Assembly: GCF_001026905.1 (NCBI RefSeq)
Contig: NZ_LAQL01000009.1
Coordinates: 1-64,000 of the forward strand
Length of the DNA stretch: 64,000 nucleotides
Direction: 5' to 3'
From: Kiloniella spongiae
GTDB taxonomy: Bacteria; Pseudomonadota; Alphaproteobacteria; Kiloniellales; Kiloniellaceae
A program made the position numbers and the translations under genes. The notes below the pieces were generated by a model. The model saw only the letters and a program-made list of their open reading frames with translations, ran no database searches and was not told where the DNA came from. The stretch's first letter is position 1. Every line of letters begins with the position of its first letter. This document shows, one piece after another, positions 1 to 64,000 of this stretch.

Positions 1-44
1 TTCCCGAACTGGCGACATGGTTGCCAAAAGTGATCTTTGGCTAA
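1..44 (+). CDS. C-terminal end of an upstream membrane protein, possibly a TRAP large permease (partial)
   Basis: Frame 3 reads about 13 residues, PELATWLPKVIFG, then a TAA stop at 42-44, and a strong hairpin terminator follows at once. A short hydrophobic tail with W-L-P near the stop resembles the C-terminus of TRAP-transporter DctM subunits; this is recollection of the family, not an alignment. LptF/LptG tails were also considered. The coding nature rests on the frame, the tail composition and the terminator position, so it stays tentative. Confidence 0.35.
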   Translation, partial: PELATWLPKVIFG

Positions 45-67
45 TACAACACACCAAAGATCTAACC

Positions 68-102
68 AAAAAGCCGCTGAGTTTTATTCTCAGCGGCTTT
101 TT
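68..102. terminator. Bidirectional rho-independent terminator
   Basis: A perfect 9-bp stem (GCCGCTGAG at 73-81 and its complement at 89-97) is flanked by five A on the left and five T on the right, so it can terminate transcripts in both directions. It lies between the + strand gene ending at 44 and the convergent lipoprotein gene ending at 157. Confidence 0.88.
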
Positions 103-156
103 AAATTTATGCTCTATAAATAAAACGTCTAAAATAACGACACAGGTATAAATGAG

Positions 157-750
157 CTACAGCACGTAATCGCTTAGATGTTTTGCAATGCCTTGCTGGA
201 GTTGGCGATCAATCTCCGTCATCAGATCTTCGGTAAGTTTATACCAGACCTTCTCTCTTTCACGGAGCTTGATATTTTCAGCAACAGTCACAGAACGTTC
301 TGCCTTTGCGATAACAGAAGCTTCGTTAAATCCTTGATCGCTCAAGATCTGCAACTCAACTTCAAGCACACCATTATAACGCTCAGACTGGTCATAGGTG
401 AATAATCCGGTCAGGCCTTTTTGCTGCTCCAGTTTGCTCTCGGTAACGGCAGCATTCTTAATAACAAAATTCAGAATGTTATTATTGCCTTGCGGATATA
501 AACGATCCCTCGCCCAACGTTCCGACGCCTGTGCAGGAGAAACATCAAACAAATGTTCAACATTTGGAGACTTCGCGGGACTGACATAGGCTTGATCAAC
601 AACAACATCCCGCACCAAGAGATTATAAGGAGGGAGGTGTGTATAAGTAAGCTCAGCATACTCATAGGTAGAAGGTGCCGTTTTACATCCAGCTAAAACT
701 GCACTGCCGAGAGCTAAACCACTAAGAACAAATGACCGTCGACTTAACAT
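157..750 (-). CDS. Hypothetical lipoprotein (197 aa)
   Basis: The N-terminus MLSRRSFVLSG is followed by a hydrophobic stretch and a lipobox LAGC at residues 19-22, so the protein should be cleaved before Cys22, lipidated and held in the periplasm. The mature part has no motif I recognise; it is mixed alpha/beta in character with a charged C-terminal third rich in K, E and Q. It is a single-gene unit that ends at the bidirectional terminator. A 132-bp intergenic stretch separates it from hslO on the same strand. The lipoprotein call is firm; the function is unknown. Confidence 0.85.
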   Translation of the reverse strand: MLSRRSFVLSGLALGSAVLAGCKTAPSTYEYAELTYTHLPPYNLLVRDVVVDQAYVSPAKSPNVEHLFDVSPAQASERWARDRLYPQGNNNILNFVIKNAAVTESKLEQQKGLTGLFTYDQSERYNGVLEVELQILSDQGFNEASVIAKAERSVTVAENIKLREREKVWYKLTEDLMTEIDRQLQQGIAKHLSDYVL

Positions 751-882
751 TCTATAATCTCACCTTTGAATAAACCTAATCGCATCTCAAACATCCCATA
801 GATAAAGAGATAACGAATACTAAGCACTCTTCGTAAAGAAACAATATGGCACGACAAAGGCCTTGGTTCTTAAAAGAAAGGC

Positions 883-1851
883 TTAGCTCTGAGCAGCTTC
901 TTTTTGAATTTCGGCAATTGCAGCATCATCAAAGACATAAGAACGGCCACAGAATTCGCATTTAGCATCAATGACGCCGTCAACTTTATAGGAATCAACT
1001 TCTTCAAGTGAAACTGTTTTAATCACATTAGCCAGCTTTTCCCGCGAACAACGACAACCTTCTTTTAACGGACGTTGATCATACACTCTCACCTGTTCTT
1101 CATGGAACAAACGATAGAGCAAATCCGTTACAGCAAGATCACGATCCAGAAGCTCATCTTCTGTACAGCTGGACATCAGAATCATAGACCGTTGCCAGTC
1201 TTCTTTGATCTCGTCATCATCCTTGTCTGTTTGTTGGTTAACGCCACCATCACCAGGAACGTACTGAAGTATCATGCCACCAGCATGCCAACGTCCCTCA
1301 GTCTGGGCAACATTAACCAGAACACCTGTATTAATCTGATCAGATTGTTTGAAATATCCCTGAATACATTCGGAAAGATTATTGCCTTCAAGCGCAACAA
1401 TCCCTTGATAACGCTCCATGTGTTCACCTTGATCCACAGTAAAGGCGATATAACCTTTGCCAGTTAGATCTGTAAGCGAAAGTGTCGAATGGTCTTCCGT
1501 TTTATCCAGAAGCTCTTTCAGAGCAACCTCGTCAATTCCGGCACATCCACGCAAGACACCTTCGGATGTCATGTCACTAACAAGCATTTTCACAGGGCCG
1601 TCACTTTTGCTTTGCAGGGTAAAACAGCCGGAAAACTTCATTAACGAAGAAAGGACACTCGTCAGGGCCAAAACCTCACCCAACAACTCATTCACAATTT
1701 GTGGATAGTCGTGACGTTTGAGGATCTCATCAATGGTGGGGCCCATTCGGACAATACGTCCTCGGATGCCAGTTGATTCAAGCAAAAAGGGTTGAATTAC
1801 ATCATCCTTTAAGAACTCAGACCCAACATTTTCCCCAACGGTGTCATTCAT
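883..1851 (-). CDS. hslO: Redox-regulated chaperone Hsp33
   Basis: Hsp33 is a cytoplasmic holdase activated when oxidation releases zinc from its C-terminal cysteine cluster. The 322-aa protein carries that cluster as C266-x-C268 and C298-x2-C301, in the contexts GCRCS and CEFCGR, preceded by the usual N-terminal holdase domain. Start ATG at 1851 has a GGAG Shine-Dalgarno eight to eleven bases upstream. It is the third gene of argD-argF-hslO, 18 bp behind argF, an order common in Alphaproteobacteria. Length and motifs are normal for the family. Confidence 0.97.
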   Translation of the reverse strand: MNDTVGENVGSEFLKDDVIQPFLLESTGIRGRIVRMGPTIDEILKRHDYPQIVNELLGEVLALTSVLSSLMKFSGCFTLQSKSDGPVKMLVSDMTSEGVLRGCAGIDEVALKELLDKTEDHSTLSLTDLTGKGYIAFTVDQGEHMERYQGIVALEGNNLSECIQGYFKQSDQINTGVLVNVAQTEGRWHAGGMILQYVPGDGGVNQQTDKDDDEIKEDWQRSMILMSSCTEDELLDRDLAVTDLLYRLFHEEQVRVYDQRPLKEGCRCSREKLANVIKTVSLEEVDSYKVDGVIDAKCEFCGRSYVFDDAAIAEIQKEAAQS

Positions 1852-1869
1852 TTTTCTTCTCCAACGCCC

Positions 1870-2778
1870 TTAAAGGTTACTCATACACCAATAAAGGATA
1901 CCTTTCTGGGCATGTAATCTGTTTTCTGCTTCGTCAAACACAACGGATTGCGGGCCATCGATAACTTCTGCCACGACTTCTTCGCCGCGATGTGCAGGCA
2001 AGCAATGCATAAACAACGCATCGCTTTTGGCAAGCGACATAACTCTTTCATCGACCTGGTAGGGTTTCAGCAAGTTATGACGGTTCGCCGCATCCTTATC
2101 GCCCATGGATACCCATGTGTCAGCGACAATACAATCACTATCCTGCACAGCTTCATCCATTGAACAGGTAACTGAAATTTTCCCACCCTGAGACTGTGCC
2201 CAATCAAGAACTTTTTGGTTCGGCGCCAACTCAGCCGGTGTTGCCAGTTTCAATTCAAAATCAAAGCGTGTCGCCGCATGTATCCAAGATGACGCAACAT
2301 TGTTGCCATCACCACACCAGGTTACTGTTTTTCCCGCGATAGCACCGCGATGTTCTTCATAGGTCATAACATCAGCCATCAACTGACAAGGATGAGACTC
2401 ATCAGTCAGACCATTGATAACAGGAACAGTCGCATATTCCGCAAGCTCATGAAGAATCTCTTCCGACGATGTCCGGATCATAATTGCATCCACAAAACGC
2501 GACAAAACACGCGCCGTATCCGCAATGGTTTCACCGTGCCCCATCTGTGAACTACTCGGATCAAGTAAAACTGCATTGCCACCAAGTTGATTAATACCAA
2601 CCTCGAAAGAAACCCGTGTTCTGGTTGACGGTTTTTCAAAAATCATGGCAAGAGACTTACCTTCCAGTGGTCGCCCGGAAATTTCCCCTGATTTCAGCTG
2701 GGAACCATAGCCCAGTATTTCTCTTAATTTTGAAGTTTCAAACTGGTTTAAATCCAGAAAATGTTTTGTATGGGTCAT
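1870..2778 (-). CDS. argF: Ornithine carbamoyltransferase
   Basis: Converts ornithine and carbamoyl phosphate to citrulline in arginine biosynthesis; cytoplasmic. The 302-aa protein has the carbamoyl-phosphate loop STRTR (51-55), HPCQ (129-132) and the ornithine-side HCLP motif (258-261), all intact. It follows argD by 33 bp and precedes hslO by 18 bp on the same strand, so the three are probably co-transcribed. Length is typical of the anabolic enzyme. No arginine-responsive operator was recognised upstream. Confidence 0.98.
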
Positions 2779-2811
2779 TATATTATACCTTATAAACCCG
2801 GCGCCATTTGA

Positions 2812-3990
2812 TCAGGCAGCCAGGGTTAATCCTTTGCAGACGTCTTCCAATATTGAAATTGCTTCATCAACGTGTGATCGCTCGATAACAAGCGGCGGCA
2901 ACAATCGGATAACATTATCCGCAGCACCAACGCTTAATAGACCGCCATCACGCATCGCTGTGATCACATCACTATTGGGAACCCGGCATTTCAGACCAAG
3001 CATCAACCCAGAACCGCGGACTTCTTCAAAAATATTCGGGTTTCGGGCAACAAGGCCATCAAGTTTTCCACGGGTATAATCTGCAATAGAAATCACGCTC
3101 TCCATAAAGCCATCTTCAAGCAAGACATCCAGAACGGCATTCCCGATTGCCATCGCCAAGGGGTTCCCGCCGTATGTACTGCCATGAGTTCCGGGCACCA
3201 TGCCAGCAGCAGCGTTATCTGTGGCTAAGAAGGCACCCATTGGGAAACCACCACCAAGTCCCTTAGCCGTCGCCAAAACATCCGGCTCTATATCTGCCCA
3301 TTCATGAGCAAATAGCTTCCCTGTACGGCCATTTCCACACTGGACCTCATCAAAGATCAAGAGCAAGCCAAATTCATCACAAACCGTCCGCAAACCTTTG
3401 AGAAAATCCATCGAAGCAGCACGAATGCCACCTTCCCCCTGGATCGGCTCAACCATAATAGCAGCGGTCTCTTCACCAATCGCCGCCCGCAACTCATTTA
3501 AGTTTTCAAAGGCAACATGATCAAAACCAGGCGTCTGAGGACCAAACCCATCCAGATGTTTTGCGTTCCCTGCCGCAGACAAGGCCGTCATCGTCCGGCC
3601 GTGGAATGCACTGTCACAAGTAATAATACGATATTTCTGTGGCTGACCGTTATGGTTATGATATTTACGCGCCAGCTTAATGGCACCTTCCAGAGCTTCG
3701 GTTCCAGAGTTGGTAAAGAAGACCTTATCTGCAAAAGAATTTGCAACAAGACGCTCTGCCAGTGTTTCGCCGCCTGTAATTCTATAGAGATTAGAGACGT
3801 GCCATAATTTACGACCCTGCTCTTCCAATGCAGCAACAAGCTTTGGATGACTGTGTCCCAGAGAATTAACGGCAATACCACCAGCAAAATCAAGATATCG
3901 TCGGTTTTCAGCAGTATATAAGTAAGGACCTTCGCCCCGCTCAAATGCGAGGTCGATACGTGCGTAGGTGGGCATCACTGCGTCACTCAT
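2812..3990 (-). CDS. argD: Acetylornithine aminotransferase, PLP-dependent class III
   Basis: Transaminates N-acetylglutamate semialdehyde to N-acetylornithine, the step before ArgF once the acetyl group is removed. The 392-aa protein has the class III features GTEALEGAIKLARK, the PLP-binding FDEVQCGNGRTG segment and the Schiff-base lysine K243 in TAKGLGGG. Start ATG at 3990 has a purine-rich GAGAGA upstream. It is the first gene of the argD-argF-hslO run; a terminator just upstream separates it from the TraB genes. Some family members also act on succinyl-diaminopimelate or succinylornithine, which sequence alone does not exclude. Confidence 0.96.
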   Translation of the reverse strand: MSDAVMPTYARIDLAFERGEGPYLYTAENRRYLDFAGGIAVNSLGHSHPKLVAALEEQGRKLWHVSNLYRITGGETLAERLVANSFADKVFFTNSGTEALEGAIKLARKYHNHNGQPQKYRIITCDSAFHGRTMTALSAAGNAKHLDGFGPQTPGFDHVAFENLNELRAAIGEETAAIMVEPIQGEGGIRAASMDFLKGLRTVCDEFGLLLIFDEVQCGNGRTGKLFAHEWADIEPDVLATAKGLGGGFPMGAFLATDNAAAGMVPGTHGSTYGGNPLAMAIGNAVLDVLLEDGFMESVISIADYTRGKLDGLVARNPNIFEEVRGSGLMLGLKCRVPNSDVITAMRDGGLLSVGAADNVIRLLPPLVIERSHVDEAISILEDVCKGLTLAA

Positions 3991-4012
3991 GGTATCTCTC
4001 TTTTATATCTGC

Positions 4013-4051
4013 CGAAAAAACAAAGCCCGGGGCGACAGTAAGTCACCCCGG
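4013..4051 (-). terminator. Rho-independent terminator upstream of argD
   Basis: On the minus strand a 10-bp stem (CCGGGGTGAC with GTCGCCCCGG, one G-T wobble; + coordinates 4027-4036 and 4042-4051) closes a 5-nt loop and is followed by GCTTTGTTTTTT. It ends transcription from the TraB-family gene at 4128-5075. Because it lies only 23 bp before the argD start, leader attenuation of argD is an alternative, though no leader peptide is evident. Confidence 0.8.
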
Positions 4052-4127
4052 AGCAGCGTATTAACCCAATATCAACGCCTGCTGTCAACCGGAACAAGCA
4101 GGATTCACAAGGTTTTTAACAGAAAAG

Positions 4128-5075
4128 CTATTTCACTGGTGTAATAGTAAAGCCTTTACCCTGCAAAAGCGTCAAAACTCCCTGTTGTCCAGGTAGATGG
4201 ATTGCATCAACCACGGTCAAACTATTACCCTTCTGAAGTATTTCACTCATTCGAGAAACCATCTGACGATTACGTTCGAAAACAAGGCCTTCCAGATATC
4301 TTGCTTGTGCTTCTGGCGACAGAATTGATACTTCGTCAAGAACCTCTTGGTAAAGCGCCCCGGACGATTGAGAGAGAAAGTTATTGATCCGGGTTTGATA
4401 GGTCGCTTCTACGGTTTGAATTTCTGCAGGTAATGTATCCAGGAGTGTAATTTGATCGGCTTCATTTAGTGCCTCAGCAACTTCCAACTGCTCTTCGATA
4501 GTTTGAAGCGGAACAATCTCGATTCTTTGTGTCCTCGCAACATCCTGAAATGTTTGATTAAGCGTTCTAATCCCTAATGAAATACGTGATGCTTCAGACG
4601 GTGGAGAGGAAAAAACAACACGCGCCGCCCAAGGCTTCAGCACATTCATCTGTCGAGCCAAATATCCGTATTCATAACCGATGACCTTGATTTTTTCGAA
4701 AGTCTCTTGCGAAACAAGGTCCCTTAATCGGCGATTATCATTATACAGCATGACACTAAACAGCTTTTGTTTGATCGCATCATCATCAAGGATATCCACC
4801 ATGAGATAATTGATGCCTTTCAAGAGCTTATGTGCAAAAACTCCGGCATCAACAACACGGCGATCACTGCTATTCAATGTCCCGTATATATAACTTGGTT
4901 CCGCGTTCTGCCCTTCTATTTTCCACAGCACAGCATCACCATTAACCAGCGACGGTGCAGAACTGACCTGTAAAGGCAAAATAATAGTAAATAAAAACAG
5001 AATACCGGAGAGAGGGCGCACAAAAATCATGTTCTTAACCAATCTACGAAATTGGCTAATCTGTATCAAAGCCAT
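4128..5075 (-). CDS. TraB/GumN-family protein with degenerate putative active-site motifs
   Basis: A 315-aa secreted or membrane-anchored protein with a hydrophobic segment at about residues 21-40. The TraB/GumN/TIKI fold is recognised from the N-terminal YGTL...D motif and the C-terminal HLPG..GVL..L motif. The family's two GX2H motifs are altered here: the first is GTLN (65-68, His to Asn) and the second reads DAIH (290-293, Gly to Asp). The family glutamate region reads MVDILDD. The neighbouring paralogue keeps both GX2H motifs, so this copy may be a non-catalytic paralogue. Start 5075 is supported by AGGAA upstream; an ATG at 5030 is possible. Confidence 0.82.
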   Translation of the reverse strand: MALIQISQFRRLVKNMIFVRPLSGILFLFTIILPLQVSSAPSLVNGDAVLWKIEGQNAEPSYIYGTLNSSDRRVVDAGVFAHKLLKGINYLMVDILDDDAIKQKLFSVMLYNDNRRLRDLVSQETFEKIKVIGYEYGYLARQMNVLKPWAARVVFSSPPSEASRISLGIRTLNQTFQDVARTQRIEIVPLQTIEEQLEVAEALNEADQITLLDTLPAEIQTVEATYQTRINNFLSQSSGALYQEVLDEVSILSPEAQARYLEGLVFERNRQMVSRMSEILQKGNSLTVVDAIHLPGQQGVLTLLQGKGFTITPVK

Positions 5076-5145
5076 CTTAATTCCTGAAGGAATGAATTTA
5101 ATAAACCATGTTGAATATGATCATTGTTGCAGATATTTATGCAAA

Positions 5146-6126
5146 TTACATGTCTTGATTAGGGCAAAAGCTACTTTTTTCATCTTCACCACAATCCATC
5201 CGAGAAACTGTATAACCACGATTTACTAAAATATTCAAAATCCCTTCTTCACCGGGAAGATGAAGCGCGCCGACAGCAGTAAAAGAATTCCCTTTGATCA
5301 AGCCTTTGGTCATGCCATTCACCATATTTAGGTTTCTTTTATCCAACATCGCGATTTTCTCTATCTCGTATATCTCGGGCGGTTCATCTTTGAGTGTCTC
5401 TTCAAGAGTGTGATACATTCTTGTCGTGTCTCTATTAAGATAATTCTGGATAAATTGCTCACGACGCTTCGCGGCATCCTTGATAATATCGACATTCTCA
5501 AGGGCTCGCTCAATTCCTTTCAAATATATTGGTGCAGGTCGTCCCCAAACCAACTGAGCTCTTTCCCTTGCTTTTTCTAGCCCCTGAACTTTGACGTTAC
5601 TCTCAAAAGCCATAATTCCTAATTGTGTATCCAAAACAGGTTCATCATCTTCACGACTATCTTTGTCGTTATCGGTGCCTCGATACCAAGGCGCGCCCTT
5701 CAACAGTTCATAGACAAACCAAAGCTCCAGGACTTTAAGATCTTCTTCTTCAAGATCGATTGACTTTGCAACTTCGACCACTTTTTTAAATTGCTCTTCT
5801 GATAAATCTTGATCCAAGGTTCTGTCATCATCACGAATACGCATATTTGTTTGTTCACGATATTCCCGATGAGTTTGTTCAACTTCTTTATAGAGAATTT
5901 TTGCTTTCGTCAGATAAGGTTTCACCTCATCCTTCATCTTCAGAACCCGCGGATCAGCAACGTGCATTGTGCCCAAAAGATAGCTTGGTGCGCGATCATC
6001 TTTTTCGATTTTCCAAAACAACCCTTTGCCATAAAGAACTTCGGTTTCTGCCCAAGCTACAGAAGAGAATAACAGAAACCCAGAAAGTAAAAGAAGGAGC
6101 AAAGATTTATGAAACAAAAAAGGCAT
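5146..6126 (-). CDS. TraB/GumN-family protein (predicted exported)
   Basis: A protein of 326 aa from the ATG at 6126, preferred over the longer ORF because GGGGAG lies six bases upstream and the N-terminus (MPFLFHKS, then a Leu-rich core ending AWA) is then a clean signal peptide. It keeps GTMH (52-55) and GALH (286-289), the two GX2H motifs proposed as metal ligands in TIKI-type proteases. The C-terminus carries two extra cysteines. It lies 70 bp upstream of the degenerate paralogue on the same strand, probably in one operon. Substrate unknown. Confidence 0.87.
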   Translation of the reverse strand: MPFLFHKSLLLLLLSGFLLFSSVAWAETEVLYGKGLFWKIEKDDRAPSYLLGTMHVADPRVLKMKDEVKPYLTKAKILYKEVEQTHREYREQTNMRIRDDDRTLDQDLSEEQFKKVVEVAKSIDLEEEDLKVLELWFVYELLKGAPWYRGTDNDKDSREDDEPVLDTQLGIMAFESNVKVQGLEKARERAQLVWGRPAPIYLKGIERALENVDIIKDAAKRREQFIQNYLNRDTTRMYHTLEETLKDEPPEIYEIEKIAMLDKRNLNMVNGMTKGLIKGNSFTAVGALHLPGEEGILNILVNRGYTVSRMDCGEDEKSSFCPNQDM

Positions 6127-6263
6127 CAGAAGCTCCCCAACAAAACAGATCACACAATCATAGTTTGAGAGTAATCTAACAATCACTTCCTTATAAAAAG
6201 TGAAAAATAGATCAAATGCAGTTTAAAATTTGAGATCCAAACCAAGGCAAATAAACTAACCTG

Positions 6264-7091
6264 TCAGGCCTTGATTTTGTATCCACGTTTAAATAGCAAC
6301 CAGCCGCAAGCAACCATAATCAAGATCAGGCAGACAAGTATCCCGCCTTGCCAGATTAGATCTTCAACAGATCCATAGCCGGTAATACCGTAACGAAAAC
6401 CGCTAATAATCCAGAACATAGGATTGGCTTCGAAAAGCCATTGCCAGTTTTCCGGAATGCGATTCAAAGTAAAGAATGTGCCCGACAAAAGACCAAGTGG
6501 GAGAACAAGGAAATTATCCACCAAAGAGAACTGATCCCACTTATCGGACCAGAGGCCAACAACAACACCTATCATAGAGAATAACAGGGCTGCAGAAATA
6601 GCAAAGAAGGCTGTTGCCCAGAAACTATACAGCATCGGGCCGGTAAAAACTGTCATCGCCCCAAGGAGCAGTATAGCAACAAGCAGCGCATTCGCGATAC
6701 CAGCAAGGCTATAACCAAACAGAAGCTCTATCGGTGATAAAGGTGCCATAAGGACATCGGTTATTACCCCTTCCTGCTTGTCGATAATCAGCATGAAACA
6801 GACATTTTGAAAAGCCGTTTGCGACAAGACAAAAACCGCAAGACCGGGGGCAATAAACTGCAATGCAGAAAGCCCGGGCACCATTTCACCATCCGGCCCC
6901 AAAGCCAAAGCAAATACAGTCATAAACAGCATCGTCGATACCATCGGTCCCAAAAGGCTCTCGACCCAGAACCTCATGAATCGAACAACACCGCGACGGT
7001 AGAACAAAGTCCATATTCTCAATAACGCGATAATACGCACGCCGTCACTGTGCACAATGTTACTGCTTTGATCTGGCGTCGCGTCATTCAT
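6264..7091 (-). CDS. ABC-2 type transporter permease
   Basis: A 275-aa integral membrane protein with about six transmembrane segments and the ABC-2 core: an N-terminal amphipathic stretch, FIAPGLAVFVL, KQEGVITDVLMAPLSP and the conserved GLLSGTFF plus NP..W.I.G.RYG region. It should pair with an ATPase to export a polysaccharide, lipid or drug. It starts four bases after the stop of the other ABC-2 permease, so the two are translationally coupled and may form a heterodimer. No ABC ATPase gene lies next to the pair. Confidence 0.92.
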   Translation of the reverse strand: MNDATPDQSSNIVHSDGVRIIALLRIWTLFYRRGVVRFMRFWVESLLGPMVSTMLFMTVFALALGPDGEMVPGLSALQFIAPGLAVFVLSQTAFQNVCFMLIIDKQEGVITDVLMAPLSPIELLFGYSLAGIANALLVAILLLGAMTVFTGPMLYSFWATAFFAISAALLFSMIGVVVGLWSDKWDQFSLVDNFLVLPLGLLSGTFFTLNRIPENWQWLFEANPMFWIISGFRYGITGYGSVEDLIWQGGILVCLILIMVACGWLLFKRGYKIKA

Positions 7092-7095
7092 ACCA

Positions 7096-7920
7096 TCAGG
7101 CCTTCAAACGATATCCGGTGGTAATTAGACGATGCGTAACAAACCATAGAACGAGGTTCACCACAGGAAGCAGGATCGCCCCAACCATAATGTTTCCATC
7201 TGCATGCCCGATAAAGCCGTAGCGGAAACCGTCAATCATATAGAAGAAAGGATTGAAATGCGCCACAGCAACCCAGGCATCAGGCAGTCGATCAATCGAG
7301 TAGAAGGTCCCCGAAAGGAAAGAAAGTGGCGTAATAATAAAATTGGTCACGGCAGCGATGTGATCGTACTTTTGCGCCCAAATCCCCCCAAGCATGCCCA
7401 GAAGAGCCAGCATCATACAGGCATTAATGGCAAACCACAGTGCAGATAAAGGGTGCGCGAGTGAAATCGGCAGGAATAGCATCATGGAGAAAAACACGGT
7501 CAATCCGACCATCAAACCACGGGTAATTCCGCCCGCAGCAATACCCAAAGCCATTTCCCACGGCGCCAAGGGCGGCATGAGAATATCAACAATATTGCCC
7601 TGAACCTTGGCAATAAGAATAGAAGAGGATGTATTGGCAAAAGAGTTTTGCGTCATGGTCATCATCATCAGACCAGGCGCAAGGAAAGTAATGTAATCAA
7701 CACCACCCACCGTTCTGCCGAGGCCACCAAGTGCCAGCGCGAACACCGCCAGAAACAACAGTGTTGTGATAACCGGGGCCATAAGTGTCTGTGTAAAAAC
7801 GTTCAAAAAGCGTTTTACTTCACGACTATAGAGTGTCCAAAGACCAAGGGTGTTCACACGACCTATGGTACGGGGAGCGATTTGGGTGAGTTTTTGATCG
7901 ATCAAAGCCATGCGACACAT
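7096..7920 (-). CDS. ABC-2 type transporter permease
   Basis: A 274-aa six-helix membrane protein of the ABC-2 family (YadH-like), with FLAPGLMMMTMTQ, KVQGNIVDILMPPLAP and PLSFLSGTFYS followed by FNPFFYMIDGFRYG. It is homologous to its downstream partner over the full length, which suggests an old tandem duplication that became a heterodimer. Translation may begin at 7920, with GGGATGG upstream, or at the in-frame ATG three codons in (7911). The 115 bp upstream hold no ATPase gene. Confidence 0.92.
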   Translation of the reverse strand: MCRMALIDQKLTQIAPRTIGRVNTLGLWTLYSREVKRFLNVFTQTLMAPVITTLLFLAVFALALGGLGRTVGGVDYITFLAPGLMMMTMTQNSFANTSSSILIAKVQGNIVDILMPPLAPWEMALGIAAGGITRGLMVGLTVFFSMMLFLPISLAHPLSALWFAINACMMLALLGMLGGIWAQKYDHIAAVTNFIITPLSFLSGTFYSIDRLPDAWVAVAHFNPFFYMIDGFRYGFIGHADGNIMVGAILLPVVNLVLWFVTHRLITTGYRLKA

Positions 7921-8035
7921 TTACGCAACCATCCCGCTAGCTTCAAGAGCAAGATCCTAATTACTTCTTATTTTTGCCATTTTTATTTTCCCAAGCATAG
8001 ATAACATCCAGAAAAGAACCCACGACAATACCAGA

Positions 8036-8317
8036 TTAAGATTTCAAATCTTTCAATAATCTTCTGAATTCCTCTTTTCTATCCATGGGTATCAGACGCC
8101 AATCACATCCTATTATCGCGCCTTCCAATGCATAGAGATAATTCACCGATAGCCTGTGTTCGTCACAAAACCGAAAGTATAACCGTCGAAACACCTCTTC
8201 CGTACCGAGATCGTTTAGTTGGTCAGACGATGTGATCCCAATATCGACCAATTGTGCAACCGACTTAGGTCCCAGATTTTTTAAGGCAAGAAGATCTTCT
8301 TTTGGATCACTGTTCAT
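8036..8317 (-). CDS. Stand-alone TfoX C-terminal domain protein
   Basis: From the ATG at 8317 (MNSDPKED) the product is 93 aa and matches the TfoX/Sxy C-terminal helix-hairpin-like domain: LKNLGPKSVAQLVDIGI, then a central YFRFCDEH and LNYLYALEGAI-like helix. The longer ORF to 8518 runs antisense through the 5' part of recX and its extra residues look non-coding. The TfoX N-terminal domain is absent, as in many proteobacterial stand-alone copies. It is divergent from recX with about 75 bp between starts. No strong Shine-Dalgarno is seen. Confidence 0.82.
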   Translation of the reverse strand: MNSDPKEDLLALKNLGPKSVAQLVDIGITSSDQLNDLGTEEVFRRLYFRFCDEHRLSVNYLYALEGAIIGCDWRLIPMDRKEEFRRLLKDLKS

Positions 8318-8391
8318 TTTAAATTTTGGACAAGGGTCATTTTGACATAATTTATTCAACAAAAGAATTGGCCCCGGAACATCGCCGTGGC

Positions 8392-8994
8392 ATGTATAAG
8401 AACATGATGGAACGGTCAGAAAAAAACAACCGCGAACAACCCAAACGTAAAGTTCCGCGAAAAGCCACAGCAAAATACCTGGGCAACGTTGCTCGATTTT
8501 ATCTGGAACGCTACGCAACGACAGAGGTTGGCTTGCGCCGCTATCTTATGCGCAAGGTAAATCTTTCTGCCAAGGAACATGGCACAGTCCCTCAAGAAGG
8601 GACAGAGATTATAGAAGATTTGATCTCTAAATTCCGCGACTTGAACTTTCTGAATGACGAACGCTATGCCGAAGGTCGTAGCGGTAGCTTACACCGCAAG
8701 GGCATGTCTCTTCGTGCTATTCGGCAAGATCTATCCCTCAAAGGTGTCTCCGAAGATCTCATTAACAAATCCATAGATCTTATCAGAGAAGAAAGCAGCA
8801 ATCCAGATCTGGAAGCTGCGATCTCCTATGCCCGAAGACGTCGCCTCGGCCCTTACCGCACTGACGACAAACGTGAAGAACGTCGAGACAAAGATCTCGC
8901 CGCGCTCGGCCGGAAGGGCTTTTCTTTTGTCATCGCTGAACGTGTAATTCTCGCCGTTGATATTACTGAACTGGAAGATGAAGCTGGTCTTTAG
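8392..8994 (+). CDS. recX: Regulatory protein RecX
   Basis: RecX binds RecA filaments and limits their extension. The product is about 201 aa from the ATG at 8392; ATG codons at 8404 and 8407 are alternatives, and no Shine-Dalgarno decides. The family signature is seen in YLERYATTEVGLRRYLMRK, FLNDERYAEGRSGSLHRKGMS split over about residues 85-110, and LSLKGVS. A three-helix repeat layout and high Arg/Lys content fit. recA is not in this window. It lies head-to-head with the TfoX-C gene. Confidence 0.85.
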   Translation: MYKNMMERSEKNNREQPKRKVPRKATAKYLGNVARFYLERYATTEVGLRRYLMRKVNLSAKEHGTVPQEGTEIIEDLISKFRDLNFLNDERYAEGRSGSLHRKGMSLRAIRQDLSLKGVSEDLINKSIDLIREESSNPDLEAAISYARRRRLGPYRTDDKREERRDKDLAALGRKGFSFVIAERVILAVDITELEDEAGL

Positions 8995-9024
8995 TCCTCA
9001 GCAGACCTCTTTCATCAATCGAAT

Positions 9025-9822
9025 TCATTTTTTTGGTTTTCTCGCTACAGCACACCACAATCGGTGTGGAATAAACAGAGGGTCAGCAGAGAATTCTCTA
9101 TGAAGCAAATCAGCATGCTCTTTATCAAAGGCAACAACATCTTCAGGTGATAGCGAGGCTGAGACACCTGCTGAAGCTCTGATACGCCCACGCCAGTCTT
9201 CATGACTATAGCGAACGAGCAAATCCTGACTGAAGGTTTCAATCGCTTCAAAACCACCCGTTGCCATGTCTATTGTCCACTGCGGATAGATGCCCGTTCC
9301 GCCCGACATTTCCCACGCTGGATTATGTTTGGAAATGAGATTTTCTGTTGCTGAGACAACATTTCCGGGTAAAGGGAGCCAATCAAAATGACAAATGACA
9401 AGATAACCACCAGGTTTCAGTAACCACAGACATTCTTTTGTTGTCTTTGCCGCCTCAAACCAATGCCAACACTGCCCAGCTGTCACAACATCAAAGTTTC
9501 CACTTGCCAGACCTGTTGCTTCTGAACTGCCCCGTTGAAAGGTAACGCGAATGCCTTCGTCCTGCGCCATTAATCGCGCCTGTTCAAGAATAGCTTCGGA
9601 AGGATCAATCCCGGTAACTTCGACGCCTCGTGCCGCAAAGCCGCGAGCCAAAGTGCCAGTTCCTGTTCCCAAATCAACAAGGGATTGCCCCGTGATACCA
9701 ATGCTTCGCTCTTTCAGCAGATCAAAAATAAGCGTAGGAAATCCAGCTCTGTGCTTTGCATAATCTTGTGCCGTTTTACCAAAGTCTATTCCGTCAGAAT
9801 TTACTTTTCCGATTTCTCGCAT
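9025..9822 (-). CDS. Class I SAM-dependent methyltransferase
   Basis: A 265-aa cytoplasmic methyltransferase of the UbiE/small-molecule type. Motif I is VDLGTGTGTLARGF at about residues 49-62, followed by the acidic end of strand 2 (GIDPSE), the QCWHWF post-motif II segment and a LLKPGGYLVI motif III. The N-terminal Y-A-KHRAGFP segment is common in the Methyltransf_11 group. Substrate cannot be told. It is monocistronic and convergent with recX, with 30 bp between the stops. Confidence 0.9.
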   Translation of the reverse strand: MREIGKVNSDGIDFGKTAQDYAKHRAGFPTLIFDLLKERSIGITGQSLVDLGTGTGTLARGFAARGVEVTGIDPSEAILEQARLMAQDEGIRVTFQRGSSEATGLASGNFDVVTAGQCWHWFEAAKTTKECLWLLKPGGYLVICHFDWLPLPGNVVSATENLISKHNPAWEMSGGTGIYPQWTIDMATGGFEAIETFSQDLLVRYSHEDWRGRIRASAGVSASLSPEDVVAFDKEHADLLHREFSADPLFIPHRLWCAVARKPKK

Positions 9823-10082
9823 TTGTCTCTTCTATAAATAAACATGTTTTGAAATTTCGAACCTGTTAGAATAACAAATCTGACCTTATTGATGCTGAAT
9901 TACGCCCAGCTGGCGGGCCAAGAAGCGACCTAAACACTTGAAGCAGAAATTTATTCATTATTTTTATGTCAGAATAATGTGATCAAGAGATCATTGAAAA
10001 TCTGCTCAAAAACTACAATCATTACTATAGGACAACAGAACACTAAAACCAACGCGATTATAGTAAAAGTGGAACAAAGCAC

Positions 10083-10556
10083 ATGAAAATAAAGGCAATC
10101 ACCATAGCACTGGCCACAGCAGGATTTCTTATAAGCGCTACCGGTCCGGGCTTTGCCGCAAGCAGCGGAGGAGACAACGGTTGGGGCAATAGCTCAAATT
10201 CTGATCTAAAGGCCGCTATCAAACTGATCAAAGAAGAAAAGTACAGCGACGCACAACCTCTTTTGCAAAAGACCATAAAAGCCGATCCTGATAATGCTGA
10301 TGCGTATAACATGCTCGGCTACAGTCAACGAAAGCTTGGAAACAAAGATATTGCTCTTGGTTACTACACCAAAGCGCTTGATCTAAAACCGCGGCATCGT
10401 GGAGCCAATGAATACTTAGGCCAACTTTATCTGGAACTGAACAAGCCGGAGAAGGCAAAAGAACGACTTGATGTGCTTGATAAGAATTGCACATTTGGAT
10501 GTGACGAATACACAACACTCAAAAAAGCCATAGAAGCTTACGAAAAAACGCAATAA
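10083..10556 (+). CDS. Exported TPR-repeat protein
   Basis: A 157-aa protein with a signal peptide (MKIKAITIALATAGFLISA..GFA, cleavage near residue 25). It is followed by a Gly/Ser-rich linker and two to three tetratricopeptide repeats, for example ADAYNMLGYSQRKLGN with A..YY.KALDLKP. Two Cys pairs near the C-terminus (NCTFGCDEY) may form a disulfide. TPR proteins of this kind mediate protein contacts in the periplasm. The 260 bp upstream hold no other gene and no motif I could support. Convergent with the cyclase gene. Confidence 0.85.
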   Translation: MKIKAITIALATAGFLISATGPGFAASSGGDNGWGNSSNSDLKAAIKLIKEEKYSDAQPLLQKTIKADPDNADAYNMLGYSQRKLGNKDIALGYYTKALDLKPRHRGANEYLGQLYLELNKPEKAKERLDVLDKNCTFGCDEYTTLKKAIEAYEKTQ

Positions 10557-10623
10557 TATCCTTAAACCACATAGATTTAGACATTGAATCGCGTTTATGC
10601 GTACCAGATCCTGCATATGAGTA

Positions 10624-12285
10624 TTAGATCTGTGGCAGATCTTTCGCATTCTCTAGTGACCAGATATCCATCCCGTCTTGTCGCCCTCTGACCTGAATAT
10701 GTTGCCGGGGAAAATCTTCAAGATCGATCCCGGCAATTTTTGCGAGAGGTTGAGAGACCACAAGTTGTGACTTCAATTCCTTAGTCATCCCCTCTAAACG
10801 GCTGGCAGTATTCACAGCATCTCCAATTGCAGTAATAGACGTCGCCTGTCCCCACCCGAGTTCACCGACGATAACTGCCCCCGTATGAACACCAATGCCA
10901 ATGCGAAGAGGTTCAGGCAACTCGTGTGCGAGATGCGCATTGAGTTCATCCAGCTTCTCTGCCATCCGTCGCGCAGCCCGCAGAGCATTTTTGCACCCGG
11001 TTTCAACACCGCGATCAATACCAAAAAGTGCCATGACACCATCGCCGATAAACTTGTCTAGGCGTCCGCCGGACTCTTCGACAGCTGTCCCCATCGCTTC
11101 AAAGTAACGGTTCAGAATAAAAACAACATCATAGGGAAGCTTCTTTTCTGACAGAGTTGTAAATCCCCTGATATCAGCAAAAAGAATGGCAATTTCGCGT
11201 TCCTGTCCCTGCGAAATCGAACTGTGTTCTCGGCGCGCTGCCTTCAAATCACTTTTTGCAGGTAATAGAGGTGTCACTTCAACATCTGTAATAGGATAGG
11301 TTTGACACGCCAAACGCATATTATCCGATGCCCCGATCCGGATGAGAACCTTACGTTCCTCGGACTCGCTTTCAGGTAAATGATCCAATCCCTTACCAAC
11401 GCGAACACGACAGGTAGAACAACGCCCTTTGCCCCCACAAACTGCGGCATGCGGCATATTATTCAAATGACTGACATCAAGCAGGCTCGTTCCTTTTATC
11501 GCCCGAAATGCTTTGCCATTCGGATATGTCACCTTAAATGTTCCCTGCCACCGCTGGATAGCATAACGAACCCAGCGCCCGATGATCACGACAGAAATCA
11601 CCCCGGCAAATGCGAACTGAATAACCGTTTCCAGACGATAGATATCCTGAGCTTCTTCTGCCGTTGGCAGATTGTAACCACCGAAAAATGACTTTAACCA
11701 CTGAGGGTCAGCAGCAAGTTTCATAACCTCTAAACTCGCGACATAGTAACCCGCCATGGAAAGAGCAGGAATAACAACAGCAAATGCAAGAGCCAGTGAT
11801 TTGTAATTTTCATAAGCTGGTTTATATCTGAGCCAATAGTGAATGCCGACACAGCCGTGCACCCACCCCAAAACCATCAATATAGCCTGTCGGTATCCAG
11901 CATCTATATTATGAACAACCAGGGCATAAAGGACGTAAACATAGTTATCGTCCACACCATAGATCTCGTGTGCAAATCGCGTCCCTAGAATATGCAAAAT
12001 CAACAAAAAGGGAATGAGCAAGCCAGAGAGGAGTTGGGCCATTTCCCAGAACTTCATGTGTAAATGTTGTCGCTGATAAACACCCCACAAAGAAAGAACC
12101 ATGTGAGAAGACAAGGAAAGATATAAAAGTGGCGTACCAATCGGGTTTCGCCACATCGCCAAAAAGGCTTTGCGACCTTCATCCATCGCTTCGATAGAAT
12201 GAAGACCAAGAACATGGTTCAGTAAATGCGTAAGAATGTAAACAAAAAGCACAAGCCCACCGTAGAGACGGATCGTCCGAACCAT
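10624..12285 (-). CDS. Membrane adenylate cyclase with cytochrome-b-like anchor and [2Fe-2S] ferredoxin domain
   Basis: A 553-aa fusion. Residues 1-245 form about six transmembrane helices with many helix histidines (H20, H24, H61, H98, H143, H149), recalling the succinate-dehydrogenase-like haem anchor of rhizobial CyaC. Residues 250-340 are a plant-type ferredoxin with C283-x5-C289-x2-C292 and C327. Residues 365-530 are a class III cyclase with metal Asp D371 and D415, the adenine-selecting K411 and D489, and N492 and R496, so ATP is the expected substrate. Catalytic residues are intact. The layout suggests cAMP production gated by quinone or electron-transport redox state; that is inference. 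Monocistronic, convergent with the TPR gene. Confidence 0.92.
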   Translation of the reverse strand: MVRTIRLYGGLVLFVYILTHLLNHVLGLHSIEAMDEGRKAFLAMWRNPIGTPLLYLSLSSHMVLSLWGVYQRQHLHMKFWEMAQLLSGLLIPFLLILHILGTRFAHEIYGVDDNYVYVLYALVVHNIDAGYRQAILMVLGWVHGCVGIHYWLRYKPAYENYKSLALAFAVVIPALSMAGYYVASLEVMKLAADPQWLKSFFGGYNLPTAEEAQDIYRLETVIQFAFAGVISVVIIGRWVRYAIQRWQGTFKVTYPNGKAFRAIKGTSLLDVSHLNNMPHAAVCGGKGRCSTCRVRVGKGLDHLPESESEERKVLIRIGASDNMRLACQTYPITDVEVTPLLPAKSDLKAARREHSSISQGQEREIAILFADIRGFTTLSEKKLPYDVVFILNRYFEAMGTAVEESGGRLDKFIGDGVMALFGIDRGVETGCKNALRAARRMAEKLDELNAHLAHELPEPLRIGIGVHTGAVIVGELGWGQATSITAIGDAVNTASRLEGMTKELKSQLVVSQPLAKIAGIDLEDFPRQHIQVRGRQDGMDIWSLENAKDLPQI

Positions 12286-12479
12286 GTAGTTTTTATCCTT
12301 CTCTCTATACTGACTTTATCACTCTACCCCTTAGCCACAGACAACCTTGCAGCAAAAAACGTGCACTTTGCCTTAAACATCAGGGTGTTTTGTCGTTCTA
12401 GTTATAAGTTCTTGTCGCGAAAAGAACGAGTAATTAATTAATAGCTGAGTAGGATAATAGGGAATAGGAATGATATCCA

Positions 12480-12749
12480 GTGCAGGAAACAAGTAACGTG
12501 ACATCAAAACTATCCCGGGAAGAAAGGACAGCACGTCGTAAAAAACGGCGCGAAAAGCTTCTTCAAGAGCTTGATTCGTCTATTCCGTCCCCCTGCACCT
12601 CTGTCTGTCAAATGGATGATCTGACACAGCTATGCATTGGCTGTCACCGGACAATAAATGAAATCCGGGATTGGGTTATTATGACTGGCGATGAAAAACA
12701 GGATCTTTTGGAATCAATCAATCAAAGACGTACTGGAATGGTTGCCTAG
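12480..12749 (+). CDS. DUF1289 family protein
   Basis: An 89-aa protein from a GTG at 12480 with AGGAA about ten bases upstream. The DUF1289 signature is clear: SPCTSVCQMD, then LCIGCHRTINEIRDW, giving four cysteines that may bind a metal or Fe-S cluster. The N-terminus is a highly basic helix (ERTARRKKRREK). Function unknown; the domain is widespread in proteobacteria. It lies divergent from the cyclase gene and convergent with the tetR gene. Confidence 0.85.
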   Translation: MQETSNVTSKLSREERTARRKKRREKLLQELDSSIPSPCTSVCQMDDLTQLCIGCHRTINEIRDWVIMTGDEKQDLLESINQRRTGMVA

Positions 12750-12782
12750 TTCCACACCTAAGACTTTAGCTAAATTCCTCAC

Positions 12783-13358
12783 TTAGCCATTCTTCAAGAA
12801 ATTTTCAGCAAGTGATGCGAGATCAACCGCTAAAACCTCGGGATCAGGTTGCAGGGCTTTTTTTGTAACGCAATAACCTTCCAAAAACGGCATCAGAATA
12901 TTTACAGTCCGAGCAATCTTTTCATCCTCAACAGAGAAATCACAAGACGCGGTGAGTAGCTGACAAAAAAGCTCATGTGTTTGCTGGTAAAACTGATCAA
13001 GCATGCCATTAATTGAGTCATTCCGTGTCGATAGAGACCAGAGTTCCTTAAAAACAATTGCACAGCTATCAAAACTACTGTGCGTAAGAATTTGTAAAAA
13101 AATCTGCTCCAGAGAACAATTCTCTCGCTCCCCCCAGTTCTCTTCCAGATACTGCGTAAGAAAATCATTAAGAATGGCACTTAAAAGCTCTTCTTTGTTT
13201 TTATAATGATACTGTAGATTGCCGAGGCTCATTCCGGATCGCTCGGCAACCCGTCGCATTGATAACCCTTCACCACCATACTCTTCAAGAAGCGTCAGTG
13301 TTGTCGCCGCAATTGCTGCGCGTTTTAAGCTGTTTTGGTGCTCTCTAGATTTTGGCAC
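12783..13358 (-). CDS. TetR-family transcriptional repressor
   Basis: About 191 aa with a TetR DNA-binding domain (LSMRRVAERSGMSLGNLQYHYKNKEELL) and an all-helical ligand domain. The longest ORF begins at a TTG (13376); I prefer the GTG at 13358 because AAGG lies six bases upstream and the protein then starts VPKSREHQ. It is divergent from an MDR-family reductase, and an 18-bp palindrome lies between them. The expected job is repression of itself and the reductase until a reactive electrophile or quinone binds; the ligand is inferred only. Confidence 0.88.
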   Translation of the reverse strand: MPKSREHQNSLKRAAIAATTLTLLEEYGGEGLSMRRVAERSGMSLGNLQYHYKNKEELLSAILNDFLTQYLEENWGERENCSLEQIFLQILTHSSFDSCAIVFKELWSLSTRNDSINGMLDQFYQQTHELFCQLLTASCDFSVEDEKIARTVNILMPFLEGYCVTKKALQPDPEVLAVDLASLAENFLKNG

Positions 13359-13400
13359 ACGCCTCACCTTGTCCAATTTTTTTCAAAGTCATGTTGAAAC

Positions 13401-13418
13401 TTAGGTCATGCGACCTAA
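13401..13418. promoter_or_regulatory. Predicted TetR operator
   Basis: TTAGGTCATGCGACCTAA is an inverted repeat with perfect 7-bp arms (TTAGGTC / GACCTAA) around a 4-bp centre. It sits midway between the divergent tetR and reductase starts, 38 bp before the reductase ATG. Size and placement match TetR operators, and the half-site recalls NemR-type boxes (TAGACC-N4-GGTCTA). Confidence 0.78.
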
Positions 13419-13456
13419 ATAATGTTTTCCATACAACATATACTACGAGGGAAGTC

Positions 13457-14377
13457 ATGAAAGGCTTAATCGTCAAGGAAAAAACCATTATTTTCAACAG
13501 TGATCTTGAAAAACCAAAACCAGGTAAAGGTGAAGTCCTTATCAAAGTTCACAGCGCTTCACTTAATCCTTATGATCTGGAGAGCGCGGCAGGTATCTAT
13601 GATGATTATTTCAAGGAGTACGGCTTTCATCACCCGGTACAAACAGGCCTTGAATTCGCTGGAACCGTAGAGACGGAGGGCGAAAAATTCAGTATCGGTG
13701 AGCCTGTCTATGGCTATGCACATCTGATAACAGGGTGTAAAACCCACGCTGAATATATCACCCTGCCCGAGGCATATATATCGACAATACCGTCAGGCCT
13801 GAGCTTTGAAGAAGCAGCCGCCCTGCCGATCGGTGTTCTGACATCCTTATCCATCTATGAAGACCTGGCCCCCCAAGCATCTGACTTGAAGGTTTTAATT
13901 ATCGGCGCTTCGGGCGGAGTAGGCGTCTATGCGACACAACTGGCTAAACAGAGAGGTCATCATATTACGGCGCTTGTCGGAAAGGGACATAGAGATTTTC
14001 TGAAAGAGCTCGGCGCTAATATCACCCACGAATATACTGAAAAACCACTCAGTGATCTGGACGGGAACTACGATCTCATTCTGGATTTTTCCACACGCTT
14101 TACCCTGTCTGATTGCCGATCTCTGCTAAGTACTTCCGGAAAGTTCATGCCTGCCCTGCCAGACGATCACAATGGCGGAACATCAGAAGATAAACAGGTC
14201 GCCTATCTGATGGTAATGCACGGCGACACCAAGCGATTAAAATCTATAGAACCTCTCTTAACAAGCAAGGCTCTGCGACCCGTTATCGAAGAAGTCTATA
14301 GCTTTGACAAATACAATCAGGCTCTCACGCACCTTCAAAAAAGAGGTAAGCGCGGGCGTATAATATTGAGTTGGTAA
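13457..14377 (+). CDS. MDR-family NAD(P)-dependent quinone/alkene reductase
   Basis: About 306 aa from the ATG at 13457, which has GAGGGAAG six to ten bases upstream; the longer ORF would add an unlikely N-terminus overlapping the operator and tetR start. It has the GroES-like fold (GEVLIKVHSASLNPYDLE) and a Rossmann motif (IIGASGGVGVYATQLA). The catalytic-zinc ligands of true alcohol dehydrogenases are missing, so it belongs to the quinone oxidoreductase-like group. It is divergent from tetR, which probably controls it, and ends at a strong terminator. Confidence 0.9.
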   Translation: MKGLIVKEKTIIFNSDLEKPKPGKGEVLIKVHSASLNPYDLESAAGIYDDYFKEYGFHHPVQTGLEFAGTVETEGEKFSIGEPVYGYAHLITGCKTHAEYITLPEAYISTIPSGLSFEEAAALPIGVLTSLSIYEDLAPQASDLKVLIIGASGGVGVYATQLAKQRGHHITALVGKGHRDFLKELGANITHEYTEKPLSDLDGNYDLILDFSTRFTLSDCRSLLSTSGKFMPALPDDHNGGTSEDKQVAYLMVMHGDTKRLKSIEPLLTSKALRPVIEEVYSFDKYNQALTHLQKRGKRGRIILSW

Positions 14378-14390
14378 TATAACCCCAATT

Positions 14391-14434
14391 TATTAACAGG
14401 GCTGATCCATTTATCCGCCCTGTTAATAATTATT
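14391..14434 (+). terminator. Rho-independent terminator after the MDR reductase
   Basis: A perfect 12-bp stem, TATTAACAGGGC at 14391-14402 and its complement at 14417-14428, with a 14-nt loop, followed by an AT-rich stretch ending TTATTTT. It lies 14 bp after the reductase stop. Confidence 0.75.
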
Positions 14435-14486
14435 TTGCGAGTCATGTATTACACTTGATGGTGTCCGACATCATAAGGAGCCCCCA

Positions 14487-15294
14487 ATGAAAACCATAGA
14501 CTATTTGGCCGGGGTCATTGTTACAGTCTTTATCGGGTTACTCCCCTTTAGCAGTTCAGCTGCACAGAAAGTGGTCATATTCGGAGATGACGGGTACGCC
14601 CCCTTCTCCTATCTCGAGGACAATCAGCCAAAAGGCATTTATGTCAATATTCTCAATCACGTCTTTACAAAACTTGACGGCTATGACGTTACTTTCCAGA
14701 TGCTCCCTTGGAAGCGCTAGTCTCAGCAAAGTAGAAAAAGGCACAGGATTTGCGGTTTTTCCACCTTATCACTTTCCCGAAGAACGTCCATATATCGCCC
14801 CTTATTCCGAACCGATTTTATTGGAACAGGTAATCGCCATTTGTCACGACAAGGTTCTTGCAAAAGACAGGAAGAATTGGCCAGAAGATTATTATGGCCT
14901 CAGAATAGGAACCAACGATGGTTTTTTATCCCCCGGACAAGATTTTTTCAACGCTGCAAGACAGGGGCACCTTTCATTAATTGAGGCCACCAATACCAGA
15001 AGCGGACTCCGAATGCTTCTGGCCCGTCGAACTGATTGTTATGTAAACGCAGAGATGTCTATCAGATGGGGGTTGTTAAAATTGCGTCGCGCTGGACTTT
15101 ACGATCCCGGCCTTGACCAGCTCCGGTTTGGGGCTGTTATTGATGCAGAATGGGGCTATATTGGCTACACAAACAGAAACGAAAACGCATTTCCCTTTAA
15201 AGAAGATTTCATCCATAAGGTAAACAAAATCATTCGCCAGATGAAGAGTGATGGAAGCATTAATCAAATCGTTGAGGACTATTTCGAATATTAA
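14487..15294 (+). pseudogene. Frameshifted periplasmic solute-binding protein (SBP family 3)
   Basis: Frame 1 gives a signal peptide and the family-3 start (VVIFGDDGYAPFSYLED, KGIYVNIL, LPWKR) and hits TAG at 14718-14720. Homology resumes at once in the next frame with SLSKVEKGTG and runs to a normal C-terminus at 15294 (DGSINQIVEDYFEY). Removing one base, for example T14718, restores W-K-R-S-L-S-K-V-E-K through the break, so this is a 1-nt insertion. The intact protein would be about 268 aa, an amino-acid or similar ligand binder. No ABC permease or ATPase is adjacent. A sequencing error or real disruption cannot be separated here. Confidence 0.82.
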
Positions 15295-15322
15295 CCACCC
15301 TTTTCGATTATCGTGACTATTC

Positions 15323-15336
15323 TTGATTATGATCAA
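15323..15336. promoter_or_regulatory. Perfect FNR/Anr-type box upstream of the U32 gene
   Basis: TTGAT-TATG-ATCAA matches the FNR consensus TTGAT-N4-ATCAA at all ten defined positions. Its centre is about 98 bp before the ATG of the U32-family gene, leaving room for a class II activated promoter. The upstream neighbour is a pseudogene on the same strand, so the U32 gene is the plausible target. Confidence 0.7.
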
Positions 15337-15427
15337 ATTAATTCGCTCGAATTGCCCTAGATCAATTATTCTTAGCGAAAGTATCGCCATAACCCAAACC
15401 AGTTGATGAGCAAACACTGGTTTTCTA

Positions 15428-17098
15428 ATGGTAAAAATTGCACCCCGTCCCCAACGATCCGAATTGTTAATGCCTGCAGGGTCGCTAGAGAAACTTAAAA
15501 TCGCGGTCCTCTACGGTGCGGATGCCGTATACTTGGGCACCCCGGATATGTCACTTAGAACGAAATCTTCCTTTACATTGGAAGAAGTGGTCGAAGGCGT
15601 CCAATTTGCCCATGCCCATGGGAAACGTGTTTATCTGACCCTCAACCTTTTTTCACACAATAAAGATATTCCTAAACTTCCGCTATTCATTGAGACGATC
15701 AAAGCCATCAAACCGGATGGTGTTATCATCGCGGACCCCGGTGTTTTTCAGTATGTCAAAGACAATGCACCGGAACTTGAGCTCCATATATCAACCCAAG
15801 CCAATGTTTGTTCTTGGATCTCTGTTGATTTCTGGCAAAAACAGGGGGCAAGCCTTTGTGTTCTTGCCCGTGAAGTCAACTATCAGGAACTTTGCGAGAT
15901 CCGCGAAAAATGCCCAGATATAAAACTGGAAGCTTTCGTACACGGTGCGATGTGCATGACCTATTCAGGCAGGTGTTTGCTATCCAACTTCATGGCAGAA
16001 CGTGGCGCCAACCAAGGAAATTGCGCCAACAGTTGCCGGTGGCATTACAAGGTACATATGAAGCTCAAGGACGGAACGGTTAAAGAGCTCAACCTGTCCG
16101 AAGAAAATCTAGAGCTTTTTGAATTTATGATGGAGGAAGAATGCCGTCAGGGAGAATTGATGCCCATCGAAGAAGATGAGCGCGGATCCTATATTCTCAA
16201 CTCAAAAGACCTGTGTCTTATGCCAAAACTCGACGACTATCTCAGGATCGGGGTTGATTCACTCAAGGTAGAAGGACGAAACAAAAGCGCTTACTACGTT
16301 GCCGTAACGGCAAGAGCCTATCGACAAGCCATTGACGACTGGTATCAAGACCCGGACAACTGGTCACCAGATAACTATATGGAAGAGCTCTCAACAGTTC
16401 CCAGTCGTGGATATACCCTTGCGTTTCACAATGGACGCCTGGAAAACCACGCCCACAACTATGAACACACAAAAACCTTTGCCGATTATGAATACGCCGG
16501 ATACATTGAGAAAGTTACGGCTGAAGGTCTTTACGTCGCCGTAAAGAACCGATTACAGGCGGGTGATGTACTGGAATTACTTCCTCCCGGCTCTCTGGAT
16601 ACAATCCTGATCCGTCTCTACGAGTTTATCGATGCCAAATCTAAGCAAACTCACGACGTTATAAATGCCGGTCAAAAGCCGATAATTTTTATTCCCTGGT
16701 CACTCTTTGATCAGGAAAACATCGTGTCGCTACAACAAAAGCTTTGTGAACAGACGATAATCAGAAAAGAAAAATCCCTTACCCAGGCAGAATGGGATCG
16801 ATTGAAACTCGACGCGACAGCCCAAAGAGTAGAGTTGGGGACAGGTAGTAACACCCTCTACCAAAAACAGCGTAATAAACTCCAAGCTTCAATCTTCGAG
16901 GAAAACGGCGAACGTATCCCAAAAACACCGCGTATCGGTACCGACGGCTGTTGTGGTCGCGGTTGCAACGGTTGCGCGATTTTCTGGCACGACCCGATCT
17001 ATGAAAAGGCCAGAACACTTCTAGCACAGAAAAAGCAGGGCGAGATGTTTGACCGAGATATGAAGGACGAGGCTGTCATGTCAGACGTAAAAGTCTAA
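15428..17098 (+). CDS. trhP: U32-family tRNA hydroxylation protein (TrhP/YegQ-like)
   Basis: A 556-aa member of peptidase family U32 of the TrhP (YegQ) branch, which makes 5-hydroxyuridine at tRNA position 34 without O2. Characteristic features are ELLMPAGS..KLK.A..YGADAVYLG, the Cys-rich centre HGAMCMTYSGRCLLSNF followed by NQGNCANSCRW, and KVEGRNKS. It is longer than E. coli YegQ (about 450 aa) because of a C-terminal extension with another cysteine cluster, DGCCGRGCNGC, near residues 517-527. UbiU/UbiV (about 300 aa) are too short to be the match. A perfect FNR box lies upstream. Confidence 0.86.
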   Translation: MVKIAPRPQRSELLMPAGSLEKLKIAVLYGADAVYLGTPDMSLRTKSSFTLEEVVEGVQFAHAHGKRVYLTLNLFSHNKDIPKLPLFIETIKAIKPDGVIIADPGVFQYVKDNAPELELHISTQANVCSWISVDFWQKQGASLCVLAREVNYQELCEIREKCPDIKLEAFVHGAMCMTYSGRCLLSNFMAERGANQGNCANSCRWHYKVHMKLKDGTVKELNLSEENLELFEFMMEEECRQGELMPIEEDERGSYILNSKDLCLMPKLDDYLRIGVDSLKVEGRNKSAYYVAVTARAYRQAIDDWYQDPDNWSPDNYMEELSTVPSRGYTLAFHNGRLENHAHNYEHTKTFADYEYAGYIEKVTAEGLYVAVKNRLQAGDVLELLPPGSLDTILIRLYEFIDAKSKQTHDVINAGQKPIIFIPWSLFDQENIVSLQQKLCEQTIIRKEKSLTQAEWDRLKLDATAQRVELGTGSNTLYQKQRNKLQASIFEENGERIPKTPRIGTDGCCGRGCNGCAIFWHDPIYEKARTLLAQKKQGEMFDRDMKDEAVMSDVKV

Positions 17099-17201
17099 TT
17101 ACAATTATTACGTTAAAATTAAACTCTTTTTTAGTCTTTTCATTCAACACTACCCGTTCTCACACTTTCCAAATAAATGGATCATCACAAACACCAAAGA
17201 A

Positions 17202-19313
17202 ATGATGACCGTTAGACAAATACGGGTAAAAAATATGAAAAACGCCTTCCAAAGCCTCAGCTTCAGGCTTGTGGGATTAACGGCCATTATGGTGATCTTA
17301 GGGTTTGCCGCCGTTATTTCCTACTCAACAATCAGCCAACATCAAAACGCACAGGAAAACGCGAAAAGCTATTTGTCGAGTCTTTCTGCGCAATACGCAT
17401 TGGACGTAGAACTCGATATTGAAGAAGCCCTCGTTGCCGCACGTGGTATGGCACACGCGATAGAAGGTCCGCTAAGAAGCGGCTCTACGGATCGTGACGG
17501 CTTTGCACAGATCGTCGAAAACACGATCAGGCGTTATCCCAATTTGGTTGGCGGAGCCGTTGGTTTCGATAGCAATATCGGTGGTAAAGATGCTGATTTT
17601 GCAGGAAAAGGCTATAATGACAAAGCTGGCCGTTTACTCCCCTATTTTTATCAGGACGGTAACGGTGGCGTTGCTTGGGAACCACTTGCCCTTGGCGGTG
17701 ATAGCGGATCCGAGCTCTGGTACGACCTACCCAAAAATAAAAAACAGGAAGTTGTAACCGAGCCTTACGTCTATCCGGTCAACGGAGAAGATGTTGTCAT
17801 GACCACAGCGACTGTCCCCATTTTTGACGCCAAGGATCAAGCCGTTGGCGTGGCCACAACCGATATGGCCCTCAAAGATATCCAGGTTCGTCTTTCGGAA
17901 CTAAAACTATTTGAGAACGGAACTGTTTCACTGATCACTTCTACAGGGATGTGGATTTCACATCCTGACGATAAAAAGCTGGCAACGATTGAAGAAAGCA
18001 AAGCTCTCTCATCTGTACTCAAAGAACTTTCCGCAGGGAAGAGCTTTTATGGAAACATTAATGATCCAGTCGTAGGTGGAGACCGATATCTTGCTGTACA
18101 ACCAGTAACTTTTGGTAAAAGTGATGCAGTTTGGGGCGTTATAGTTTCAGCCCCTGAAAGCGAAATTATGGCTTCGGCGAATGATTCTCGTAACTTGACG
18201 ATACTGCTTTCTTTGCTCGTCGTTATTGCCGTAATTGCTATTAACGGCTTTATTGGCACCAAAGCGATGGCATTACTGCGAAGAGTCACTGACAGTATGC
18301 AACGCCTTGCCGAGGGTGAAACAGACATCAAAATTCCGGCCAGGAAAAGAAGCGACGAAATTGGTGCGATTGCCCGAACCGTTGAAATTTTCAGAACAAA
18401 TGCGCAGGACAAACAACGCCTAGAAGCCGAGCAACTACAGTTGCAAGAAACGGCAGCAACAGAAAAGAAAGCGACCCTTGATCAAATTGCCTCTCGTTTC
18501 CAACAAGGCGTAAGTACTCTCATTAACGATATTGAGTTATCCGTTACTGACATGAAGTCCTTTGCCGACAACATGAATGATATGTCACAGCAGACAAGAT
18601 CCCGCGCCTCTGAAGCATCATCTTCATCAGACAATGCCAACCAGAGTGCACAAGCTGTTGCAAGTGCATCTGAACAGCTCGCTGCCTCGGTCGGCGAAAT
18701 CGGACGCCAAGTCGGACAGGCCACCTCAATCACAGGCGAAGCCGTTGCTGAAGCAAGTAGATCAAACGAAAATGTACAATCACTTGCTCAGGCTGCCCAG
18801 CGTATTGGTGAAGTTTTAAAACTAATCTCTGACATTGCAGAACAAACAAACCTGCTTGCCTTGAACGCAACAATTGAGGCCGCTCGTGCAGGAGAAGCCG
18901 GCAAAGGATTTGCCGTGGTTGCCAGTGAAGTGAAATCCCTTGCGACACAGACTTCAAATGCGACAGGTGAAATTGAACAGCAGGTTATTGCAATTCAACA
19001 TGAAACCAAGAACGCTGTAGAATCTATTGGTCATATCAGTACCGTGATCGGCCAAATCGACGAAATCAGTACCGTGATCGCAGGCGCTGTTGAAGAACAA
19101 GGTTCCGCAACACAGGATATCTCGTCCAAGATTCAACTGGTTGCTTCTGGCGTTAGCTCAATTCTGAAAAGTATCTCTGGCGTAAATGAGGTTTCAGTTC
19201 AAACTGATACGGCGGCAAACTCCGTTGTTGAGACCATCAACAATTTGGACAAAAAAGTACAGGCCCTTAACGAAGAAGCAGAAAGACTTGTTGCTGAAGT
19301 CCGTAGCGCTTAG
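17202..19313 (+). CDS. Methyl-accepting chemotaxis protein with dCache-type sensor
   Basis: Up to 703 aa; the ATG at 17235 ([14 protein letters not shown]) is an equally good start. One transmembrane helix lies near residues 22-44, then a periplasmic dCache-like domain (about 55-325, with [14 protein letters not shown] and VTEPYVYP), a second helix near 328-350, a HAMP domain, and a signalling domain with the tip [20 protein letters not shown]. The ligand is unknown, though dCache domains often bind amino acids or organic acids. It lacks the C-terminal pentapeptide seen on the cluster MCPs. Monocistronic, ending at a terminator. Confidence 0.93.
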
Positions 19314-19349
19314 CATTATATAAGAAGTATAAATATCGAACTTTGAGAG

Positions 19350-19380
19350 AGGCTTGCACATTCGCAGGCCTTTTCTTTTA
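19350..19380 (+). terminator. Rho-independent terminator after the MCP gene
   Basis: AGGCTTGC (19350-19357) pairs with GCAGGCCT (19364-19371), with one G-T wobble, over a 6-nt loop, and is followed by TTTCTTTTA. It lies between convergent genes and mainly serves the + strand MCP. Confidence 0.7.
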
Positions 19381-19391
19381 TCACGACTTAT

Positions 19392-20216
19392 TTATTCAGA
19401 CAAAAACTTTGCAGATACTTCTTTTGTAAGCTTGGCAGCAACCATTGCCGTCATTCCAACCAGATCCCGGTGCGGGTTGAGTTCTACGATATCAGCCCCG
19501 ATCAAGTCGGCATCAAGTCGATGTAGTGTATTGATTAGATCACGAACAGACATCCCGCCGGGTTCATGATGGGAAACACCCGGTGCGAAGGCCGGATCAA
19601 GTACGTCCAGATCAATAGATAGATAAAGCGGACCATCAAAGTCAAACGAGATATCCGGATGCCAATCTTTCATGGCGATAATTTCGACCCCGAACTTTTC
19701 AGCCTGTTCTTGTTGGTGCTTATTCAATGTTCGGATCCCCACCTGCACAAGGCGTTTCACCCGACCCGTTTCCATCGCTCTTGCAAAAGGACAGGCATGA
19801 CTGTCTCTGTTCCCCTGCATTTCATCATAGAGGTCAGAATGGGCATCAAAGTGTAAGATGTTTAAATCAGGATAGCGTTTGCTATGTGCCCTTATCAGAG
19901 GCCCGGATACTGAATGATCTCCGCCAATACTTAAAAGTTTTGCACCTGTGGCAATAATTTCTTCTGCTTTCTGTTCGATAAACATAATTGCTGTAGAGGT
20001 GTCTTGAAAATGTAAATCACCAAGATCCTTGAGACGGGTATCAGTTCCCAGATCATGGCCATTTTCGCTGGTAAGATTCGCGGCACCACAGTGTAAGGCT
20101 TCGCGCATTCTCTGCGGCCCCATGGCAGGTCCGGTCATAAAAGACGAGTTGTGATCAATGGGCAATCCCAGCAAAACCAGATCCCCCTGTTTAACGTCGC
20201 GAAGATCCATAACCAA
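19392..20216 (-). CDS. Agmatinase/arginase (ureohydrolase) family protein
   Basis: A 274-aa binuclear manganese hydrolase. Metal-ligand motifs are all present: GGDHSVSGP, HFDAHSDLYD and SIDLDVLDPAFAPG, together with the late GADIVELNP. Ureohydrolases split agmatine, arginine, guanidinobutyrate or similar guanidino compounds to urea and an amine. Agmatinase is the most common alphaproteobacterial annotation, but the specificity loop is not decisive, so I give no symbol. It is monocistronic, convergent with the MCP gene. Confidence 0.9.
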   Translation of the reverse strand: MVMDLRDVKQGDLVLLGLPIDHNSSFMTGPAMGPQRMREALHCGAANLTSENGHDLGTDTRLKDLGDLHFQDTSTAIMFIEQKAEEIIATGAKLLSIGGDHSVSGPLIRAHSKRYPDLNILHFDAHSDLYDEMQGNRDSHACPFARAMETGRVKRLVQVGIRTLNKHQQEQAEKFGVEIIAMKDWHPDISFDFDGPLYLSIDLDVLDPAFAPGVSHHEPGGMSVRDLINTLHRLDADLIGADIVELNPHRDLVGMTAMVAAKLTKEVSAKFLSE

Positions 20217-20339
20217 CCCCTAAAACTAAACACAGTACAAATAATTTTGAAGCAAGCTTATGCTGTTAAAGAACCAGGTCAAGCCGAGAAGGATAGCAAG
20301 AAAGGATCGAAGAGGTATCAATGGAATTTTGCATGAATA

Positions 20340-20657
20340 TTAATCTCGCCTATCAAAAGGGTCACGAACAAGAGTTTCCCTGTATTTAAAATAGCAAAAG
20401 ACCGTCGTACTTAATCCAGCTCCTAATATCCAGGGGCTTTGATAAAAATACCCAATAGTGATCAACCCCAAAGCCAAGACGGCAAGAACACATACAGGAG
20501 CATCAGCTCGATCACCGCATAAATCTATCCAGAACTTGCGCTGCTTTAGCAAAATAGTATTGAGATTTCCTGTAATAATTGATGTTCCGATAAAAACTAA
20601 AAAACCGAAACCGATAATACCTGCAACAGTAAACGCCTGTTTAAACAAATCTGACAT
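20340..20657 (-). CDS. Small hypothetical membrane protein (105 aa)
   Basis: A short protein with three hydrophobic segments (about residues 10-30, 53-70 and 73-90) separated by a polar loop containing two cysteines (LCGDRADAPVC). Start ATG at 20657 has a strong AAGGAG seven to eight bases upstream, supporting a real gene. No family is recognised. It lies alone between the agmatinase-like gene and zevB on the same strand. Confidence 0.68.
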   Translation of the reverse strand: MSDLFKQAFTVAGIIGFGFLVFIGTSIITGNLNTILLKQRKFWIDLCGDRADAPVCVLAVLALGLITIGYFYQSPWILGAGLSTTVFCYFKYRETLVRDPFDRRD

Positions 20658-20805
20658 TCATATCTCCTTCGACTATATCCCGGAGGACACATCGTCTTGG
20701 AAAAACTTATTGCCTTAAATTGAGCTTAGGGGAAGTTACAGCTTACCTCAAAATGATCAATTTGCGAAATTCGCCAAGGAGATACATCATCAAAAAGCTT
20801 TGCTT

Positions 20806-21825
20806 TTAGGCGAAGGGGTGTTGAGGCGTCATTAATGTATCAGTCAAAAGCAGCAAACCAATAATCGCAATTACGATCCCACCAAGCAAAGACACATAAC
20901 GCCCGAAATAACCGACATGTACACCCATTTCATCCATAATCTTCATCAATGGAAAGCGTATCCCGCGGGCCCCTATCGCCAGAAGAGAAACCGTAATGCC
21001 TGTCCCAAAAGACATGGCAAGCACTGCCGCCAGTCCCCCGGCCCACTGCCCAAGGACAAATGCAAGAATAAGAACAAGTAATGCGCCCGTACAGGGCCTG
21101 ATGCCGACGGCAAGGATGATCGCTATCAAATCACGTTTGGTATGGGGTAAATTATCTCTGGCTTGAATAGCCTTATCAGATTTAGTGTGTTCGTGAGCGT
21201 GATCCGACACATGATGCTCGCAACAGGAATGATAATGCTCTTCGCCTCCTCCTTCGCTATGCTCATGGTCGCAACAATCGCCTGAGCTTCCTCTCACACC
21301 ACGCCAAATAAGGACGAGCCCGACAATGGAAACAGCACCGTAACTTAGAGATTCCATAACATCTTCAATGGCAAGCGATGTACTTCGAACGCTTGTTTCC
21401 AAAAGAAAATAACATGTTCCAACAATTAAAATTGCAGTTAATCCTTGGACAAAAGATGATGCCATCGACAGCATAACTGCAAGTAAAATTTTAGTATCCG
21501 TCGTCAAAGTATAACTCGCAATAACAGCTTTCCCATGCCCCGGACCAAGGGCGTGAAAGATCCCGTACAAAAAACAAATCCAAATTAAATAGAGGACCGA
21601 ATCAAACCCGATATCATCACCAAGTGCTCTGACCCCCTGCCCCAGTAAGTCAGAAAAATTTCTTTGCTGCTGTCTAATTTCGCTCAAGGCAAGATCAATA
21701 ATCGACTGATCTTCAACAGAAAAAACACTGAGCAACCCGACAATAGCAGCAAAGAAAAGAACAATCAGTACGACAGCCAGCATAGCACTTGATGACCGCC
21801 TGTTTTGAGAAGAGACTTTTAACAT
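20806..21825 (-). CDS. zevB: NicO/RcnA-family metal permease, ZevB-like (zinc)
   Basis: A 339-aa NicO-superfamily membrane protein with the signature HALGPGHGKAVIASY (91-105) and GIRPCTGAL (241-249). The cytoplasmic loop at about 180-220 is packed with His and Cys, a metal-binding feature. NicO proteins are often labelled nickel/cobalt transporters. Here the partner is a DUF1007 protein and the operon has a Zur box, the arrangement of ZevAB, described for Haemophilus influenzae zinc acquisition. Its start overlaps the zevA stop by 7 bp, so translation is coupled. Zinc as substrate is inferred. Confidence 0.82.
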   Translation of the reverse strand: MLKVSSQNRRSSSAMLAVVLIVLFFAAIVGLLSVFSVEDQSIIDLALSEIRQQQRNFSDLLGQGVRALGDDIGFDSVLYLIWICFLYGIFHALGPGHGKAVIASYTLTTDTKILLAVMLSMASSFVQGLTAILIVGTCYFLLETSVRSTSLAIEDVMESLSYGAVSIVGLVLIWRGVRGSSGDCCDHEHSEGGGEEHYHSCCEHHVSDHAHEHTKSDKAIQARDNLPHTKRDLIAIILAVGIRPCTGALLVLILAFVLGQWAGGLAAVLAMSFGTGITVSLLAIGARGIRFPLMKIMDEMGVHVGYFGRYVSLLGGIVIAIIGLLLLTDTLMTPQHPFA

Positions 21826-22520
21826 CTCACTTCGACCGTCTTGGCAAATATCGATCCCAGATCAGGATTTTCTGCGACCTCTTCATCACTAAAGACCAGA
21901 TCAGAAAGGCTTGTTGTATTCTCCGCGAAATCATCAGGGTGCGTAACGTTATGGGTACAGCCATTCAAAGAGGATGGCAAAGAAGATGGAAGATAAGAAA
22001 CTGTTTTATCGTCAATAAAATCGATCGCAATAAAATAGGACGGATCATACATTTGAACCTGTACTACAGTTCCAGCCTTGATTGGATCTTCAAGTTCCAG
22101 CCTAAATCTCAACAAAAGGCGATCATTCAAGACGGTACCGTCTGTTATGATTTCTTTTTTGTATTGTAGAGCAGATGCGTCTTCTCTTTTAACCTTCAGA
22201 AAATAATCCCATTCCTGAAGGTTTCCAACGGCTTCTTTGGCAAAAGTTAGTAACTCTGGCTTCTCGACCTTACCGCTCTGATCCTGATCAAGATCAGGTA
22301 ATAACGAGGCTGTATAGAGATCATCAAAAATCCATACAGGCTCCAGAGCAGAGATTTCACCCGCCTCGTTTCGATGGATAATAAGCGCCGCATCAACCCA
22401 AACATGGGGGTGTGATTGCGCATAAGATGGATATAACAAAGCAAGTAACAACATTGTACGGGCGATATACCTCTGGCCCTGTTTTATCCGTCTCATCCCT
22501 ATTCGCTTACAAAAAGCCAC
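21819..22520 (-). CDS. zevA: DUF1007 exported protein, ZevA-like (zinc)
   Basis: About 233 aa from the GTG at 22520, chosen because AAAAGG lies six bases upstream. An ATG at 22559 (no Shine-Dalgarno) and one at 22496 are alternatives. A basic N-terminus and hydrophobic core precede QSHPHVWVDA, the DUF1007 hallmark with the His-Pro-His metal-binding start of the mature protein. The domain continues with WIFDDLYTAS, an acidic DLDQDQSGKVEKPE stretch that looks EF-hand-like, and YFIAIDF. It is periplasmic and probably passes metal to or from the ZevB-like permease overlapping it. Confidence 0.84.
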   Translation of the reverse strand: MAFCKRIGMRRIKQGQRYIARTMLLLALLYPSYAQSHPHVWVDAALIIHRNEAGEISALEPVWIFDDLYTASLLPDLDQDQSGKVEKPELLTFAKEAVGNLQEWDYFLKVKREDASALQYKKEIITDGTVLNDRLLLRFRLELEDPIKAGTVVQVQMYDPSYFIAIDFIDDKTVSYLPSSLPSSLNGCTHNVTHPDDFAENTTSLSDLVFSDEEVAENPDLGSIFAKTVEVRC

Positions 22521-22586
22521 TCTAACCTTTTCCTTTAAAACATAACCGTCATATTTCAATCACATAAAATTATGACGGCAAAACGG

Positions 22587-22609
22587 CAATAGTTATATTA
22601 TAACATTTC
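22587..22609. promoter_or_regulatory. Predicted Zur box overlapping the zevAB -10 element
   Basis: The core GTTATATTATAAC (22592-22604) is a perfect inverted repeat, and the right arm continues ATTTC. Compared with the proteobacterial Zur consensus (arms GAAATGTTATA and TATAACATTTC), 19 of the 22 arm bases agree; the three misses are all in the left arm. On the minus strand the core contains TATAAT, so Zur binding would block the promoter. It lies 67 bp upstream of the preferred zevA start. Confidence 0.75.
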
Positions 22610-22669
22610 AAAAACACAAGCGATCAGACTCAAAGTATAAATTACCGGGCAGGAAAAATGCCCGACAAC

Positions 22670-23812
22670 CTACTCCATAGCTTTGGCGCGCATCTCAAGT
22701 GCCGCGAGTTCCGATGCTTTAGCATAGTTATTAGCTTCTTTTCTGTAGGTCACGAAGCTATCAAAAATCTCTTTAGCCAACGCACTTGTCTTACTGATTT
22801 CAGTGAGGGTGTCTTCCGACGCTTGATAGAGCGCCTTCATCACATCATCCGGGAAGCGGCGTAATTTTACCCCTTCTTTTGCCAACAAGGGTTCGAAAGA
22901 CTTTACGTTGCCATAGGTAAAATCAGCGTAACTTTCATTTGCAGACGCCATAACTGCGCGCTTAACAATCTCTTTCAAGTCATCTGGCAAAGCATCATAA
23001 GCGGCTTTGTTCACTGTTGCTTCCAATGCAGGACCAATTTCATGGAAGGCTGGCATATAATAATAATTCGCAACTTTATAGAGGCCGAAAGCAATATCGT
23101 TCCAAGGGCCAACCCACTCTGCCGCGTCAACAGTCCCAGACTTCATCGCCGCGAAGATTTCACCAGGCGGCATCAAGACAACATTCACACCCAACTTCCG
23201 CATGGCTTCACCGCCCAGCCCTGCAATACGCATCTTGATGCCTTGCAAATCTTCAAGACTGTTGATTTCTTTACGGAACCATCCCCCGGCTTGCGGCCCG
23301 GACGATCCGGCATAAAAAGGTAAAACACCAAAGGGTTCATAGGCCTTTTGCCAAAGTGCCTGACCACCCCCAAAATAAAGCCAGCCGGTGTATTCGGCGA
23401 CGCTCAACCCAAAAGGAACGCCCGTGAAGAAATGAAAGGCCTTATCTTTCCCCTGCCAATAATAGGGGGTTGCATGCCCCATCTCGGCGACACCATTTGA
23501 TACAGCATCAAAGACTTCAAAGGGGGGAACCAGCTCTCCACCAGCATAGACATCAACCCGCAGACGGCCACCAGACATCGTCGTAATCATCTCAGCTAGT
23601 CGCTGGGCATTCATCCCCACGCCAGGCGAATTGCGCGGCCAACTCATGGCCATTTTCCAGGTTATCGTGTCTTGAGCTTTAACAACTGCGGGGGTAGCAA
23701 GTGTTGCGGCGCCAGCTGTGACCAAAGCTCCAAGAACTTGCCGTCTATCCAGAGTTTTAGATTGCTGATCTTTATTATTACAGATCTCTGTTGTCATCTT
23801 TTTGTCGGTCAT
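22670..23812 (-). CDS. TRAP transporter substrate-binding protein (DctP/TakP type), Tat-exported
   Basis: A protein of 381 aa from the ATG at 23812, which has GGGGG about six bases upstream. A twin-arginine motif (DRRQVLGAL) precedes a hydrophobic stretch ending VVKA, typical of Tat-exported TRAP binding proteins. Mature features are WKMAMSWPRNSPGVG, the ligand-binding arginine region GIKMRIAG and GTVDAAEWVGPWND, matching the TakP-like group that binds 2-oxoacids and related compounds. No DctQ or DctM gene is adjacent, so it is an orphan binding protein here. A weak hairpin lies just after the stop at 22646-22664. Confidence 0.92.
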   Translation of the reverse strand: MTDKKMTTEICNNKDQQSKTLDRRQVLGALVTAGAATLATPAVVKAQDTITWKMAMSWPRNSPGVGMNAQRLAEMITTMSGGRLRVDVYAGGELVPPFEVFDAVSNGVAEMGHATPYYWQGKDKAFHFFTGVPFGLSVAEYTGWLYFGGGQALWQKAYEPFGVLPFYAGSSGPQAGGWFRKEINSLEDLQGIKMRIAGLGGEAMRKLGVNVVLMPPGEIFAAMKSGTVDAAEWVGPWNDIAFGLYKVANYYYMPAFHEIGPALEATVNKAAYDALPDDLKEIVKRAVMASANESYADFTYGNVKSFEPLLAKEGVKLRRFPDDVMKALYQASEDTLTEISKTSALAKEIFDSFVTYRKEANNYAKASELAALEMRAKAME

Positions 23813-23927
23813 AGCGGCCCCCATAATTGATATGAGAGACCACTTTACCGTCTCCCCTATCAGACGCAATGCCCGAGAAGGTCATCACACAAAAATAACT
23901 TTGAGCCAGCTCGGGAATGAAGACGTT

Positions 23928-25160
23928 TTAAGCCGAAGATGAAACAGAAGACTGTCCTGGTTCCAGAAAAAAAATTGTAAAGGTGGCAATAACAAGCATC
24001 ACTGTTGATGCCAACAAACAAGCTTCAAGACCGGCGTACTGAAAGATTAACCCGGAAAGCAATGTTCCCATCAGTCGACCAATCGCATTGGCCATGTAAT
24101 AGAAACCAACATTCAACGCAACCTTGTCTGCATCAGAACAGGCGACAATAAGATAAGAATGCAGAGAAGAATTAATCGCGAAGACAAAGCCAAAGACAAG
24201 AATCCCGAACAGAAGGAAAGCACCTGAAAAAGACAAATCCTGCCATAAAACAACGGCGATCACAGCAGGCAAAACTGCCAACACCCCCCCCCAGAAACGC
24301 GCAACTCTGATCCCTGAATGCGGGCCTTTTACTTTTTTGGTAAGTTTTGGCACCAGCGCTTGAACAGTACCATAACCAATTACCCATAGCGCCATGAAGG
24401 CACCGACTTCATCAAAAGACCACCCCAGAGTGGAATAGAGAAAAACCGGCAAGCCAACTACAAACCACACGTCTCTCGCTGCGAAGAGGAAAATTCTCGC
24501 AAACGAAAGAACATTTATCGCTCTTGATTTTGAAAAGAGTTCTTTGGTGCGGATTTTTTGCTTTGCTTTTCCGAGGTCAACCTTAACCACCAATGCCGTA
24601 GTTCCGAGAACAACAACCAATGACAAAGCCATTGAAAGCAGGGAATTTTCAAACCCAACCCATTCCAATAAAACACCACCGAGTAAAAAACCAAGGCCTT
24701 TGAGAGCGTTCTTGGAACCGGTTAAAATGGCTACCCATCGGAACAGTGTTCCTTTGTCTTCACCATCATCCTTAGCCACAAGCTTTACCGCTGACTTGGA
24801 ACTCATCTTTGTCAGATCTTTAGCAACACCAGACAGAGCCTGTGCCCCCATGACATAGATGATCGAAAAATCAATCGACCAGTCTGCACGCAACTGAGAG
24901 AGTAATCCCAGAGCTACAATTTGAGTCGTTAGACCTAAAAAAAGTGTCAGCCGAAGGCCAAAGCGTGCTGCAATCCACCCTCCAACAAAATTGGTTACAA
25001 TGCCCATCGCCTCGTAAAGTAAAAACAGATAGGCCAAATCAAGTGGCGTAAATCCCAGACGATGGAAGTGCAGCAATACCAGCATGCGCAAAGCACCATC
25101 CGTGAGGGTGAAGCCCCAGTAGGCCGCGGTTACTGCGCCATAACTCCGTAAATCAGACAT
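23928..25160 (-). CDS. arsJ: Organoarsenical efflux MFS transporter ArsJ
   Basis: A 410-aa MFS protein with about twelve helices. The N-terminal YWGFTLTDGALRMLVLLHFH and the loop GVAKDLTKMSSKSAVK are typical of ArsJ, which expels 1-arseno-3-phosphoglycerate. The gene lies 69 bp after a glyceraldehyde-3-phosphate dehydrogenase gene on the same strand; the two proteins act together, as established for the gapdh-arsJ arsenate resistance pair. No arsR, arsC or acr3 gene is seen nearby. Confidence 0.9.
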   Translation of the reverse strand: MSDLRSYGAVTAAYWGFTLTDGALRMLVLLHFHRLGFTPLDLAYLFLLYEAMGIVTNFVGGWIAARFGLRLTLFLGLTTQIVALGLLSQLRADWSIDFSIIYVMGAQALSGVAKDLTKMSSKSAVKLVAKDDGEDKGTLFRWVAILTGSKNALKGLGFLLGGVLLEWVGFENSLLSMALSLVVVLGTTALVVKVDLGKAKQKIRTKELFSKSRAINVLSFARIFLFAARDVWFVVGLPVFLYSTLGWSFDEVGAFMALWVIGYGTVQALVPKLTKKVKGPHSGIRVARFWGGVLAVLPAVIAVVLWQDLSFSGAFLLFGILVFGFVFAINSSLHSYLIVACSDADKVALNVGFYYMANAIGRLMGTLLSGLIFQYAGLEACLLASTVMLVIATFTIFFLEPGQSSVSSSA

Positions 25161-25229
25161 ACAATTTACCTGTCAACTCGTATCTCATACGCTCAAGTCT
25201 CTGACAAACCTAACCCCTGATGGCTTGCA

Positions 25230-26243
25230 TCAATGAAGATCACGACTGATCATAGAAAGTAGATCTGCCATACGATTTACATAGCCCCATTCATTATCAT
25301 ACCAGGCATAAATTTTAAGATGACGCTTATCCACAATCATGGTGCTCGGACCATCAATGATTACAGAACGAGGATCATCAACAAAATCAGTAGAGACAAG
25401 TGGCCGGCTTTCAAACCCGAGAATATCCTTTAACTCTCCGTCGGCAGCAGCCTGGAAGAGCTGATTGACCTCTTCCACTGTTGTATCCCGCGCCAACTCA
25501 AAAACACAGTCAGTCAAAGAAGCATTAAGCAGGGGCACCCTTACTGCATGACCGTTCAACTTCCCCTTTAGCTCAGGATAAATCATCGTGATCGCTGTTG
25601 CTGACCCCGTCGTTGTCGGGATCAAAGAATTAAGACCTGATCGTGCCCGTCTGAGATCTTTGTGCGGCGCATCTACCATGACCTGTGTGTTGGTAACATC
25701 ATGAATGGTCGTGATCGATCCTCGTTCAATACCCAGAGCTTCATGGATTACCTTGATAACAGGAGCAATACAGTTCGTCGTACAGGATGCGGCCGTTAAA
25801 ATATCATCCTTGGCTGGATCATAAAGCCCTTCATTAACGCCATAAACCAGATTAGGTACCCCTTCCGATTTAACAGGCGCAGCTACAAGAACCTTCTTCA
25901 CCCCTTGATCAAGGTAAGGAGTCAGGACCTCTTTGCTTTTGAACTTACCCGAACACTCAAGTACCACATCCACACCACGGTCGACCCAACCAACATGAGA
26001 AATATTTTTTTCTTCGGAAAAGCTGACCGTCTGCCCTTCGATGATGATGTTATCCCCCTCGACATCGATGGCTTTATCCCAATGACCGTGGACAGTATCA
26101 AACTCCAACAGGTGTGCGGCGCACTCTACGCCTCCGCTAATTTCATTGATATGAACAATATCGATATCTTCCATGCCCCACGCGGCCCGCAGTACAAGTT
26201 TTCCCATACGGCCAAAGCCATTGATGCCCACACGTACTGTCAC
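25230..26243 (-). CDS. Type I glyceraldehyde-3-phosphate dehydrogenase, ArsJ-associated
   Basis: A 337-aa GAPDH with the NAD motif [18 protein letters not shown], the catalytic cysteine in [17 protein letters not shown] and the phosphate-binding region [25 protein letters not shown]. Beside arsJ its role is to add arsenate to glyceraldehyde-3-phosphate, giving 1-arseno-3-phosphoglycerate for export, rather than central glycolysis. The ATG at 26243 opens the two-gene operon. An inverted repeat about 90 bp upstream may be its operator. Confidence 0.93.
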
Positions 26244-26331
26244 TGTGTTATCCTTCTATGCTTGAGAATTTCATTCAATATTGCCCTGAGAAGCCTTTCA
26301 TATCTTTAGGCAACATCAGTGCTATAAAAAC

Positions 26332-26357
26332 ATTATTTCGAATGTATTGGAAATAAT
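26332..26357. promoter_or_regulatory. Inverted repeat between gapdh-arsJ and the TMADH-like gene
   Basis: ATTATTTC (26332-26339) and GAAATAAT (26350-26357) form perfect 8-bp arms around 10 bp. It lies in the 299-bp divergent region, near a possible minus-strand -10 (TATAGC). The embedded octamer TTTCGAAT also occurs, inverted, in the Lrp gene's upstream region at 29085-29092. Either an ArsR-type or the nearby Lrp-type regulator could use it; the sequence does not decide. Confidence 0.45.
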
Positions 26358-26542
26358 AAACAATGCACATGAATTTTTCATGACGCCCCTTATGAACAAC
26401 GCAAAAGAAAACCCTCTATTAACAGAATGAAAGCATCATAAATAAATCTTGTTGGTCTCTCTCACTTGCTTCTGACATCATCACCGTAACGAGCTTAGAG
26501 AAACAAGCCATAAGTACGTCAGCAGATATCCGGAAGCTTAAC

Positions 26543-28621
26543 ATGACCTCTCCTAACACCCGTAATTCGCGATACGATATTCTTTTTGAGCCAGTAAAAA
26601 TTGGCCCCATTACGATGAAGAATCGATTTTATCAAGTGCCTCATTGTAACGGTCTGGGCTATGCACGGCCACAAAGTCTCGCCGCCATGCGCGGCATCAA
26701 GGCCGAAGGTGGTTGGGGGGCAGTCTGCACTGAAGAGGTGGAAATTCATCCTTCGTCAGAAATATCACCTTATATAGAAGGACGGCTTTGGGATAAATCT
26801 GATATTCCTGCCCACCAATTGATGACATCAGCAGTCCATGAACATGGTGCGCTTGCTGGGATCGAACTTGTTCATAATGGTTTCCACGCCCCCAATAGAA
26901 CATCACGACTTCCCCCGATGGCCCCTTCTGCCATGCCTGTCGATGCCTATGATCCCGTACATGCACGTGCAATGGATTTAACGGATATCAAGAATTTCCG
27001 GAAATGGTATCGTCAGGCAGCACTGAATGCCCATGAAGCGGGCTATGATATTATCTATGTCTATGCCGGGCACTGCATGACCACCCTTATGCATTTCATG
27101 CTCGAGCGCTTTAATCATCGAAATGATGAATACGGTGGCTCCCTAAAAAACAGAGTACGCCTCACCCGCGAAGTAATTTCCGAAGTAAAAGACGCCGTTG
27201 GCGATCAATGCGCCATCGCCTTCCGCTTTGCCGTCGATGAACTTATGGGCAAGCATGGTATGACCTCTGAGGGAGAAGCACAGGAAGTCGTCGGCCTCCT
27301 CGCCGAACTACCGGATCTATGGGATGTGAACATCAGTGGCTGGTCACATGACTCTTCCACCGCACGTTTCGAACCAATCGAAGGCTATCAGGAAAAATAT
27401 ACATCCTTTGTAAAATCCCTCACCACAAAACCCGTTGTTGGTGTCGGGCGTTTTACCTCGCCTGATGCCATGGTCTCCCAGATCAAACGCGGTGTACTTG
27501 ATCTTATCGGCGCTGCACGTCCATCAATCGCCGACCCCTTCTTACCAAACAAAATTGCTGAAGGACGTATTGATGAAATACGCGAATGCATTGGCTGTAA
27601 CATCTGCGTCAGTGGCGATAATCTCAGTGTTCCCATCCGCTGTACTCAAAACCCGACAATGGGTGAAGAATGGCGTCGCAAGTGGCACCCGGAAAAGATC
27701 GCACCGAAAGTATCTGATAGCTCCGTACTTGTCGTTGGCGCAGGGCCATCAGGACTTGAAGCAGCTCTGCAACTCGCGAACAGAGGCTATCAGGTCACAC
27801 TGGCAGAGGCAGGAAAGGAACTTGGCGGACGGGCAACAAAAGAAAGCCTTCTCCCCGGTCTTTCAAGCTATGCCCGCGTCCGGGATTATCGCGTAAACCT
27901 CCTCACCCAAATGGTTAATGTTGAAATTTATAAGGGCAGCCCGCTTGATGAGGATGCCATACTTGATTTTGGCTTTCCTCACGTCCTTCTTGCCACTGGT
28001 TCACATTGGCGTCGTGATGGTACTGGACGTCACCATCAACACCCAATTCCGGGACTGGATACTATTTCAACATTTACACCCGACGACATAATGCAAGGAA
28101 AGGTTCCGACTGGGGACGTCATTATCTTTGATGATGATCACTACTACATGGGCGGAGTGCTTGCCGAAAAACTTATAAGCGAAGGGATGAAGGTAACTTT
28201 GATTACCCCAGCAACAAAGATATCAGCCTGGAGTGAATACACGCTTGAACAAGAAAAAATACAGGCAAAACTCATCACTCTTGATGTGGATCTCATCACC
28301 AATCACGCCTTATTAAATGTTACCGGCAACCAGATAGAGCTATCCTGTAGCTACACAGGCAGAACAAAAAGCATTCACGCCGATAGTTTAATACTTGTGA
28401 CCGCAAGACACGCGAATGACACCTTATACCAACGACTAAAGAGTAACCCCGGTAAACTAGATAAAGCTGGTATCAAATCATTAGAAGTCATCGGTGACGC
28501 CTATTCTCCCGGTTCCTTGGCATCAGCAGTTTACTACGGTCATCTTGCCGCCCGATGTCTAGAGGGAGAAAACTGGGATGCCGCTCTATTTAACGGGGAA
28601 AGACCGGGTTTGATTTCCTAA
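26543..28621 (+). CDS. TMADH-like NADH:flavin oxidoreductase with 4Fe-4S cluster and FAD/NAD domain
   Basis: A 692-aa protein of the trimethylamine/dimethylamine dehydrogenase family. Residues 1-360 are an FMN TIM barrel (LFEPVKIGPITMKNRF, with GGSLKNRVRLTREV). Next comes the 4Fe-4S motif C-x2-C-x2-C-x11-C in ECIGCNICVSGDNLSV, then a dinucleotide fold with VLVVGAGPSGLEAALQLA. Relatives include dimethylglycine and stachydrine demethylases, so an N-methylated amine or betaine is a reasonable guess. The Lrp regulator and ACT-like gene downstream may be part of the same pathway. Start at the ATG 26543. Confidence 0.88.
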   Translation: MTSPNTRNSRYDILFEPVKIGPITMKNRFYQVPHCNGLGYARPQSLAAMRGIKAEGGWGAVCTEEVEIHPSSEISPYIEGRLWDKSDIPAHQLMTSAVHEHGALAGIELVHNGFHAPNRTSRLPPMAPSAMPVDAYDPVHARAMDLTDIKNFRKWYRQAALNAHEAGYDIIYVYAGHCMTTLMHFMLERFNHRNDEYGGSLKNRVRLTREVISEVKDAVGDQCAIAFRFAVDELMGKHGMTSEGEAQEVVGLLAELPDLWDVNISGWSHDSSTARFEPIEGYQEKYTSFVKSLTTKPVVGVGRFTSPDAMVSQIKRGVLDLIGAARPSIADPFLPNKIAEGRIDEIRECIGCNICVSGDNLSVPIRCTQNPTMGEEWRRKWHPEKIAPKVSDSSVLVVGAGPSGLEAALQLANRGYQVTLAEAGKELGGRATKESLLPGLSSYARVRDYRVNLLTQMVNVEIYKGSPLDEDAILDFGFPHVLLATGSHWRRDGTGRHHQHPIPGLDTISTFTPDDIMQGKVPTGDVIIFDDDHYYMGGVLAEKLISEGMKVTLITPATKISAWSEYTLEQEKIQAKLITLDVDLITNHALLNVTGNQIELSCSYTGRTKSIHADSLILVTARHANDTLYQRLKSNPGKLDKAGIKSLEVIGDAYSPGSLASAVYYGHLAARCLEGENWDAALFNGERPGLIS

Positions 28622-28629
28622 CTCAACCG

Positions 28630-28956
28630 TCAAGCGCACATCCGCATATCTGAATGATTCGATCTATCACCTAGTTCCTCAATAGAATTGACAACATAGC
28701 CTGTCGAGTTCACCGTGAAAATCTCGTTGATTTTGCCTGCGAGGATATAAGCACGCCGTTGTGATAGTCCCTCGACTATGATTGAAATTGTTTGTGTATC
28801 GTCTGGATTCGCATCAGCTCTCACGTTGCTTGGCGTCGCCCCAATCAAGGCAAAGTACTCTAATACTCGCAACAATGTGTTGGGTTCACTCATGGCAACG
28901 ATAACAAACTCAACCCGCGTATTTTCACTTGTTGCTTCTGGTGTTGTTTTTGGCAC
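28630..28956 (-). CDS. Small ACT-like domain protein
   Basis: A 108-aa protein whose centre reads like an ACT fold: VEFVIVAMSEPNTLLRVLEYFALIG, then TISIIVEGLSQRRAYILAGKINEI. ACT domains bind amino acids and regulate enzymes. The start ATG at 28956 faces the Lrp gene across a 170-bp divergent region. It is convergent with the TMADH-like gene, with only 8 bp between the stops. The ACT assignment is by pattern only; no catalytic domain is attached. Confidence 0.6.
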   Translation of the reverse strand: MPKTTPEATSENTRVEFVIVAMSEPNTLLRVLEYFALIGATPSNVRADANPDDTQTISIIVEGLSQRRAYILAGKINEIFTVNSTGYVVNSIEELGDRSNHSDMRMCA

Positions 28957-29126
28957 AGAAATTCATCCCGCTTACGATCACTATTTTAGTTACTTCAAGC
29001 CAAAGACATTATCTTTGCCTGATATAACCAGTATCCCAGAAGCAAGCAGGTATTTCTTCCCCAACACATCATTTAAATGTTATTATTCGAAACAATATCC
29101 CTACTGATTAAACATTTTCAGGAAAA

Positions 29127-29624
29127 ATGACCACAAAATTGGACAAACTCGACATTCGTATTCTGGAATACTTACAAAAAGACGTCACCATACCGGTAAC
29201 CGAACTTGCCGAAAAATTGGGGTCATCAAAATCAGTGTGTTGGCGTCGCATCCAGCGCCTGATTGACGAAGGTGTGATCAAGGAGCGTGTTGCCATTATA
29301 GATCAAAAGAAAATTGGTCTAGGCGTTACCGTTTTTGCCCAAGTCAAAATGCACCACCATGTAAAAGACGCCCTACCGGACTTTGTAAAAGCTGTGCAAA
29401 AGTTTCCACAGGTTATTGAATGTCATACCCTCATGGGCAGCGTTGATTTCTTGCTAAAGATCATCGTTAAGGATATTGAGGATTATGAACGTTTCTTTTG
29501 GCAGGATTTATCGCAAATCGAAGGCGTTCAGGAAATAAGTTCTTCAACAGCTCTGACACGTTTCGTAGATACCACCAGCCTTCCTCTGGATCATCTTTAT
29601 CTCCAGGACAACCAAGCCGACTGA
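29127..29624 (+). CDS. Lrp/AsnC-family transcriptional regulator
   Basis: A 165-aa regulator with an N-terminal winged HTH (LDIRILEYLQKDVTIPVTELAEKLGSSKSVCWRRIQRL, about residues 6-45) and a C-terminal RAM/ACT-like effector domain (VIECHTLMGSVDFLLKIIVKD). AGGAAAA precedes the ATG. It lies between the divergent ACT-like gene and an EamA exporter, a pairing common for amino-acid-responsive Lrp proteins and exporters. The upstream octamer TTTCGAAT (inverted) is shared with the region before the TMADH-like gene. Confidence 0.92.
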   Translation: MTTKLDKLDIRILEYLQKDVTIPVTELAEKLGSSKSVCWRRIQRLIDEGVIKERVAIIDQKKIGLGVTVFAQVKMHHHVKDALPDFVKAVQKFPQVIECHTLMGSVDFLLKIIVKDIEDYERFFWQDLSQIEGVQEISSSTALTRFVDTTSLPLDHLYLQDNQAD

Positions 29625-29680
29625 GCCTATCTGCTTCTTAGAATACATCAGACAAGCCAGAATCGCGATGAAAGTAACGA

Positions 29681-30574
29681 ATGACCAAAGCGATAACTCC
29701 ATCCGGTGGAGACCAACCCGTCGGGCTGACCGATTACAGTGTATTGGCGATGATTTTCATTCTTTGGGCATTGAACTACATCGCAATCAAGGTAAGCGTA
29801 AACGATTTTCCCGTCTGGACAGCCTTGGGTATTCGCTTCAGCATCATTGTTGTTCTTCTGGCACCCTTTGTTAAATTTCCAAAGGGTCAATTCCGTTCGT
29901 TATTGTTAATTAGTGCTGCGCTTGTCCCCGGGCATTTCGGACTACTCTTCTGGTCAATCCAGAACACGGCCAGTGTTGGGGCAATCTCTGTCATCATCCA
30001 ACTCGGCCCTGCTTTTTCAGTATTGCTCGCCTGGATTTTCTTCAAAGACACACCCGGCATCAAACGTATCAGTGGATTGCTTATTGGCTTTATGGGTATT
30101 GTTTTCCTGTTTTACGAACCAACTTTCTTCGATACTCTTGATGCATTGATCGCTGGGCTTGGATCTGCATTTTTTATGGGCACTTACATGGTTTTGGTTC
30201 GTGGGAAAAACCAGATATCACCCCTTGCGATTATTTGCTGGTCCTCTGCCTTAGGCATCCCTTTTTCTTTTGGAATGGCCCTCGTCTTAGAAGCACCAAT
30301 CCTAGAGACGATACAAAGCGCGAGTACTGAGAGTTGGCTCGGCATTGCCTACGCAGCAATAGCATCAAGCATCATAGCTCATGGCTCTTGGGCGTGGATG
30401 TTACGACGTCAGCCGATCTCTTTTCTGGCGCCTTTGACGCTTATTGTTCCTGTGTTGGCAGTCTTCGCAACAGTAAGCGTTTTTGATGAACCCTTGACCT
30501 TGCATATGATTATTGCCGGGCTAATCGTTCTGGCAGGTATAGGATTGATCACTATTTCCAAAGCATACAAATAA
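29681..30574 (+). CDS. EamA/DMT-superfamily transporter
   Basis: A 297-aa membrane protein with ten predicted helices in two EamA halves. Typical elements are NYIAIKVSVNDFPVW and PGHFGLLFWSIQNTASVGAISVI in the first half, and AIASSIIAHGSWAWMLRRQP in the second. DMT proteins of this type export amino acids or other metabolites. It follows the Lrp gene by 56 bp and may be co-transcribed with it. It is convergent with the LysR gene, with 15 bp between. Confidence 0.9.
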   Translation: MTKAITPSGGDQPVGLTDYSVLAMIFILWALNYIAIKVSVNDFPVWTALGIRFSIIVVLLAPFVKFPKGQFRSLLLISAALVPGHFGLLFWSIQNTASVGAISVIIQLGPAFSVLLAWIFFKDTPGIKRISGLLIGFMGIVFLFYEPTFFDTLDALIAGLGSAFFMGTYMVLVRGKNQISPLAIICWSSALGIPFSFGMALVLEAPILETIQSASTESWLGIAYAAIASSIIAHGSWAWMLRRQPISFLAPLTLIVPVLAVFATVSVFDEPLTLHMIIAGLIVLAGIGLITISKAYK

Positions 30575-30589
30575 GCTTGATAACCAATC

Positions 30590-31501
30590 CTAATAAGTTG
30601 CCATATCGTCAAGCAACCAGGATGTAAACGCCCGTATATGTGGTGCATCTTTAAGCTCTTGTCGACAGACAATACCCCACCCACCGGGGGCCTTTGCAAC
30701 ATGATCAACAGGCCGAACTAATCGCCCGGCTTTAAGATCATTATCTGCAAAAGGTCCATTGACCATAGCCACGCCCTCACCATCCAGCGCCATCTCCAAG
30801 GCAATTGCTACGGTATCAACAGCAATTGAATTACGGGATACTTCGGCAAAAATTCCAAGGGATTGAAACCATTCTTCCCAATGATCATCAGCTGTATAAA
30901 CCTTCAAAAGCGGCAGGGTCAGTAATTCTTCAGCAGGAATATGCCCTCCCTTTCCCTCAAGAAGCTCAGGACTACAGACTGGAATCAGTTCTGCACCAAA
31001 GATGGGTATCCAATGCAGATGCTTCGCGACAGGCACTGGACTATAAATAATTCCCACATCTTCATTTATTTCATCAAAAGTCCCGTCGAGAATACTGGAC
31101 GTTATTTGCACATCCAGATCTGGATATGCCGCTCTAAACCGGGACATTCGTCTTGCCAACCAACGAATAGATAGGGTTACAAAGGCTTGAACACGTAACT
31201 TTTGACTTTGTCCGCTACACCGTAACGCTTCCGATGAATAAACAAGCTGTTCAAGAATACTGCGCACAACAAGGTAAAACTGCTGCCCTTCGGTTGTCAG
31301 CTTGACCCCACGGCCATCCCGCTGAAATAACTCAACATTAAGATCTTCTTCAAGAACCTTAATTTGATGGCTGATAGCCGTGTGCGTCAGATTTAATTCA
31401 CCCGCAGCGCCCCTGAAACTCAAAAGTCGTGCCGCAACTTCAAAGCCTTTTAAAGCTTTTAAAGGAGGCAGTTTTTTTAAATCTATCTGTCCAGCCATCA
31501 T
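30590..31501 (-). CDS. LysR-family transcriptional regulator (GcvA-like)
   Basis: A 303-aa regulator with an N-terminal winged HTH (LPPLKALKGFEVAARLLSFRGAAGELNLTHTAISHQIKVLEE, GcvA type) and a periplasmic-binding-like effector domain. It is divergent from the enolase-superfamily gene that opens the catabolic cluster, and the 182-bp space between them holds repeated AATTGG motifs. It most likely activates that cluster in response to the substrate or an intermediate. Confidence 0.92.
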   Translation of the reverse strand: MMAGQIDLKKLPPLKALKGFEVAARLLSFRGAAGELNLTHTAISHQIKVLEEDLNVELFQRDGRGVKLTTEGQQFYLVVRSILEQLVYSSEALRCSGQSQKLRVQAFVTLSIRWLARRMSRFRAAYPDLDVQITSSILDGTFDEINEDVGIIYSPVPVAKHLHWIPIFGAELIPVCSPELLEGKGGHIPAEELLTLPLLKVYTADDHWEEWFQSLGIFAEVSRNSIAVDTVAIALEMALDGEGVAMVNGPFADNDLKAGRLVRPVDHVAKAPGGWGIVCRQELKDAPHIRAFTSWLLDDMATY

Positions 31502-31545
31502 AACCTCTTACAAATCAATAAAGTATTAGTCACACAGCACACGAA

Positions 31546-31587
31546 GAATTGGAATAAGGGAATTGGAATAATTTTTGAACCAATTGG
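31546..31587. promoter_or_regulatory. Repeated AATTGG elements, candidate LysR site
   Basis: GAATTGGAATAA occurs twice as a direct repeat with a 14-bp period (31546-31557 and 31560-31571). The second copy forms an inverted repeat, AATTGG at 31561-31566 with CCAATT at 31580-31585. The position, between lysR and the divergent catabolic operon, is where a LysR regulator would bind. Confidence 0.55.
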
Positions 31588-31683
31588 CCTAAAAACATCA
31601 ATTGCGATTCTTTTTCGATAGGCCCATTCTTGAAAAAACAACAACGATAAAATCATCGATCCAAGCAGCACATTGAGGCCAAA

Positions 31684-32868
31684 ATGAAAATTACCGAACT
31701 AAAAACATTTGTTGTCGGCAATCCTCCCCCTCATTTTGGTGGCAAGTACTGGATTTTCACCAAATTGACAACAGACACAGGCATCGAAGGAATTGGCGAA
31801 GTTTATTCCGTTCCCTTCCACCCCAGAGTTGTCGAAGCCATGATTGATGATATATTTTCGCGTCATGTCGAAGGTATGGACCCTTTTAAAATCGAAACAC
31901 TCTGGCGTCGGGTTTATTCCGGCGGTTTCACACAGAGAACCGATATTTCGACAATGGGTATCTTAAGCGGTTTGGAAACGGCCCTTTGGGATATTATTGG
32001 CAAGGCTCTGGATAAACCCGTTTACGAGCTTCTTGGCGGACAGGTTCATGAAAAACTGAGATCCTACACCTATCTCTATCCACAAGAAGGCGACACAAAA
32101 GATGTCTATATGGATGCAGATCTAGCGGCAGAACGTGCTGCTGACTATGCAAAACAGGGCTTTACTGCTGTTAAATTTGATCCCGCCGGGCCTTATACCG
32201 CATTTGATCCTCGGCAACTTTCTTTGGAAGAATTGGACCGCTCGGAAGAATTCGCCCGGAAAATTCGTGAAGCTGTTGGGAACAGATGTGATCTCCTGTT
32301 CGGTACCCATGGTCAAATGACCGCAGCCGGGGCAATTAGACTGGCAAAACGCCTCGAGCCTTATGACCCTCTCTGGTTTGAAGAGCCAACGCCACCCGAC
32401 AATCAGGAAGAAATGGCCAAGGTAGCACGCAGCACGTCTATTCCTGTTGCAACAGGCGAACGGCTGGCAACAAAATATGAATTCCAGCGCGTGCTACAAA
32501 GCGGTGCAGCTTCGATCCTCCAGTTTGCCCTGGGGCGTGTAGGTGGCATTCTTGAAGCCAAGAAAATTTCAGCTATGGCAGAAGCAAGCTACGCGCAAAT
32601 TGCCCCGCACCTTTACTGTGGGCCAATCGAAGGGGCCGCCAATGTCCAGATCGGTGCCTGTAGCCCTAATTTCCTAATTCAGGAAAGTATTCAACAGTGG
32701 CAGGGCTTCCATTCTGAAATTTTGAAAAAACCTATGGTTTGGGAAGACGGTTATATCATTCCGTCCAAAGAACCGGGGATCGGTGTTGAATTAAATGAGC
32801 AGGTTGCTGAGGCAAATCCTTATCATGGGACAGCACTTCATCTAGAAATGTACCCTGATCCTGTCTGA
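31684..32868 (+). CDS. Enolase-superfamily (mandelate racemase/muconate lactonizing type) enzyme
   Basis: A 394-aa enzyme with the capping domain and TIM barrel of the MR/MLE group. K164-x-D166 (VKFD), E234 (FEEP), E259 (TGER) and H309 (APHL) align with the usual catalytic set of galactonate-dehydratase-like members. The position of the first metal Asp reads FGTHG (G207), and the usual QPD on strand 7 reads QFA, so the active site is not canonical. Sugar-acid dehydration is the likely chemistry but is not proved. It opens a three-gene + strand operon with the two dehydrogenases. Confidence 0.87.
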   Translation: MKITELKTFVVGNPPPHFGGKYWIFTKLTTDTGIEGIGEVYSVPFHPRVVEAMIDDIFSRHVEGMDPFKIETLWRRVYSGGFTQRTDISTMGILSGLETALWDIIGKALDKPVYELLGGQVHEKLRSYTYLYPQEGDTKDVYMDADLAAERAADYAKQGFTAVKFDPAGPYTAFDPRQLSLEELDRSEEFARKIREAVGNRCDLLFGTHGQMTAAGAIRLAKRLEPYDPLWFEEPTPPDNQEEMAKVARSTSIPVATGERLATKYEFQRVLQSGAASILQFALGRVGGILEAKKISAMAEASYAQIAPHLYCGPIEGAANVQIGACSPNFLIQESIQQWQGFHSEILKKPMVWEDGYIIPSKEPGIGVELNEQVAEANPYHGTALHLEMYPDPV

Positions 32869-32953
32869 ATTCAAAACCAGTACTTTAAAAATTAAACAAA
32901 CCAAGCATCAGTCCTGACGTCATGGAAGACTGAGCATTAAGGGAGCGCGTATA

Positions 32954-33877
32954 ATGAAAATTGGTTTTATCGGCTTGGGAAGTCTGGGTGAACCGCTGGC
33001 AATGAATCTTGTCTCTTCAGGTTCTGATGTCACGGTAACAGACCTCAACAAAGAAGCGGCAAATCGTTTGCTAGAAGCCGGGGCGAAATGGTCCGATAAT
33101 GTCGCCGGTGCCTGCAGAGATGCCGAGGTCGTCATTACCGCCCTGCCTTCCCCGGCCGCCTCAAGAGCTGTCGTAGAAGGTGATGACGGAGTCTTTGACA
33201 ATCTCTCGCCTGGGGCAACCTGGATAGAAATGAGCACGACTGATTTCGAAGACCTGCAACGCCTGACAGATTTGGCCAAAGAAAAAGGCATTGATGCCTT
33301 GGAATGCCCTGTAACCGGCGGTGTACACAGAGCTCATTCTGGATTGATTACAATCCTTGTGGGTGGTGAGGAAACGATTTACGACAAGGTAAAACCTGTA
33401 CTGGAAATTATGGGTGGCGAAATCCTCTACATGGGACCGACAGGCCACGCTACCGTCGTGAAAGTCGTAACAAATATGCTTGCCTTCATCAATCTTGTCG
33501 CGGCAAGTGAAGGCATGATGCTCGCGCGTAAATACGGCGTTGATATGGATGCCATCTGGAAAGGTATCCGTCACAGTTCCGGCAACTCTTTTGCCCATGA
33601 AACTGAATCAAAGCTCATTCTTAGTGGCAGCTACAACGTCAACTTCCCTATTGATTTGGTTTTAAAGGATCTGGGCCTAGCTCAAGGTATCGCTGATAAA
33701 ACAGGTGTTCCGCTCGAACTCGGAAGCGTTACCCAACAAATCTATCGCCGGGCAAAAGGCCTTTTTGGGGGAAATGCCCAGTCCCCGGAAGTTGCCAGAA
33801 TGATCGAACAGGCCTGTGGCATAGAGATGCGCGCAGAAGGCTACCCTGTCGAATTGACAGAAGAAAACGCCGGATAA
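32954..33877 (+). CDS. NAD(P)-dependent beta-hydroxyacid dehydrogenase (3-hydroxyisobutyrate dehydrogenase family)
   Basis: A 307-aa enzyme with the Rossmann motif GFIGLGSLGEPLAMNL, the substrate-binding CPVTGGVHRAHSG (D of the usual DAPVSGG is C here) and the catalytic lysine in GHATVVKVVTNML. The family oxidises 3-hydroxyisobutyrate, tartronate semialdehyde and similar hydroxyacids. GGGAG lies upstream of the ATG. It sits between the MR/MLE enzyme and the aldehyde dehydrogenase, which fits oxidation of a hydroxyacid intermediate. Confidence 0.9.
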   Translation: MKIGFIGLGSLGEPLAMNLVSSGSDVTVTDLNKEAANRLLEAGAKWSDNVAGACRDAEVVITALPSPAASRAVVEGDDGVFDNLSPGATWIEMSTTDFEDLQRLTDLAKEKGIDALECPVTGGVHRAHSGLITILVGGEETIYDKVKPVLEIMGGEILYMGPTGHATVVKVVTNMLAFINLVAASEGMMLARKYGVDMDAIWKGIRHSSGNSFAHETESKLILSGSYNVNFPIDLVLKDLGLAQGIADKTGVPLELGSVTQQIYRRAKGLFGGNAQSPEVARMIEQACGIEMRAEGYPVELTEENAG

Positions 33878-33921
33878 TTTCGCCCCTTCGCCTAGGTGAT
33901 AATCTAAAGGTTGATGATCAG

Positions 33922-35436
33922 ATGACTTTAGACGATTTAAAACTCCTTTCCAAAAAAGATTGGACAAACAAAGCAACTGCTTTGACGTTTGAAACGCGTC
34001 TGTTCATCGACGGGGGTTATCGCGCTGCCAGCAAAGGTGAAGAGCTGGAAACAATCAATCCGGCAAATGATACACTCCTCGCCAGCATGGCCGCAGGCAC
34101 AGAAGAAGATATTGATCTTGCTGTCGCCGCCGCAAAAAAAGCGTGGGATGATGGTCGGTGGCGACACATGCCTCCGCGCCATCGGATGGAGATACTCTCT
34201 CGTCTCGCTGATTTAATAGAGGAAAATGCCGGAGAACTGGCGCTTCTCGAAAGTCTTGATATGGGTAAACCAATATCAGATGTCCTCAACATTGACCTCC
34301 CGCAGGTTATTCTCACCTTCAGGTATTTCGCCGAATGCATTGATAAAATAGAAGGCTCAGTCACAAATACCATTCACGAAGCTCTCCATTACATTCAACA
34401 TGAGCCACTCGGTGTTGTCGGGGCCATATCCCCCTGGAACTACCCCCTTTTGATGGCAACATGGAAAGTCGCCCCGGCTTTGGCAGCAGGTAACTGTGTC
34501 GTCCTCAAGCCTGCAGAACAGGCTCCGTTGAGTTGCCTTCGTCTGGCAGAATTTTTTGTGCAGGCTGGCGGACCAGCAGGCGTCTTTAATGTTGTGAATG
34601 GCCTTGGGCCAGTTGCAGGAAAAGCCCTTGCACTCCATAACGATGTCACAAAGATCACCTTTACCGGATCAACCGCTGTTGGCAAGTTGATGCAGGCTTA
34701 TTCCGGACAATCAAATCTGAAACGGGTTTCTCTGGAATGCGGCGGGAAAAGTCCGCAGATATTCATGCCTGATTTAAAAGACATGGATAAGGCAGTTGAT
34801 TGCGCTCTTATGGGTATTTTTGATAATGCCGGGCAAGTTTGTAATGCCGGATCGAGATTACTGGTGCACGAAACAATTCGGGATGAGTTTGAGGCCGTTT
34901 TCATTCAACGCAGCAAAGAAGCATATCAACCCGGTGATCCCCTAGACCCCAAAACAACCATGGGCCCGATGGTGAGTAAAAATCAGCGACAGGGTGTCCT
35001 TGATAAAATAAATCGCGGCATAACAGAAGGGGCAAAAGCACCCCTTGGCGGGACAATCCCCGAGGCTTATCCGATTGGAGCCTATATTGCCCCGACACTT
35101 CTGAGTAGTGTAACGCAGACCATGAGTCCTGCCAGAGATGAAATTTTTGGCCCCGTTGCGTCACTTATCACCTTCAAAGATGAAGAAGAAGCGATCCAGA
35201 TTGCCAATGACAGTATCTACGGCCTCGCCGCAAGCGTCTGGACGCAGAATGTCACAACAGCCAATCGTATGGTGAAGTCATTGGAAGCGGGCGTAATTTG
35301 GGTCAACTGCTTTGGGGATGGCGATATGACACAGCCTTTTGGTGGCTATAAACAGTCCGGGAATGCACGAGACAAATGTTTCGCAAGCCTGATGAGCTAT
35401 ACCCAAAGCAAATCCGCCTGGTTTGATCTGAGTTAA
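33922..35436 (+). CDS. NAD(P)-dependent aldehyde dehydrogenase
   Basis: A 504-aa ALDH with all catalytic elements: SPWNYPLLMATWK (Asn), FTGSTAVGK (cofactor loop), the general base in LECGGKSPQ and the nucleophile Cys in NAGQVCNAGSR. Overall it resembles PuuC/betaine-aldehyde-type ALDHs. It follows the beta-hydroxyacid dehydrogenase by 44 bp and probably oxidises an aldehyde formed in the same pathway. Its stop overlaps the stop of the convergent flavodoxin-like gene by 4 bp. Confidence 0.93.
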   Translation: MTLDDLKLLSKKDWTNKATALTFETRLFIDGGYRAASKGEELETINPANDTLLASMAAGTEEDIDLAVAAAKKAWDDGRWRHMPPRHRMEILSRLADLIEENAGELALLESLDMGKPISDVLNIDLPQVILTFRYFAECIDKIEGSVTNTIHEALHYIQHEPLGVVGAISPWNYPLLMATWKVAPALAAGNCVVLKPAEQAPLSCLRLAEFFVQAGGPAGVFNVVNGLGPVAGKALALHNDVTKITFTGSTAVGKLMQAYSGQSNLKRVSLECGGKSPQIFMPDLKDMDKAVDCALMGIFDNAGQVCNAGSRLLVHETIRDEFEAVFIQRSKEAYQPGDPLDPKTTMGPMVSKNQRQGVLDKINRGITEGAKAPLGGTIPEAYPIGAYIAPTLLSSVTQTMSPARDEIFGPVASLITFKDEEEAIQIANDSIYGLAASVWTQNVTTANRMVKSLEAGVIWVNCFGDGDMTQPFGGYKQSGNARDKCFASLMSYTQSKSAWFDLS

Positions 35437-35900
35437 AAAATGCCAGCTTCCAGTCCGGCCGCCACCAACATACCAAGCTCTTCGCATTGATCTTCAAACA
35501 CTGATTTATAATCCCCACGACAGATCAGGGCCTCTTCCTGCACAGGATTCCAGCGCAAGCCAGTGACAATTGTCTCAACGGCACGTTTGGTCCCCGTTCC
35601 GTCATGCCCGGCCCTGATATAAATACCATAGGGCAACCCCTGTTTAACCTCTAGACAGGGATAATAGATACGATCAAAAAAATCCTTCAATGCACCGCTC
35701 ATATACCCCAGGTTCTCTGTGGTTCCCAATATAATACCATCAGCCAGCAGAACATCTTCAGCATCCGCCTCAAAAGGTGTCCTCACAACAACGTCTATTC
35801 CCTTGATGTCAGAGTTATTCGCGCCTTTTACCACCGCATTACGCAGGATCATCGTATTTGGCGAGGGTATATGCGCAACGATAAGAAGGCTTTTATTCAT
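35433..35900 (-). CDS. Flavodoxin-like NAD(P)H-dependent oxidoreductase
   Basis: A 155-aa protein with the flavodoxin fold: LLIVAHIPSPNT at the phosphate loop, ADGIILGTTENLGYMSGALKDFFDR at the flavin-contact loop, and a Rossmann-like C-terminal half. FMN binding is likely. The 4-bp stop overlap with the ALDH gene ties it physically to the catabolic cluster, though it is read from the opposite strand and divergent from the SDR gene. Confidence 0.83.
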   Translation of the reverse strand: MNKSLLIVAHIPSPNTMILRNAVVKGANNSDIKGIDVVVRTPFEADAEDVLLADGIILGTTENLGYMSGALKDFFDRIYYPCLEVKQGLPYGIYIRAGHDGTGTKRAVETIVTGLRWNPVQEEALICRGDYKSVFEDQCEELGMLVAAGLEAGIF

Positions 35901-36002
35901 AAGGCAAAATCTTAAAAAGGATGACTACACTTATTGCTCTGAGAACAGTAGGATAACATTAATCATCCCATTTTCAGATTATTTTCGAAAGCCCACATAA
36001 AT

Positions 36003-36716
36003 ATGTCCCTGCAAAGTACATCACACGAGAATAAAGTTGTCCTGATTACCGGTGCAACCAGCGGTATTGGACTGGCAACAGTCGAAAAACTCAAAGATGT
36101 TGGCTACCGTCCAGTTTTAACCGGACGCAATCCTGACAAAGTCAAATCTTGTGCCGAAAAATTAAACATCCCCGGCTATCAACTGAATGTTGCAAATGAA
36201 AAAGATTGCGCACGAGTTGTTGCAGCCGTTGAACAAGATGTCGGGCCAATTTGGGGGCTCATTAACAACGCGGGCATTTGGCTGGAGGGTGCTTTTGAAG
36301 ACTATAGCGCTGCTGATATCCGTGCCGTTATGGAGACCAATACTCTTGGCACCATGTTTATGACCCACGCCGTGCTACCCAACATGATAAACCGCAAATC
36401 AGGCGCAATTATCAATGTTGTTTCCACTGGTGCCCTCTATTGTCGCAAATCCATTTCCGTCTATGCCGGAAGCAAATGGGCCATCCGAGGATTTACCGGA
36501 TGCATGGAAGTTGAATGCGCGCCGAAAGGTGTTCGCGTTATGGGGTTTTATCCGGGAAAAGTTGACACCAATATGTATTCAACTGCGGGAATAGACAGAG
36601 ATTTGGAAGTTGCAATGACACCCACTGACGCCGCCAGTATGATCGAACGCATGCTAACAGACGAGAAAATTCTGTGGGGGCATGTATCTGGGCGTAGTAT
36701 TAATGACTATATGTAA
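36003..36716 (+). CDS. Short-chain dehydrogenase/reductase
   Basis: A 237-aa classical SDR with TGATSGIG (cofactor loop), NNAG, and the catalytic Y-x3-K in SVYAGSKWAIRGF. The arginine after TG (LTGRNPDK) suggests NADP preference. It lies 3' of the catabolic cluster, divergent from the flavodoxin-like gene, and ends at a bidirectional terminator. Substrate unknown. Confidence 0.91.
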   Translation: MSLQSTSHENKVVLITGATSGIGLATVEKLKDVGYRPVLTGRNPDKVKSCAEKLNIPGYQLNVANEKDCARVVAAVEQDVGPIWGLINNAGIWLEGAFEDYSAADIRAVMETNTLGTMFMTHAVLPNMINRKSGAIINVVSTGALYCRKSISVYAGSKWAIRGFTGCMEVECAPKGVRVMGFYPGKVDTNMYSTAGIDRDLEVAMTPTDAASMIERMLTDEKILWGHVSGRSINDYM

Positions 36717-36735
36717 AACCGATATTCTCCATTAC

Positions 36736-36771
36736 AAAAAAGGCCTCGAAATCATTTTCGAGGCCTTTTTT
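36736..36771. terminator. Bidirectional rho-independent terminator
   Basis: An 11-bp perfect stem (AGGCCTCGAAA at 36741-36751 and its complement at 36756-36766) with a 4-nt loop, flanked by A5 and T5 runs. It serves both the SDR gene and the convergent phn operon, which stops at 36792. Confidence 0.92.
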
Positions 36772-36791
36772 GTCTCACCAGTTTAGCTTGA

Positions 36792-37610
36792 TTAGATAAT
36801 CGCAGCACGTACTTTTGCTGAGACCATTTCACTAAGGATCACAGCAGCAAAGATAACCAGCAAAATTAAAGACACCTGTGGCCACGCCAGAACATCAATC
36901 GATGCTTTCAATTGTAACCCAATTCCTCCAGCACCGACATAACCAAGCACCGTAGATTCACGAATATTGATATCCCAACGGAAAACAGAAATACCCGCAA
37001 AAGATGGCATAATCTGGGGTACAATTCCATAGGCAATAACCTGCCATCTGCTCGCTCCTGTTGCTTTTATTGCTTCAACCTGCTTTTCATCAATTTCTTC
37101 GATCGCCTCGTACAACAACTTGGCGCAAAATCCAATGGATCGAACAGCAATGGCAATAGTTCCAGCGAAAATTCCAGGACCGATAATCGCCACCAACAAC
37201 AAGGCCCAGATCAGCGAATTGATTGAGCGCGTGGATACGATGATCAGCAATGCTGGCCAGCGACAGAAAATATGATGTGGTGTCGTATTCCTTGCGGCCA
37301 TAAAGGCAATAGGCACCGCGATAATCAAGGACAGAACAGTTCCAATCGTCGCAATATTAATTGTGTCCCAAAGCGGTTTCCATAGTTCATTGATATAGGG
37401 CCACTTGGGCGGCATTGCCCGCCCGCCAATATCCCCAGCAATACGCGGAGCATCCAAAACAAAGAACCAGGTTGTGGCTTCTGAAATTGTTTGCCAGCAA
37501 TACATGATTACAGTTACTGCGACAAAATACACAAACCACCGTGTTAACTGTGTATTCCTGTCTCGAACAGCCCAGATTTTCTGACTGTTTTTATCGATAG
37601 ATATAGCCAT
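36792..37610 (-). CDS. phnE: Phosphonate-type ABC transporter permease PhnE (second copy)
   Basis: A 272-aa inner-membrane permease with six helices and the cytoplasmic EAA loop that contacts PhnC ([20 protein letters not shown]). The last-helix segment STVLGYVGAGGIGLQL is typical of PhnE. It shares one base with the preceding permease gene, indicating tight coupling and probably a PhnE heterodimer. It is the distal gene of the operon and ends at the bidirectional terminator. Confidence 0.93.
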   Translation of the reverse strand: MAISIDKNSQKIWAVRDRNTQLTRWFVYFVAVTVIMYCWQTISEATTWFFVLDAPRIAGDIGGRAMPPKWPYINELWKPLWDTINIATIGTVLSLIIAVPIAFMAARNTTPHHIFCRWPALLIIVSTRSINSLIWALLLVAIIGPGIFAGTIAIAVRSIGFCAKLLYEAIEEIDEKQVEAIKATGASRWQVIAYGIVPQIMPSFAGISVFRWDINIRESTVLGYVGAGGIGLQLKASIDVLAWPQVSLILLVIFAAVILSEMVSAKVRAAII

Positions 37611-38416
37611 TATTGTAACCTCGCCCGAATAATGCCCGAGAGATATTCAAGGAGCATAACAATGACAATAATCATAATGATAATAGCCGATGCCGTATCA
37701 AATTCGTAACGATCGAACGCAGTATTCAGTGTCGCACCAATTCCTCCGGCACCGACAAGACCAAGAATCGCAGATTCACGGAAATTAATATCCAATCTGT
37801 ACATCGACAACCCAATCAGCCGTGGCATGACTTGTGGCTGAATGCCATAGGTCACCCATTGCCACCAGCTTGCCCCTGTCGCTTTGATTGCCTCGGCCTG
37901 TGATCGATCGGTATCTTCGATATCTTCCGCAAGCAACTTGGCTAGAAAACCAATCGTAGCAAAAGACAAAGTCACAAACCCGGCAAAAGGACCAAAACCA
38001 AAAATTGCGACCAAAATAATCGCGACAATAATTTCATGCAATGCACGGGAAATCGCAATAATTCCCCGACAGACAAGATAGACGGGTAAAGGCGCGATAT
38101 TTCGTGCCGCACCAAGGCCGATAGGAATCGAAATCAGAATACCGCAAGCTGTCGACGTTATCGTCATGATGGCAGATTCAGTCATGCCATCAATAATATC
38201 GGACTTTCTACTTAAAAAATCCGGCTTAGCAAAAGCAAGAATGAATTGCCAACCACGGTCCAGTCCTTCGTAGACGCGTGCCCATTTTACGTCAAACGAT
38301 CCAAACGCCAGTGCGAGATAAATCAAGCACCCGAAAATCAATACCCAACGCATCAGGGAATTTTTGATCATCGGTGGCTTTCGCCATTTCCGCGAAGCAG
38401 TCATAGAAGTGCTCAT
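37610..38416 (-). CDS. phnE: Phosphonate-type ABC transporter permease PhnE (first copy)
   Basis: A 268-aa permease with six helices. The EAA loop ([20 protein letters not shown]) and the [16 protein letters not shown] segment closely parallel the second copy, so the two arose by duplication. The start overlaps the end of phnC by 4 bp. With PhnC and PhnD it forms a complete importer; no C-P lyase, phosphonatase or phosphite dehydrogenase gene is in the window, so phosphonate is the family default and not proved. Confidence 0.93.
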
Positions 38417-39213
38417 GCAACACCCCCCTGTTCTGCCTCATCATCCTCGTTTATCGTTTCGATGGTTGCTTCCCAGTCTTCTTCACCGTAAATTTCGGTC
38501 AAGGTCTCTGGCTTAAGTTGATCAGGAGGACCATCATAAACGATCTCTCCAAAGCGTAAGCCAATAACCCGCTGAACAAACATCTGCGCCAAAGCAACAT
38601 CGTGAATGTTAATAATCGCCGCGAGATCACGTTCGGCACATAGTTCACAGATTAATCGCATAATCTGGCGCGATGTCTTTGGGTCAAGAGAGGCTGTCGG
38701 CTCATCTACGAGCAACAACTCAGGATCTTGAATCAACGCACGCGCAATGCCAACACGTTGTCGCTGACCACCCGATAGCTCATCTGCACGCTTGTCTGCC
38801 ATATGATCTAAACCAACCCGCTCTAACAAACGGAAAGCTTCATCAACATCGCTTTGCGGATATTTACGGAGAAAAGAACGCCAGAAACCAACGTACCCCA
38901 AACGCCCGGAAAGAACATTCTCCATTACAGTCAGACGCTCAACCAAAGCATATTCCTGGAAAATCATTCCCATGCGACGTCTTGCTTGACGCAATGCGCT
39001 GGAACCGAGTTTTGTCAACTCTTTACCATTGAGCGTAACACTGCCCGATGTAGGCTCTACCAATCGGTTTATACAGCGGATCAAAGTGCTTTTCCCTGCA
39101 CCGGACGGCCCGATTAACGCAACAACCTGTCCCTTGGGGATCTCAAGCTCCACACTCTTGAGGGCCATATCACCCGTTGCATACTGCTTGGTAAGTTTAT
39201 TCAGGTGTAACAT
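38413..39213 (-). CDS. phnC: Phosphonate-type ABC transporter ATPase PhnC
   Basis: A 266-aa ABC ATPase with Walker [10 protein letters not shown] (35-43), the signature [15 protein letters not shown], Walker [13 protein letters not shown] and the switch His in INIHDVAL. The sequence LLEV-type RCINRL and [11 protein letters not shown] loops match PhnC. It energises uptake by PhnD-PhnE. An intergenic hairpin separates it from phnD, which would let binding protein exceed the membrane parts. Confidence 0.95.
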
Positions 39214-39241
39214 GCTATTTACCTGTCATATCAATAACACA

Positions 39242-39265
39242 CCCGACACCTTGAAAGGTGTCGGG
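39242..39265 (-). promoter_or_regulatory. Intergenic hairpin between phnD and phnC
   Basis: CCCGACACC (39242-39250) and GGTGTCGGG (39257-39265) form a perfect 9-bp stem with a 6-nt loop, in the 79-bp gap after the phnD stop. On the minus strand no U-run follows, so it looks more like a 3' stabiliser or partial terminator than a full stop. Confidence 0.65.
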
Positions 39266-39292
39266 CTGTTGTAAAAAATTCAAATATTATTG

Positions 39293-40270
39293 TTACTTAC
39301 AGGCGTAAGAAACATTGTTAGCCGCATCAATTTTACGGATAACATCCCAGAATTTTTTATAGGTCATTGGTAGAAACTGGCTTTCTTTGGATTTCTTAAA
39401 CTCTCTTTCCAAAGATGTCCCTGCCCATTCAAAACTAAAGAACGCATCTTTAATTTTGTCCTGCAGTTCCGGCTTCAGATTATAAGCCACCCCAAAACCT
39501 GTTGTCGGGAATGTCTGTGATTTGTAAATCGTTTTAACCTGATCTTCCTTAATCACATCCCGTGAAATCATACGGAACTTCACCGAGTTTGCGATCGAAG
39601 CAGCAATATAATCCTTATTGGCAACACCAAGGATAGAGTTATCGTGTTTTCCAGAGAAAGTCGCTTCGAAATCACGATCTTTTTCCATATCAAAGTCAGC
39701 TTTTAGAATAGCTGAAGGCGCTTTAAATCCAGAATTTGATGTGGGTGAAGTAAAGGCCAACGCTTTGCCTTTTAAATCCTGAACCTTTTCAACACCACTA
39801 CCCGGGTATGTAATGATTTCCATTTCATACCCAAAACTGCCGTCTTCCCGTGCCATAATAGTAAAAGGACTGAAACCGGCACAGTTCACAGCTAGAGGAT
39901 TAGATCCAGTGTTAAAGCCCGCGATATGAAGCCGTCCCGACCGCATCGCTTCGATTTGGGCCGCATTTGACTGGACTGGAAAGAAAACAACATCTTTCCC
40001 GGTTTTTGCTTCCAGATAATCAAGAAAATCAGACCAAGCTTCTTTATAAACGGCAGGATCTTCGACAGGTGTGTATGCAAAAATTAATGTGTCCGGATCC
40101 AGTTGCTTTGCCGGATCTGTCGGTGTGTCGGCAATCATATCGCCGTCAACGTCACAAAACCGCGTATCCAAGTCACCGCGAGCACAGTCCTGAGCCGTCG
40201 CGCTTGATACGTTTAGAGAAAGACAGGCCAGTACACTGGCGCAACCAAAAAGAATGTCCCGAAGTTTCAT
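39293..40270 (-). CDS. phnD: Phosphonate-type ABC transporter substrate-binding protein PhnD
   Basis: A protein of 325 aa from the ATG at 40270; a perfect GGGAGG five bases upstream favours it over the longer ORF. The signal peptide (MKLRDILFGCASVLACLSL..ATA) exports it to the periplasm. The binding-protein core is seen in FAYTPVEDPAVYKEAWSD, VFFPVQSNAAQIEAMRSG and AFTSPTSNSGFKAP, the last carrying the oxyanion-binding Thr/Ser. Four cysteines may form disulfides. First gene of the phnD-phnC-phnE-phnE operon. Confidence 0.93.
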   Translation of the reverse strand: MKLRDILFGCASVLACLSLNVSSATAQDCARGDLDTRFCDVDGDMIADTPTDPAKQLDPDTLIFAYTPVEDPAVYKEAWSDFLDYLEAKTGKDVVFFPVQSNAAQIEAMRSGRLHIAGFNTGSNPLAVNCAGFSPFTIMAREDGSFGYEMEIITYPGSGVEKVQDLKGKALAFTSPTSNSGFKAPSAILKADFDMEKDRDFEATFSGKHDNSILGVANKDYIAASIANSVKFRMISRDVIKEDQVKTIYKSQTFPTTGFGVAYNLKPELQDKIKDAFFSFEWAGTSLEREFKKSKESQFLPMTYKKFWDVIRKIDAANNVSYACK

Positions 40271-40398
40271 CAATACCTCCCATAGTATTGTATCGCCCAT
40301 TGGTTATTTTTGTAAGAGCATGTGCAACATCAGAACACGCTCTTGTGAGGTGACTTAATTGAAGATGAGTTTATTTTTCTTTTTTCTCATCCAATAGT

Positions 40399-40431
40399 TT
40401 CAATTGAAGCACACTATACTTTCATTTGAAA
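40399..40431. promoter_or_regulatory. Two tandem TTTCA-N2-TGAA inverted repeats upstream of phnD
   Basis: TTTCAATTGAAG (centre near 40403) and TTTCATTTGAAA (centre near 40425) are two copies of the same palindrome spaced 22 bp, two helical turns. A third, weaker copy, CTTAATTGAAG, lies at 40354-40364. They fall in the 353-bp gap before phnD. They do not match the Pho-box repeat. The cognate regulator is unknown. Confidence 0.5.
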
Positions 40432-40502
40432 CATGGTTTTCATAAAAAATATAAATCTTAATCTTCCAATAGCTCAAGTCCGCGCGAAATGACTCCTATT
40501 GA

Positions 40503-40518
40503 ACCAATACTTATTGGT
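40503..40518. promoter_or_regulatory. Palindrome ACCAATA-CT-TATTGGT
   Basis: A 16-bp inverted repeat with perfect 7-bp arms and a 2-bp centre, about 230 bp upstream of the phnD start and just beyond the globin remnant. It could be an operator for phnD or a relic belonging to the globin locus. Between 40271 and 40623 I see no coding sequence apart from these sites. Confidence 0.4.
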
Positions 40519-40623
40519 GGACGGAGCAGTGTCAGGCATGCCGCTTGTCCATAAAAAGAAAAGCTTGTGACATTAGAGCTTTAAATTCATGTTTCACGGG
40601 TTCTTCCCTTGCCGCCGTCATCA

Positions 40624-41007
40624 TTACTTAGGCAAGAACCGTATAAGCAGCCACCCACGATTTTTTGACTTCCGGGGTAAAATCACTCCCCGGCCCTTTT
40701 CCAACGTCGAGATCAAGGCCTCACCAACTGTCTTATCGTCGGAATCCTTTACATCATAACTTATGTTTTTCACCCCAAGCTTCTGCGCAACTGGGATTAT
40801 TTTTTTAAGACTATTCAATCCAGAGACTACTGTTGCCAATGCAACTATAAGCTTTTTACCTTGATTCTTCAGATTAAATTTAAACTGTTTTTTAAGAGAA
40901 GGATCGTGCTCAAAAAGCCGTTTATAAAAGAGTTATGCAGCCTGTTCTTTTATTTTCGCGACTTGTTTAAAAGCCCTTTGAATCTCGATAATTTCAGAAT
41001 TTTCCAT
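40624..41007 (-). pseudogene. Decayed bacterial globin gene
   Basis: Reading from the ATG at 41007 gives MENSEIIEIQRAFKQVAKIKEQAA, then an in-frame TAA (40933-40935), then LFYKRLFEHDPSLKKQF, QGKKLIVALATVVSGL and DDKTVGEALISTLEKG. That is the single-domain bacterial haemoglobin pattern, where the stop replaces a residue before IFY.RLFE-DPSL. A 1-nt deletion near 40687 moves the frame to SDFTPEVKKSWVAAYTVLA, the expected G/H-helix end, closed by another stop at 40628-40630. The proximal-His position (normally R-R-H-x-x-Y) reads V-K-N-I-S-Y. Three disruptions plus loss of the haem ligand make this a pseudogene. Confidence 0.82.
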
Positions 41008-41098
41008 GAGTATTTACCCTGTAAAACACTTCAAAGGCTTAGAATTTACTTTTAAAAACAAATGAATGATCAAGCCCTCCCAAAACATTTCATTCACA

Positions 41099-41138
41099 TT
41101 TTAAACATCGCCTCAACATTTTACGCCGATGTTTAAAA
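41099..41138. promoter_or_regulatory. 12-bp inverted repeat upstream of the chemosensory operon
   Basis: TTTTAAACATCG (41099-41110) and CGATGTTTAAAA (41127-41138) are perfect arms around 16 bp. It lies about 170 bp before the first operon gene in a 303-bp gap with no coding sequence. No T-run follows on either strand, so a regulatory site or structured leader is more likely than a terminator. Confidence 0.45.
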
Positions 41139-41310
41139 ATTTAGTAAAAAATACAATAAAGACAAAACATCTCAGCCAATTTCACAAACACGCTTAAGGG
41201 CTTATTAATGAATCGAGACCACACTCATAGAATGCATTTAGTACAGGTGTGCATATTTTCATTAGTGCGGTTTGAAATTGTTTCCTTACTTCAGGAGGTA
41301 TTTCAGGACT

Positions 41311-41607
41311 ATGAAATTGGAAGTATCCGACCAAACGGCAACAATCGAATTAGCGCCTAGTTTGGATATATTTGTTGCAGAGGAGTTGCTCGCCTTATTT
41401 GTCGATGCCGACAATAAAAGCCTCGACCTGAACATTAATGCTGGAGGTGTGGAAAAAGCCTCCACCGCATGCCTACAGATTATTCATTCCGCTGCTGTCA
41501 GTTGCATAGAAGCAGATCGTACTTTTCAGATCACAGAAGCTTCTGATGTCCTGGTTACAGCCTTTAAAGATCTGGGCCTTTATTCAAAAATCACCATGCG
41601 GAGCTAG
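41311..41607 (+). CDS. STAS-domain protein, first gene of the che operon
   Basis: About 98 aa from the ATG at 41311; AGGAGG lies 12 bases upstream and AGGA closer. The STAS fold is recognised from LEVSDQTATIELAPSLDI and the helix following strand 3, LNINAGGVEKASTACLQII. The usual phosphorylatable Ser position is occupied by S51-T52. STAS proteins head many che operons of the F7 type in other proteobacteria. It may be a partner-switch antagonist for the HATPase encoded at the far end. It lies 6 bp before cheY. Confidence 0.8.
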   Translation: MKLEVSDQTATIELAPSLDIFVAEELLALFVDADNKSLDLNINAGGVEKASTACLQIIHSAAVSCIEADRTFQITEASDVLVTAFKDLGLYSKITMRS

Positions 41608-41613
41608 AAAAAT

Positions 41614-41979
41614 ATGGGGTTAAAAGTTTTAACAGTAGATGATTCAAAAACAATGCGAGACATGGTCTCTTTCACTCTCAAAGGTGCCGGACACAATGTA
41701 ATTGAAGCGTCAGACGGTTGTGAAGCCCTTCGTGTCCTTGGTGGTGATCGTGTTGATTTGGTCATAACAGACGTAAACATGCCTAACATGGATGGTCTGA
41801 CTCTCTGCAAAGAAATTCGATCCAACCCAACGCATAGACTGACACCGATCTTGGTTTTGACGACAGAATCAGATGGTAACAAGAAAAACGAAGGACGAAG
41901 TGTCGGGGCAACAGGTTGGATTGTGAAACCGTTTAATCCCGAAAAATTGCTTCAGGTAGTCAATAAGGTTTGTCCATAA
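41614..41979 (+). CDS. cheY: Chemotaxis response regulator CheY
   Basis: A 121-aa single receiver domain with the acidic pair D9-D10, phosphoacceptor D53 (TDVNMP), switch T83 and K105 (VKPF), so it is phosphorylation-competent. It lies directly before cheA and is the expected target of CheA. Whether it addresses the flagellar motor or another output is not told by sequence. Confidence 0.94.
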   Translation: MGLKVLTVDDSKTMRDMVSFTLKGAGHNVIEASDGCEALRVLGGDRVDLVITDVNMPNMDGLTLCKEIRSNPTHRLTPILVLTTESDGNKKNEGRSVGATGWIVKPFNPEKLLQVVNKVCP

Positions 41980-42091
41980 AGCAGATAAATGGGTGGCTCG
42001 TACCACCCATCTAGAATCCTGGAATAGAGTTTGGTACAGGACGCTGTCATATAATCGCCGATCTACGATGTTGTCGTAAAAAGGGGGAAAA

Positions 42092-44335
42092 GTGAGTACC
42101 AACGATTTCGACCTTGATCAGTTCAAAGCAACTTATTTCGAAGAATGTGCTGAACTGCTTATAGATGCAGAAACAAGACTTGCCGACCTACAACACAACC
42201 CAGAGAATGTTGACGCAGAAGATTTAAATGCGATCTTTCGTGTTGTCCATTCTGTAAAGGGTGGTGCCGGTGCATTTAGTTTCGATCAACTCGTTGGTTT
42301 TGCGCATATATACGAAGCCCTTCTTGATAAAATGCGTCAAGGTGAAATCCAAATTACCGAAGACATCGTCACATTATTGCTTTCCGCCAATGATATCCTG
42401 ACAAACCTTATTCAGGCAGCACAAAACGGCATTACTGTGCCGGAAGACGATTTTATCGACATCAAAAATAAACTGAACCTGCTTGCATTTGATCAACCCA
42501 TAAGTTCTTCGGTCGAGGAAGATGCGACAGAGATCACAACGCCTGAAGAAAAAAGCGCAAAAAAATATATCATTTCGTTCACCCCTAAACCCGAACTCCT
42601 GCAACATGCGAACGAACCTCTTCTTCTTGCTCGCGAAATGAAAGCACTTGGTGAGCTCACAACCATCGTCAACACTGATCGCTTGCCTTCCATCCAAAAA
42701 ATTATCTCCGATGAAGCTTACTTTTCCTGGGTTTTCGAGTTGGTCTCCGATTGCAGCCTTACAGACGTGGAAGAGGTATTCGAATTCGTCACAGAAGATT
42801 GCGATCTGGAAATAAAAATAGACGGCGATCCGAAAAAAGAAGAAATCTCTTCGCAATCAACATCATCTGAATCCACAGAAAACAGCGACGAAAAATCACT
42901 GGAAACAACAAAAAAACAAGCTGTTGAGGCAATGCAAGCGCCGACAATTCCAACATCAGTACCAGCAAAACCAACTCCGGCAGGGAATAATCAGACTTCT
43001 CAACGCGTCTCTTCCATCCGGGTAGAACTGGATCGAGTAGACCGACTGGTGAACATGGTTGGCGAACTCGTCATTACCCAAGCAATGTTGCGCCAACAAG
43101 TTGACAATCTTCCCTCGGAACTAGCTGCCTTTATGGCCAAAGGCTTTGAAGATCTTGGGATGCATACACGGGAAATTCAGGAATCAGTCATGGCTGTCCG
43201 TATGCAGCCCGTCAAATCCGTTTTTGCTCGTATTCCAAGATTAGTACGGGAACTTGCCTCAAAACTCGGCAAAAAAGTAGAACTCGAAACATCTGGGGAA
43301 CACACAGAAGTTGATAAAACAGTTATAGAACAACTTTCTGATCCTTTAACTCATATGATCCGTAACTCGCTTGATCACGGGATTGAAGAAACGCCTGAAG
43401 ATCGGAAGACTGTCGGAAAACCAGAGCTCGCAACTGTCACCCTATCCGCAGAACATCGATCAGGGCGCATTCATATTATCGTGACGGATGATGGCCGTGG
43501 CATCAACCGTGAGCGGGTCAGGTCCAAAGCAATAGAAAAAGGCATTATCAATGCAGACGAAAACCTTACTGACGAAGCCATTGATGACCTGATATTCAGT
43601 CCCGGATTTTCAACAGCAGAAGAAGTGACCGACGTCTCAGGTCGAGGTGTTGGCATGGATGTTGTTCGTCGAAACATCAGTAATCTTGGGGGCCGCATTT
43701 CTGTTCACTCTACGCCAGGCAAGGGAACCAAGTTTGTTATGTCCCTGCCCCTTACCCTTGCCGTTTTGGATGGGATGGTTGTTGCCGTGGGTAGAGAGAA
43801 ATTCATTATCTCACTTACATCTATTATCGAAAGCTTGCGTCCGGCAAAAGCAGAACTTCACAGGCTTTCGAATGGAGCGAATGTTGTTTCCTTACGTGGG
43901 GAATACATTCGATTAATTAAACTGCATCAGCTGTTCAATATCCCTGGTGCCCGCAAAGATCCAAGCAAAGCCCTCGTTGTTGTTGTTGAAATCGAAGGCG
44001 GGAAACAAGTTGGTATTTTGGTCGATGAACTACTTGGCCAACAACAGGTTGTCATCAAGAGTCTTGAAGAGAATTATGACCCGGTCGACGGTATTTCCGC
44101 AGCAACGATTCTGGGTAACGGGATGGTTGCCCTTATCCTTGATGTGGATGGCCTTGATGCTATGGCACGGCAAGTAAACCATCGATCTGATCCAAGTGAT
44201 CTTGAAGATACGGATACGGTACTTCTCTCAGAGAATTCGAAATCATTAACTCACCCCCCTGATCTAGCTGAAAAAGAGATCGACAATCCTCTGTCAAATG
44301 AAACTCAAGATCTTGAAGTAATGGAGCAAAATTAA
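42092..44335 (+). CDS. cheA: Chemotaxis histidine kinase CheA
   Basis: A 747-aa cytoplasmic kinase from a GTG at 42092, with GGGGGAAAA upstream. Order of domains: Hpt (P1) with the phosphorylated H53 in HSVKGGAG; a P2-like domain at about 165-250; an acidic/Ser-rich linker; P3 dimerisation (SSIRVELDRVDRLVNMVGELVITQ); P4 ATPase with MIRNSLDHGIE, DDGRGI and GRGVGMDVVRRN; and P5 CheW-like from about 615. All catalytic boxes are intact. Its stop overlaps the cheW start (one shared base), so translation is coupled. Confidence 0.97.
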   Translation: MSTNDFDLDQFKATYFEECAELLIDAETRLADLQHNPENVDAEDLNAIFRVVHSVKGGAGAFSFDQLVGFAHIYEALLDKMRQGEIQITEDIVTLLLSANDILTNLIQAAQNGITVPEDDFIDIKNKLNLLAFDQPISSSVEEDATEITTPEEKSAKKYIISFTPKPELLQHANEPLLLAREMKALGELTTIVNTDRLPSIQKIISDEAYFSWVFELVSDCSLTDVEEVFEFVTEDCDLEIKIDGDPKKEEISSQSTSSESTENSDEKSLETTKKQAVEAMQAPTIPTSVPAKPTPAGNNQTSQRVSSIRVELDRVDRLVNMVGELVITQAMLRQQVDNLPSELAAFMAKGFEDLGMHTREIQESVMAVRMQPVKSVFARIPRLVRELASKLGKKVELETSGEHTEVDKTVIEQLSDPLTHMIRNSLDHGIEETPEDRKTVGKPELATVTLSAEHRSGRIHIIVTDDGRGINRERVRSKAIEKGIINADENLTDEAIDDLIFSPGFSTAEEVTDVSGRGVGMDVVRRNISNLGGRISVHSTPGKGTKFVMSLPLTLAVLDGMVVAVGREKFIISLTSIIESLRPAKAELHRLSNGANVVSLRGEYIRLIKLHQLFNIPGARKDPSKALVVVVEIEGGKQVGILVDELLGQQQVVIKSLEENYDPVDGISAATILGNGMVALILDVDGLDAMARQVNHRSDPSDLEDTDTVLLSENSKSLTHPPDLAEKEIDNPLSNETQDLEVMEQN

Positions 44336-44913
44336 TGGAAAGTAACAGCCTCGTTGCCCAAGAAAATAAAGCTGTCGCACCAATATCAGACGCAAAGCCG
44401 CAAAACGTAAATGCTGACGGAACCGGACTTGCTCTGGCCGAGAGTTCAGGACAGGAGCAATACATCACCTTTACTGTCGGAGAACAGGAATACGGTGTGG
44501 ATATTATGTCTGTTCGAGAGATCAAGGGATGGGTGGAGACAACTCTTTTACCCAACACACCGGATTATATGCGCGGCGTCTTAAATCTTCGTGGCGTTAT
44601 TGTCCCCATTTTTGATCTTAGATGCCGTTTCGGACTTGGAGAAACAGAGGCAACAAACCTGCATGTCATTGTGATCATTGCCGTAAAAGAGCGGATGGTC
44701 GGTATTCTTGTTGACACCGTCTCGGACATTCTAACGGTATCAAATTCCGATATCAGAGACGTTCCCAAAATGGAAACACTGATCGAGGAAGAATATTTGT
44801 CTGGATTAGTAACAATCGAAGAGCGAATGGTTGCTTTACTCAATCAAGAAAAACTTTTCGACACCCAAATCATAGAAAAAGGGATCTCAGTCGGTCTGAC
44901 TGAAGAAACCTGA
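44335..44913 (+). CDS. cheW: Chemotaxis coupling protein CheW
   Basis: A 192-aa CheW. A flexible 35-residue N-terminus precedes the beta-barrel core: QYITFTVGEQEYGVDIMSVREIKGW, MRGVLNLRGVIVPIFDLR, then VGILVDTVSDILTV. It links CheA to the MCPs. It starts on the last base of cheA. An intergenic stretch of 120 bp follows before the first MCP. Confidence 0.96.
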   Translation: MESNSLVAQENKAVAPISDAKPQNVNADGTGLALAESSGQEQYITFTVGEQEYGVDIMSVREIKGWVETTLLPNTPDYMRGVLNLRGVIVPIFDLRCRFGLGETEATNLHVIVIIAVKERMVGILVDTVSDILTVSNSDIRDVPKMETLIEEEYLSGLVTIEERMVALLNQEKLFDTQIIEKGISVGLTEET

Positions 44914-45033
44914 ATTTTTAAAGCTTACAAAAAAGTTGTGTGATGCCGCCAAAAACCACAACTAAAGAAAGAATTTTTCGTAAAATAAAATCCTATAAGT
45001 AACAAGTATAGAAGTCTAGACGGAGAGATACAG

Positions 45034-47736
45034 ATGGTTACTTTTTTAAACAATCTTCCAGTGAGGTTTAAATTCAGTATCGCCCTATTGATACCGATTT
45101 TAGGCCTTCTGTTTTTCTCTATCTACACTGTATTAGACAAAAACGCGACGGTTCAATCCATGAAAAAGATCAGGCATATTGCTGAATCTTCTCTGGATAT
45201 TGGGACCTATGTCCATAATCTGCAAATTGAACGTGGTACATCCGCAAGCTATATAAGTTCCAAAGGTTCCCGTGACATCAAGGGTCAGCTAGAAGATCGT
45301 CGCCGCCTCACCAATGAATCTCAACAAGCCCTCGTCGAAAAGCTTGAAATTTTACTCACGGAATCAACCAGCGATGTTTTCTCAAGTAAAATAAACAAGG
45401 TTAAGTCCAGATTTACAGAGCTGGAAAAATACCGTTCCGATGTAACCGATCTAGAGCTGACAGTCGCTGAAATGGCGAGTTTTTATTCTGGAACCGTGGC
45501 TGATCTGATCAATATCGTCGCTGAAATGCCCCTGCTAAGTAATGATGGGGCTATATCGAATCAAATCACCGCTTTAATTGCCCTTCTCCAAGCAAAGGAA
45601 AATGCTGGCATCGAGCGCGCTGTTGGCACCGCCGGATTCGCCTCTGGTTCTTTTGATACAGCCAGATATAAGCAACTCGCAAATTTGATCAGCAAGCAGG
45701 AAAGCTATTTTTGGATTTACCAAAACTACGCAACACCAAAGCTGAAAGCCCTCTACACAGACATGGTTACCAATCCAAGCTCTATCCGTTTAGAAGAGAT
45801 GCGTAAAGTCATTGCAAACTATCCAGATAGCTTTGATCTCGCTGGTATCAGCGGACAGGATTTATTTAATACAACATCTGATCGTCTGGAAATCATAAGA
45901 GAAATAGAGATCATCGCAGAAGAACTGCTCATCGAAAATATTGAACACGTTGAACATGAAGCCTTTACGATCGAACTTATATTCCTGTGCATCACAATTG
46001 CCGTCCTCATCATTGCAATAGGTTTAGGCATTATTATTACCTTGGGTGTCAGCCGTGCTCTCACTCAACTGGTGACACTGGTCACCGACAACGATGCAGA
46101 AGTAAATATCAATCCTGATCGGAAAGATGAGATCGGTGTTCTTGGCAATTCCCTTCTCGCTTTTGTTGAAGAGGCAAAAGAAAACGAGCGAATTGCCATA
46201 GCAAACACCAGAATAAAATCAGCTTTGGATAGTTGCCAAGCCAATGTAATGGTCGCGAATAACGATTTTGACATCATCTACATGAATGATGCCGTTCTCG
46301 ATATGATGCGCAAAGGCGAATCGGATATCCGACAGGATCTCCCTGGATTTGATACATCAAAACTCCTTGGCGATAGCATTGATCGCTTTCACAAAAACCC
46401 TGCCCACCAACGCTCTATGCTCGAGGCCTTAACAACAACCTATCAAGGGAAAATCGAGGTTGGAGGAAGAACTTATGAACTAATTGCGACTCCAATTAAT
46501 ACCGAGAATGGTGATCGTTTGGGAACAGTTGTTGAATGGAAAGACATCACAGCCGAACTCGCTATACAGGCTGAAGTCGACTCTATGGTTCAAGCCATAT
46601 CCAGTGGAGATTTCACCAAATCTCTATCCCCAGAAGGTAAAGAGGGCTTTATGCTGGCTCTGACCAATGCTCTAAACTCTCTGAACAAAAATGTCAGTGC
46701 AGTGATCGATGATGTAGCAACCGCTCTATCTTCTCTCTCCAGAGGAGATCTTACTCACGAGATTACAACCAGTTACACTGGCATGTATGAGACCCTCAAA
46801 CAGGATGTAAACCAAACATCTAAGCGCCTATCTGAAACTGTTGGTGATATTATTTCAACAACAGATGAAATAGGTTCGGCATCGACCGAAATTGCCTCTG
46901 GATCAATGGATCTATCCCAACGGACAGAAGCACAGGCATCTAGCCTACAGCAAACGGCAGCCTCTATGGAAGAGATGTCAACAACGGTGAAGCAGAATGC
47001 CGATAGTGCTCAACAAGCAAACCAGATGGCTCTGAATGCAACAGAGACTGCCGAACGTGGTGGCGGCGTTGTTAAAGATGCTGTTGTTGCGGTGACAGGT
47101 ATAGAACAAGCATCTCAAAAAGTATCAGACATCATTGGTGTGATTGATGAAATCGCTTTCCAAACCAACCTTCTTGCCCTCAACGCCGCTGTCGAAGCTG
47201 CAAGGGCAGGCGAAGCTGGTAAAGGCTTTGCTGTTGTCGCTGCCGAAGTTCGAACACTGGCTCAACGTTCCGGTGAAGCAGCCAAAGATATCAAAATCTT
47301 GATTGTTGAAGCCAATGACCAAGTTAAAGAAGGCGTTACTCTTGTTAGATCTACCGGAGATACTTTGTCCGAAATTGTAGATTCATCCAAACGTGTGGCA
47401 GATATTATTTCCGAGATCGCTGCGTCCAGTCGTGAGCAAGCTACCGGAGTAGAGGAAATCAATACAGCAATAACCGCCATGGATGAAATGACCCAGCAGA
47501 ACGCGGCATTGGTCGAAGAAAGTTCAGCCTCAGCAAGAACACTGGAAGAACAAGCCGAAGGGCTTTCTGAAATGATTGGTTTCTTTAAAACTGACGGAAA
47601 TAGCAACAGAGAACCTAAGCCAAAGCCGCAGGACATCCCCAAAATGGCGTCACAAAAACCCTCAAAGACTGTAACAACTCTTAAGCCAGCAACAGCAACT
47701 GCCATTGAAGACGATGATGACTGGTCAGAGTTTTAA
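45034..47736 (+). CDS. Chemoreceptor with NIT-type periplasmic domain, PAS and CheR-tether pentapeptide
   Basis: A 900-aa MCP. TM1 about 14-33; periplasmic nitrate/nitrite-sensor-like (NIT) helical domain about 50-300 ([13 protein letters not shown]); TM2 about 315-340; HAMP; a cytoplasmic PAS at about 393-512 ([21 protein letters not shown]); further HAMP-like segments ([16 protein letters not shown]); then the MA domain with tip [17 protein letters not shown]. The C-terminus ends DDDDWSEF, matching the xWxxF tether that recruits CheR/CheB. NIT plus PAS suggests it reads both an external ligand and internal energy state; the ligands are not shown. Confidence 0.94.
46209..47595 (+). repeat. 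Duplicated PAS-HAMP-MA segment, copy 1
   Basis: The last half of the NIT-type MCP (RIKSALDS to FFKTD) matches copy 2 at 49131-50517 codon for codon, both 1387 bp, offset 2922 bp. Protein identity is very high while many third positions differ, so this is a diverged paralogous repeat under protein-level constraint. Confidence 0.88.
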
Positions 47737-47804
47737 AAACCAAAGCTATGACTAATACCAAACAACAATCACTACAGAAATCATGTTAGATAACGGAGAA
47801 TATA

Positions 47805-50681
47805 ATGCGTAGTGCAAATAACCGTTTTTCCCTGAAAATTGCGTATAAACTGCCAATACTGTTTATTTTAATAGCAATGATTTCTGTCGTATCTATCGGC
47901 ACATTCAGCGTCATAAATTCTTCAGACACGTTGATTTTGCAAAAACAGCAAACTTTAACAGCATTGGCGGAAGCACGCAGTTCTTCTTTAAGACAATATC
48001 TGGAATCAATCCGAGAAGACATCCTCATCACAGCAACCAATAACAATGTTCATAACGCTATAACAAGGTTTTCCGAAGGCTTTAAAGACGAAAAAGAACT
48101 CCATAGTGATCCTCTTGCATCCCTCCAATCCGTTTATATAAATGAAAAAAATCTTACTGATACAACGTCTTTCGGGAACAAAGAAGCGCTAGGGCAAAAA
48201 CATCTGTTTGACGGACCGTCTGTCGCTGAAGGAATTTATCACACACAACATAAACGCCTTCATCCTTGGTTTCGCCGAATGCTGGAAGGTCGTGGGTATT
48301 ACGACATATTTCTTATTAACCCAGAGGGAGATGTTGTTTATACCGTTTTCAAAGAGCTTGATTACGCAACCAATCTTCTCGACGGTAAATATAACAATAC
48401 TGGGTTGGCTCAGGTATTCAAAGCTACCCTTTCGAATAACGAGCCCGGAAGCGTTAACTTTGTAGATTTTGCACCCTATGCCCCAAGTAATGGTACGCCG
48501 GCTAGTTTTATTGCAACACCAATTACCACTATAAACGGTTTCGTAGGTGTTCTCGTTTTCCAAATGCCTATTGATAGAATTGACCACATTTTACAACTCA
48601 GTGCAGGTATGGGGGCATCAGGCGAAACTTATCTGGTTGGTAGTGATTTCCTCATGCGAAGCGATTCCAGATTTTCAGAAGAATCAACAATTCTGAAAAC
48701 AGAGGTTAAAACTGCAACTGTGGAAAAGGCTCTGAATGGAAAATCAGGTATCGAAGTAACACCCGACTATCGTGACATCCCCGTTCTTTCTGCCTTTCAA
48801 CCATTTGAATTTGAAGGAATCAGATGGGCATTAATGGCAGAGATTGACGAGGTTGAAATGCTTGCTCCTGCACATGACGCACGTCTATTCATTCTTATGA
48901 TCGGTGGAATTGTTCTCGTAATTGTAGGCCTGCTTGGATGGTTATTTGCCCGCTCTATTATCCGCCCCTTACAAAAATCAACATCTGAAATGCTCCAACT
49001 TGCTGAAGGGGACAAATCATTTGCTATTTCCGGATTGGAACGTCGTGACGAAATCAGGGATATTGCTTCTGCATTGCAAACCTTTAAAGACAATGCGGTT
49101 GAACAAGACCGATCAGCAGCAGAAAACATGCGGATCAAATCAGCACTTGATAGCAGTTCAGCGAATGTCATGGTCGCGGACAATAACCTTGACATCATCT
49201 ATATGAATGACGCTGTTCTTGAGATGATGCGCGAGGGTGAGACTGATATTCGTAGGGATCTTCCCGGTTTCGATACAAATAAGCTCCTTGGTGACAGTAT
49301 TGACCGCTTTCATAAAAATCCAGCACACCAACGTTCTTTGCTCGAAACTTTGAATACGACATATCAAGGCCGCATCAAAGTCGGAGGCAGGACCTATGAT
49401 TTGATAGCAAACCCCATCATCACACAAGACAAAGAACGTCTGGGAACCGTTGTTGAATGGGCAGATGTCACAGCTGAACTCGCTATTCAGGATGACGTTG
49501 ATGAAATGGTTAAAGCTATTTCAGAAGGTGACTTCACAAAGTCCTTAGTAGCAGACGGTAAAGAAGGCTTTATGCTAGCCTTGACCAACGCTCTGAACTC
49601 CCTCAACAAGAATGTCAGTGATGTTGTTGATGATGTGGCAACCGCTCTCTCATCTCTCTCACGAGGGGACCTCACGCACGAAATTACAGCCAATTACACT
49701 GGGATGTACGAAACCCTCAAACAGGATGTGAACCAAACCTCAAAACGTCTATCTGAAACTGTCGGCGAGATAATCACTACCACTGATGAGATTGGATCTG
49801 CCTCTACCGAGATATCCTCAGGCTCTATGGATCTGTCTCAAAGAACAGAAGCACAGGCATCCAGCCTGCAACAAACTGCGGCCTCTATGGAAGAGATGTC
49901 AACCACCGTGAAGCAGAATGCAGACAGTGCTCAGCAGGCAAATCAGATGGCCTTGAATGCAACGGAGACCGCCGAACGAGGAGGAGAAGTTGTCCAGGAA
50001 GCCGTTGTTGCCGTGACTGGAATTGAACAGGCATCACAGAAAGTTTCCGACATCATCGGAGTTATTGATGAGATTGCCTTCCAGACGAACCTTCTTGCCC
50101 TCAATGCTGCGGTTGAAGCCGCCAGAGCGGGAGAAGCAGGTAAGGGATTTGCTGTGGTTGCAGCCGAGGTTCGAACTTTGGCGCAACGTTCCGGTGAAGC
50201 AGCTAAAGATATCAAAACCTTAATTATAGAAGCCAACGACCAGGTTAAGGAAGGTGTTACTCTGGTTCGTTCAACCGGGGATACTCTGTCCGAAATTGTT
50301 GATTCATCCAAACGTGTTGCTGATATCATCTCCGAAATTGCAGCCTCTAGCCGGGAACAGGCATCCGGCGTTGAAGAGATCAATGCAGCAATCACAGCAA
50401 TGGATGAAATGACCCAGCAAAACGCTGCTTTGGTTGAAGAAAGCTCGGCTGCGGCCCGTACCCTGGAAGAGCAAGCAGAGGGGCTCTCCGAGATGATTGG
50501 TTTCTTTAAAACAGACGATACAAGACGAGTTAATAGTCCCCAAAAACCAAAAGAGGTTAAACAGGCGCCCCCTGCGGTGACGCAAAAACCTCAACCGCAA
50601 CAAAAGAATGTTACAGCACTCAAATCCACCGCTTCAACAGCAGTCGCCATCGAGGAGGAGGAGGACTGGTCCGAATTTTAA
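47805..50681 (+). CDS. Chemoreceptor with Cache-type domain, PAS and CheR-tether pentapeptide
   Basis: A 958-aa MCP. TM1 about 17-37; dCache-like periplasmic domain about 40-350 ([18 protein letters not shown], with GETYLVGSD); TM2 about 362-385; HAMP (RSIIRPL); a PAS at about 443-560 nearly identical to that of the preceding MCP; HAMP repeats; and the MA domain. The end EEEEDWSEF again gives xWxxF. From the PAS to the MA domain it aligns with its neighbour without indels, so only the sensory half differs. Confidence 0.94.
49131..50517 (+). repeat. Duplicated PAS-HAMP-MA segment, copy 2
   Basis: Counterpart of the segment at 46209-47595, in the same orientation and with no length change. A recombination between the two would delete exactly 2922 bp and leave one in-frame chimaeric receptor. 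Confidence 0.88.
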
Positions 50682-50734
50682 ATGGAAATGAACGTGGGAT
50701 TCTTAAAGCCATACAGAGTAAAAGAGTAGAATCG

Positions 50735-51643
50735 ATGACATCATCAGGACTCGCTTCATCAGTAACAAGAAAATCAGCTTCTTCTAGTATAGAGGCCGCA
50801 GATACTAATGAGCGCGAGTTTCCTTTCTCTGACCAAGAGTTTAAAACTCTCACCCAGATGGTTTATGATAGAACCGGTATTGTCCTGAAAGATAACAAAA
50901 AAAACATGGTTTATGGTCGTCTCGCCAGACGATTACGCAAACTAAAAATGTACTCTTTTAAAGAATATTTGACTTATCTGGATAGCCCCGACGGTGCCAA
51001 TGAAACAGGCATGTTGATAAACGCTATCACCACAAACCTGACCAAGTTCTTTAGAGAGTCCCATCATTTCAAACATTTGTTTACTGCCTGTGAAAAAATC
51101 ATTCAGGCCCAAACAAATCGAGGCGAAGACCGTCGACTTCGCCTCTGGTCGGCAGGTTGTTCGTCTGGCGAAGAGCCCTACTCTATCGCCATCGTCATGA
51201 ACGAACTCCTAAAGAGAACCCCTTCGATAGATATTAAAATTTTGGCGACAGATCTTGATACAGGCATGCTGCAAACTGGCATGTCCGGGATTTATAGCAA
51301 GAAATCTGTCGAAAACATGCCAGATAAATTCAGAACGAAATATACCCAGGAAATATCTGAATCACAGGTTCAAATGAGTTCAGAGTTACGTAGTTTGATC
51401 ACCTTTAAACAGCTCAATCTACTGGAAAAATGGCTCATGAAAGGACCTTTTGATGTCATTTTTTGCCGAAATGTCATGATTTATTTCGACCAACCGACAA
51501 AGATATCACTTGGTAAACGTTATGCCGAATTACTCAGGACAGATAGCTGGCTCTATATTGGCCATTCTGAAAGCTTACCAGAGGAAACTAACCTAAAACT
51601 CATTGGTAAAACCATCTATCAACGTCAGGATCGGAGAGGATAA
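50735..51643 (+). CDS. cheR: Chemoreceptor glutamate methyltransferase CheR
   Basis: A 302-aa CheR with a 35-residue Ser/Ala-rich lead, the helical N-terminal domain (MVYDRTGIVLKDNKKNMVYGRLARRLR) and the SAM-binding domain (LRLWSAGCSSGEEPYSIA, ILATDLDTGML, FDVIFCRNVMIYFD). It methylates MCP glutamates. The C-terminal xWxxF motifs on the two upstream MCPs are plausible docking sites for its beta-subdomain. One base separates it from cheD. Confidence 0.96.
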   Translation: MTSSGLASSVTRKSASSSIEAADTNEREFPFSDQEFKTLTQMVYDRTGIVLKDNKKNMVYGRLARRLRKLKMYSFKEYLTYLDSPDGANETGMLINAITTNLTKFFRESHHFKHLFTACEKIIQAQTNRGEDRRLRLWSAGCSSGEEPYSIAIVMNELLKRTPSIDIKILATDLDTGMLQTGMSGIYSKKSVENMPDKFRTKYTQEISESQVQMSSELRSLITFKQLNLLEKWLMKGPFDVIFCRNVMIYFDQPTKISLGKRYAELLRTDSWLYIGHSESLPEETNLKLIGKTIYQRQDRRG

Positions 51644-51644
51644 A

Positions 51645-52322
51645 ATGTTACATAAAACAGACATAAAAAAAGCTCCTCCGTTCAACAAAGTTCCGGATCA
51701 TTTTTATTCGGATGACACAGATCTTCGTCATCCTCACGAAGGGGAACCGAAGAGGTTTTTTGATCCTAAATTCAAACATTATGCCGTGAAAATAATGCCT
51801 GGAACTCATTACGTAACATCCAGACACGATGAAATGCTCGTCACCACATTAGGGTCATGTGTAAGTGCCTGCGTCCGCGATACAGCACTCGGTGTCGGAG
51901 GGATGAATCACTTCATGCTTCCAGAAAGTGACACAGGTAAATGGGGCGGAAGCAGTGCGGTGATGCGATATGGTAACCATGCCATGGAAACCTTGCTGAA
52001 CGATATTCTCGCTATGGGTGGAGCAAAAAATCGCATGGAAATTAAGCTCTTTGGCGGTGGTCACGTTCTTAACTCATCCAACCTGGTCGGCGAGAAGAAC
52101 GTTCAGTTTGTTGAACGGTATTTAAAAAACGAACACCTCGCACCTTCGTCACAACACTTAGGGGGAAACCAAGCGAGGAAGATCATTTTTTTCCCCAAAA
52201 CCGGTGTCGTTAAAATGAAGCTTCTCCCCCATGCATTTGATGAAGAAGTCGTTCAAAACGAGAGAAAACTCAGTACCAATCTTAATCACCAAGAGATTGA
52301 AGGCAGTGTTGAACTATTTTGA
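51645..52322 (+). CDS. cheD: Chemoreceptor glutamine deamidase CheD
   Basis: A protein of 225 aa from the ATG at 51645, which has GGAGAGG seven bases upstream; the longer ORF overlapping cheR is unlikely. The catalytic triad context is intact: TLGSCVSACV (Thr, Cys) and GGMNHFMLP (His). An N-terminal extension of about 50 residues and a C-terminal tail ending SVELF are additional to the usual core. The tail resembles the end of the MCP/CheZ-like protein (DIELF) encoded two genes on. Confidence 0.94.
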   Translation: MLHKTDIKKAPPFNKVPDHFYSDDTDLRHPHEGEPKRFFDPKFKHYAVKIMPGTHYVTSRHDEMLVTTLGSCVSACVRDTALGVGGMNHFMLPESDTGKWGGSSAVMRYGNHAMETLLNDILAMGGAKNRMEIKLFGGGHVLNSSNLVGEKNVQFVERYLKNEHLAPSSQHLGGNQARKIIFFPKTGVVKMKLLPHAFDEEVVQNERKLSTNLNHQEIEGSVELF

Positions 52323-52335
52323 GTAGGAATTTATT

Positions 52336-53403
52336 TTGACCTCAATTAAAGTCCTTATCGTTGATGATTCAGCTCTTATGAGAGAGCTTTTGACGGCCCT
52401 TCTGTCCCAAGATCCAACCATTGAGGTTGTTGGATCTGCGACGGATCCCTATCAGGCACGCCAAATGATCAAACAGTTATTACCTGACGTCATTACGCTT
52501 GATATCGAAATGCCCAGAATGGACGGATTATCTTTTTTGGAAAAGATAATGACATTAAGGCCCATGCCTGTAGTGATGGTGTCTTCGCTAACACAACAAG
52601 GTGCAGAAGCAACACTCAATGCCCTTGAGCTTGGTGCCGTGGATTTTTTCCCAAAGCCCAAGCTAGATATGAAGCGCGGTATTGAAAAGCGTGCCGATGA
52701 ACTTATTCACAAGATCAAGACCGCCGCACAGGCAAAGGTAAAAACTCTCGAACGCGAACAGGATACACCGCTTGCCTTAAACCCTCTTTCAAACATTAAG
52801 TTTTCTACAACTGAAAAAATCATTGCCATCGGCGCTTCAACTGGTGGAGTTGAAGCCTTACGTGTCGTTATCAAGAATTTACCGGCCAATAGCCCTGCTG
52901 TTCTTGTAACCCAACACATGCCTGAAAAGTTTACAAAAACCTTTGCCGAACGCCTGAACAAAATTTCAGCTGTTTCCATCAGCGAGGCCAAACACGGCGA
53001 ACGCGTACTGCCAGGACACGTTTATATTGCGCCAGGTGGTAAGCACTTAAAATTACATAGATCAGGTGCAAACTACCTCTGCCAATTAACTGACGAGGAA
53101 GCAGTATCCGGCCACAAACCTTCCGTTGATGTCCTTTTCCGTTCTACCAGTGAAGCAGCTGGGAAAAATGCTATTGGCGTTATTTTGACTGGCATGGGCA
53201 AAGATGGCGCGGCAGGCATGTTGGAATTACGAGAAGTCGGAGCAAAAACCTTTGGGCAGGATGAAGCCTCTTGCGTTGTCTATGGCATGCCTAAGGCAGC
53301 GTACGACATTGGCGCTGTTGAACATCAAGTTTCCTTAAACAAGATAACCGAAGCAATGTTGAATGCCTGCGGCGCAGCAAAAGATCGACATATACGCGTC
53401 TAA
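52336..53403 (+). CDS. cheB: Chemotaxis methylesterase/response regulator CheB
   Basis: A 355-aa protein from a TTG at 52336 with AGGA seven bases upstream. The receiver has D10-D11 and phosphoacceptor D56 (LDIEMP); the C-terminal esterase has GASTGGVEAL (Ser), TQHMP (His) and LTGMGKDGAAG (Asp). It demethylates and deamidates MCPs when phosphorylated by CheA. The operon order cheR-cheD-cheB is complete. Confidence 0.96.
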   Translation: MTSIKVLIVDDSALMRELLTALLSQDPTIEVVGSATDPYQARQMIKQLLPDVITLDIEMPRMDGLSFLEKIMTLRPMPVVMVSSLTQQGAEATLNALELGAVDFFPKPKLDMKRGIEKRADELIHKIKTAAQAKVKTLEREQDTPLALNPLSNIKFSTTEKIIAIGASTGGVEALRVVIKNLPANSPAVLVTQHMPEKFTKTFAERLNKISAVSISEAKHGERVLPGHVYIAPGGKHLKLHRSGANYLCQLTDEEAVSGHKPSVDVLFRSTSEAAGKNAIGVILTGMGKDGAAGMLELREVGAKTFGQDEASCVVYGMPKAAYDIGAVEHQVSLNKITEAMLNACGAAKDRHIRV

Positions 53404-53478
53404 ACACTGAAAGATCTAAACACTGAAAGAGTCGTGTACGAACGTGAGGATTATACCTCATATAGTAAGGAGAAACGA

Positions 53479-54678
53479 ATGGCTATGGTAGCACAACCCG
53501 AAATCTATGCGGATAAACCCCCAAACAACGCAGAGGATAATCCTGAGCAGGATACACTATCCATTCAGGACGATACCATTGATCATAGCCTGCCAGTCAT
53601 TCCAGGGAGTCCACCTATTGGCAGCAACGAAGGGATGCATGATTTACTGACATTATGGGTCGGTCTATCAGATGTACAAAAAAGAACCTTTAAAGCCCTG
53701 ACAAAAGAAGTCGAAGTGGCAAGCAACCTCGTAGAAACATCAACAGAGGAGCTCTCCAAAAATTTTCAAGAGCTGGCAAATTTCTCTCGGAAACAAGCCG
53801 ACGATCTGAAATCAATCATTGAATCTGCCAGCACCGTGACCGTCGACGACAAAGAAATCACTTTGACAGATGTCCTGCACGTTATGGAAGAATCGATTAA
53901 TACTGTGGTTGAACAAATATTACACGTGTCTAAACACGGAATGTCCATGACCTATGCAATGGAAGATCTCCTTGGAAATGTCGAAAAAGTTCAAGCACGG
54001 GTGACTGATATTGAAACAGTTACCAAACAAACAAACCTGCTGGCTCTTAATGCAAAAATAGAGGCTATGCGAGCTGGAGACGCCGGTGCCGGATTTTCCG
54101 TTGTTGCAGATGGCGTGCGAGAACTTTCAAGTTCTATTAACGATCTTTCTGGTCAAATCAGGCGAGAGATTTCTGATGTCTCCAAATCTTTAGCAGACAG
54201 TCAAGGAAATCTAAGAGAAGTTACCTCTGTTGACATGACTGAAAACATTATGGCTAAAGAACACATCGAAAAAATCATGACTTGCCTCATAGATCGTAAC
54301 GATTCCTTTAGTAAAACCATTCAAAATTCTGCAAGTAATTCAGACGACATGACACGCCAAGTCTCTGAAATGATCACCGGAATTCAATTCCAGGATAGAA
54401 CTAGCCAACGCCTTGGTAATATTCTGGATGCCTTGAAGGTCTTGTCCGAGGCCGGGGAAGAAATGAAAGCCAAAACGGAAGAACAGGTTGGTGAACAGAT
54501 AACACCTGAATTGGATAGAGAATGGCTTAATCAGCTGATCAATGGCTTCCATTTGGGCGAAATGCGTGAACGTTTTATCATGCATGCCCTCTATGATGAC
54601 GATATGGCAATTGATGATGAGGCGAACGGTACTCAAAGCCAACCAGACGATGACGAAGACGATATAGAGTTGTTCTAA
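53479..54678 (+). CDS. Soluble MCP-like protein with a CheZ-type phosphatase motif
   Basis: A protein of 399 aa from the ATG at 53479 (AAGGAG six bases upstream). No signal peptide or membrane helix. An acidic N-terminus leads to a long helical region. Residues 184-216 resemble an MCP hairpin tip, [21 protein letters not shown] second motif, residues 302-312 ([11 protein letters not shown]), matches the CheZ active site F-Q-D-x-T-x-Q, with D306 and Q310 at the catalytic D143/Q147 spacing of E. coli CheZ. The tail is very acidic and ends DDIELF, recalling the CheY-binding CheZ tail. CheY-P phosphatase activity is inferred. Next to cheB in the operon. Confidence 0.8.
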
Positions 54679-54722
54679 TGACTTACCTTATAATTATCTT
54701 ATCTGGGAAAGGATAACGCTAA

Positions 54723-55031
54723 ATGGACTATTCGTTTAAACCAGACGGAACCTTGCTAAAATGCGTAATGACAGGTGAATTCACCTTTACTGATCATCCC
54801 ACTTTTCGCAGCATGATTGACGAAGCAGTAAAAACAGGTGCCCGTTCAATACAATTAGATCTGCAAGACGTAGAATATATTGATTCAGCAGGTCTAGGCA
54901 TGTTTTTAGTGGCCCATGAACGATCAGGCGAAGAAGGATGGACGTTTTCTATTAGCAATCCCAGAGAAAAGGTTCAAAAGATGTTCACCCTCGCAAGGCT
55001 GGAAACCATTGTAACCATAGCAAACGGTTAA
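54723..55031 (+). CDS. STAS-domain anti-sigma-factor antagonist-like protein
   Basis: A 102-aa STAS protein with the canonical phosphorylation site DSAGLGMFL, S55, on which an RsbW-type kinase would act. The full beta/alpha order is present from MDYSFKPDGTLLKCVMTGEF on. It lies between the MCP/CheZ-like gene and the PP2C response regulator, an arrangement typical of partner-switch modules. It probably binds the HATPase protein encoded at 56347-57246 when unphosphorylated. Confidence 0.9.
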   Translation: MDYSFKPDGTLLKCVMTGEFTFTDHPTFRSMIDEAVKTGARSIQLDLQDVEYIDSAGLGMFLVAHERSGEEGWTFSISNPREKVQKMFTLARLETIVTIANG

Positions 55032-55107
55032 AAACATAATCACTCAAGAACCTCTGTAGTGTCAGACAGACATTACTTTTCTTAGTAAGAAATTAATCAA
55101 GAGTTGA

Positions 55108-56298
55108 ATGCCCAATAGTTCAAACGACATACCTTTTGAGACCATCGCAAATCGGCAAGTTTTAGTTGTCGATGATGTCAAACTATTGCGCGATCTCATT
55201 ACCAGCATTTTACGACAGGCTGGCTTTAACAATATCGAACACGCAGAAAATGGCCAAGAAGCAATGCTCAAAGTCACGGACAATCCTCCGGACATTATTA
55301 TCTTGGATCTCATGATGCCAATTATGGATGGCATGGAGGTCTGCCGCTTGGTTCGAGAAATTGAAGATACGGCATCTATTCCCATTATCGTTCAAACTGC
55401 CATGCATGATAATGAAGAGCGCCTGAAAGCCTTTGCAGCGGGAGCCAGTGACCTTGTCACAAAACCAGTGAACGCCCTTGAACTTGTGATCCGGACAAAA
55501 CTACACCTCAAGAACCTAATTTTGACGGAAAATAGAGAAAAATATCGCGCACGTGTTGCCGATGAACTAGCAACAGCAAAAGACGTCCAGCAAAATATTT
55601 TACCCTCCCCACAACACCTCCGGGAAATACGCGAACAAACGGGGCTTAATATTTCCTCTGTCTGTCAGCCATCATCAGAACTCGGAGGGGATTTTTGGGG
55701 CGCACGCATCTTAGCAAATGGCTCAATCGGCTTCTACGTTACAGATTTCTCAGGACATGGTGTTGTTTCGGCCCTGAATACCATCAGATTACACACACTT
55801 TTATTCAACGTAGGCGAAGCATGGCAAAAACCAGACCAGCTCTTGTCTGATATCAATCAGAACCTTTGTGACATGTTACCAACTGGGCAGTATGCAACAA
55901 TGATTATTGGTTTAATTTCTCCTGAGAACAATACATTAAGCTACGCTGGTGCTGCGGCTCCTCCTCCAATTTATGGCGAATGGGAAAAGCCCGAAAAGTT
56001 TAGCTATCTTGATACAACAGGGTTACCACTAGGTGTTAGTAAAATTGCAACTTACGATCTTCAAACAGTTCCTTTTACCAAAAACCATTTACTCTTTTCC
56101 TTTAGCGATGCCTTAATTGAAACCAAGCTAAATGATGGCACGTTTTTGGAAGGAGAAGAGTTGATAAAGCTCGTAAAAGATCTCACAAATAGTAGAGCTA
56201 ATCCTCAACTTTTGAATCAGCTCATTTCTTCTTTTTTTGAAAATGGTGGCGATGATTTGAGAGACGATTTAACAGCAATCTGTTTTGATTATTTATAG
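55108..56298 (+). CDS. Response regulator with PP2C (SpoIIE/RsbU-type) phosphatase domain
   Basis: A 396-aa protein. Receiver at about 15-135 with D22-D23, phosphoacceptor D67 (LDLMMP) and VTKPV lysine; a short coiled linker (RARVADELATAKDVQQNILP); then a PP2C domain with the metal aspartates in GGDFWGA, VTDFSGHG, SFSDALIE and DDLTAICFD. Phosphorylation by CheA or another kinase would control dephosphorylation of the STAS partner. It is the last gene of the operon and is convergent with the HATPase gene. Confidence 0.94.
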   Translation: MPNSSNDIPFETIANRQVLVVDDVKLLRDLITSILRQAGFNNIEHAENGQEAMLKVTDNPPDIIILDLMMPIMDGMEVCRLVREIEDTASIPIIVQTAMHDNEERLKAFAAGASDLVTKPVNALELVIRTKLHLKNLILTENREKYRARVADELATAKDVQQNILPSPQHLREIREQTGLNISSVCQPSSELGGDFWGARILANGSIGFYVTDFSGHGVVSALNTIRLHTLLFNVGEAWQKPDQLLSDINQNLCDMLPTGQYATMIIGLISPENNTLSYAGAAAPPPIYGEWEKPEKFSYLDTTGLPLGVSKIATYDLQTVPFTKNHLLFSFSDALIETKLNDGTFLEGEELIKLVKDLTNSRANPQLLNQLISSFFENGGDDLRDDLTAICFDYL

Positions 56299-56346
56299 TA
56301 TCAGCAAATTTAGCGTATTTAGCTTTCAACATGCATTCTGGACAAC

Positions 56347-57246
56347 TTACAAAACAATCTTTGCCGTAACTCTGTTGCCTTTTTCATTATAATTGAGCTC
56401 GGTAAAGGCCATCATTTTTGCGAGTGCAATACCTCTGCCGTGATTGGAACGTATTCGTTCATCATCGATAGTTAGGTATTTTTGCCAATTAAAGCCTTTG
56501 CCTTCATCTTCAATGACAAAAACTATTTCACTATCGCTTCGCGTGTAACTGACCTTTACAATTCTTTTGTTATAAGGTTCCATGTTAAGGCGATTATGGA
56601 TTTCATCATGAAGGCGACTTGTTTCAAGAAGCTCCGTTTTTAAATTATATCCAATTTCAAGATTTCCGTGCTCGACTGCATTATGCAACAATTCATTCAA
56701 GCCAATCACAATACCATCAGCTCCCGGACAAGCTAAACTCAGCATTGTTGTTAAATTACGGGCCTCATCAACCGTTTTGAATTCAAACGTTCCAGAAGTA
56801 ATCAATCCGATTGCAGAGCTACGGGTTTCTATTTCATTTAACAAGCTACGAACATGATTAAATTGATTAGTTGCGGCACAAGTCACCGAATATAAAATAT
56901 CGGTGTCACAGGGTTTTTTAATTGTGTGAAACCAGTTATGCACCACTAATTCCAAGGGCGATTTACGACTATCTATCGTCGTCATTACAACCGTAGGAAT
57001 TTGTTGAGGTAATTTTTTATCAGCCCCAAGAACAAGCGATGATTCGGACAAAACATCACGATCATAATCGTCAGATATCAAGATCAACCCGACAGGATCT
57101 GTTTCCAAACGATTATCAAAAAGAATAGAGTCAGGTTTTAAAGAACAAACAACATCAAAGTTTTTTCCCGTCAAAAAGTTTAAAATTTCATTCCGGGCAA
57201 TCTCATCCGGCTCGATTAAGAGTATGCGCGGCTCTTTCGAATTCAT
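56347..57246 (-). CDS. RsbW-like HATPase protein with a receiver-like N-terminus
   Basis: A 299-aa protein. Residues 1-125 look like a receiver (RILLIEPDE start, TIKKP lysine), but the phosphoacceptor strand reads LILISDD, so the acceptor Asp is displaced or lost. Residues 160-299 are a GHKL ATPase: N-box NELLHNAVEHGN, G1 DEGKGFNW and GRGIALAK. No His-kinase dimerisation domain is present, which fits an anti-sigma Ser kinase acting on STAS proteins. Convergent with the PP2C gene, 48 bp between stops. The 255 bp upstream (57247-57501) hold no supported gene. Confidence 0.83.
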   Translation of the reverse strand: MNSKEPRILLIEPDEIARNEILNFLTGKNFDVVCSLKPDSILFDNRLETDPVGLILISDDYDRDVLSESSLVLGADKKLPQQIPTVVMTTIDSRKSPLELVVHNWFHTIKKPCDTDILYSVTCAATNQFNHVRSLLNEIETRSSAIGLITSGTFEFKTVDEARNLTTMLSLACPGADGIVIGLNELLHNAVEHGNLEIGYNLKTELLETSRLHDEIHNRLNMEPYNKRIVKVSYTRSDSEIVFVIEDEGKGFNWQKYLTIDDERIRSNHGRGIALAKMMAFTELNYNEKGNRVTAKIVL

Positions 57247-57501
57247 TAATTCCCCCTGATCCCTATATGATCATCGGCAATATAGCAAAATACTACCCCC
57301 TAGTTTACTCAACAGAATATAAACAAAGGATAAAGAACCAACCACCTATAAGTGTTTTTACACGTAAAAAACCAACTTCGGCGGCACATCAAAATTCAGA
57401 AATATTTATAGATATCAGAACGGTCAGAATTCAATCGTCAAATCCGTTAAATGACATGCCATGGTTAAAGGCATTTCATTTAATCACGGAATCAATTTCA
57501 A

Positions 57502-59025
57502 TTATTCTCCACGGGGAAAACGTGCACCTTCTTCAAGAACATTCAAATCCATATGATTGCGCATGTACCGCTCAGATGCTTTTTGTAAGGGTTGGAAATC
57601 CCATGGGAAATACCCCCCATTTCTTAACGCTTCATAGACAACCCATCGACGTGCCTGACTTTCACGCACCTGTGCATCAAACAAAGTCATATTCCATCTT
57701 GTTCTGACCTTCGCCATAAACATCTGAACCAAATCAGCGTTACGATCATCTTCAGCTAAGTTATTTAATTCATGAGGATCTTCTGTCAGGTCAAATAGTT
57801 GCGGCGGATCCAGTTCACAATGTGTAAATTTATATTGTCCTTCGCGAATAGAAACCAACGGTGCATAAGACCCTTCTGCCGCATATTCCATATAAACCGG
57901 GTTTGTACGTTTCCCCCCCTTCATCAGAGGAAGCAAACTTTCGCCATCAGTCCAAGGTTCAACCTGGCTCAAATCAACACCAGCAAGATCCGCTAGGGTC
58001 GGGACTACATCTAGGTTTGAAACAGGCGTTTTCACCAAACCTGCTTCACCCTGAGGAGCAGAAATCATTAAAGGAACACGCGCCGAGCCTTCAAAGAAAT
58101 TCATTTTGAACCACAGCCCACGCTCACCTAACATATCGCCATGATCAGAACAGAAAACAACGATAGTATCGTCACGCATACGACACCGATCAAGAATGCT
58201 CACAAATTCACCCACCTTCTGGTCCAAATACGAAATATTTGCGAAGTACGCTTGACGAGATCGCCTCACATTCTCTGGCTTGATATCAAAATTTTCATAG
58301 TCATTGGCAAGATATATACGCTGAGAATGCGGATCCTGATCATCATATGCAATTGGCTGAACCGTCGGTTCTAAATGCTCACAATCGTTATAGAGATCCC
58401 AAAATTCACGCCGGGCAACGTAGGGGTCATGCGGATGCGTGAAGCTAACGGTTAAGCACCAGGGACGCTTTTCTTCACCTTGTTCACGGGCTAGTTGATA
58501 AAGCTTTTGCTGGGCGTGAAACGCAACTTCATCATCATATTCCATCTGATTACTTATTTCAGCCACCCCGGCTTCGGTGACTGATCCAAGATTATGATAC
58601 CACCAGTCAATGCGTTCGCCGGGTTTTCTGTAATCAGGTGTCCAGCCAAAATCTGCAGGATAGATATCGGTTGTCAAACGGTCTTCAAAACCATGTAGTT
58701 GATCCGGTCCGACAAAGTGCATCTTTCCACTCAGACAAGTGTAATATCCTGCCCGTCGAAGATGATGTGCATAAGTTGGGATATCAGAAGCATATTCAGC
58801 TGCATTATCATAAACTCGTGTTCTCGAAGGCAATTGTCCCGCCATAAATGAAGCGCGCCCGGGCGCACAAAGTGGGCTTGCCGTGTAGTTGTTTTGGAAA
58901 CGAACAGATTTTTGCGCCAGAGCTTTGAGGTGCGGCGCATGAAGAAATTCTGCCGGTCCATCAGGAAATAATGTTCCATTTAACTGATCAACCATGATGA
59001 TCAAAATATTTGGTTGCGCACTCAT
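57502..59025 (-). CDS. betC: Choline-sulfatase
   Basis: A 507-aa type I sulfatase splitting choline-O-sulfate to choline and sulfate, feeding glycine betaine synthesis. The formylglycine signature C-x-P-x-R is C53-A-P-G-R57 within SPLCAPGRASF; D13 (MVDQ) and the DHGDMLGERG metal site follow. The C-terminal ARRWVVYEALRNGGYFPWDFQP tract typical of choline-sulfatases is present (residues about 463-484). There is no signal peptide, so it acts in the cytoplasm. Divergent from a LysR gene with a shared inverted repeat between. betA, betB and betI are not in the window. Confidence 0.95.
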   Translation of the reverse strand: MSAQPNILIIMVDQLNGTLFPDGPAEFLHAPHLKALAQKSVRFQNNYTASPLCAPGRASFMAGQLPSRTRVYDNAAEYASDIPTYAHHLRRAGYYTCLSGKMHFVGPDQLHGFEDRLTTDIYPADFGWTPDYRKPGERIDWWYHNLGSVTEAGVAEISNQMEYDDEVAFHAQQKLYQLAREQGEEKRPWCLTVSFTHPHDPYVARREFWDLYNDCEHLEPTVQPIAYDDQDPHSQRIYLANDYENFDIKPENVRRSRQAYFANISYLDQKVGEFVSILDRCRMRDDTIVVFCSDHGDMLGERGLWFKMNFFEGSARVPLMISAPQGEAGLVKTPVSNLDVVPTLADLAGVDLSQVEPWTDGESLLPLMKGGKRTNPVYMEYAAEGSYAPLVSIREGQYKFTHCELDPPQLFDLTEDPHELNNLAEDDRNADLVQMFMAKVRTRWNMTLFDAQVRESQARRWVVYEALRNGGYFPWDFQPLQKASERYMRNHMDLNVLEEGARFPRGE

Positions 59026-59050
59026 TGCCGGGATCCTCTATATAAAGAAT

Positions 59051-59082
59051 GGTCAATCATGACATCAACAATTCGATTGACC
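59051..59082. promoter_or_regulatory. Inverted repeat in the betC-lysR divergent promoter region
   Basis: GGTCAATC (59051-59058) and GATTGACC (59075-59082) are perfect 8-bp arms around 16 bp, in the 128-bp gap between betC and the LysR start. This is the expected place for the LysR regulator to bind both promoters. Confidence 0.65.
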
Positions 59083-59153
59083 ACATGACATAACAGAAAT
59101 TACCATCAGGATTATATTACAAATGAATTCCAGCGTGTAGATTGAGATTTCAT

Positions 59154-60071
59154 ATGGCTGTCATAAATAATTTAGACAACAAAGTTCATACTCATCTCGC
59201 GGAACTTCATGCTTTTGACGCCGCGAGCAGATTAGGCAGTTTGACCAAAGCTGCCGAACAACTCAACATCACACAACCGGCCCTTAGCCAAAAGATCAAA
59301 CGTCTGGAATCCTTTGTCGGCGAGCCTCTGTTCTTAAGACAGAATCGCGGTGTAAAACTAACGCCTACAGGCAAAGCGCTCTTCGAAGCGACACATACAA
59401 ACCTTCAATCTCTTCGTGATATTTTTGAAAACATCGAAGGCAGAAAATCAACAAAGCAAGTACGCATTAGCACTGATTTTGCTTTTGCAGGCCATTGGTT
59501 GGTACCACGCCTGGCAAACTTACGAAACGATTTACAAGGCCTTGACATTCAGGTTTTTACATCCCAAACACCCAACAATCCGCTGACGTTTCAAAGTGAC
59601 TTAATCATTTCGCTTAAAAGGTCTCCGCCCCCTGACACTCGGAATCACATTCTCTTTGAAGAAGAAGTCTTTGCAATTTGCAGCCCCCGCTTTTTAATGG
59701 AGTATGGCCCCTTTGAAAACGCAGATGACATCAGCGACAAACCCTTACTTGATTTAACGGCATCCCCTGACGTCGGTTGGCATAACTGGGAAAGTTGGCT
59801 TGAGCAACAAGGGGTAACGAAATGCCCCCAAACAACTGCTGTCGGTTTAAGCAACTATAGCCTCGTTATACAAGCAGCCATAAGAGATCAAGGCCTTGCC
59901 CTCGGTTGGAAGGGGCTCATTGAAGAACAGCTAGAACAAAAAGAACTTGTGATTGCCTGTCCACAATCCGTGCAAAGCGACAGAGCTTATTGCCTTCAGT
60001 TAAGAGAAGGTGCTTCCCCCCACGTCAAAAAAGTTTACAACTGGATCAAAGCAAACTCTATACAGCGTTGA
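59154..60071 (+). CDS. LysR-family regulator of choline-sulfate use
   Basis: About 305 aa from the ATG at 59154 (GAGA six bases upstream); the TTG at 59142 would add four residues. The HTH is LGSLTKAAEQLNITQPALSQKIKRLESFVGEPLF. The effector domain follows with SDLIISLKR and LGWKGLIEEQ. By position next to betC, its target is betC and its effector probably choline sulfate or choline; this is inference from context, and such regulators commonly accompany betC. Confidence 0.9.
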   Translation: MAVINNLDNKVHTHLAELHAFDAASRLGSLTKAAEQLNITQPALSQKIKRLESFVGEPLFLRQNRGVKLTPTGKALFEATHTNLQSLRDIFENIEGRKSTKQVRISTDFAFAGHWLVPRLANLRNDLQGLDIQVFTSQTPNNPLTFQSDLIISLKRSPPPDTRNHILFEEEVFAICSPRFLMEYGPFENADDISDKPLLDLTASPDVGWHNWESWLEQQGVTKCPQTTAVGLSNYSLVIQAAIRDQGLALGWKGLIEEQLEQKELVIACPQSVQSDRAYCLQLREGASPHVKKVYNWIKANSIQR

Positions 60072-60157
60072 TAAGCAGAGAAGAGCAGCTCTACTTGCTC
60101 CGACACACAAGAACTCTTATATGATAAAGCATATCTTTATGCCTTTTCGAGAATCTA

Positions 60158-61378
60158 ATGCCATTTACGCGCCCTACCAGTCCCCTTAGTTCTGGGGAAT
60201 TCATAGCACTGATGGCTTTTTTAATGTCATTGGTGGCGCTATCCATTGATGCCGTTATGCCCGCCCTCCCCTTGTTGGGACAAGAACTGGCCGTCGCAAA
60301 TCCAAATGATGTGCAACTCGTGATCGGTATCATATTTTTTGGGTTGGCAACCGGACAAATTTTCTTTGGCCCCTGGTCTGACAGTATTGGCAGAAAGCCT
60401 GTAATCTATTGCGGCTTGGTGATTTTTATCATTGGGTCCATCATTTCGGCAACAGCCACTGACTTTGACATTATGTTGCTTGGACGTTTATTACAGGGCG
60501 TCGGCGCTTCTGGCCCAAGAACAATTTCAGTTGCCTTGGTCCGCGATCAATTCGAAGGCCGCGCTATGGCACGTATTATGTCATTTATTATGGCCGTGTT
60601 TATTATTGTTCCAACCATTGCCCCTGCTCTGGGTCTTTCAATTATGATCTTTTTTGACTGGCAGGCTATTTTCTATAGCTTCTTCCTCCTTGCAAGCATT
60701 GTTCTCTTCTGGTTTGTGTGTAGACAGCCGGAAACGCTTTCAAAAGAAAACCGGATATCCCTGACCTTTGGACACTTCTGGAATGGCATAAAAACAATCC
60801 TCACCAACAAGCAGGCCTTGGCCTATACCCTAGCTGCCGGTATTATTTTTGGTGCCTTTATAGGTTACCTCACCAGCGCACAACAGATCTTTCAAGATAT
60901 TTACGGTATTACAGAGCTTTTCCCGCTCTACTTTGCGATCCTGTCTCTTTCTATCGGCGCGGCTTCTCTGACCAACGCCAATCTAGTCATGAGGTTTGGC
61001 ATGAGAAAGCTATCAAAAATTGCTCTGATTGCGATGACCATTTTGGCCATTCTATTCCTGATCCCGGCAACTCTGGCTTCGGGACAACCACATCTCTGGT
61101 CGTTTATGATTTACATGATGCTTAGCTTCTTCTGCATTGGCATTCTATTCGGTAACTTCAATACGCTTGCCATGGAACCCCTCGGGAAGCTTGCAGGTCT
61201 TGGCTCCGCCGTTGTCGGATCCCTTACAACATATATCTGCATGGCAATCGGCATTACCATTGGTCAAAACTACAACAACACCGTTTTACCTCTGGTCTAT
61301 GCTTTTGCCACCCTCGGGCTTATCTCACTTGGAATCATGCTCTGGGTCGAAAGACAACCTGAGACGCAACTCACATAA
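60158..61378 (+). CDS. Bcr/CflA-family multidrug MFS exporter
   Basis: A 406-aa MFS transporter with twelve predicted helices. DHA1/Bcr signatures are SIDAVMPALPLLGQEL in helix 1, FGPWSDSIGRKPVIY in the 2-3 loop and RLLQGVGASGPRTISVALVRD in helix 4-5. Substrate cannot be told. It is monocistronic, ends at a strong bidirectional terminator and has no adjacent drug regulator besides the LysR gene upstream. Confidence 0.92.
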   Translation: MPFTRPTSPLSSGEFIALMAFLMSLVALSIDAVMPALPLLGQELAVANPNDVQLVIGIIFFGLATGQIFFGPWSDSIGRKPVIYCGLVIFIIGSIISATATDFDIMLLGRLLQGVGASGPRTISVALVRDQFEGRAMARIMSFIMAVFIIVPTIAPALGLSIMIFFDWQAIFYSFFLLASIVLFWFVCRQPETLSKENRISLTFGHFWNGIKTILTNKQALAYTLAAGIIFGAFIGYLTSAQQIFQDIYGITELFPLYFAILSLSIGAASLTNANLVMRFGMRKLSKIALIAMTILAILFLIPATLASGQPHLWSFMIYMMLSFFCIGILFGNFNTLAMEPLGKLAGLGSAVVGSLTTYICMAIGITIGQNYNNTVLPLVYAFATLGLISLGIMLWVERQPETQLT

Positions 61379-61384
61379 AAATAT

Positions 61385-61417
61385 AAAGCAGCGCATAAAA
61401 CCTTTATGCGCTGCTTT
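61385..61417. terminator. Bidirectional rho-independent terminator
   Basis: A perfect 15-bp stem, AAAGCAGCGCATAAA (61385-61399) with its complement at 61403-61417, and a 3-nt loop. It lies between the convergent bcr-type and doxX-type genes and carries A- and T-rich stem ends. Confidence 0.85.
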
Positions 61418-61440
61418 CAGCTTTAGCCACTTTCGGTATC

Positions 61441-61842
61441 TTAATCTGGCTTGATCGCGAAGCGACCACTGCCTGTGAAAAGAAGTGCCAGAGCCGAAAT
61501 CAAGAAGAAGCCCTGAAGTTCCAGTTGCCATCCCCCTCGGCTATCCAAAAGCATGAGCTGATGACTGTGAACTAACACCAATGCAAAAACCATATTGATC
61601 GCGACGAGCAAAGAACCAAGCCGTGAGTAAAATCCCGCGACAATCATAAGCGGTGCGATGACCTCACCAACAAATACACCATAGGCCATAAATTCAGGCA
61701 GCCCGAGAGAAGCTAATTTCCCCCCAATGAACTGAATAGAGCCCGGATTACCCAGCTTGTGAATACCGTGCAAGATCATCATCCCACCAAGACCAAGGCG
61801 CAGAAGAAATAATCCCAGCGACGTGTTATGAAAAATGCCCAT
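61441..61842 (-). CDS. DoxX-family membrane protein
   Basis: A 133-aa protein with four hydrophobic helices and the DoxX pattern LLRLGLGGMMILHGIHKLGNPG, YGVFVGEVIAPLMIVAGFYSRLG and HSHQLMLLD. DoxX proteins are small inner-membrane redox-associated subunits; the substrate or partner is unknown. Single gene, with an inverted repeat 34-65 bp upstream of its start. Confidence 0.9.
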   Translation of the reverse strand: MGIFHNTSLGLFLLRLGLGGMMILHGIHKLGNPGSIQFIGGKLASLGLPEFMAYGVFVGEVIAPLMIVAGFYSRLGSLLVAINMVFALVLVHSHQLMLLDSRGGWQLELQGFFLISALALLFTGSGRFAIKPD

Positions 61843-61875
61843 CTATCTATCCCCCTAGCGTTTTCACGCTGTCAG

Positions 61876-61907
61876 ATCACTTTTTATTTAAGGCAGAAAA
61901 AAGTGAT
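61876..61907. promoter_or_regulatory. Inverted repeat upstream of the DoxX gene
   Basis: ATCACTTTTT (61876-61885) and AAAAAGTGAT (61898-61907) are perfect 10-bp arms around 12 bp. It lies 34 bp before the doxX-type start, so it could be an operator; its T/A-rich arms also allow weak termination. Confidence 0.45.
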
Positions 61908-62051
61908 TTACTTAGCAATTATATCATATCGCCTTCTCTTTTGACTTGCTCCCATCAAAATGCAAAAGCTTTCGAATATGATGGCACAACAAAAAAAGAA
62001 GATCCATCTTTTCAATAACTTCCAGAAATCACACGCTCGTCAAATACAAGA

Positions 62052-62081
62052 CAGGCCCGACCATTTCCATGATCGAGCCTG
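62052..62081 (-). terminator. Probable terminator after the usp gene
   Basis: On the minus strand a 13-bp stem with three G-T wobbles (+ coordinates 62052-62064 and 62069-62081) closes a 4-nt loop and is followed by TCTTGTATTTG. It lies about 30 bp after the usp stop. Confidence 0.65.
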
Positions 62082-62112
62082 CTCATCTATTACTGATAAA
62101 GCTTATCTGTCC

Positions 62113-62541
62113 TTAATCACGAACAACCAGAACAGAGCACTTAGCGTGACGGACAACCCGCGCCGCGTTTGGCCCAAGAAGATAATCTTCCATCCGTGGA
62201 CGATGTGCACCCATGATAATTACATCCGTACTTATCTTCTCAGAAATACGCAGAATTTCTTCATAAGCATTTCCGTGTCCAATAATGTGCTGAACCTTGA
62301 TATCATCGGGAATATTATCTTCGACAAACTTGTGCAACGCCTTGTTTGCCCCTTCCATCATCTGCTCTTCATGATCCTTCGGAAAAAAAGAGCTCACAAT
62401 GCTGCTACCAAAGTTGGGAACAACCGTCATGATATGAAGTGTTGACCCAAAAGCCTTGGCATATTCAACGCTAGTCGGCAGAGCCTTACCCCAGCTATCT
62501 TTCTGATCAAGGTCGACTGCCAATAGGATATGTTCAAACAT
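62113..62541 (-). CDS. Universal stress protein (UspA family), TRAP-associated
   Basis: A 142-aa Usp with the start MFEHILLAVDL, the ATP-loop region IIMGAHRPRMEDYLLGPNAARVVRHAKCSVLVV, in which the usual second Gly of the loop context is Pro. It lies 12 bp after the TRAP permease gene on the same strand and must be its operon partner. That is the arrangement of TeaD with the ectoine TRAP system TeaABC, where the Usp modulates transport. Confidence 0.93.
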   Translation of the reverse strand: MFEHILLAVDLDQKDSWGKALPTSVEYAKAFGSTLHIMTVVPNFGSSIVSSFFPKDHEEQMMEGANKALHKFVEDNIPDDIKVQHIIGHGNAYEEILRISEKISTDVIIMGAHRPRMEDYLLGPNAARVVRHAKCSVLVVRD

Positions 62542-62553
62542 TATTTTTCTCCA

Positions 62554-64000
62554 CTAAGCAGTTGCAGTTTGTGCAAGACGATCACGACGGCGACGTTGAA
62601 GCATCACAATCAAACCCAGTAACAATAAGGCTGGAATAAAGAACAGCTGTTTTGCAGGACGATCAACAGGCGCACCAACTGACGTGATCACCTGATCGAA
62701 ATCAAAGCCTGCTTTTTCAGCCTGACTATCAAAGGTTGTGCCATCTACGATATAGTTGCCATCCTGTTCAAGAATCTCAAGCCCATACCCTTCTAGGCGT
62801 TCTTGACCTGTTTCCTCATCACCAACAGTTAAAACCATTGTCAAGGTTACCGGTTCTCCAACATCATCAACACCATCAACAATAATACGCATCTTATCGC
62901 CAACAGCAGCTTCATCCAAGGCCTGTACTAGCCCTGCACCACCACGTTCTTCGTAAGGTGGATAAACATAATCCATCCAGAAACCAGGACGGAAAAGTGT
63001 GAAGGCAATCAGGATAAGAACCGCAGATTCCCAAAGTTTAGATTTCGCTAAGAAAAAACCTTGCGAGCCAGCAGTGAAAATTAACATTGCTGCCGTCGCC
63101 ACAATGAAAATAAAAACTCCCTCCAAAGGAGAAACATCAATCAACAGAAGATCGGTATTAAAGATGAAAAGGAACGGTAATAGCGCCGTACGAAGAGAAT
63201 AGAAAAATGCAACAAACCCTGTACGAATGGGATCACCGCCAGAAATTGCAGCTGCCGCAAACGAGGCCAGCCCTACCGGAGGCGTCACATCTGCCATAAT
63301 CCCGAAGTAAAACACAAACATATGAACAGCAATAAGCGGAACAATGAGTCCGTTTTGCTGCCCCAAAGCGACGATTACCGGGGCCAAGAGAGAAGACACC
63401 ACAATATAGTTAGCCGTAGTCGGCAAACCCATGCCCAAAATTAAACTAAGAATTGCAGTCCAAAACAATATCAACATGATATGGCCGAGCGACAAAAATT
63501 CTACTAACGCAGCCAATTTACCGCCGACACCTGTTTGATCAACAGCACCAACGATAATGCCCGCAGCAGCAGTAGCGATGCCAATACCAATCATGTTCCG
63601 GCCACCAGCAATCATGCCTTCAACCAGTTCGTTCAAACCACGTTTAATGGTTCCCGTTTTTGCTTCTTTTCTGAAGAATGCGAAAAGATAACGCTGAGTG
63701 AACAAGATGAAAAGCATCAAGACAGTAGCATAATAAGCCGACAATGATGGAGAAGCCCGCTCCACCATCAAGAACCAGATCAAAACAACGACAGGTAAAA
63801 GGAAATGCAAACCAGATTTCACAGTCGGTCCGACTTCTGGTAACTTTGAAACTGGCTGGTTGGGGTCATCGACCTCTAGATCGGGATAAGACGAGCTATA
63901 GCGAGCAAGGAAGACATATACCACGAGAATTCCTGCCGCGATTATCCACCAGGAAAGCTCTTTTCCAGCAACATCTTGAACAACGTCAACTAGATAGAAC
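62554..64000 (-). CDS. Fused TRAP transporter permease with C-terminal DUF3394-like domain (5' end beyond window)
   Basis: The frame stays open to the right edge (…FYLVDVVQDVAGKELSWW), so at least 482 C-terminal residues are seen and the true start lies outside. Membrane segments typical of the DctM part include GIGIATAAAGIIVGAVDQTG, LILGMGLPTTANYIV and ADVTPPVGLASFAAAAISGG. The C-terminal third, with a soluble beta-rich part (residues about 380-470 of the fragment) and a final helix before RRRRDRLA, fits the extension of fused TRAP permeases. Substrate unknown; ectoine or a C4 acid are options. In operon with usp. Confidence 0.92.
   Translation of the reverse strand, partial: FYLVDVVQDVAGKELSWWIIAAGILVVYVFLARYSSSYPDLEVDDPNQPVSKLPEVGPTVKSGLHFLLPVVVLIWFLMVERASPSLSAYYATVLMLFILFTQRYLFAFFRKEAKTGTIKRGLNELVEGMIAGGRNMIGIGIATAAAGIIVGAVDQTGVGGKLAALVEFLSLGHIMLILFWTAILSLILGMGLPTTANYIVVSSLLAPVIVALGQQNGLIVPLIAVHMFVFYFGIMADVTPPVGLASFAAAAISGGDPIRTGFVAFFYSLRTALLPFLFIFNTDLLLIDVSPLEGVFIFIVATAAMLIFTAGSQGFFLAKSKLWESAVLILIAFTLFRPGFWMDYVYPPYEERGGAGLVQALDEAAVGDKMRIIVDGVDDVGEPVTLTMVLTVGDEETGQERLEGYGLEILEQDGNYIVDGTTFDSQAEKAGFDFDQVITSVGAPVDRPAKQLFFIPALLLLGLIVMLQRRRRDRLAQTATA

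What the first reader, a model, noticed from the sequence alone, without database searches (positions are those of the whole stretch)
53479..54678. Soluble MCP-like protein carrying a CheZ-type catalytic motif
The protein has an MCP-like hairpin tip ([18 protein letters not shown], residues 184-201) and, about 120 residues on, FQDRTSQ with D306 and Q310 at exactly the spacing of the CheZ residues that dephosphorylate CheY-P. Its very acidic tail ends DDIELF, in the manner of CheY-binding CheZ tails. No cheZ, cheC or cheX gene is in the operon, so this hybrid could supply the missing phosphatase while sitting in the receptor array. Seen: motifs, spacing, no TM segment. Inferred: activity.
Basis: partly seen in the sequence, partly recalled or inferred. 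Interest (0 to 1): 0.72.

Follow-up and report, generated by a model that had tools for sequence, protein, structure and literature searches.

The report
Receptor-like protein with phosphatase site
A bacterial protein that looks like a chemical-sensing receptor carries, at a fixed place on its long helical stalk, the same catalytic signature as the enzyme that switches off the chemotaxis messenger CheY; the pattern recurs in a widespread set of receptor-like proteins, so they may really be off-switches.

Summary
Window 53479-54678 (Kiloniella, Alphaproteobacteria) encodes a 399-residue soluble MCP-like protein with receptor tip, FQDRTSQ (D306/Q310) and tail DDIELF. It sits in a cheD-type operon at the place of the published F7 'mcpA-like chemoreceptor', whose role is called unclear. 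The motif is not local chance: in searches whose query left it out, D...Q recurs in 26 of 27 alphaproteobacterial stretches, 23 of 23 MCP-like gammaproteobacterial matches and 8 of 8 MCP-like neighbours of RR-PP2C genes; at that place it is in 0 of 26 ordinary MCPs. The helix matches CheZ by profile comparison (probability 90%; controls 2% and 1%). Five relatives, one in the same genus, lack the receptor tip but keep D...Q and a tail ending LF. Best reading: a CheZ-type phosphatase on a receptor scaffold, acting on the operon's CheY or RR-PP2C. Against: three true CheZ genes lie elsewhere in the genome, this protein has no CheZ Pfam hit, CheZ is absent from the PDB and fold listings, activity is untested. 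New variant of a known kind.

The parts
53479..54678 (+). gene of the soluble MCP-like/CheZ-like protein (P0001, 399 aa plus stop)
   Evidence: ribosome-binding site aaggag at 53467-53472
53626..53832 (+). residues 50-118, N-terminal helix of the upper (CheZ-like) two-helix module; family-specific
   Evidence: AF2 model; alignments A1, A5
53833..53862 (+). residues 119-128, predicted hinge (two short strands) between the modules
   Evidence: near the boundary of the natural deletion in L024/L059
53863..54231 (+). residues 129-251, MCP tip hairpin module, absent or replaced in tip-less relatives
54028..54081 (+). residues 184-201, MCP signalling tip [18 protein letters not shown]
   Evidence: MCPsignal
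54238..54489 (+). residues 254-337, C-terminal helix of the upper module
54388..54408 (+). residues 304-310, CheZ-type motif FQDRTSQ (D306, Q310)
54511..54591 (+). residues 345-371, conserved helical element after the bundle ([27 protein letters not shown]), possible docking element
54658..54675 (+). residues 394-399, conserved C-terminal tail DDIELF
41272..41607 (+). STAS protein (anti-sigma factor antagonist type), first gene of the cluster
41614..41979 (+). CheY, proposed substrate (phosphorylation site context TDVNMP)
   Evidence: named from its sequence
42092..44335 (+). CheA
   Evidence: H-kinase_dim 68.8 bits
44335..44913 (+). CheW
   Evidence: named from its sequence
45034..47736 (+). 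MCP ending -DDDDWSEF
   Evidence: named from its sequence
47805..50681 (+). second, similar MCP ending -EEDWSEF
   Evidence: named from its sequence
50735..51643 (+). CheR
51603..52322 (+). CheD ending -GSVELF (TTG-start ORF as listed; the true start is probably further in)
52336..53403 (+). CheB
54723..55031 (+). second STAS protein
55108..56298 (+). response regulator with SpoIIE-type serine phosphatase (RR-PP2C), alternative substrate (site context LDLMMP)

Best explanation
The protein is a CheZ-type phosphatase built on a chemoreceptor scaffold. Its long helical hairpin has two modules: an MCP tip hairpin (129-251) that can dock in a receptor-CheA-CheW array, and an upper two-helix module (50-118 with 254-337) that in a dimer would form a four-helix bundle like CheZ. 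There D306 and Q310 would face outward and enter the active site of a phosphorylated receiver, Q310 positioning the water. The acidic tail DDIELF would tether the phospho-regulator, as the CheZ tail does. Most likely substrate: the CheY of the same operon, which has no CheZ of its own. Shown: sequence anatomy, conservation, profile relation to CheZ, conserved operon place, natural tip-less forms. Predicted only: helices and hinge (AF2), exposure of D306/Q310 (helix phase). Inferred: dimerisation, array docking in Kiloniella, activity, substrate, role of the tail.
For: (1) Motif conserved where the query left it out: D...Q in 26 of 27 alphaproteobacterial stretches found with the N-terminal helix; 23 of 23 MCP-like gammaproteobacterial matches, exactly 118 residues from tip Asn to the motif's Phe; 8 of 8 MCP-like neighbours among 30 RR-PP2C loci read, as QF[EG]DxxxQ at the same 118. 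Control: 0 of 26 ordinary MCPs. (2) Profile match to CheZ: probability 90.1, P 1.6e-6 over 50 columns with FQD on FQD; ordinary MCP helix 1.9%, family N-helix 0.9%. CheZ's published conserved motif is AXXFQ next to DXXXQ (PMC7750401, passages). (3) In whole genomes the Pfam CheZ model picks out this gene, below cut-off, in 5 of the 7 beta/gamma genomes searched, though in none of the 11 alphaproteobacterial ones. (4) In the aligned family Q303, Q305, D306 and Q310 are the most conserved positions of the C-helix (set partly chosen by the motif); D306 and Q310 lie 100 and 151 degrees from the hydrophobic face. (5) Five relatives lack the receptor tip (L059 in the same genus, L071, L073, L075, L172) yet keep D...Q and a tail ending LF; all five follow cheB, four of them in the same operon type (no STAS seen in L073 and L075). 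(6) Ortega 2020 (PMC7184735, passages): stage 1/2 F7 clusters have cheY but no cheZ, and mcpA-like is lost when the F6 cheY/cheZ pair is recruited.
Against: No CheZ Pfam match for this protein at E<=1; 12 of 44 relatives match at E<=1, best 24.0 bits against a cut-off of 30.7, and coiled-coil noise reaches similar E-values (ATG17_like 5.5e-5). The C-helix profile finds no CheZ chain in the PDB at E<=10. Structure comparison lists MCPs and generic coiled coils; CheZ is not among the 50 rows shown (inconclusive by the tool's own note). Exceptions: copy 2 of a tandem protein (L133) lacks the motif, one tip-less member keeps D...Q but not FQ (L167/L172), and a second long member in genome G099 has FQDAIKD, losing Q. 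18 of 18 sampled genomes also have true CheZ. In Shewanella McpAso clusters with the F6 kinase, not the F7 one; its deletion does not change swimming and its overproduction acts like that of ordinary MCPs (PMC9855816), which fits a receptor and leaves F6 CheY as another possible substrate. No activity data.
Confidence: 0.6

Rival explanations
1. It is a CheZ-type phosphatase, but its substrate is the receiver domain of the downstream RR-PP2C (partner-switch output), not CheY.
For: STAS and/or RR-PP2C lies beside the gene in the window and in 22 of the 27 alphaproteobacterial loci L054-L080 (several of the rest are cut contigs). In 8 of 30 gammaproteobacterial loci found through RR-PP2C an MCP-like gene with the motif lies beside RR-PP2C, with a short STAS-like ORF between by eye. 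Ortega 2020 describes these three genes moving together.
Against: In 19 of the 29 loci L081-L109 the gene is instead directly upstream of cheY, and 22 of the 23 genes have a CheY ORF in the fetched flank. The CheY site is DVNMP, as in E. coli CheY apart from one residue (recalled), while the RR-PP2C receiver has DLMMP.
Confidence: 0.17
2. It is an ordinary cytoplasmic chemoreceptor (McpA/CttP type); the FQD motif is a structural feature of this receptor class.
For: MCPsignal domain over cut-off. McpAso clusters with CheA3/CheW3, and its overproduction increases swimming like other MCPs (PMC9855816). P. aeruginosa McpA is listed for chloroethylene taxis with unknown binding (PMC9864684).
Against: No ligand-binding domain found. 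Tip-less relatives after cheB keep motif and tail. The conserved polar D and Q are estimated to be solvent-facing. Deleting the McpA-like receptor did not affect the F7 array in P. aeruginosa and V. cholerae (PMC7184735).
Confidence: 0.13
3. It binds CheY-P through motif and tail without catalysis, acting as a sink or a scaffold that concentrates CheY-P at the array.
For: The conserved acidic tail resembles CheZ tails (the three own CheZ proteins end TQDDIDALFD, SQDDIDALMGFD and SQDEIDALFD); CheD in alphaproteobacterial operons has a similar tail.
Against: A pure binder would not need the catalytic Gln at fixed spacing in nearly all members.
Confidence: 0.07

Closest known systems
McpA-like chemoreceptors of F7 chemosensory clusters (P. 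aeruginosa McpA/CttP PA0180, V. cholerae VCA1088, S. oneidensis SO_2117; Ortega 2020 PMC7184735, Fortier 2022 PMC9855816)
   Same: Same place in the cluster (cheB - this gene - STAS - RR-PP2C), MCPsignal domain, conserved C-terminus that is not the CheR pentapeptide.
   Different: Described as receptors; the passages read do not mention a CheZ motif. The named proteins' sequences were not read here, so identity rests on gene order and on unnamed gammaproteobacterial genomes. P. aeruginosa and V. cholerae members have a predicted transmembrane region, this one none by eye.
CheZ (PF04344)
   Same: FQDxTxQ motif, helical hairpin (predicted), acidic C-terminal tail with hydrophobic end, place beside cheY in many beta/gamma loci.
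   Different: Below the CheZ profile cut-off; about twice as long; carries an MCP signalling tip.
CheT of Sinorhizobium meliloti (Agbekudzi 2024; known here only through review PMC12654446 passages)
   Same: DXXXQ motif, predicted CheZ-like fold, che-operon gene in Alphaproteobacteria; resembles the tip-less relatives in outline.
Soluble chemoreceptor of Thermotoga maritima (3g67)
   Different: Not examined here for a CheZ-type motif; no phosphatase role known to me (recalled).

Membership tests
CheZ | Pfam PF04344 over gathering cut-off | tested here: not met
   No hit at E<=1 for P0001; 12 of 44 relatives at E<=1, best 24.0 against 30.7 bits
CheZ | F(Y)Q-DXXXQ catalytic motif | tested here: met
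   motif definition from PMC7750401 passages
CheZ | C-terminal CheY-binding peptide | tested here: inconclusive
   Tail DDIELF against the QDDIDALF type of own CheZ proteins; similar, binding untested
CheZ | Dimeric four-helix-bundle hairpin fold | tested here: inconclusive
   Hairpin predicted in monomer models; CheZ not listed
CheZ | CheY-P phosphatase activity | not testable with these tools
   Needs an assay
MCP / chemoreceptor | MCPsignal domain with conserved tip | tested here: met
   76.2 bits, cut-off 34.6
MCP / chemoreceptor | Sensory (ligand-binding) domain | tested here: not met
   No other Pfam domain over cut-off; the model is helical hairpin from residue 50 and low-confidence at 1-48
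MCP / chemoreceptor | Signalling tip kept by relatives in the same operon place | tested here: not met
   Absent in L024/L059, same genus, and in L071, L073, L075, L172
McpA-like receptor of F7 | Place after cheB, before STAS and serine phosphatase | tested here: met
   against PMC7184735 passages
McpA-like receptor of F7 | No CheR pentapeptide but a conserved C-terminus | tested here: met
   Tail IELF, no aromatic at the second pentapeptide position; last Phe in 80 of 82 rows
McpA-like receptor of F7 | Sequence orthology to PA0180, VCA1088 or SO_2117 | not tested
   Those sequences were not fetched
CheT | Sequence homology to S. meliloti CheT | tested here: inconclusive
   Paper not held; tip-less profile over 249 genomes of the Bradyrhizobium order returned long MCP-like frames and CheZ-sized frames; none was read or identified as CheT

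The most novel reading that the evidence does not exclude
A whole class of published 'chemoreceptors' (McpA-like, in F7 and related clusters across Proteobacteria) are not receptors but array-docked CheZ-type phosphatases. Their tip sits in one array while the catalytic stalk, 17 heptads up, quenches the phospho-regulator of another pathway; CheZ and CheT may be tip-less descendants or siblings of this receptor-shaped enzyme.
Probability: 0.28. Interest if true: 0.88.

Novelty: new variant of a known kind. Interest (0 to 1): 0.7.

Why it matters
Ortega 2020 (passages) leaves two things open: what McpA-like receptors do for the F7 system, and F7 stage 1/2 clusters have a cheY without a cheZ. 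If McpA-like proteins are CheZ-type phosphatases, one answer would cover both, and would explain why they are lost when the F6 cheY/cheZ pair is recruited, why their heptad class is hard to assign, and why deleting them leaves the array intact. It would also mean that receptor arrays can contain an enzyme in receptor form, a direct route for cross-talk between chemotaxis and the stress-response partner switch. A two-residue substitution test decides it.

Tried and rejected
Rejected: (a) 'missing phosphatase' in the genome-wide sense: three CheZ genes over cut-off, one beside a cheY and genes that look flagellar (L052). (b) Tail as a CheR pentapeptide: no aromatic at the second position; the operon's two MCPs carry that motif (DWSEF). 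(c) D...Q alone as evidence: 5 of 26 ordinary MCPs have it nearby, 6 of 26 have QDxxxQ overlapping the tip. (d) Tip-less forms as proven separate losses: the tree needs 3 changes, but one clade is not rejected (p-AU 0.119), so the number of losses is open.

Literature on a CheZ motif in McpA-like proteins: searches show none by title or abstract start (57, 97 and 111 listed only 10 of 17, 12 of 16 and 10 of 125 papers); the passages read of PMC7184735, PMC7534058 and PMC9864684 do not mention one, and in PMC9855816 the word CheZ has 0 occurrences. The held library misses most subscription papers, so this is not proof of absence from print.

Bias noted: loci L054-L110 came from a scan whose two patterns include QFQDRT[SK]Q, so the 82 of 82 count is inflated and contains duplicate genomes (L116 and L060, L117 and L062, L134 and L091 give the same proteins). 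The query alignments of the motif-free searches (A5, A8) were made from motif-bearing members with the motif's columns left out, so they find the same family. In one search one of the 23 (L177) is the gene of L083, which was in the query alignment. In one search only the best 30 matches were given as loci, of 142 matching genomes among 369; MCP-like neighbours were recognised by the tip pattern, and the strongest match (L235) showed none. For one search I chose 18 of the 57 loci.

Full report
What is there. The ORF at 53479-54678 encodes 399 residues with a good ribosome-binding site. Pfam finds the MCP signalling domain at 157-303 (76.2 bits) and nothing else over cut-off. The nearest named relatives are Kiloniella species. 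The gene order is STAS, cheY, cheA, cheW, two MCPs, cheR, cheD, cheB, this gene, STAS, response regulator with SpoIIE phosphatase (cheY, cheW and the MCPs named from their sequence).

What the order means. [quoted passage not shown] Apart from receptor and cheW numbers this is the window's order, so the protein stands where the mcpA-like receptor stands. [quoted passage not shown] A review on Vibrio cholerae (PMC7534058, passages) counts VCA1088 as 24H and says there are no experimental reports on it beyond its deletion leaving the arrays unchanged. In Shewanella oneidensis McpAso clusters at the pole with CheA3/CheW3 (F6), its overproduction increases swimming as other MCPs do, and its deletion does not affect swimming (PMC9855816; abstract, introduction and passages).

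Is the motif real? In 82 aligned family rows (P0001 plus 81 loci, some duplicates, 57 of them from a scan that used the motif) D306 and Q310 are in 82 of 82 and the last Phe in 80 of 82; the distance from the tip Asn to D is the same in 73 of 78 rows with a tip, off by one in 5. Because of the scan bias I made three searches that left the motif out of the query. First, the N-terminal helix alone (A5) in 385 alphaproteobacterial genomes gave 28 matches in 25 genomes: one is an ordinary MCP without the motif (L168); of the other 27 stretches, 26 have D...Q (in L167, a tip-less one, as VDRRRQ without the FQ) and one, the second copy in a tandem protein, does not. Second, the N-terminal region of beta/gamma members (A8) in 274 gammaproteobacterial genomes gave 28 matches: 23 are MCP-like, and all 23 have QFQDxxxQ at exactly +118 from the tip Asn and a tail ending in F (22 FF, 1 MF); 5 weak matches have neither tip nor motif. 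Third, the window's RR-PP2C as query in 369 gammaproteobacterial genomes; of the 30 loci read, 8 have an MCP-like ORF beside RR-PP2C, and all 8 have QF[EG]DxxxQ at +118 and a tail [IV][DE]LF. In 26 ordinary MCPs none has D at +120, 9 have Q at +124, none has both. A further exception is a second long member in genome G099 with FQDAIKD, where Q is lost.

Relation to CheZ. A profile of the family's C-helix (28 rows) against six CheZ proteins gives hhalign probability 90.1, P 1.6e-6 over 50 columns, FQD on FQD; the same helix of 24 ordinary MCPs gives 1.9%, the family's N-helix 0.9%. The published CheZ signature is AXXF(Y)Q followed by DXXXQ (PMC7750401, passages). The Pfam CheZ model matches 12 of 44 members at E<=1, best 4e-5, never over cut-off, and coiled-coil families reach similar values, so this alone is weak. 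In whole-genome searches the same model picks the family gene as a sub-threshold match in 5 of 7 beta/gamma genomes and in 0 of 11 alphaproteobacterial ones (placed by coordinates). Against: no PDB CheZ hit and no CheZ row in the structure lists.

Anatomy. The AF2 model (mean pLDDT 75) has helices 50-118, 129-199, 204-251 and 254-337 with a short strand pair at 119-128: a hinge at one level of the hairpin. The motif lies in the upper module, the tip in the lower. In the same-genus relative of genome G008 (L024 = L059) residues of about 125-247 are missing, roughly the lower module, while the motif and the tail EIELF remain, in the same operon type. Its model is a plain two-helix hairpin. Curvivirga (L071), a Methylocystaceae MAG (L073), Terasakiella pusilla (L075) and genome G099 (L172) have further tip-less forms; all follow cheB, with no STAS seen in L073 and L075 and only cheB as che neighbour on that side in L172. 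A tree on shared columns needs three changes but does not reject one. Helical phase puts D306 at 100 degrees and Q310 at 151 degrees from the hydrophobic face, so neither is expected to be buried, and with Q303 and Q305 they are the most conserved positions of the helix in the (partly motif-chosen) set.

Interpretation. Conservation of the D...Q pair and tail, dispensability of the tip, and the CheZ relation favour a phosphatase acting on a phosphorylated receiver; the receptor tip would place it in an array. CheY of the same operon is the leading substrate because the gene sits directly upstream of cheY in 19 of the 29 loci L081-L109 and the CheY site reads DVNMP. RR-PP2C is a serious alternative because it or STAS lies beside the gene in 22 of the 27 loci L054-L080 and RR-PP2C does in the 8 loci. 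F6 CheY is a third, given the McpAso localisation. All of this is inference; no activity is shown.

Limits. True CheZ genes exist in this genome and in 18 of 18 sampled carriers, so the protein would serve a private pathway rather than fill a general gap. The beta/gamma loci with the gene upstream of cheY (this gene, CheY, STAS-like ORF, CheA, MCP, CheW, CheR, CheD, CheB in L083) resemble the che2 locus of Shewanella as listed in PMC9855816 rather than its F7 locus, so the family is wider than F7.

Noticed in passing
52302-52319 and 54658-54675; loci L054-L078: CheD and the MCP-like protein of one operon share a C-terminal [VIA][ED]LF tail: of 25 loci with a detected CheD whose MCP-like protein ends [ED]LF, 23 have [ED][LM]F in the last six residues of CheD; where it ends FF, 3 of 11 CheD proteins end FF. 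This suggests a common docking partner.
   Followed up: partly
L133 (genome G067), 696 aa: A tandem protein with two copies of the whole MCP-like unit; the first keeps QFQDRNSQ, the second has lost the motif.
   Followed up: no
L172:4702-5988 and 8057-8566 (genome G099): One cluster holds a tip-less 169-aa member (VDRRRQ, tail EDVLF) beside cheB and a long member with FQDAIKD (Q lost, tail DIELF): possible split of function between two genes.
   Followed up: partly
L083, L099, L130, L136, L137: Several relatives have N-terminal membrane-like segments by eye, so soluble and membrane-anchored forms both seem to exist.
   Followed up: no
45034-50681: Two neighbouring MCPs with very similar C-terminal halves, both ending in a DWSEF CheR-type pentapeptide: probably a tandem duplication.
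   Followed up: no
L252:2-559 (unnamed gammaproteobacterium): An ORF resembling CheC by eye lies beside the MCP-like/STAS-like/RR-PP2C trio and a CheY-like gene.
   Followed up: no
L095, L100, L106-L109: A gammaproteobacterial subgroup ending [IV]ELF lies between a ParA-like gene and NUDIX hydrolase/PtsP-like genes (read by eye; L095 is cut), with a CheA-like ORF upstream in L100, L106 and L108, rather than in a full che operon.
   Followed up: no
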